Position numbers and translations under genes: made by a program. Shown in pieces: positions 1 through 25,188 of a stretch of DNA of 25,188 nucleotides. This stretch comes from JACRDV01 sp024860865 [NCBI: Methanobacteriota archaeon] (GTDB taxonomy: Archaea > JACRDV01), in the NCBI GenBank assembly GCA_024860865.1, contig JACRDV010000155.1, positions 1 through 25,188 of the forward strand, written 5' to 3'. A model generated the notes under the pieces. The model was given only the letters and a program-made list of their open reading frames with translations. It made no database searches and had not been told where the DNA came from. Positions within the stretch are counted from its first letter, which is position 1. Every line of letters begins with the position of its first letter.

Positions 1-221
1 CAACTTCCCGGCCAAAAGTGAAATAGCGGTTTTTTCTCAACTGGGTCAGGGGCAACCGAAGATGCGCTAGCATAAATTAAAGTATAAAGTATTCCATCTT
101 GATTCTCTCGGACTCTACAAATACCTCGCTTTCCCGGGGCTATTTTGCAATACCAATTACAAACTTTGCATTGAACAATTTTGTTCTCAAGTTTATCGTA
201 GAGATATGCTTCCTTTTTCAT
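1..221 (-). CDS. amrS: AmmeMemoRadiSam-type radical SAM protein, N-terminus (partial)
   Basis: Read on the minus strand from the ATG at 221-219, this open frame runs off the left edge of the window after about 73 residues. It begins MKKEAYLYDKLENKIVQC and contains PGKRGICRVREN and EKKPLFHFWPGS, which match the N-terminal region of the radical SAM enzymes that accompany AMMECR1 and Memo domain proteins (AmrS, related to PflA activases). The cysteines seen here are the N-terminal set; the CxxxCxxC that binds the 4Fe-4S cluster should lie beyond the window. It starts 4 nt after the thiL stop, so the two are probably co-transcribed. The substrate of this family is not settled. Family assignment comes from recalled N-terminal conservation only. 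Confidence 0.8.
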   Translation of the reverse strand, partial: MKKEAYLYDKLENKIVQCKVCNWYCKIAPGKRGICRVRENQDGILYTLIYASASSVAPDPVEKKPLFHFWPGS

Positions 222-225
222 GGCT

Positions 226-1272
226 TCACTTTAAAAGTTTGTCAACTTCACTTGGTGAGATTATGAAGTGATCATAACCCTTAGGTTGAATTTTTTGGAC
301 TCTGCCATCTGCTCGAATTATTTTGAGCTCTTTATCTTCTGTTGTTATGCCAATTTTAAATAATTGTCCACTAACTTTTTTTATCGCTTCTTCAGCAATT
401 TTCCATTTATCAGGTTTAATGGCCAGTAATAATTCATAATCTCCGCCAATATAGGAAGTCAAATCAATTAAATCGCTGCCGATTAAATTCGCAACTTTTT
501 TTGTAGGCGATAGAATCGGTAAATTTTTTTCTTCTATTGTAAAGCCAACATTGCTCATAATTGACAGCTCATGCAAACTCCATGCTAAACCATCTGTAAT
601 ATCAGTTGCTGCAGTTACACATTTTGCATCAGCTAAAGCGCAAGCTTCTTTAACTCTTGCTTTTGGCTCAAGAGCAGCTTTTACTAAAATTGATCTTTCC
701 TTTGGATCAACCTCTAATTTCTTAAGTAAAATTTGAAGCCCAGCAGCAGCAGTTCCAATCGGACCAGAGACAGCAACTATATCACTTGGTTTTGCGCCAC
801 TTCGAGTCAGCAATTGGTCCTTTGGAACGATTCCAACGGCCGTTCCAGTTAAAGTTAGTTCATCACTTTGCCCTGTATGCCCACCAACTACACAAGTTCC
901 ATATTCAAGGGCCGCTTCGTTCATTCCTTCAGAGATTTCTTTAACAACTTCAGCTTCAGTATCCTTTGGAAAACCAAGTGAAACAACAATCCCAACTGGG
1001 GCTGCTCCCATTGCAGCCAAATCGCTCACTGTAATCGTAATAATGTTTTTTCCGATTTGAAAAGAGGTCATTTCATTTGGAATGTGAGTTTTTTTTGCCA
1101 TCATATCAGTAGTAATCACTAGATAATTTTCAAGCCCAAGATCTAAGACAGCTGCATCATCTTTGCCAGGTCCAATTTTTACGTGTGGCAACATTTTTAG
1201 TTGGTGAACAATTAACTCAACAAGTTTTCTTTCACCTAATTCATGAAGTTTTATGTAACCACTCACCAACAT
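226..1272 (-). CDS. thiL: Thiamine-monophosphate kinase ThiL
   Basis: Phosphorylates thiamine monophosphate to thiamine diphosphate with ATP, the last step of the cofactor pathway, in the cytoplasm. ThiL/PurM-fold hallmarks are visible: GKDDAAV near residue 37 (counted from the ATG at 1272), a following TTDMM, VSDLAAMGAAP, VVGGHTGQ, ATDITDGL and the late GGDYELL. From 1272 the protein is 348 residues, close to the family's usual 310-340. The open frame continues upstream to a GTG at 1401, but those extra 43 residues are the tail of a decayed PIN-domain protein, so ATG 1272 (or 1281) is preferred, just before the family start KLHELGER. The radical SAM gene follows 4 nt downstream. A related PurM-fold kinase is possible but less likely. 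Confidence 0.85.
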   Translation of the reverse strand: MLVSGYIKLHELGERKLVELIVHQLKMLPHVKIGPGKDDAAVLDLGLENYLVITTDMMAKKTHIPNEMTSFQIGKNIITITVSDLAAMGAAPVGIVVSLGFPKDTEAEVVKEISEGMNEAALEYGTCVVGGHTGQSDELTLTGTAVGIVPKDQLLTRSGAKPSDIVAVSGPIGTAAAGLQILLKKLEVDPKERSILVKAALEPKARVKEACALADAKCVTAATDITDGLAWSLHELSIMSNVGFTIEEKNLPILSPTKKVANLIGSDLIDLTSYIGGDYELLLAIKPDKWKIAEEAIKKVSGQLFKIGITTEDKELKIIRADGRVQKIQPKGYDHFIISPSEVDKLLK

Positions 1273-1278
1273 CTTCTT

Positions 1279-1544
1279 CATTATATCTAGGAATTCCTTA
1301 CTTGACCAAATTTCAATCTGACTTTTTATCTTATGGTTGTCAAAATGTTTCTTATTACTAGTAATAATTCCAGCTTTCAGTTTTAAAGCAGATGCAAGCA
1401 CGGACTGTCTTCTATATGTTCTACAATCTTTTTAGCTTCGGGTAATAAGTCCTTATATCCACTTATAGGAATCCAAATAGTTGGCAAAAGCTTTAAGAGA
1501 AAATTTATTTCTTCGACTGAATATTCTAGTTTCTTTTTAATAGT
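1279..1544 (-). pseudogene. Decayed PIN-domain (VapC-like) gene remnant
   Basis: Minus-strand translation from 1544 reads IKKKLEYSVEEINFLL, then TIWIPISGYKDLL and EAKKIVEHIEDSP. A frame change near 1404 is then needed to continue as VLASALKLKAGIITSNKKHF and QIEIWSSKEFLDIM. Together these match the C-terminal half of archaeal PIN-domain proteins, including the late acidic and S/TNxxHF region. The N-terminal half with the first catalytic Asp is missing: an in-frame TAA lies at 1547-1545 and no start codon is evident. Without the shift the frame ends as CLHLL-stop. One missing G at about 1404 would restore it. The remnant reads straight into thiL without a stop codon. It is probably a dead toxin gene; a sequencing error would explain the shift but not the missing N-terminus. 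Confidence 0.7.
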
Positions 1545-1602
1545 TTAATATTTAAATACTTTATTAATAGACTCTTATTGCCAAAATAAGGATGCTTAAA
1601 AC

Positions 1603-1860
1603 TTATCTACGAGTTAAGTAGTACGCAGGTAACACAAAAGCAGGTATTAATAAAGCTCCTGCAATAATTCCAGTTGGAGTACTTAAAGTAGAGGAACATC
1701 GTCCCGGACAATTAATTGAACCCGAACAACCATTGAATTGGCATCCTTTGCATGCCACTGTTGTGTCAATAATCACACTAATTACTAGCAAACCCGTTAA
1801 AACCAATATAATTAAAGCTCTTTTCAATCTTCTCACTAGTTCTAGTGTAATATGAAACAT
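1603..1860 (-). CDS. Small Cys-rich membrane protein, function unknown
   Basis: 85 residues, not recognised. Layout: a short basic N-terminus (VRRLKR), a hydrophobic segment at about 16-34, a cysteine-rich loop with ACKGCQFNGC and INCPGRC (five Cys in about 20 residues), a Ser/Thr/Pro linker, a second hydrophobic segment at about 63-80, and a terminal RR. The first segment could be a TM helix or signal peptide. The loop would then face outside, held by disulfides or binding a metal or cluster. The start is an ATG with an A/T-rich TATA-like stretch just upstream, suggesting a leaderless transcript. It is divergent from the KaiC-like gene. Confidence 0.6.
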   Translation of the reverse strand: MFHITLELVRRLKRALIILVLTGLLVISVIIDTTVACKGCQFNGCSGSINCPGRCSSTLSTPTGIIAGALLIPAFVLPAYYLTRR

Positions 1861-1872
1861 TACTTATAACTT

Positions 1873-1889
1873 TTTATATAATTATAATT
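1873..1889 (-). promoter_or_regulatory. TATA-like promoter of the small Cys-rich gene
   Basis: The plus strand holds TTTATATAATTATAATT, which on the minus strand is a run of TATA-like sequence ending about 14-29 nt before the ATG at 1860. An archaeal TATA box at that distance fits a leaderless transcript. Confidence 0.35.
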
Positions 1890-2013
1890 TTGTAAACATC
1901 GGCAGCAACCAATGGTTTTGCTCTGAGCTCTGAGCGAAAAACACTTATTATACAATAATCAACCGAGATTTAATTTAGCTGACTCATAGCATACAAAAAT
2001 AATTAACAAAATT

Positions 2014-2023
2014 TTTATATAAA
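2014..2023 (+). promoter_or_regulatory. TATA box of the KaiC-like gene
   Basis: TTTATATAAA lies about 60 nt ahead of the ATG at 2083. Transcription would start near 2045, giving a leader of roughly 40 nt. No clear Shine-Dalgarno site precedes the ATG. Confidence 0.35.
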
Positions 2024-2082
2024 TTCTAATTTATGAAAATTGACAATAATACTAATCAATAAAATAAGGTTAGATATTAGAT

Positions 2083-2850
2083 ATGCTCCAAACAGGCATT
2101 ACTGAATTAGACAAGCTTCTGGGAGGAAGTATTCCTCCGGGTTATAGCATTTTAATAATCAATGAAATTGGTGTTAAACCCGAATTCTTAATTAACGAAA
2201 TCGTATTTAATGCACTAAGTAAAAACTGGTCGGTTGGCTATTTTTGCATTGATCAGCATGCTTTTGTTATTCGAGATGAAATGAAACGTATAGGATTCGA
2301 TATTTCTCGTTTTGAAAAAGATAACCAATTACGACTAATCGATGCTTGCTGTACTATTTCAACTGAATCAAAAGAAAAATTTTACCTTGAAAAACCAAGA
2401 GATGTTAACTATTATGTCCGCATGATTTCTTCAGAAACAAAAACTTCTAACCTCCTTTGGGTTTTTGATTCATTATCAACGCTAGTTCAAACGCTCGACC
2501 TACAAGCAATTAATAGACTCATGTCAAGTTTTTCTGATTGTATTCAATCATCAGGTCAAATTGCTTTGTATAGAATAACAGCTGGAATGCACGATAGTTT
2601 AACTTTAAGTACTCTGCAACATTTCGCAACCGGAGCTATTTATCTCGGAATGTATGGCAGGTTAGGCTGCGTATATTATCGAGATGGCACATGCACAAGA
2701 ATGAATGTTCATTGCACTACACCGATAATGCCTGAAAAATTCATTAAAATTTTAAAAATGTGGGGACTCGGCTATAGCGATGAAATAGCAACCTACGAAA
2801 TAGTTAAAAACCGATTTAAAATGAAAACAGCTAAATGGTCAAAAATGTAA
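2083..2850 (+). CDS. KaiC/RAD55-like protein with degenerate P-loop
   Basis: The opening MLQTGITELDKLLGGSIPPG is the classic start of RecA-superfamily KaiC/RAD55/GvpD proteins, where a GxxGxGKT Walker A loop should follow. Here the corresponding stretch is LIINEIGVKPEFLINEI, with no GKT/S, so ATP binding is probably lost or strongly changed. Later parts of the fold remain: WSVGYFCIDQ, LIDACC, and a Walker-B-like LLWVFDSLSTLVQ near residue 130. The C-terminus (about residues 190-255) is basic and carries no recognised domain. Such non-catalytic KaiC-like proteins are usually presumed regulatory, but no target can be named here. The stop faces tfx across a T-rich 63-nt gap. Confidence 0.7.
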   Translation: MLQTGITELDKLLGGSIPPGYSILIINEIGVKPEFLINEIVFNALSKNWSVGYFCIDQHAFVIRDEMKRIGFDISRFEKDNQLRLIDACCTISTESKEKFYLEKPRDVNYYVRMISSETKTSNLLWVFDSLSTLVQTLDLQAINRLMSSFSDCIQSSGQIALYRITAGMHDSLTLSTLQHFATGAIYLGMYGRLGCVYYRDGTCTRMNVHCTTPIMPEKFIKILKMWGLGYSDEIATYEIVKNRFKMKTAKWSKM

Positions 2851-2913
2851 ATTTAAATTTTAGAAATTTTTATTGCTTTTTAAATTAATCTTTTCTCTAA
2901 TCCGTATATTCCA

Positions 2914-3321
2914 TTAATTAACTATGCTTACATATCCATTAGCAGTTACTACAACTTTAAATGGAGCTACAATCTGTCGACCTTTTATTTTATGGCGTGC
3001 TATTGCATTTATTGCCCCAATGATCTCAGTAGCACACATCCGCACATGGATGTTTTTATAATCTGCGGCTTTGAGAACTAACCGAGGTACTTTGAATAGA
3101 TCTGCCCCAGGTTTAATTAGGACATGAACTGGAGCTTCAATTTCCTCAACTTTTTTGAGAGTTTCATGCGCAGCTTCAATTTTTTGGCGTGCCCTTTGCT
3201 CTAATATTGTAACATTTGTCCTCGTAGTTTTGATTTGCTCGGCTACTTCTTCCTGCGTTAGGCCCTTAGCTCTCAGTCGAAGGACCTCAATTTGCCTTTC
3301 TGTCAGTAATCCATACCTCAC
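2914..3321 (-). CDS. tfx: Tfx-family DNA-binding transcription regulator
   Basis: The N-terminal helix-turn-helix reads LLTERQIEVLRLRAKGLTQ (about residues 5-23) followed by EEVAEQIKTTRTNVTILEQR, typical of Tfx/sigma-70 region-4-like HTH proteins. The C-terminal half (about 65-135) is the domain specific to archaeal Tfx. In Methanothermobacter, Tfx binds DNA at the molybdenum formylmethanofuran dehydrogenase operon. Here the gene is divergent from tupABC and close to mobA, which suggests a tungsten/molybdenum regulator; that is inference. The GTG start at 3321 is supported by AGGTGG 6 nt upstream. It shares a 185-bp promoter region with tupA that contains inverted repeats. Confidence 0.85.
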   Translation of the reverse strand: MRYGLLTERQIEVLRLRAKGLTQEEVAEQIKTTRTNVTILEQRARQKIEAAHETLKKVEEIEAPVHVLIKPGADLFKVPRLVLKAADYKNIHVRMCATEIIGAINAIARHKIKGRQIVAPFKVVVTANGYVSIVN

Positions 3322-3409
3322 ACAACCACCTATTTTTTGTTAATAGTTTTGTTTACAATGAGGTATTTATAGTAAATATACTTTTTACAGTTTTTAAATC
3401 GTTTACCTC
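3313..3409. promoter_or_regulatory. Divergent tfx/tupA promoter region with inverted repeats
   Basis: ATACCTCA at 3313-3320 (over the tfx start) is the exact reverse complement of TGAGGTAT at 3359-3366. A third partial copy, TACCTC, lies at 3404-3409. Between them GTATTTATAGTAAATATAC (3363-3381) is an imperfect palindrome that also contains TATA-like sequence readable on both strands. The arrangement fits a shared operator for autoregulation of tfx and control of tupABC. No binding data are implied. Confidence 0.4.
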
Positions 3410-3506
3410 TTTTTCAAACAAAATTTGATTGGTAACAATGATAAATTATTGAGGAGGTCTTTTCTTTTAATTACAATTTAATCAACAAAAAAATTCGGGG
3501 AATTTT

Positions 3507-4415
3507 ATGAAAGCAATATATTCTGTAATTCTTGCAATAGTGATATTAGCATTAGGATTCTTTAGCGGATATTACCTATCGCAAGAGAAAATATCTACAC
3601 CAGAAAAACCTGCAGAAGAGTTAGTTCTAGCAACTACAACTAGCACAGTCGACACTGGTTTGCTAGATGCGCTAAATAAACCATTCGAAGAAAAATACAA
3701 TTGCAGGGTGAAAGTGCTGCGGTTAGGCACAGGCGAAGCTTTAAAAACAGCAGAGATGGGCAATGCCGATGTTGTATTAGTACATGCTAGAAAAGCGGAG
3801 GATAAGTTTGTTGGAGAAGGATATGGTGTAAATCGACGAGATGTAATGCACAATGATTTTATTGTTATTGGACCTCTCAATGACCCTGCTGGTATAAAAG
3901 GAATGAAAAATGCTGCTGACGCATTTAAGAAAATTGCTCAAACTGAATCAACTTTTTTCTCAAGAGGGGATAATTCAGGAACTCATCAGAAAGAAAGAGA
4001 GATCTGGGCAAATGCTGGTATAACACCAGTTGGAAAATGGTATAAACCAGTGGGCAAAGGAATGGGAGATACGATAATTATAACAAATGAAAAGCAAGGA
4101 TATACTCTATCCGATAGAGGAACCTATCTCGCTATGGAGAAAAACATCAACCTAGTAATACTGATTGAAGGTGATCCAATTCTTTTTAATCCATATGGTG
4201 TGATTGCTATAAATCCCTCAAAATATCCAAAGAGAAATTATCAATTAGCGATGGCATACATTGGATACATCACATCACCACAAGGTCAAAAGATAATCAA
4301 AGACTATGGGAAATACATGATAATCGATCCATTGACAAAAAAACAGCAATCAGGTTATGGTCAACCATTATTTTATCCAGATGCGATAAATATCACGGTT
4401 TTAGAGAAATTATAA
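3507..4415 (+). CDS. tupA: Tungstate ABC transporter substrate-binding protein TupA
   Basis: Binds tungstate outside the cell for the TupBC importer. Residues 1-22 form a signal peptide or N-terminal membrane anchor, followed by a Lys/Pro/Glu linker. The mature part opens with LATTTSTVDTGLLD (about 41-54), and SRGDNSGTH lies at about 152-160; both are hallmark TupA segments that contact the oxyanion. The 302-residue length is normal for the family. The sequence GGGGA sits a few nt before the ATG. It leads tupB by 41 nt in an operon tupA-tupB-tupC. TupA proteins prefer tungstate over molybdate; the preference here is inferred from family. Confidence 0.9.
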   Translation: MKAIYSVILAIVILALGFFSGYYLSQEKISTPEKPAEELVLATTTSTVDTGLLDALNKPFEEKYNCRVKVLRLGTGEALKTAEMGNADVVLVHARKAEDKFVGEGYGVNRRDVMHNDFIVIGPLNDPAGIKGMKNAADAFKKIAQTESTFFSRGDNSGTHQKEREIWANAGITPVGKWYKPVGKGMGDTIIITNEKQGYTLSDRGTYLAMEKNINLVILIEGDPILFNPYGVIAINPSKYPKRNYQLAMAYIGYITSPQGQKIIKDYGKYMIIDPLTKKQQSGYGQPLFYPDAINITVLEKL

Positions 4416-4456
4416 AGTTAATCTTTGTTTTAAAGTGATCTCTCTAGGTGGTTTTT

Positions 4457-5176
4457 ATGAGTAGTTTAGAATTTTTGTTTGAAGGATTTGCAAAAGCAGT
4501 AGAATTAATTTTTACCCTTAATCCATATGTAATCAGCGTGACACAAGTTCAATTAAAAGTATCAGGAATTGCCGTGCTTCTAAGTACACTAACAGCTATC
4601 GCTTTAGCTACTCTTATCTCCTTCAGAAAATTTGTTGGTAAAGGACTTCTGATTACAATAATCAATACATTTATGGGTTTACCTCCTGTTATAGTAGGTC
4701 TAGTTGTGTTTATCCTCCTATCAACTTCTGGCCCCCTCGGCTTTCTCAATTTGATATATACTCCGACAGCCATGATCATCACCCAATACATTCTAGCTAC
4801 ACCAATAATTACAGGTGTGGCTATTTCAGCTATTGGAAGTGTGGAAAAAGAGATCGGAGACACTGCTCTCACGTTGGGAGCAAGTAAATTGGATATGACG
4901 TGGCTCGTCATAAAGGAAGCAAAACTTGGAATTATTACAGCAATATTGGCTGGCTTCGGGAGGGCCATTGCTGAAGTCGGGTCAATACTGATAGTAGGTG
5001 GAAACATAGCGTTTGCAGATGGCACATCTTATACCAGAACATTAACAACAGCAATAACAATAGAGACAGCTATGGGCAATTTTGCAACTGCTATAGCACT
5101 AGGCATTATTTTAATATCACTAGCACTTGCTGCTAACTTTGCAGTGAATATATTGCAGAGGAGAACTGAGGATTAA
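4457..5176 (+). CDS. tupB: Tungstate ABC transporter permease TupB
   Basis: Inner membrane component of the tungstate importer. It has several hydrophobic segments and the cytoplasmic EAA-type loop IGDTALTLGASKLDMTWLVI followed by GFGRAIAEVGSILIVGGN near residues 165-180, typical of TupB/ModB permeases. The frame is open back to a GTG at 4448, but AGGTGG at 4446-4451 is a Shine-Dalgarno site 5 nt before the ATG at 4457, which is therefore chosen (239 residues). The stop overlaps the tupC start by one base (TAATG), so translation is coupled. Confidence 0.9.
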   Translation: MSSLEFLFEGFAKAVELIFTLNPYVISVTQVQLKVSGIAVLLSTLTAIALATLISFRKFVGKGLLITIINTFMGLPPVIVGLVVFILLSTSGPLGFLNLIYTPTAMIITQYILATPIITGVAISAIGSVEKEIGDTALTLGASKLDMTWLVIKEAKLGIITAILAGFGRAIAEVGSILIVGGNIAFADGTSYTRTLTTAITIETAMGNFATAIALGIILISLALAANFAVNILQRRTED

Positions 5177-6264
5177 TGTCTAATATGTTCCTCATTAAGA
5201 ATTTGCACAAACGCTACGGTGAAAAAGAGGCTTTAAAGGACACCAATTTAGAGATAAAAAGAGGAGAAATTTTCGGAATTTTAGGTCCAAGCGGTGCTGG
5301 GAAAACAACTTTACTTCGTTTACTAAATCTTCTCGATAAACCAACAAATGGAAAAATTTTCTTTGATGGCATTGATACAGAGAGTGCTTCGAGTTTAGAA
5401 CTTAGAAGGAGAATGGCTATGGTATTCCAAAAAATTACTGTCTTTAACATGAGCGTCTATGATAATGTTGCATACGGTCTAAAAGTTCGAAAAGAGAATG
5501 AGACTGAAATTGATAAGAAAGTTAAGCGTGCCTTAGAGCTTGTTGGGCTTTCAGGCTATGAAAATAGGAATGCTAAGACATTGTCTGGAGGCGAAGCGCA
5601 AAGAGTAGCTTTTGCAATGGCAACTGTATTTGAACCTGAGGTCCTCTTACTTGATGAACCAACAGCTAACTTAGATCCGATAAATGAAAGTATAATTGAA
5701 GATATAGTATTGAGAATCAATAAACTTGGTATTACTGTTGTCTTAGCAACGCATAAACAAGCAGAAGCTATGCGTTTGGCAGATCGGATTGCTGTATTAA
5801 ACAATGGAAAAATCGAACAAATTGGAAAACCAGATGAGATATTTTACAAGCCAAAGACTGAATTTGTAGCTAAATTCGTCGGCACGAAAAACATTATTGA
5901 AGGCAAAGTTAAGGTTGCTGATCCACAAGCAGATATGCTAAAAATTGCAGCGGATAATTTTGATATAATTACTCCCTACAAACCGTTAAAAGAGGGCACA
6001 TATGTAACCATTTGTATTCGCCCTGAAGATGTTATGATAGTAAGACCAGATGTTAAAACAAACAAGAAAAATACGCTATTAGGGAAAATAACTGATATTA
6101 TACCTGAAGGCGCTATGCTTAGATTGCATTTATTATTAAAAGAAAGCGATTATAGCTTGGTTATTGATATACCTAGACACGCTGCGAAAAAAATGGATCT
6201 AAAGGTTGACAAAGAAGTGACTATATCACTGGAAGAAACTGCTATGCATATTATTGAATCCTAA
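5176..6264 (+). CDS. tupC: Tungstate ABC transporter ATP-binding protein TupC
   Basis: ATPase of the tungstate importer. ABC motifs are intact: Walker A GPSGAGKTT at 37-45, Q-loop VFQK at about 83-86, signature LSGGEAQR at 136-143, Walker B LLLDEP at 157-162, and switch His in ATHK at about 193. Beyond the ATPase core (about 1-235) a C-terminal extension of about 125 residues contains CIRPEDV and a beta-rich segment resembling a TOBE domain, as in ModC/CysA. TOBE domains can bind oxyanions and give feedback inhibition. The start overlaps the tupB stop by one base. It ends 7 nt from the convergent mobA stop. Confidence 0.9.
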   Translation: MSNMFLIKNLHKRYGEKEALKDTNLEIKRGEIFGILGPSGAGKTTLLRLLNLLDKPTNGKIFFDGIDTESASSLELRRRMAMVFQKITVFNMSVYDNVAYGLKVRKENETEIDKKVKRALELVGLSGYENRNAKTLSGGEAQRVAFAMATVFEPEVLLLDEPTANLDPINESIIEDIVLRINKLGITVVLATHKQAEAMRLADRIAVLNNGKIEQIGKPDEIFYKPKTEFVAKFVGTKNIIEGKVKVADPQADMLKIAADNFDIITPYKPLKEGTYVTICIRPEDVMIVRPDVKTNKKNTLLGKITDIIPEGAMLRLHLLLKESDYSLVIDIPRHAAKKMDLKVDKEVTISLEETAMHIIES

Positions 6265-6271
6265 ATATTTC

Positions 6272-6898
6272 TTATTTTATAAAATTAAAATTATTATTCA
6301 ATTTTTTTAACTTTTCAAGGTCTTCTATTCTATTTATATTTGAAAAAGATAAGAGCTTAGGATCAAATTTTTTTAATTCTTCAGTGGATATTTTGTTGAT
6401 TTTTATTAACAGCCGAACGGCATCATTAATTTTTAATTTACCATTTTTAAGAGCTTGTTCTGAGGCTCTAAACATCGAAGATACCCTATAGACTGCACAA
6501 AGAGTTTCCAAATAACAATTGGGCCAATGAGGTATTGCTGCATCAAAATTTTGTGCTTTTTTATAAAGATAATCCATAACTTTTGGATTGATTAATGGGG
6601 CATCGATTGGTAAAACAAAAGTATATTCGTTTTTGATAATTTTAAGCCCTGTTAAAAGACCCACTAATGGCCCTTTCTCTTTTTGTTCATCGTAAGCAAC
6701 TTGAACTGTTTTAGGCAAAAATTTTTTATAGAGTTGATATTGTTGCTTATCACTTAGAACAATTACAATCTCATCAGAAATTTTAGAAGCTACGTTAACG
6801 GAATGTTCGATTAAAGATTTATTTTTAAAAAGCGCTAATGCTTTGTTTCCTTTAAACCTAGTGCTCTTTCCACCAGCAAGAATAATTGAACTTCGCAT
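6272..6898 (-). CDS. mobA: Molybdenum cofactor guanylyltransferase MobA
   Basis: Transfers GMP from GTP to molybdopterin-type cofactor to make the dinucleotide form used by many Mo and W enzymes. The N-terminus IILAGGKSTRFKGNKAL is the GT-A nucleotidyltransferase signature loop (residues 5-21). LPIDAPLINP near residue 97 carries the metal-binding Asp of the family. The length of 208 residues is usual. It faces tupC tail to tail, 7 nt apart, so cofactor maturation genes sit next to metal uptake genes. Other sugar-phosphate nucleotidyltransferases share the fold, but the motif spacing and context favour MobA. Confidence 0.85.
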   Translation of the reverse strand: MRSSIILAGGKSTRFKGNKALALFKNKSLIEHSVNVASKISDEIVIVLSDKQQYQLYKKFLPKTVQVAYDEQKEKGPLVGLLTGLKIIKNEYTFVLPIDAPLINPKVMDYLYKKAQNFDAAIPHWPNCYLETLCAVYRVSSMFRASEQALKNGKLKINDAVRLLIKINKISTEELKKFDPKLLSFSNINRIEDLEKLKKLNNNFNFIK

Positions 6899-6929
6899 GG
6901 CTTTTACCGAACATTAAAAATTATATTAA

Positions 6930-6947
6930 ACTTATTGATCGATAAGT
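6930..6947. promoter_or_regulatory. mobA: Near-palindrome upstream of the mobA TATA box
   Basis: ACTTATTGATCGATAAGT is an 18-bp palindrome with one mismatched pair. It lies directly upstream (minus-strand sense) of the A/T-rich TATTAAA/TATAATTT stretch at 6919-6930, some 20-32 nt ahead of the mobA ATG at 6898. That is the usual place for an archaeal activator or repressor site next to BRE/TATA. Confidence 0.4.
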
Positions 6948-7000
6948 GTTTTTTATTTTGAGACATGGCAACTATTTTCAATTCACTCTTAAATTATATT

Positions 7001-7032
7001 ACCGTCATCGGAAGAACGGTTTCCGTTGCAAC
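7001..7032. promoter_or_regulatory. Nested inverted repeats upstream of the pur operon
   Basis: Three inverted repeats overlap here: ACCGT (7001-7005) with ACGGT (7016-7020), AACGGTTTCCGTT (7015-7027, 5-bp arms), and the perfect 8-mer palindrome GTTGCAAC (7025-7032). A TATA-like AAATTATATT lies at 6991-7000 and another, ACATATTTATTAT, at about 7071-7083. The cluster is a candidate operator or leader hairpin for purine genes. Confidence 0.35.
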
Positions 7033-7143
7033 AGATGGAGCCTCTTGAAATAAACATAAAAATGTCTAAAAAACATATTTATTATTGTAGATTTAACCAT
7101 ATTTATGTTTATACCGAATCTACTTGCTTCTGAGTGTAATTTC

Positions 7144-7854
7144 ATGCTACAGAAATCCATCTTGTATGAGGGGAAAACAAAGATCGCGTATCTTACAGAT
7201 GACCCTGAAAAAATTTTGCTTGAATTCAAGGATGACATTACAGCATTTGATGGAAAAAAACATGAAATCATACCTGGCAAGGGCAGAACCAATGCATTAA
7301 TTTCTGCTAAGCTTTTTGAGTTGCTTGAAAAATCTAATCTCAATACTCATTATCTAAATTTTGTTGAACCAAATGCTATGCTTGTTCGAAAACTTGACAT
7401 GATTAGATTAGAAGTAACTTGCAGAAATATCGCGACTGGAAGTTTAGTAAAAAGGTTACCTTTTAAAGAAAAGCAAGTTCTTAACAATCCTATTATTGAG
7501 TGCTATTATAAATCGGATGAATATCACGATCCATTGATTAATGATGACCATATTAAAGCGCTTAAAATTGCTAATGAATTTGAAACTGAACAAATGCGAG
7601 AAACAATTTTAAAAGCAAATAGTATTCTTCAGAAATTTTTATTAGAGCGAAAAATTATTCTCGCTGATTTTAAACTTGAATTTGGCAGAGATTCAAAAGG
7701 CCAAATTTTTATTGGCGATGAAATTTCTCCAGATAGCTGCCGATTGTGGGATAAAACTACGCTTAAAAGCCTAGATAAAGACGTTTTTCGACGTGGCGAG
7801 TTAAATGTAAAAGAAATTTATCAAGAAATTTTTAGACGAATTGTAGGTGCATAA
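7144..7854 (+). CDS. purC: Phosphoribosylaminoimidazole-succinocarboxamide synthase (SAICAR synthetase)
   Basis: Joins aspartate to CAIR with ATP in purine synthesis. Seen motifs: ILYEGKTKIAY near the N-terminus, DDITAFDGKKHE, RLEVTCRNIATGS and GDEISPDSCRLWD, which carry the nucleotide and substrate contacts of PurC. The frame is open back to an ATG at 7105, adding 13 residues. The family normally starts right at the LQKxxLLYEGK segment, so ATG 7144 is preferred; neither ATG has a clear Shine-Dalgarno site, and a leaderless start at 7105 from the TATA near 7071 remains possible. First gene of the purC-S-Q-L-F-D operon; 2 nt separate it from purS. Confidence 0.92.
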   Translation: MLQKSILYEGKTKIAYLTDDPEKILLEFKDDITAFDGKKHEIIPGKGRTNALISAKLFELLEKSNLNTHYLNFVEPNAMLVRKLDMIRLEVTCRNIATGSLVKRLPFKEKQVLNNPIIECYYKSDEYHDPLINDDHIKALKIANEFETEQMRETILKANSILQKFLLERKIILADFKLEFGRDSKGQIFIGDEISPDSCRLWDKTTLKSLDKDVFRRGELNVKEIYQEIFRRIVGA

Positions 7855-7856
7855 GA

Positions 7857-8114
7857 TTGGAACATATTGCTGAAGTTTTAATTGAATTGAAGCCAGGGTT
7901 AGTTGATCCAGAGGGGAAAGCGATTCATAGGGCTCTGAATCTTCTGGGTTATCAAAATGTGAAAGAAGTAAAATCTTCGAAGCAATTGAAAATCAAACTT
8001 GAAGTGAATAACAAAGAAGATGCTAAAAAATTAGTTGATGAAATGTGCAGGCGGCTTTTAGCTAATCCGGTTATTCACAATTATACTATTTCGATTAAAG
8101 AGGCAACTATATGA
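7857..8114 (+). CDS. purS: Phosphoribosylformylglycinamidine synthase subunit PurS
   Basis: Small structural subunit that bridges PurQ and PurL in the FGAM synthase complex. 85 residues, the normal size, with the family pattern LKPGLVDPEGKAIHRALNLL near residues 12-31 and a following coil/strand that matches the PurS dimer fold. It begins with TTG at 7857, only 2 nt after the purC stop. Its TGA overlaps the purQ ATG by 4 nt, so translation is coupled. Confidence 0.9.
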   Translation: MEHIAEVLIELKPGLVDPEGKAIHRALNLLGYQNVKEVKSSKQLKIKLEVNNKEDAKKLVDEMCRRLLANPVIHNYTISIKEATI

Positions 8115-8809
8115 GAATCGGAATTATCAAGTATCCAGGCACAAACTGTGATATGGATGTCTACAGTGTTTTGAAAAATATTTTACAGGTTAATGCAGAG
8201 TATGTTTGGTACGCTAAGGAAGACCTTGGTGAGTATGATGGAATTGTTGTTCCCGGAGGATTCTCTTACGGGGATTATCTAAGAGCTGGTGCAATCGCTG
8301 CAAGGATGCCAATTACATCTGCGCTCAAAGAGCATATAAAAAAAGGAAAACCTGTTCTTTCAATCTGCAATGGCTTCCAGATTTTAGTAGAATCGGGATT
8401 GCTTTTAGGAGCTCTTATGCCAAACATTGGAGCTCGTTTTATCTGTAAGTGGGTTACTTTAAGGGTTGAAACCTCTTTTACTGCCCTCACCAACCAAATT
8501 CCTAAAGGAAAATTGCTAAGAATGCCAATTGCTCACGCTGAGGGAGATTACTATGCTGAGCCGAAAGTTTTGAGAAAATTGGATGCAAACGATCAAATTG
8601 TGTTTAGGTATGTCGATGAACGCGGTAATCCAACTCCAGAAGCAAATCCTAACGGATCCATCGATAATATCGCTGGAATCTCAAACGAAGAAGGAAATGT
8701 TGTAGCGCTGATGCCCCATCCTGAACGCGCATCTGAAAAAATTTTAGGCTCAGAGGATGGTCGCGCTGTTTTTGAATCTATGGTAAAGTACATTGAGGGA
8801 TTAACTTGA
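8111..8809 (+). CDS. purQ: Phosphoribosylformylglycinamidine synthase subunit PurQ (glutaminase)
   Basis: Class I glutamine amidotransferase that feeds ammonia to PurL for FGAR to FGAM conversion. The nucleophile elbow SICNGFQIL places Cys86, and MPHPERA gives His203 and Glu205, completing the triad. VVPGGFSYGDYLRAG (about 46-60) is the PurQ oxyanion region. 232 residues is normal. It starts at ATG 8111 inside the purS stop and ends in TTGA shared with purL. Confidence 0.93.
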   Translation: MRIGIIKYPGTNCDMDVYSVLKNILQVNAEYVWYAKEDLGEYDGIVVPGGFSYGDYLRAGAIAARMPITSALKEHIKKGKPVLSICNGFQILVESGLLLGALMPNIGARFICKWVTLRVETSFTALTNQIPKGKLLRMPIAHAEGDYYAEPKVLRKLDANDQIVFRYVDERGNPTPEANPNGSIDNIAGISNEEGNVVALMPHPERASEKILGSEDGRAVFESMVKYIEGLT

Positions 8810-11019
8810 CTACGACTGAAGCTGCTATCCAAGTCAGCTTAACTCCAGAAGAAATTGAGCTTGCAAAAAAGAGGATGGGTAGAAAACTAAATTCCACAGA
8901 ACTCTTTATGGTGGAAACCATGTGGTCAGAGCATTGTTCATACAAAAGCTCAAGACCATTGCTCAAACTCTTCACAACAACTGGAAAGCATGTTTTAGTT
9001 GGACCAGGTTATGATGCTGGAGCAATTGATATTGGCGATGGTTGGGCAGTTGTAACAAAAATCGAGAGCCATAACCATCCTTCAGCAATTGAGCCTTATT
9101 CAGGAGCAGCCACTGGCATAGGTGGAATTGTGCGCGATATTTTATCATTAGGCGCAAGACCGATCGCTTTACTTGATTCACTTAGGTTTGGGTCTATTGA
9201 AAAAGAGCGCTCCAGATATTTATTTGATTGGGTTGTTAAAGGAATTGCAGACTATGGGAACCGAATCGGAGTACCAACTGTTGCTGGCGAAGTTGAATTT
9301 GATGAAGGTTTCGAGTTCAATCCATTAGTTAATGTAATGTGCGTTGGAATTGTTCCCAAAGATAAAATTGTTAAAGCAATTGCTGAACATCCTGGCGACT
9401 CCGTTATCTTAGTAGGGAGTTCAACTGGAAGAGATGGAATTCATGGCGTAACCTTTGCTTCTGCAGAATTAACAGCTGCAGCTGAAGAGGTAAGTAGACC
9501 AGCTGTTCAAATTGGGGACCCCTTCACAAAGAAGCTTTTAATTGAAGCTGTGCTTGAGGCACTTGCAAGTGGCAAAGTTCATGGGTTAAAGGACCTTGGC
9601 GGTGGGGGCTTAACATGCGCATCCTCCGAAATGTCATCAAAAGGCAATACTGGCATGGAAATTGATATTTCTAAAATTCCTAAGCGCGAGCCTGGAATGG
9701 TTCCTTATGAGGTAATGCTTTCCGAATCCCAAGAAAGGATGTTGTTAATAGTTGAACCAGGCTCTGAAGAAGAGTTCATAAAAATTTTTCAAAAATATGA
9801 TCTGAATGTTTCAGTTATTGGAAAAGTAACAGATACTGGTTTTGTTGTTGTGAAAGATGGAGATAAAATTATTGCAAAAGTTCAATCTAGATTGCTTGCT
9901 GAGGATTCTCCTGTAGTATACCGAGAAGCAAAAGTACCAATTGATATTGAAAAGTTAAGGGATATTAAAGAACCTCTCGAGCCAGCTGACTTGAAATCCG
10001 TTTTTTTAAAAGTTTTAGCTTCTCCAACTATAGCATCAAAAGAGTGGATCTATCGCCAGTATGATCATGAAGTTCAAATTAGAACTGTAATCAAACCTGG
10101 ATATGCTGATGCTGCTGTTCTTAGGATTGCTGACAAAAAAGGAATTGCTATAAAAACTGATTGTAATAGTTTGCATGTTAAGCTTGATCCTTATTATGGA
10201 GGAGCAGGAGCAGTTGCTGAAGCAGCCCGCAATTTAGTTTGTGTAGGAGCAGAGCCAGCTGCAATTGTTGATTGCCTTAACTTTGGAAACCCAGAAAAGC
10301 CAGAAGTATTTTGGCAGTTTTCCGAAGCCGTCCGCGGAATGGCTGATATGGCAAAGGGTTTGGAAATCCCTGTTATCGGAGGAAATGTGAGCTTCTACAA
10401 CGAGACTGAAGGAGTTGCTGTTAATCCTGCTCCCGTAGTTGGTATGGTCGGAGTAATTGAAGATATTGCTAAATCACCTACTATGGGATTCAAAAACTCA
10501 GGAAATGGAATCGTTATTATAGGTGAAACAAAAAAGGAACTAGGTGGTTCCCAATACTATCTAAAAGTGCATGGCATTCGCGGAGGCTACCCTCCAAAAA
10601 CAGATCCTCCAACAGAAAAACAAACCTTGTTAACAATTCTTGAAACGATTAAAAGTGGTTATGCACTGGTAGCTCACGATTGCTCGGAAGGCGGTTTAGC
10701 TGTAGCTCTTGTTGAGATGGCCATTGTTAGTGGTCTTGGATTTACAATTGATCTGGCGAAAGTTTTAGTTCGAGAGCCTCTAAAAGATAGCGAGCTTTTA
10801 TTCTCTGAGTCGCACTCAAGAATAGTTTTAGAAGTTAAACAAGAAAATATTGAAAGAGTGCGCAGCATTGCAAAAAAATTTGGTGTAAAAGCAAGTGTAG
10901 TCGGAGAAGTTACTAAGGACCCTATCTTAATTATTAAAAGAGATAATTCAATCGTTTTGACTTGCGCTTTAAGTGACGCTCAATCGGTTTGGACTCGGAG
11001 TATTCCGAGTTATATGTGA
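8806..11019 (+). CDS. purL: Phosphoribosylformylglycinamidine synthase subunit PurL (small type)
   Basis: ATP-dependent synthetase subunit making FGAM from FGAR. 737 residues, the length of the archaeal and Gram-positive type that lacks fused PurS and PurQ domains. Two PurM-like halves are visible: the N-terminal one with ETMWSEHCSYKSSR, VTKIESHNHPSAIEPYSGAA and GGIVRDILSLGARP, and the C-terminal one with GGNVSFYNET and AHDCSEGGLAVAL. It uses a TTG start at 8806 that overlaps the purQ stop by 4 nt. The next gene, purF, follows after 9 nt. Confidence 0.94.
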   Translation: MTTTEAAIQVSLTPEEIELAKKRMGRKLNSTELFMVETMWSEHCSYKSSRPLLKLFTTTGKHVLVGPGYDAGAIDIGDGWAVVTKIESHNHPSAIEPYSGAATGIGGIVRDILSLGARPIALLDSLRFGSIEKERSRYLFDWVVKGIADYGNRIGVPTVAGEVEFDEGFEFNPLVNVMCVGIVPKDKIVKAIAEHPGDSVILVGSSTGRDGIHGVTFASAELTAAAEEVSRPAVQIGDPFTKKLLIEAVLEALASGKVHGLKDLGGGGLTCASSEMSSKGNTGMEIDISKIPKREPGMVPYEVMLSESQERMLLIVEPGSEEEFIKIFQKYDLNVSVIGKVTDTGFVVVKDGDKIIAKVQSRLLAEDSPVVYREAKVPIDIEKLRDIKEPLEPADLKSVFLKVLASPTIASKEWIYRQYDHEVQIRTVIKPGYADAAVLRIADKKGIAIKTDCNSLHVKLDPYYGGAGAVAEAARNLVCVGAEPAAIVDCLNFGNPEKPEVFWQFSEAVRGMADMAKGLEIPVIGGNVSFYNETEGVAVNPAPVVGMVGVIEDIAKSPTMGFKNSGNGIVIIGETKKELGGSQYYLKVHGIRGGYPPKTDPPTEKQTLLTILETIKSGYALVAHDCSEGGLAVALVEMAIVSGLGFTIDLAKVLVREPLKDSELLFSESHSRIVLEVKQENIERVRSIAKKFGVKASVVGEVTKDPILIIKRDNSIVLTCALSDAQSVWTRSIPSYM

Positions 11020-11028
11020 GGTTGTATT

Positions 11029-12444
11029 ATGAATCCATTAATTCGAGATAAGTGCGCAGTATTTGGGATATACTCGCTTGATAAACGTGCTGAAATTGCT
11101 AAATCCATATATTATGGATTGCTCTCGCTGCAGCACCGCGGCCAAGAATCAGCTGGGATTGCAACATATGATGGAGCGCAAATCTATCTTGGAAAATCGA
11201 TGGGATTAGTTGCTGATGTATTCCCAGAAGAGGAACTTAAAAAGTTCATCGGATACACTGGAATTGGACATGTTCGTTATTCAACAACTGGCGAGTCTAG
11301 GCTTGAAAATGCTCATCCGCAGCTAGTTGATGGCAAAAGAGGAAGATTAGCTATAGTCCATAATGGAAATTTGGTTAATTATTCTCAACTTAGAAAAGAG
11401 CTCGAGTTAAAGGGCTGCAAATTCCAAACTACTACCGACACTGAAGTGATTGGGCTAGCAATTGCAATGGAAGAGGGAGATTTAACTCAAGCTATTTCTA
11501 GAACAATGGAAAAGCTTGAAGGATCATATTCATTTATCATTCTGACTGATAAGGGAGAATTTGCCGCAGTAAGAGATCCTTTTGGTTTTAGACCGCTTTG
11601 TTATGGTGAGGATGGAAAGAAATTTATTTTTGCATCAGAAACTGTTGCCTTTGATATAGTTGATGCATCTTATGTCCGAGATGTGGAACCCGGCGAGATT
11701 GTCGTTGTAAATGAAAGTGGCCTTCAATCTAATAGGCCAATTAAGTTGACCCGCACTGCCTATTGTATGTTTGAATATGTTTACTTCAGCAGGCCCGATT
11801 CAATTCTAAATGGAAAATCAGTTTATGAAACTCGCAGGAAAATCGGAGAGCTTTTAGCGCAAGAACATCCAGTTGAGGCTGATGTGATCATACCCGTTCC
11901 AGACTCTGCTAGGCCTCACTCTGAGGGTTATGCTAGCATAAATAGGCTGCCAATTGTAGAAGGATTAGTTAAAAACCGGTATATTGGGCGAACTTTTATA
12001 ATGCCCTATCAGAAAGCTAGAGAACTTCTTGTTAGAGCTAAACTAAATCCTGTACGCTCAATTTTAAAAGACAGGCGCGTTGTTTTGCTCGATGACAGCA
12101 TCGTGCGCGGTACAACTTCAAAAAGCATAGTTGAATTGCTGAAAAAAGCTGGAGCAAAAGAAGTTCATGTGAGAATTGGCTGTCCTCCGATAAAATCACC
12201 TTGCTTCTATGGCATTGACATGCCTACTAGGGAAGAGTTGATTGCTTCGAGGAGAACAATTCCAACCATTGCAAGCGAGATTAATGCCGACTCGCTCGGT
12301 TATCTTAGCATTGAAAATTTAATTCAAGCAATTGGATTTAGTAAAGATGAACTTTGCCTTGCCTGTTTAACTGGTGAATATCCTACTCAAATAGCGGCAA
12401 TTAAAGCTGAGGCTCAAATTGCAAATCAAGTAGTTGTAGAATAG
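11029..12444 (+). CDS. purF: Amidophosphoribosyltransferase PurF
   Basis: Committed step of purine synthesis: makes phosphoribosylamine from PRPP and glutamine. Cys9 in RDKCAVFGIYS is the expected N-terminal nucleophile after removal of an 8-residue propeptide. The PRPP loop VVLLDDSIVRGTTSK lies at about 351-365. Cys246, Cys392, Cys443 and Cys446 match the spacing of the four 4Fe-4S ligands of Bacillus-type PurF, so this is probably an iron-sulfur, oxygen-sensitive enzyme matured by propeptide cleavage. GAGGTTG at 11017-11023 serves as ribosome binding site. A 41-nt spacer separates it from purD. Confidence 0.94.
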   Translation: MNPLIRDKCAVFGIYSLDKRAEIAKSIYYGLLSLQHRGQESAGIATYDGAQIYLGKSMGLVADVFPEEELKKFIGYTGIGHVRYSTTGESRLENAHPQLVDGKRGRLAIVHNGNLVNYSQLRKELELKGCKFQTTTDTEVIGLAIAMEEGDLTQAISRTMEKLEGSYSFIILTDKGEFAAVRDPFGFRPLCYGEDGKKFIFASETVAFDIVDASYVRDVEPGEIVVVNESGLQSNRPIKLTRTAYCMFEYVYFSRPDSILNGKSVYETRRKIGELLAQEHPVEADVIIPVPDSARPHSEGYASINRLPIVEGLVKNRYIGRTFIMPYQKARELLVRAKLNPVRSILKDRRVVLLDDSIVRGTTSKSIVELLKKAGAKEVHVRIGCPPIKSPCFYGIDMPTREELIASRRTIPTIASEINADSLGYLSIENLIQAIGFSKDELCLACLTGEYPTQIAAIKAEAQIANQVVVE

Positions 12445-12485
12445 ATTGCTAAAGAAACTATTAAATTCAAATCGGCAGTGGTCCA

Positions 12486-13928
12486 ATGGAAAGAGTTCGC
12501 ATTGGGATTATCAGTTATGGCGCTAGAGAAGCTGCGATAGTGGATGCTTTTTCTCGTAGCAATTATAATGTTGAATTTTATATCGCGGACAAACAAAGAA
12601 ATCCTTTCAATGTGAAAAAAGCCGAAGAGACTAGAGGAGCTCATACAGTAATTCCTGATCTTGATGTAAATGAAATTTGTAAATTTTTTAAAAAACATCA
12701 GAATAAGGTTGATTTTATAATACCTGGCTGCGAGGGTCCGATAATTAATGGTCTTAGAAATGTCGTTGAAGAAGAAACCAGAATACCTGTGATTTGTCCA
12801 ACAAAAGAATATGCTGTTGAAAAAAGCAAAGTTGCTCAACGTTTTTTATTCCAAAAAGTTGTGCCTGAAGTCAATCCTCAATTCAAAGTATTTGATCCAA
12901 AAGACTATAATGGCAAAAGCAGAGATGAGCTAAAAAAAGATATTTACGAGTGGATTAACGAACTTGGTGGCGTAGAGAAAAGTGTAATTAAGCCAGACAA
13001 ACCTGGCTTTGGCAAAGGGGTTGGAGTTGGAGGCGAACATTTCACAACATGGGAGCAGGCTTTTGGGCACTTTCTTTCTCTTTATGGAGATGGAAGAGAG
13101 CCCGTGATAATTGAGGAAAAAATTGAGGGTGAAGAGTCTAGCTTTCAAGCATGGTGCGATGGAAAACATCTAGAAGTGCTGCCGGATACGCGAGATCACA
13201 AAAGAAGATTCGATGGCGATAAAGGCGAAAATACGGGAGGAATGGGCTCTTTTTGTGATGCAAAACCTTGGCTACCATTTATGACTAAAGCAGATTGGGA
13301 AAAAGAAATTGAAATTGTGAACAAAGTTTTTGCACATTTGAGAGGAAATGGTTATAATTCTGGTTTAATAGGTATGCCATTCTACGTTGCGTTTGCACAT
13401 ACTGCAAAAGAACCAAAGGGATTTGAAATTAACTCACGACCTGGCGATCCTGAAATTATTAACATAATGCCGATTATGAAAAATGATTTTGTCGAAGTTT
13501 GCTATCGCATATTAGAGGGAAATTTGCCTCGGCTTGAACTTGAACCGCTTGCAACTGTTGTAACTTATAAAGTGCCGCCCCATTATCCTGAGAAAAAGAA
13601 AGCGACGGAGACAAGAATAGACCTAACTGAAGCCTATAAATTGAAAGAGAAACACGGAGATAAAATTAGAATTTATACCGGCTCGGCTGAATTGGATATG
13701 GATGGGAAAACAATTCATGCTTTAAGTTCAAGAGTGGTAGGAGTTGTTGGCATTGCTGAGACTATTTCAGCAGCGCGTGAGATTTCGCTTGAAGGCATAA
13801 GAGCAATAGGGGGTCCTTTTGAGTTAGATTATAGGAAAGATATTGGGTCGCAGTATTACATTAACAAGACTATCGAACATATGAAAAAGTTGAGAGCCGC
13901 TCTCAATTCTAATCTTTTCGTTCGCTGA
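12486..13928 (+). CDS. purD: Phosphoribosylamine-glycine ligase PurD (GAR synthetase)
   Basis: ATP-grasp enzyme joining glycine to phosphoribosylamine. The N-terminal domain begins VRIGIISYGAREAAIVDAF. The ATP-grasp part shows VIKPDKPGFGKGVGVGG, IIEEKIEGEESSFQAWCDG, TGGMGSF and the metal-binding NSRPGDPEIINIMPIMKND. At 480 residues it is longer than the common bacterial form of about 430; the extra length lies partly around 130-160 (KDYNGKSRDELKKDIYEW). Last gene of the cluster, consistent with supplying the product that follows PurF. No strong Shine-Dalgarno site precedes ATG 12486. Confidence 0.92.
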   Translation: MERVRIGIISYGAREAAIVDAFSRSNYNVEFYIADKQRNPFNVKKAEETRGAHTVIPDLDVNEICKFFKKHQNKVDFIIPGCEGPIINGLRNVVEEETRIPVICPTKEYAVEKSKVAQRFLFQKVVPEVNPQFKVFDPKDYNGKSRDELKKDIYEWINELGGVEKSVIKPDKPGFGKGVGVGGEHFTTWEQAFGHFLSLYGDGREPVIIEEKIEGEESSFQAWCDGKHLEVLPDTRDHKRRFDGDKGENTGGMGSFCDAKPWLPFMTKADWEKEIEIVNKVFAHLRGNGYNSGLIGMPFYVAFAHTAKEPKGFEINSRPGDPEIINIMPIMKNDFVEVCYRILEGNLPRLELEPLATVVTYKVPPHYPEKKKATETRIDLTEAYKLKEKHGDKIRIYTGSAELDMDGKTIHALSSRVVGVVGIAETISAAREISLEGIRAIGGPFELDYRKDIGSQYYINKTIEHMKKLRAALNSNLFVR

Positions 13929-14107
13929 TAGTGAAGTACACTCTTAAAACCTAAAAACTGTGCTCGTTAAGCGCTACTAGTTGACGTGAATAGAAAGTGG
14001 ATGCTAAATGAGCTGTAAACTTAAGAGCTCCCAAAAGTTATGTTGGGTTAAACCTGGTCTAGTGCACATTTTTCCCTAATTCTCAGCAAAATTCGGTTTA
14101 TTCTATC

Positions 14108-14130
14108 CAGAGGCTGAGGCCTTTGTTTTA
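14108..14130 (+). terminator. Hairpin plus T-run after the pur operon
   Basis: CAGAGGC (14108-14114) pairs with GCCTTTG (14119-14125) across the loop TGAG, with one G-T pair, and TTTT follows. It lies 180 nt past purD, so it would end a long 3' tail. The rest of 13929-14168 shows no gene. Confidence 0.3.
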
Positions 14131-14168
14131 ACTAAAAAATTAGTAGTTCTGCTTGGGAGAGCCAACAA

Positions 14169-14180
14169 TTTATATAAATT
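14169..14180 (+). promoter_or_regulatory. TATA box of the ATPase/TOPRIM operon
   Basis: TTTATATAAATT is centred about 24 nt before the ATG at 14198. That spacing predicts transcription starting at or next to the start codon, a leaderless archaeal mRNA. Confidence 0.5.
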
Positions 14181-14197
14181 TTGAATAAAATATAACC

Positions 14198-15310
14198 ATG
14201 CTTTTAAAATTACAAGTCAAAAACTACAAAAGTTTAGAAGATTTTGAATTAAGAGTTGACAACTTTAATGTCCTTATTGGCCCAAACAATAGCGGAAAAA
14301 GCAATGTTTTTGATTGCTTATCTTTTCTATCCGAGGTATCAAGAGAAGGCACAATCGTAAATGCCATTAGAAGGCGGGAAGAATATGAGCATATAGTTTA
14401 TGGTGGGCACTCCGACAGAGAGATTCAGATTGGAATTGAAGCCGAAATAGATAGATCAAGAGTAAATTATGAATTCTCCTTCTGGAAATATGATATTATA
14501 AAAGAGAAGTTAACAGTTGATAAAAATGGAGAAACTACAATACTTTTTGAAGGAGAAGGTGGAAGAGGCAAAGTATTTGATGAACTGGAGAGAGTAACGC
14601 GAGAGTATTCTGTTGGATCTCAAACATTAGCACTTTATTCTTTCTACGATTTAAAAAGAAGTCAAACGGCAGTGGCCATTAAAAACTATTTTCAAAACTG
14701 GAAATTTTACAGTTTTATTCCATTTATGATGAGAACATATGAGCAACCTAGAAAAAATTTAGATGCTGGAGTTAGGGGAGAACATCTAGCGCAGGTTCTT
14801 CATACGCTCCTTTCTGAATATCCTTCTCACTTCGAGAAAATTGATGAAACGTTAAGAGCTTCTGTTCGAGAAACTGAAAGATTGCACTCGCCCCTAACAG
14901 AAGATGGAAGAACTTACGTAGGTGTGAAAGAAAAATATTTTAAAAAACCATTCACATCCATGCAGATTTCCGATGGTACCTTACGACTTCTAGCTCATTT
15001 AGCAGTTCTATTTTCCCCTTCCTCACCTCCGTTGGCTTGCTTCGAGGAACCCGAAAACCATGTTCACCCCCGGCTTTTAGAACTTCTAGCCGAGGTGCTC
15101 AAAAAAGGAGCTGCAAAAACACAAGTTTTAGTCTCCACGCATTCACCATATTTTCTCAATTTTATCCCACCTGAAAATTTAATTATTATCGAGAGAGTAG
15201 AAGGAAAGACTATCTCAAAAAGACTTAAAAAAGGAGAATTAAAGGACTTCTTGGAAGAATTTTCCATCGGCGAACTTTGGTATTCAGGTGAACTTGGTGG
15301 AACGCCATAG
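14198..15310 (+). CDS. AAA/OLD-like ATPase of a putative two-gene defence module
   Basis: 370-residue ATPase of the RecF/SMC-like AAA_15/AAA_21 group. It opens LKLQVKNYKSLEDFEL, then Walker A GPNNSGKS at 28-35. The second half has MQISDGTLRLLAHLAVLF (signature-like), Walker B FEEPENHVHP with the catalytic Glu pair, and the switch His in STHSPYFL. There is no nuclease domain in this chain; the TOPRIM-like part is the next gene, which overlaps its end. The split ATPase plus TOPRIM arrangement resembles RloA/RloB (AbiL), PARIS AriA/AriB and split OLD systems. Anti-phage function is inference from that likeness. The start is a leaderless ATG. Confidence 0.8.
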   Translation: MLLKLQVKNYKSLEDFELRVDNFNVLIGPNNSGKSNVFDCLSFLSEVSREGTIVNAIRRREEYEHIVYGGHSDREIQIGIEAEIDRSRVNYEFSFWKYDIIKEKLTVDKNGETTILFEGEGGRGKVFDELERVTREYSVGSQTLALYSFYDLKRSQTAVAIKNYFQNWKFYSFIPFMMRTYEQPRKNLDAGVRGEHLAQVLHTLLSEYPSHFEKIDETLRASVRETERLHSPLTEDGRTYVGVKEKYFKKPFTSMQISDGTLRLLAHLAVLFSPSSPPLACFEEPENHVHPRLLELLAEVLKKGAAKTQVLVSTHSPYFLNFIPPENLIIIERVEGKTISKRLKKGELKDFLEEFSIGELWYSGELGGTP

Positions 15311-15824
15311 AGGCATAATTGTAGAAGGACCAAGTGATGAAAAAGTAATCAAAGAGATAGCAACGAGGCTTGGAATTCCAATAAGGGTGAGAGTAGCCAA
15401 AGGAAAACCAGAACTTTTAAAGAAAATGGATAGTTATGCTCTGCTATTAAGGGAATGTGAAAAAGTTATAGCATTGATAGATTCCCATTGTACTGAAATA
15501 TCCAAAGTTGAAGATGAGGTTACTAGGGCAAGAAAAAATTCGCAAAGAGAAATTAAAATTTGCATTGTTAGGCATGCAATTGAAGCGTGGTTCCTTGCAG
15601 ATGAAAATGCTTTGGGAGAATTTGTAGAAAATCCAACAGCAATTTCAAATCCAGAAGAAATTTGTAAGCCTGATGAAGAAATTGAAAAACTATTCAGAAA
15701 TTCGGGAAAGGAATATCTCAAAACTAGAGATGCACTAAAACTAATTAATAAAATTAATTTCACGTCCGTTGAGAGGAAATGTGAAAGTTTTAAAAGCTTC
15801 CTTAAATTATTAATGGACTGCTAG
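15297..15824 (+). CDS. TOPRIM/DUF4276-like partner of the AAA ATPase
   Basis: About 175 residues. GIIVEGPSDEKVIKEIA near the N-terminus is a TOPRIM-like glutamate motif. IALIDSHC follows where TOPRIM proteins have DxD; here only the first Asp is kept. HAIEAWFLADENAL resembles the conserved EaWlLAD segment of DUF4276/RloB proteins. It overlaps the ATPase gene. GTG 15297 is chosen because AGGTGA at 15286-15291 lies 5 nt before it; a GTG at 15288 is also open. In related modules this subunit is the effector nuclease, held by the ATPase. Whether the catalytic metal site is functional here is uncertain. Confidence 0.65.
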   Translation: MERHRGIIVEGPSDEKVIKEIATRLGIPIRVRVAKGKPELLKKMDSYALLLRECEKVIALIDSHCTEISKVEDEVTRARKNSQREIKICIVRHAIEAWFLADENALGEFVENPTAISNPEEICKPDEEIEKLFRNSGKEYLKTRDALKLINKINFTSVERKCESFKSFLKLLMDC

Positions 15825-15829
15825 GAGCG

Positions 15830-16006
15830 ATGGAAAAAACATTTCGTATAGATGAAATAAATTTGAGATTAAAATTTCTTAAAAATACCTGTTATTCTCT
15901 ATTTACTGGTATGTGCCCTATTTGGGGTAATTACTTTAAATTTAGTGCTAAAGAAGTCTTTCAATATGATTTCATTGTTACTATGAAAAAGCATTTGGGA
16001 CCTTAG
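15830..16006 (+). CDS. Possible 58-residue small protein after the TOPRIM gene
   Basis: Short open frame from ATG 15830 to TAG 16006, starting 5 nt after the TOPRIM stop, with AGGAG at 15823-15827 (spacing only 2 nt). It translates as MEKTFRIDEINLRLKFL then NTCYSLFTGMCPIWGN and an ordinary mixed C-terminus. No family recognised. It may be a third gene of the module, a remnant, or a chance frame. Confidence 0.3.
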   Translation: MEKTFRIDEINLRLKFLKNTCYSLFTGMCPIWGNYFKFSAKEVFQYDFIVTMKKHLGP

Positions 16007-16715
16007 TTTATTGTGCATTGTGGTGTTGATTGAACCGTTGTTTGCTTGGCATTATAGCCCGTTTAAGAACTTGGTCACCCCAGATTCTCGCTTAAATGAA
16101 TGAGCTTCGAGTTTGCATGGGAACATGGCAAAATAGAACTGAGTTCGCACACTTTTTTTCATTATTCTTTTAGTGAGTTTACTCAATGTATGGTTCTTAA
16201 AAGAAACGTTACCTTTAAGGCCTAGACCTTGTGACTAAACCACGCGATTTCATTTCAAGACTGCCTTTCATCAAAGGCTATTTCTTTACAACTAAAAACA
16301 CTAGCATGTTCTTTAAATTTTCAATTTGGGTTGCTTTGTTGCACAATTTCGAAAATTTAACCAACTTTGTTAATTTTTCAATATAGAATTATTCTTTATT
16401 ATTTGTATTTCAAATTAAATTTGCATGTTAATTTCGGGTTATTAGGTTATGCAACACAGCAATTTGGGTAGGGGATTAATTCAAGTTGCAATTAGCACTG
16501 TTATCTATTACTTCCTCTTTCTCATTTGAAAAACTCTAACATTCTCATTTAGAAAGTAAATAGAATCTAGCAGAATTTATTAATTAGTTAGAAAATCTAC
16601 TCATACCTCTCATACCTCCTAAAATACTAATAAGAAATTTTTTATCGCTAAATATTCCTAATTAAGGCGAACATGATACTCAAGGAATACATAGGCTTTA
16701 GTAGGGCAATCCATT
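16007..16715. other. Long AT-rich intergenic region before the SNF2 gene
   Basis: About 700 bp with no convincing open frame on either strand and no tRNA-like T-loop. A short perfect hairpin, GCCTTT (16263-16268) with AAAGGC (16273-16278) and loop CATC, is followed by a T-rich stretch and could be a terminator. The A/T-rich segment 16611-16665 probably holds the promoter of the SNF2 gene. Nothing else is seen. Confidence 0.4.
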
Positions 16716-19700
16716 ATGATAGTACTGCATGCAATTGGGGTACTTGCTAAAGAGAACGCTAGTGGATCGTTTTGTTTTTGGGGCGAATCTCAAAAGCTTT
16801 TTGAAGCAATCAAAAGTTCAAAAGGGGAGAGCAAACTTGAGAGCGCTGAACTGATACATCCCTTTCAAGCACCTGAGCAGGAAATACTTGCCGCTCTCAG
16901 CACATTCGATGGGATAAAAAATCGCAAGCATCAAAATAGATGGCAGACTATACTGCTTCCCACAATTGGCGACTATCCTGAGCATTCACACAAGCATTTT
17001 GACGAGCTTAGCCGCAAGTTAGAAAGCGGAGCTAAGCTGAAACTCGCGCCTTGGAAAATTCGATGTATAGAACTTCCTATGTACGAAACACTACAATTGC
17101 TTGTACGTGTTCCTGAGAAAAGCACTGAGCTTCCCGCAGAAGTCTCGTTAGGTGCGGACCTGAAATTCTGGAGCGCTACCGCCAAATTCGCGCTAGAACT
17201 GCTTGCCCGCCAGAGATTTCTGCCTTCTGTAATTGACCGCAAAGTTGGAGTTTGTGCAGCATGGAGAGCCGTCATTAATACCCCTAATGATTTGCAACGG
17301 CTTAAGCTATTAGCTGAATCTATGCCACCAGTTTGCCGTGCACTTCTTGAGAAAAGTCGAAGCCCCTCAACAGAGATTTCTCTCTCACCTCGTGAGCTCA
17401 TAATAGATTTTCTAAATTCTATAGTGGATGCAACAATCCGGAAATGGTTTGCTGATGAACTTAACAGGAGTCGCACTCGGATGGAACAGCTTCTGGGCAG
17501 AGAAAATTTGATGTCAACTTGGTTTAGAGGTTTGAGTTTTTCAAACCCCTCACTTAAAGGAACTACTCATGAGCTCAAGATACTGCGAGAATCTGCGGGG
17601 CTTTGGACTGCGAGCATTGATATGGGTGGGCAAGAGCTTCCGTGGCGAACTTGTTTTCGACTTGAAGAACCCGAATACGATTCGAATCAAAATGAATGGT
17701 ATCTTTCATTTCATCTCCAAGCGACAGATGACAGAAGTCTTCTCATCCCCGCTAAGACACTATGGAAAAATGACTCAACTTTGAAATTTCTCAATCGCAA
17801 ATTCAATCATCCACAAGAAATATTTCTTGAAGATTTGGCAAAAGCATCCAGGCTTTTTACTCCTATAGAACAGAGCCTAAAAGCTCCCTTGCCTGTGGGC
17901 TGTACGCTTAAGGCAGAGCAGGCATGGTGGTTTTTAAAAGAAGGTTCTTGGCTTTTAGAGGAGAGCGGTTATGGAATCTTTGTGCCTTCTTGGTGGACCG
18001 AGAAAGGTAAGTTAGCTAGTGTAGGAATTAGAATTAAAGTAGAGCCAAAAGCTTCAAGCCCTTCAGCGAGTTTTTTCACTTTAGCTAACCTAGTTGATTT
18101 TAGTTGGCAACTCGCTGTTGGTGACGAAACATTAACCTATGAGGAGTTTAAAAAACTTGCACAGCTGAAAATACCGTTGGTGCGTGTGCGTGGAAAATGG
18201 GTGGAGCTGAACAAAGAGCAAGTTGAGAGCGCAATAAAATACTTTCAAAAGTTAGAAGAGGGAGGTTTGACACTAGCCAACGCACTGCGGATAGGACTTG
18301 GGCAAGAAAAAATAGGACTACCTATAGTAAGATTCGATGCTGGAGGTTGGCTTAAGGATTTAGTTGCTGACGGGGATAACGCGCACTTTAACGAGCTTGC
18401 CACTCCAACCGGTTTCAAAGGTACGCTTCGCCCCTATCAAGTGCGTGGCTTTTCGTGGCTTGTCTTTCTTTCGGGAGCGGGGCTAGGCGCCTGTCTTGCA
18501 GACGACATGGGCTTGGGAAAAACTATAGAGCTAATTGCCGCACTTCTGCATGACAAACATAAGAAAAAAACACAACCAACAAAGCCGGTTCTTTTGATCT
18601 GCTCAACATCCATAGTTGGAAACTGGAAGCGGGAGCTTGAGCGTTTTGCACCATTACTAAAAGTAATGATTCATCACGGCTCAGAGCGTTATTCCGGAAA
18701 GAGTTTCATGGAGCAGGCGAAGCAGCATGAGCTCGTTATAAGCACTTATTCGCTTGCTCATAGAGATAAGAAGGACCTTCAGAAAGTAAATTGGGCGGGT
18801 ATTGTTCTCGATGAAGCTCAAAACATTAAAAATCCATACACGAAACAAGCCCAAGCAGTGCGCTGTCTCAGCGTAGGTTACCGTATTGCACTCACAGGCA
18901 CTCCTATTGAGAATCGTCTAAATGAATTATGGTCAATTATGGAATTTCTAAATCCCGGCTATCTAGGATCTCTAAACGATTTCAGACAACAATTCGCTAT
19001 TCCAATCGAGCGCTATCAAGATCAGGAAGTTTCTAAGAAACTTCGGCGTCTGGTCCAACCATTTATACTGAGAAGACTCAAAACGGATAAACGCATTATT
19101 CAAGATTTGCCTGAAAAACTTGAAATGAAAGTATGCTGCACATTGACGCGTGAGCAGGCAACTCTTTACAAAGCAACTGTGGATGATATGATGTCTCAAA
19201 TTGAACGTTCAAAGGGCATCCAACGGAAGGGACTTGTGTTTTCAACGCTGATGAAATTGAAGCAAATTTGTAACCATCCCGTGCTGTTTCTCAAAGATAG
19301 GAGCATCGTCGATAAACGCTCTGGAAAGTTAATGCGTTTAGTTGAAATGCTTGAGGAAGTTCTTGCTGAGGGGGATCGCGCGCTTATTTTTACGCAATTT
19401 GTGACTATGGGCGAAATACTACAGAAACATATACACTCTCTTTTTGGACAGGAAGTTCTGTTTTTGCATGGAGGAGTGAGCCGTAACCTCCGCGATAAGA
19501 TGATTGCTCGTTTCCAAGAGGATGAACATGCACCACCAATATTTATACTTTCCATTAAAGCGGGCGGTTTTGGGCTGAATCTGACAAAAGCAAACCATGT
19601 TTTCCATTTTGATCGCTGGTGGAATCCTGCAGTAGAGAATCAAGCCACTGACCGTGCTTTTCGTATCGGACAAACTCGCAATGTACAGGTGCATAAATTC

Positions 19701-19865
19701 GTTTGTATAGGAACATTGGAAGAAAGAATTGACCAAATGCTTGAGATGAAGAAAGGACTAGCTGAGAACATTCTTGGAACAGATGAAAGTTGGCTGACCG
19801 AGCTTTCAAATGAACAATTGCGTGATATTTTTGCTTTGCGTGCTGATGCTATTCAGGATGAATAA
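16716..19865 (+). CDS. SNF2-family helicase/ATPase
   Basis: 1049-residue SNF2/RapA-type DNA translocase. Residues 1 to about 560 are an accessory region of the kind found ahead of bacterial SNF2 motors (SNF2-associated/DUF3670-like). The ATPase has Walker A DDMGLGKTIEL at about 595-605, DEAQ in LDEAQNIKNP at about 698, motif III LTGTPIENR, and the C-terminal lobe with FLHGGVSRNLRDKM, KAGGFGLNLTKANHV and motif VI QATDRAFRIGQTR near 975. All motor motifs look intact. The gene is visibly richer in G+C than the pur and tup genes, suggesting transfer. Four nt later comes a SWIM zinc-finger gene, a pairing known from many bacteria and some archaea. Its cellular role is unknown. Confidence 0.9.
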   Translation: MIVLHAIGVLAKENASGSFCFWGESQKLFEAIKSSKGESKLESAELIHPFQAPEQEILAALSTFDGIKNRKHQNRWQTILLPTIGDYPEHSHKHFDELSRKLESGAKLKLAPWKIRCIELPMYETLQLLVRVPEKSTELPAEVSLGADLKFWSATAKFALELLARQRFLPSVIDRKVGVCAAWRAVINTPNDLQRLKLLAESMPPVCRALLEKSRSPSTEISLSPRELIIDFLNSIVDATIRKWFADELNRSRTRMEQLLGRENLMSTWFRGLSFSNPSLKGTTHELKILRESAGLWTASIDMGGQELPWRTCFRLEEPEYDSNQNEWYLSFHLQATDDRSLLIPAKTLWKNDSTLKFLNRKFNHPQEIFLEDLAKASRLFTPIEQSLKAPLPVGCTLKAEQAWWFLKEGSWLLEESGYGIFVPSWWTEKGKLASVGIRIKVEPKASSPSASFFTLANLVDFSWQLAVGDETLTYEEFKKLAQLKIPLVRVRGKWVELNKEQVESAIKYFQKLEEGGLTLANALRIGLGQEKIGLPIVRFDAGGWLKDLVADGDNAHFNELATPTGFKGTLRPYQVRGFSWLVFLSGAGLGACLADDMGLGKTIELIAALLHDKHKKKTQPTKPVLLICSTSIVGNWKRELERFAPLLKVMIHHGSERYSGKSFMEQAKQHELVISTYSLAHRDKKDLQKVNWAGIVLDEAQNIKNPYTKQAQAVRCLSVGYRIALTGTPIENRLNELWSIMEFLNPGYLGSLNDFRQQFAIPIERYQDQEVSKKLRRLVQPFILRRLKTDKRIIQDLPEKLEMKVCCTLTREQATLYKATVDDMMSQIERSKGIQRKGLVFSTLMKLKQICNHPVLFLKDRSIVDKRSGKLMRLVEMLEEVLAEGDRALIFTQFVTMGEILQKHIHSLFGQEVLFLHGGVSRNLRDKMIARFQEDEHAPPIFILSIKAGGFGLNLTKANHVFHFDRWWNPAVENQATDRAFRIGQTRNVQVHKFVCIGTLEERIDQMLEMKKGLAENILGTDESWLTELSNEQLRDIFALRADAIQDE

Positions 19866-19869
19866 GTAG

Positions 19870-20757
19870 GTGAAAAGCTTGAGATATTGGGAGTATTATA
19901 CGCCTGCAAAGCCGAAAAGGGTAAAAGACGGAATTAAGCTGCGGTCCAGAGAAATTGGCTCTACTTGGTGGTCAAAGAAATGGCTCTCAGTTCTCGAGTC
20001 TTTCGGTTGGTCAAATAGGCTCCAACGCGGAAGAAGTTACGCGCGCCGCGGGCAGGTGATAGATTTCAAAATTAAGCCCGGCATTGTTAATGCAAAAGTG
20101 CAAGGGACCAGCCCTAAACCATATTCAGTAAGAATAAAACTTAACATGCTTTCAGATAAGCAGTGGAAAGATGTGATTTCTGTGATGAGTTCACAAGCAA
20201 TTTATACAGCAAAACTCCTTTCAGGCGAGATGCCTTTAGATGTCGAAAATGCATTTTTAAGGGCAAAGGTAAATCTCCTCCCAAAATCTAGAAAAGAACT
20301 AAAAACAGAATGTTCGTGTCCTGACCTGGCGAATCCTTGTAAACATATAGCGGCAGTGCATTATATTCTTGCTGAAGAATTTGATCGAGACCCATTTATG
20401 ATTTTTCATTTGCGCGGTCGAGCCAAACAGCAAATTCTTGCTGAGCTTCACAAAATGCGAACTTCCAACGCGGTACAACAAAAAGAGAATAAAGAATCGG
20501 TTAACACTATAAGAAGAGACAAAAAAGATTCTGAGATAATAGTACCGTTAGAAAAATGTATTGATAAATTTTGGTCTACTGGGGAGCGATTTAATACATT
20601 TGGTCTCTCTATTTGTCAACCGAGTGTGAATTGTGCACTCCTCAAGCGGTTAGGAGCGCCAACATTTTGGCGCGAAAAGCCAGATTTCGCAACCGAAATG
20701 GAACGTATTTATAAAATGATTAGCGACCGCGCAATAAAAACTGCTTTCGAGGTTTAA
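19870..20757 (+). CDS. SWIM zinc-finger protein paired with the SNF2 helicase
   Basis: 295 residues. The SWIM motif CSCPDLANPCKH (about residues 147-158) has the CxC...CxH pattern that binds zinc and contacts DNA or protein. It is preceded by an N-terminal domain with STWWSKKWLSVLESFG and RGRSYARRGQVIDFKI, conserved in SNF2-linked SWIM proteins. The C-terminus ends in a helical segment with LKRLGAPTFW. It starts at GTG 19870, 4 nt after the SNF2 stop. The two are almost certainly one operon and probably act together on DNA or chromatin; the exact task is not known. Confidence 0.85.
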   Translation: MKSLRYWEYYTPAKPKRVKDGIKLRSREIGSTWWSKKWLSVLESFGWSNRLQRGRSYARRGQVIDFKIKPGIVNAKVQGTSPKPYSVRIKLNMLSDKQWKDVISVMSSQAIYTAKLLSGEMPLDVENAFLRAKVNLLPKSRKELKTECSCPDLANPCKHIAAVHYILAEEFDRDPFMIFHLRGRAKQQILAELHKMRTSNAVQQKENKESVNTIRRDKKDSEIIVPLEKCIDKFWSTGERFNTFGLSICQPSVNCALLKRLGAPTFWREKPDFATEMERIYKMISDRAIKTAFEV

Positions 20758-20761
20758 GTCC

Positions 20762-20799
20762 AAGATAATTGATGACCTTTTTTGCAGGTTATCTTTTCT
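20762..20799 (+). terminator. Possible terminator after the SWIM gene
   Basis: AAGATAA (20762-20768) is the exact reverse complement of TTATCTT (20789-20795). The interior holds CC facing GG with a bulge, and a T-rich tail follows. It sits 5 nt after the SWIM stop codon. Confidence 0.35.
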
Positions 20800-21187
20800 T
20801 TGGTTTTAGAGATGTAATTCCTGAGTTTCTATAAATTCCTTGAGGTTGGTATCGTAACGATGATTACTATTTGGGCATTGAAGTGTATTTTCGTTTTCTT
20901 TAACTTCACTAAGGCCAGATCGCCTAAATGAAAATTTATCAAGTTGGCTAAATTGGTTAGACTTTGTCCATAGCAGACAAAATGTCTTAAATTCAAATTA
21001 TAATTTTAAATTTATAAGCCTCTTTGTTTGATTGGAAAATTATATTTTTTTATTGTGAACCGCAATAGATGGCTACTTGGTTACCAATAAAAAATATTTG
21101 CTGGAATCAGATGTGCAAAAAAGCTCTTGCGAATATGAATTTTAAATGAATAAAATTTAGTTTGAGGAATTAGGTTCCAAATTTTTT
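20800..21187. other. Intergenic region, nothing recognised
   Basis: Close to 390 bp of AT-rich sequence between the SWIM gene and the convergent vapC. No credible coding frame, tRNA or repeat was found in it. Confidence 0.4.
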
Positions 21188-21589
21188 CTAATATGTTTCA
21201 ACTTGAACTCCAGGTATACTACTAAAGTGTTCAATATTTCGAGAAATAACTATAGAGCATCCACGTGTAAGGGCAATTGCTGCTGTTAACCCATCTAAAG
21301 TGCTAACTTCTTTTCCTTCTCTGGCTAGTTTACCCAGGATTTCCCCCGCCTTTAAAGCTGCTGCGTGGTCTAAAGGGAAAACTGTCAAGCGACTGAAAAG
21401 CCTTTCGGCTTGGCTTAACCTTAATCCTTGATCTAATCTTTTGCTCCGATAAATTCCATAAACTAATTCAAAAACGTTAATCTCAGTAGTAACAGTTCTA
21501 CCGGTTTCATCCAGTTCTTTTGCTTTTTCCAAGGCATTTTCGTCATTTCGGAGCAAGTCTATCAGAAAAGTTGTATCCAAGCACTTCAA
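21188..21589 (-). CDS. vapC: VapC-type PIN-domain toxin
   Basis: 133-residue PIN-domain ribonuclease toxin. Catalytic acidic residues are visible: Asp5 in CLDTTFLIDLL, Glu36 in TTEINVFELVYG, and Asp99 in STLDGLTAAIAL. The final motif reads SRNIEHFSSIPGVQVETY. VapC toxins usually cut tRNA or rRNA when free of antitoxin. It starts at TTG, overlapping the antitoxin stop by 4 nt (TTGA), which is typical of a coupled toxin-antitoxin pair. Intact, unlike the PIN remnant near thiL. Confidence 0.88.
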   Translation of the reverse strand: MKCLDTTFLIDLLRNDENALEKAKELDETGRTVTTEINVFELVYGIYRSKRLDQGLRLSQAERLFSRLTVFPLDHAAALKAGEILGKLAREGKEVSTLDGLTAAIALTRGCSIVISRNIEHFSSIPGVQVETY

Positions 21590-21828
21590 GTTAATTCAAG
21601 TCCCCGCTTTAACGTTTCGTCCAAAGTTTTTCGCATTTGTTTAATTCCAGTTTTAATCTCTTGAATTTCTTCTTCTGACATATCGCTCCAAAGCCCAGCA
21701 CACTCGCTCAGTTTTCCTCCTTTCTTAGCTAACCTAGCTATTGTCTCTGAGAAACTCTCTCCCTTCAGCTTTAATTTTAAAAGCAGCTCATAAACTTCTT
21801 TAGTTATCGATATAGTCTTAGATGTCAT
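21586..21828 (-). CDS. vapB: VapB-type antitoxin (DUF217-like)
   Basis: 80 residues from ATG 21828: MTSKTISITKEVYELLLKLK then GESFSETIARL, the pattern of archaeal VapB antitoxins with an N-terminal ribbon-helix-helix/AbrB-like DNA-binding part and a charged C-terminal tail (IKTGIKQMRKTLDETL) that wraps the toxin. The frame stays open to a GTG at 21852, but the extra residues VYVYVYID are just the translated operator-like alternating TA/GT sequence. It neutralises VapC and probably represses its own operon. Confidence 0.85.
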   Translation of the reverse strand: MTSKTISITKEVYELLLKLKLKGESFSETIARLAKKGGKLSECAGLWSDMSEEEIQEIKTGIKQMRKTLDETLKRGLELT

Positions 21829-21831
21829 ATC

Positions 21832-21843
21832 TATGTATACATA
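21832..21843. promoter_or_regulatory. Palindrome at the vapBC start (candidate operator)
   Basis: TATGTATACATA is a perfect 12-bp palindrome 3 nt ahead of the vapB ATG (minus strand) and is followed by further TATG/CATA steps. Autoregulated toxin-antitoxin operons usually carry such a site over the start of transcription. Confidence 0.5.
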
Positions 21844-21852
21844 CACATACAC

Positions 21853-22147
21853 ATTTTAATTTTTCGCTTTTCATTAAAAAAGGTCTTGAAAATTAGATGC
21901 CAAAGCCGAAAAACAATAAAATTAGTTTCATCAGTGTATAAATTAGCCAATTCCAATCCCAAATGATCAATATTGATTCCTCCATTAGCTCGAACTCATT
22001 TTAACAGCTTTCTGAACTCAATTAGACTTATTACAAGGCAAAAAGTTTGTAAAAACAATTCCAGTATTATTTGAACGAACGAACTTTCAGGAAATAAGAT
22101 TGTTATTGTAGTTTGACTCATCATTAAGCTATTAACCGGTAATTCTG
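21853..22147. other. Intergenic region between vapB and the HAD gene
   Basis: AT-rich sequence between divergent genes. It must hold the vapBC promoter near 21853-21885 and the upstream region of the HAD gene. No coding frame or RNA gene recognised. Confidence 0.4.
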
Positions 22148-22179
22148 GATAAATATACTTACCACGTTATTGTAAGTAT
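22148..22179 (+). promoter_or_regulatory. TATA box and inverted repeat before the HAD gene
   Basis: A TATA-like GATAAATATA (22148-22157) is followed by ATACTTAC (22155-22162), a 9-nt spacer and its exact reverse complement GTAAGTAT (22172-22179). The repeat would cover the transcription start and thus suit a repressor. The ATG is at 22212. Confidence 0.5.
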
Positions 22180-22211
22180 CTTTTTAGTGCAATAAAAAAT
22201 TGGGTATAATT

Positions 22212-23309
22212 ATGGCGAGCAAATCTTTAAACTACATCATTGCGTTTGATGTGGAAGGCCCAATATTAAATCCAGCAATTGATTTTGCTTGGCTAAGTTT
22301 AAAAAAATTCGCAAAAGAATTTTATGAAAAAGTAAAACTGTTTGATGAATATGATGACTTGCGATGGGTTTATGAAAGAGATAAGAATGGACACTCAACT
22401 GGGGCTATGCCTTTGATTTCATTATGCGCTTGCATATGCAAATCGATTACTGATGAGGCATTACTACAACTTGCTAAAAAAAGTGTAATAGAAAATCTTG
22501 GAACGAAAGAAGTTCTTGACTGGCTCAAAGAAAAAGAGATTCCAGTTTATTTTGTAACAAGTTCTTATCCAGCAGTATCATTAATAGAGGGATATAGACA
22601 CGGAATTAAATCGTCACATATCTACTGCTCTGGATACCAGCTATCCGAAGAAAAGGCAAAATATTTCAATTTTAAGAGGGATCTAACCGAAGAATTGCGC
22701 GAAAGATCGCCAGTAAGTAAATTAAAGATGTTTCAAACCGAATTATCTGGGTTTTTAGGAGATTATCTCCAAAATTGTTCTGAATTGAGATCAGCATACA
22801 TAAAAAATAATGTTTCAAAAATAGAAACCTTGAAAAAAGAACAAGAATTAGTTTTCAAGAAAATACGAGAAAAAGAGTTACGCGAGGAGTTAACTTATCT
22901 TCTATACGAAGAAAAGGGAATAATGGGCTCCCATAATAAAAAAAGAGTCCTTCAGTCAATTTCAACATATGAAAATATAATATACATTGGAGATGGAATA
23001 GTAGATTGTGATGCTTTAGCATATTCAAAATATGGAATTTCACTGAATTGCACAAACGATTATGCTCTTTTATCATCTAAAATCAATGTTGCAACTAATA
23101 ACATTGCAAATATTATTCCAATTATTTCTGAGATAATAAAAGGAAATTTTAATGTTAATAAAATTAAAAATGACTTTACTTCAGATGAGATCAAAATTTT
23201 TTCCAACAATGATATTAAAAACAATTTACCCAATATTAAAAACATAAATAACTTTTTTAAATCCATTTTAAGAGAGAATACCAGTCTATTTGACCCAGTT
23301 GTCTGGTAG
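22212..23309 (+). CDS. HAD-superfamily protein resembling EhaR-type phosphatases
   Basis: 365 residues from ATG 22212 (an upstream TTG at 22200 is also in frame). Motif I is IIAFDVEGPILNP with Asp13 and Glu15 in the DxD place, motif II is VTSS, and motif IV is GDGIVDCDALAYSKYG near residue 260. The DVEGP form and the following EYDDLRWV and AMPLISL segments recall archaeal HAD proteins annotated as energy-converting hydrogenase subunit EhaR. A Lys/Glu-rich helical insertion lies at about 190-225, and the last 60 residues are Asn/Ile/Lys-rich and atypical. Substrate unknown; no eha genes are nearby. Confidence 0.65.
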   Translation: MASKSLNYIIAFDVEGPILNPAIDFAWLSLKKFAKEFYEKVKLFDEYDDLRWVYERDKNGHSTGAMPLISLCACICKSITDEALLQLAKKSVIENLGTKEVLDWLKEKEIPVYFVTSSYPAVSLIEGYRHGIKSSHIYCSGYQLSEEKAKYFNFKRDLTEELRERSPVSKLKMFQTELSGFLGDYLQNCSELRSAYIKNNVSKIETLKKEQELVFKKIREKELREELTYLLYEEKGIMGSHNKKRVLQSISTYENIIYIGDGIVDCDALAYSKYGISLNCTNDYALLSSKINVATNNIANIIPIISEIIKGNFNVNKIKNDFTSDEIKIFSNNDIKNNLPNIKNINNFFKSILRENTSLFDPVVW

Positions 23310-23356
23310 CAGAAATACGCAATCGTTTCATAAAATTCTTTGCCTTTTAGAGTCGA

Positions 23357-23433
23357 GGATAAACGAAACAGGTTCGGATTATTTCCATTCTTGGAGGCAT
23401 AAACGAAATATGTTCGGTTATTTTAAGTTAGGC
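23357..23433 (+). repeat. Degenerate attC-like element with two 24-nt direct repeats
   Basis: Two related copies lie exactly 40 nt apart: 23361-23384 (begins AAACGAAACAGGTTCGG) and 23401-23424 (begins AAACGAAATATGTTCGG). Because each copy is itself nearly palindromic (CGAA...TTCG), the first can also pair with the second to make a long imperfect stem. The 77-nt element ends with GTTAGGC (23427-23433) followed by GAAA, exactly as the second element at 24342-24426 does. It directly precedes the next gene's ribosome site. Read as a weakened integron attC site; a simple tandem hairpin is the alternative. Confidence 0.45.
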
Positions 23434-23474
23434 GAAAAACCTCGGCTTTCAAAAGGCACGGAGGTTAAATAAAA

Positions 23475-24330
23475 ATGGCAGTACCAGAGCAGTATCAATC
23501 TGATGTCGAAGCGATTCTGGCAAGGCGATATGACAACGGTGGTGATTTATGGGCCACACCTGATCGACGGTTAGGTAAGGGAAGCCCATTCTCTACTCTC
23601 GACTGCGCTATGATGCTTTGGGAGTTGGGAATGGATCCTTCCGAGCCTATATTGAAAGAGACAGCCGAGCTGATCTTAGGTGCATGGCGAGAAGGCGGAA
23701 GGTTCCAACTGGCGCCAAAGGGTGCAATAATATCCCTGTCATACCGCTACAACGGCGAGAATCCTTTGCCGCTTAGGATACGCTTCTGATAGCCGACTTA
23801 GGAGAACGTTTGAACATCTCTTGGAAATCCAACACAGCGACGGCGGCTGGCGTTGTAATACCTACAAATTTGGTAGAGGTCCAGAGACAACCTTTTCTAA
23901 TCCCGGCCCGACATTAGAAGCCCTGGACGCTTTTAGATTCACACATTTCCTCAATCAGGACCAGCGTCTTGATAAGGCAGGGGAATTCTTGCTTGATCAT
24001 TGGGTAACACGCAAGCCCCTTGGTCCTTGTCATTTTGGGATTGGTTCTCTGTTTATGAAAGTTGAGTATCCCTTTCTTCGCTATAACCTCTTTTTCTATG
24101 TTTATGTTCTATCTTTTTACAACAAAGCAAAGAAAGACCAGAGATTTCTGGAAGCGCTTCGGGTTTTAGAATCCAAGTTAGTTGATGGAAAGATTGTGGT
24201 CGAAAATCTTAATCGGAAGTTGGCAGGTTTTTCCTTCTGCAAAAAAGGGGAACCAAGTGACCTTGCGACTAAGCGTTACCATGAGATATTGAAAAACCTC
24301 GGTAGAGACCATGAAAAAACAAAAGTATAA
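23475..24330 (+). pseudogene. Squalene-cyclase/prenyltransferase-like gene with one frameshift
   Basis: The frame opening at ATG 23475 (GGAGGT at 23461-23466) stops at 23789, and a second frame continues to TAA 24330. Dropping one A in GCAATAATATCCC (about 23727-23730) joins them into about 285 residues reading GAIYPCHTATTARILCRLGY through the break and then EIQHSDGGWRCNTY. This is the alpha-alpha repeat pattern (PCxTA...LCRLGY, DGGWR) of prenyltransferase/squalene-oxidase repeat proteins. No cyclase DxDD motif is seen, so function is unassigned. More G+C-rich than the HAD gene. The shift may be a real mutation or an assembly error. The gene lies between two attC-like elements, 11 nt before the second. 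Confidence 0.7.
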
Positions 24331-24341
24331 CTGGGCTCATC

Positions 24342-24426
24342 GCATAACATAGCGTATCTGGCTTTGTGCCTTCGACACTCCGCCTAAATCCATACTGGTA
24401 CTTCAGATACGCTCGGAACGTTAGGC
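24342..24426 (+). repeat. attC-like recombination site
   Basis: Outer boxes GCATAAC (24342-24348) and GTTAGGC (24420-24426) are reverse complements except for one base and fit the RYYYAAC/GTTRRRY ends of integron attC sites. Inside, AGCGTATCTG (24351-24360) and CAGATACGCT (24404-24413) are perfect 10-bp complements around a 43-nt centre. The total of 85 nt falls in the attC size range. The spacers between outer and inner boxes are unequal (2 and 6 nt), which is less canonical. It begins 11 nt after the preceding stop codon and ends 32 nt before the next ATG. Confidence 0.6.
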
Positions 24427-24458
24427 GAAAGGCTGCCCAAAAATGGAGGTACAAACTA

Positions 24459-25188
24459 TGGCAGAAAAATTAATAATCCAAGGGTTTAAACAATTTGGAG
24501 GAAAGCATTGTCAGACCGCTGCATTGAGGAATATCTTGGATTATCATGGCTTGCATCTTTCAGAAGAGATGCTATTAGGTTTGATGGGAGGAGTTGGATT
24601 CGTTTACTGGTATATGAGACTTATGCCAGCTCCTTTTATTGGCACCAGGTTTGGGAAGCGTGAAGAACCTTTGATAGATGTATGCAAAAGAATTGGCGGT
24701 AATGCCACTATATTTCAAACTACAAGTGCTGAAAAAGGGTATGAGGAATTAAAAGAATTACTCCGTGCAGGAGAACCAGCTTATGTATTCGTAGATATGG
24801 CTTATCTTTCTTATATGGCTATTCCAGAAGTAGCTCATTTTGGTGGTCATACTGTCGTTGTCTATGGCTTAGATGAGCAAGAGGACAAAGTCTACATTTC
24901 AGATCGTGGGAAAAGTCCGGTAACAGTTAGTATAGAGGACCTAAAGAAAGCAAGAAATTCAAAATTTCCTCCGTTTCCCCCGAAGAATAAACTGCTGAAG
25001 GTAAAATATCCTTCAAAGGTTGGGAATTTGGAAGAGGGGATCAAAGAAGGAATTAAAGAATGCTGCGCAAATATGTTAAAACCACCGATAAAAAATCTTG
25101 GTCTCACCGGGATAAAGAAATGGGCGAGTTTAGTGCCAAAGTGGCCAGAACAATTTAAAGGAATAAATCTGTTCGGTTGTCTTTTTAA
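24459..25188 (+). CDS. BtrH_N-domain cysteine peptidase/acyltransferase-like protein (partial)
   Basis: Open frame from ATG 24459 to the window edge (243 residues, no stop reached). GGAGGT at 24446-24451 lies 7 nt before the ATG; an earlier in-frame ATG at 24444 overlaps that site and is rejected. The start MAEKLIIQGFKQFGGKHCQT places a Cys at 18; HFGGHTVVVYG gives His121 and VYISDRGKSP gives Asp139, the Cys-His-Asp set of the butirosin-BtrH N-terminal/C39-like fold. Members act as acyltransferases or peptidases on carrier-bound or peptide substrates. The downstream part may be a DUF4872-like domain. It follows the attC-like site at 24342-24426. Confidence 0.7.

What the first reader, a model, noticed from the sequence alone, without database searches (positions are those of the whole stretch)
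23357..25188. Possible integron-style gene cassette array in an archaeal genome
Two successive genes each follow a foldable element that ends in the identical 11-mer GTTAGGCGAAA (23427-23437 and 24420-24430). Each gene has a strong GGAGGT ribosome site and the first shows no TATA box of its own. The 993-bp unit between the two GTTAGGC boxes holds a single gene almost end to end, which is the layout of an integron cassette. Integrons have been reported in archaeal metagenome-assembled genomes, but are rare. No integrase is in the window, so this could be an integrase-less cluster or the edge of a larger array.
Basis: partly seen in the sequence, partly recalled or inferred. Interest (0 to 1): 0.85.

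Follow-up and report, generated by a model that had tools for sequence, protein, structure and literature searches.

The report
Archaeal integron with a non-standard integrase
The end of this archaeal contig is a real gene-capture array (an integron), and related archaeal genomes pair such arrays with an integrase that lacks the part thought to define integron integrases, a testable new variant of a well-known gene-shuffling system.

Summary
The element at 24342-24426 is a true attC hairpin; a covariance model from five sites found three more in the assembly, and two site-bearing contigs carry archaeal marker genes. The first 11-mer abuts an attI-like site, not an attC. The assembly shows only broken integrase copies, on three other contigs. 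Their relatives (46 archaeal loci, the closest 80-89% identical, in several phyla) lie beside attC arrays in canonical layout: 32 of 32 attC hits are 5' of the integrase, on the opposite strand. This ~270-aa integrase lacks the IntI-specific region (51-56 residues in 28 of 28; 99-102 in canonical IntI), and 34 of 37 of the attC stems lack bulged bases, against 0 of 16 canonical ones. Canonical IntI passes its cut-off in 1 of 46 carrier genomes. IntegronFinder requires that region, so the family would be missed, which may explain why most archaeal integrons were reported without an integrase. In two relatives the unit has inverted terminal repeats and 8-bp target duplications. New variant of a known kind; activity untested.

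The parts
22200..23309 (+). Chromosomal gene before the array (HAD-hydrolase-like, weak)
   Evidence: ORF; PF00702 E 8e-4, below cut-off; GC 0.31 against 0.46 in cassette 1
23359..23427 (+). attI-like site: ATAAACGAA (23399-23407) / TTCGGTTAT (23413-23421) inverted pair, then TTTAAG|TTAGGC (cut after the G at 23427); a direct copy of the pair (ATAAACGAA 23359, TTCGGATTAT 23373) lies 40 bp upstream
   Evidence: ATAAACGAA occurs twice in the window, both here. Of 68 inverted 9-mer pairs in the window, the only one followed by GTTRRRY at 2-7 nt; by my arithmetic about 0.4 such are expected by chance in the whole window, about 0.02 at this cut point. Same geometry, by eye, as attI of relatives. 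Against: an attI profile from 31 relatives does not hit it
23428..24420 (+). Cassette 1, 993 bp, between the two G|TTAGGC cut points
   Evidence: Boundaries from the 11-mers and the attC
23475..23789 (+). Cassette 1 ORF, first part (104 aa), no Pfam match; RBS GGAGGT 23460-23465
23821..24330 (+). Cassette 1 ORF, second part in another frame (169 aa), no Pfam match; the gene is probably broken or mis-sequenced
24342..24426 (+). attC: R'' GCATAAC 24342-24348, L'' 24351-24361, L' 24403-24413, R' GTTAGGC 24420-24426; unbroken 11-bp L duplex, spacers 2 and 6 nt
24421..25188 (+). Cassette 2, open at the contig end
24458..25186 (+). BtrH_N/DUF4872 protein, DarH-like acyltransferase family; runs off the contig; RBS GGAGGT 24445-24450
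   Evidence: PF14399 2.9e-31, PF16169 2.9e-16 (from the ATG at 24443); NF053550 97.5 bits, cut-off 300

Best explanation
The right end of the window is an integron array: an attI-like site followed by at least two cassettes, the first ending in an attC hairpin. It was most likely built by an integrase of a distinct archaeal family, of which this assembly shows only broken copies on other contigs. In intact relatives the layout is integrase, then attI on its 5' side, then the attC array. Shown: layout, attC covariation, absence of the IntI-specific region, stems mostly without bulged bases. Inferred: the integrase binds the folded strand of attC and joins it to attI at G|TT as IntI does, but without the I2 helix and extrahelical bases. 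The unequal spacers (1 nt beside R'' and 3-5 nt beside R' in 21 of 37 sites) may set the polarity instead. In two relatives the unit has inverted terminal repeats and 8-bp target duplications, so the platform itself was probably moved there by a DDE transposase.
For: attC model R1, five sites of this genome: 8 hits in the assembly, 3 of them outside the model. Covariation 0 of 500 shuffles as good. On 47 integrase loci, none used to build it, R1 gave 25 hits. R2, built from 33 hits that include these loci, gave 32 in 17 of the 46 archaeal loci, all 5' of the integrase and on the opposite strand, although the 3' side holds more sequence (334 against 140 kb). 14 of 21 loci with at least 1.5 kb of 5' sequence have an attC. 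A related attI between integrase start and first cassette in the 31 loci aligned. 28 of 46 carrier genomes have attC hits, up to 19; canonical IntI over cut-off in 1 of 46. KGxKxR-to-HxLRH spacing 51-56 in 28 of 28 family members, 99-102 in 17 canonical IntI. Family is one clade, 100/100. Own-genome copies on C40, C36, C125. Canonical attC 16 of 16 with two or three bulges; archaeal attC 34 of 37 without a bulge, and in a scan free of my models 12 of 12 at threshold 24, 12 of 15 at threshold 22. Two terminal-repeat pairs, both with 8-bp direct repeats.
Against: No activity is shown. All own-genome integrase copies found are broken and none lies on C116 or C70. The attI reading of 23359-23427 rests on geometry; the attI profile misses it. 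18 of 46 carrier genomes gave no attC hit and 7 of 21 loci with enough 5' sequence gave none. The longest ORF follows attC orientation in only 17 of 25 intervals counted. R1 and R2 were built with an unbroken stem, so they favour bulge-free sites; the model-free scan is small. Of the 34 sites without a bulge, 5 have mismatches in the duplex. The 16 canonical sites come from four sources, 11 of them from one contig. 15 of the 17 canonical IntI were labelled by the spacing itself, though 16 of the 17 were put in a tree and form one clade. Record titles mark most carriers as MAGs.
Confidence: 0.8

Rival explanations
1. An ordinary integrase-less array (CALIN): cassettes placed by a canonical IntI acting in trans or in a past host; the XerA-like integrase nearby is incidental.
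For: Most archaeal integrons in print are CALINs (PMC9668308). One carrier, Argoarchaeum, has a canonical IntI (325 bits). All own-genome integrases found are broken.
Against: No canonical IntI over cut-off in 45 of 46 carriers, though a fragment could fall under the cut-off; 32 of 32 attC hits lie on one side and strand of the XerA-like integrase; related attI; attC stems differ from canonical ones.
Confidence: 0.13
2. The integrase belongs to an ordinary integrative element or is a chromosome resolvase (XerA), and the hairpins are its attachment or dif-like sites.
For: Best NCBIfam match is archaeal XerA (NF040815), 201.6-220.4 bits against cut-off 220; best structural matches are XerA.
Against: 20 other XerA-like proteins from carrier genomes form a separate clade, 92/83 (the label XerA is mine); the hairpins occur as serial copies with an ORF between them; among the best 80 IMG/VR relatives none is above 42% identity.
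Confidence: 0.05
3. Assembly or binning artefact: bacterial cassette DNA joined to an archaeal contig near 23.3 kb.
For: GC steps from 0.30 to 0.50; MAG-like assembly of 160 contigs.
Against: attC sites lie on seven contigs of the assembly counting a truncated one, two of them with archaeal-type markers; estimated contamination 0.73%.
Confidence: 0.02

Closest known systems
Integrons of Archaea (Ghaly et al. 2022, PMC9668308; abstract, results parts 1-2 of 3 and two methods sections read)
   Same: attC arrays with short ORFs in archaeal MAGs of many phyla; mostly without integrase
   Different: Their six IntI were called by matching both PF00589 and an IntI-specific-domain profile. The family here lacks that region. 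They report attI downstream of intI; here attI is on the 5' side of a divergent integrase.
Canonical bacterial integron (IntI1, class 1)
   Same: Divergent integrase, attI, attC with R boxes and G|TT cut point (recalled for IntI1), tyrosine-recombinase fold
   Different: IntI1 spacing 100 residues against 51-56; canonical attC spacers 5/6 with two bulges against mostly 1/3-5 without a bulge
Archaeal XerA; NCBIfam NF040815, which NCBI describes as 'site-specific tyrosine recombinase/integron integrase'
   Same: Size, spacing 55-60, best NCBIfam and structural match
   Different: Separate clade from 20 other XerA-like proteins of carrier genomes; six of seven full-length members tested fall under the cut-off, one just over it

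Membership tests
Integron (platform) | Array of attC sites with cassettes | tested here: met
   in the window only one complete attC before the contig end
Integron (platform) | attI next to an integrase gene | tested here: met
   In relatives. In the window: attI-like only, no integrase
Integron (platform) | Integrase-dependent recombination attI x attC | not testable with these tools
   Needs a bench assay
Canonical IntI | IntI-specific region between the KGxKxR and HxLRH motifs (that it contains the I2 helix is recalled) | tested here: not met
   Spacing 51-56 against 99-102; alignment to IntI4 has 15 query residues where the chain has 60; no extra helix there in the predicted structure
Canonical IntI | TIGR02249 score at or above 265 bits | tested here: not met
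   182.8-200.3 bits in seven full-length members
Canonical IntI | Tyrosine-recombinase domain and catalytic R, K, HxxR, H, Y | tested here: met
   PF00589 on own copy; R132, K157, K160, H219, R222, H245, Y254 invariant in 28 of 28 (assignment of roles recalled)
Canonical attC | Extrahelical bases in the L side of the stem | tested here: not met
   34 of 37 without a bulge; 16 of 16 canonical sites bulged
Archaeal XerA | NF040815 at or above 220 bits | tested here: inconclusive
   201.6-220.4 in seven full-length members, one just over
Archaeal XerA | Falls in the XerA clade | tested here: inconclusive
   Separate clade, but a joint clade is not rejected (p-AU 0.29); the same holds for IntI (0.40)

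The most novel reading that the evidence does not exclude
A second type of integron, widespread in Archaea, in which an integrase without the I2 helix recombines attC hairpins without extrahelical bases, using spacer asymmetry for polarity. It is either a surviving pre-I2 stage or an independent origin from a Xer-like recombinase, and it has been carried between archaeal phyla, in part inside transposon-like units.
Probability: 0.55. Interest if true: 0.92.

Novelty: new variant of a known kind. Interest (0 to 1): 0.8.

Why it matters
Work on integron evolution holds that I2 made single-strand recombination possible, but says that direct proof is not available because deleting I2 abolishes IntI1 function (PMC7790495). 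A natural integrase without that region, next to hairpins mostly without the bases I2 accommodates, makes the question directly testable. It also offers an integrase for archaeal arrays recorded as having none, shows that a detection method that demands the IntI-specific profile would miss the family, and points to gene exchange between distant archaeal phyla.

Tried and rejected
Rfam: no match in the window at gathering score. Canonical IntI in the own genome: only partial TIGR02249 matches, none over cut-off. attI profile on 12 own sequences: no match at the site. Order, class and phylum searches for relatives of the host each returned only the host, so its lineage could not be named and co-occurrence in near relatives could not be tested. 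AU tests did not resolve whether the family is nearer IntI or XerA. Viral contigs with the single own protein: no relative; with the family alignment, the best 80 are at 42% identity or less. The family of the terminal repeats was not settled: rve_3 transposase remnants at one end each in L050 and L083, the second under cut-off; a likeness to IS6-type ends is recalled, not tested. Only two loci showed both ends. The model-free scan with strict R boxes found too few archaeal sites to compare (four or fewer, one of four with two bulges), so a relaxed one was run.

Rows dropped or limited: three of 40 R2 hits could not be parsed for stems, and the 37 include seven own-genome sites and L042:239-296, which is probably attI. 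The latter also stays in the 32. Of 13 viral contigs with a long-spacing integrase, three gave convincing canonical sites; two weak hits in L181 were left out. One search covers 13 of the 17 loci and leaves out two intervals over 3 kb. Trees left out short or near-identical rows. L085 (Clostridia, 27%) is the 47th locus and is not among the 46. The attI end points were picked with hand-chosen motifs.

Literature: judged by titles and abstract starts; none listed an archaeal integron integrase without the IntI-specific domain. Passages only: PMC8371274, PMC4792948, PMC9892861, PMC2669170 (states that no archaeal integrons had been described by 2009), PMC12259885 (used IntegronFinder). PMC7790495: abstract, passages, one section.

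Full report
Observation. In the whole assembly the 11-mer occurs four times: twice here and twice on contig C70, where both lie at attC sites. The element before the second gene is a hairpin with R boxes (24342-24348 and 24420-24426) and an 11-bp L stem. The element before the first gene is not.

attC sites in this genome. An alignment of five sites (window, C70 twice, C77, C36) has 92.6% of cells paired and 11 of 19 pairs changed on both sides, 0 of 500 shuffles reaching this; the structure came from the same five. Model R1 from these five found eight hits in the assembly, three of them new: C128 (67.2 bits), C54 (57.3) and a second on C36 (35.4). C70 also ends in a truncated copy (read by eye) and C50 holds a partial one. 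C77 carries L31e, L21e, IF-6, SRP54, prefoldin and Rpr2 genes; C70 carries EF-1alpha above its cut-off. So these sites are in an archaeal chromosome. The host is the only genome of its order, class and phylum in the held set. Genes beside these sites include a DUF2281/VapB-like protein, the VapB match under cut-off, and a HepT/nucleotidyltransferase pair; toxin-antitoxin genes are common cassette cargo in print.

The integrase. The assembly shows broken pieces of one tyrosine recombinase on C40, C36 and C125. Its closest relatives in named genomes are 80-89% identical and come from Aenigmatarchaeota, Pacearchaeota, Woesearchaeota, Diapherotrites, Nanoarchaeota and Argoarchaeum; Thermoplasmatales, DHVE2 and one Euryarchaeota record follow at 67-71%. 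There are 47 loci, one of them bacterial at 27%. R1, which had seen none of these loci, gave 25 attC hits in them. R2, built from 33 sites that include them, gave 32 in 17 of the 46 archaeal loci. All 32 lie 5' of the integrase on the opposite strand; the 5' sides total 140 kb and the 3' sides 334 kb. Of 21 loci with at least 1.5 kb of 5' sequence, 14 have an attC. Contigs also break on that side: the nearer contig end is on the cassette side in 34 loci and on the other in 4, with 8 ties at the 8-kb limit. Genome-wide, 28 of 46 carriers have attC hits at E 0.001 or less. Canonical IntI over cut-off was found in 1 of 46. As a control, R2 on 80 IMG/VR contigs (0.97 Mb) gave six hits at E 0.1 or less, all in two contigs that themselves carry short-spacing integrases.

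attI. Between integrase start and first cassette, 31 loci were aligned; most show, by eye, an inverted repeat ending at G|TT. I chose the end point by hand-picked motifs, so the alignment is not blind. The window has the same geometry at 23399-23427 and a direct copy 40 bp upstream, but a profile from the relatives does not recognise it.

What is different. All 28 full-length family members have 51-56 residues between the KGxKxR and HxLRH motifs, like the XerA-like proteins (55-60); 17 canonical IntI have 99-102. Of these 17, IntI1 and one over the TIGR02249 cut-off were known beforehand; 15 were labelled by the spacing, but the 16 put in the tree form one clade. So the IntI-specific region is absent. 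The family, the XerA-like set and IntI are each one clade, the family with 100/100 support. Whether the family joins IntI or XerA is open (p-AU 0.40 and 0.29). A predicted structure (mean pLDDT 80.9, pTM 0.58, residues 248-269 poor) is nearest XerA (5hxy Z 21.2, rmsd 10.3 over 236; 4a8e Z 20.2, 11.1 over 227), then IntI4 (2a3v Z 18.7, 12.2 over 254). In 16 of 16 canonical attC sites the L stem has two or three bulged bases and spacers of 5 and 6 or 7; they come from four sources, 11 from one contig. In the archaeal sites 34 of 37 best duplexes have no bulge, 5 of these with mismatches; 21 of 37 have 1 nt beside R'' and 3-5 beside R'. A scan free of my models, requiring only TAAC and GTTA and allowing bulges, found at threshold 24 twelve sites 5' of the integrase, none bulged, and one on each strand 3' of it; at threshold 22 it found 15, of which 12 are unbulged. 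Because I2 is described as the part that accommodates these bases (PMC4792948), the joint absence is what a cognate pair would show. This is correlation, not a test.

Mobility. Near the 3' end of the integrase in own contigs C40 and C36, and at the end of the attC of C77, lies the same 18-mer. In two relatives it forms both ends of a unit as inverted repeats flanked by 8-bp direct repeats: GTTAAAGT in L050 (Diapherotrites) and CTTTTTTA in L083 (Archaeoglobales). The second is low in complexity. Transposase remnants (rve_3, one over and one under cut-off) lie at one end of each unit. In five of six DHVE2 loci the same gene follows the integrase (by eye), as a sedentary integron would show.

Why it was missed. 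The archaeal survey used IntegronFinder, which calls IntI by PF00589 together with an IntI-specific-domain profile; it reported six IntI in 75 genomes and mostly integrase-less clusters. That the present family explains part of those clusters is my inference. NCBI's own XerA-like model, the best match here, already carries the words 'integron integrase' in its description; I do not know on what ground. Nine literature searches listed no such integrase (named in Tried and rejected); many subscription papers and preprints are not covered.

Verdict. Integron array: near certain. Family integrase as its maker: likely. Function without I2 and extrahelical bases: plausible and directly testable.

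Noticed in passing
L189, L176 and L186 (IMG/VR contigs; integrase at L189:3476-4276, L176:7944-8750, L186:7965-8780): A second clade of integrases without the IntI-specific region (spacing 53 in L176 and L186) beside serial, mostly bulge-free hairpins, about ten in the 6-kb contig L189; L176 comes from a 310-kb contig. The six R2 hits among 80 control contigs fall in L176 and L189.
   Followed up: partly
L017:8697-8805 and L019:8479-8590 (own contigs C40, C125): Both contigs end, by eye, in the same divergent ORF start beside the broken integrase, where attI is expected; the contigs may break in one repeat.
   Followed up: no
G014:C41:3521-4306 (Argoarchaeum, L122): A canonical IntI (325 bits) in a genome that also carries the short-spacing family and 19 attC hits, so both types may meet in one cell.
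   Followed up: no
L006:4005-4047 (own contig C77): By eye, a 3' tRNA-like end just before a single cassette; ARAGORN found no tRNA on that contig.
   Followed up: partly
L050:4999-5389 and L018:4743-5086: By eye, the same pair of small genes lies inside the Diapherotrites unit and beside the own-genome C36 array, a possible passenger of the mobile form.
   Followed up: no
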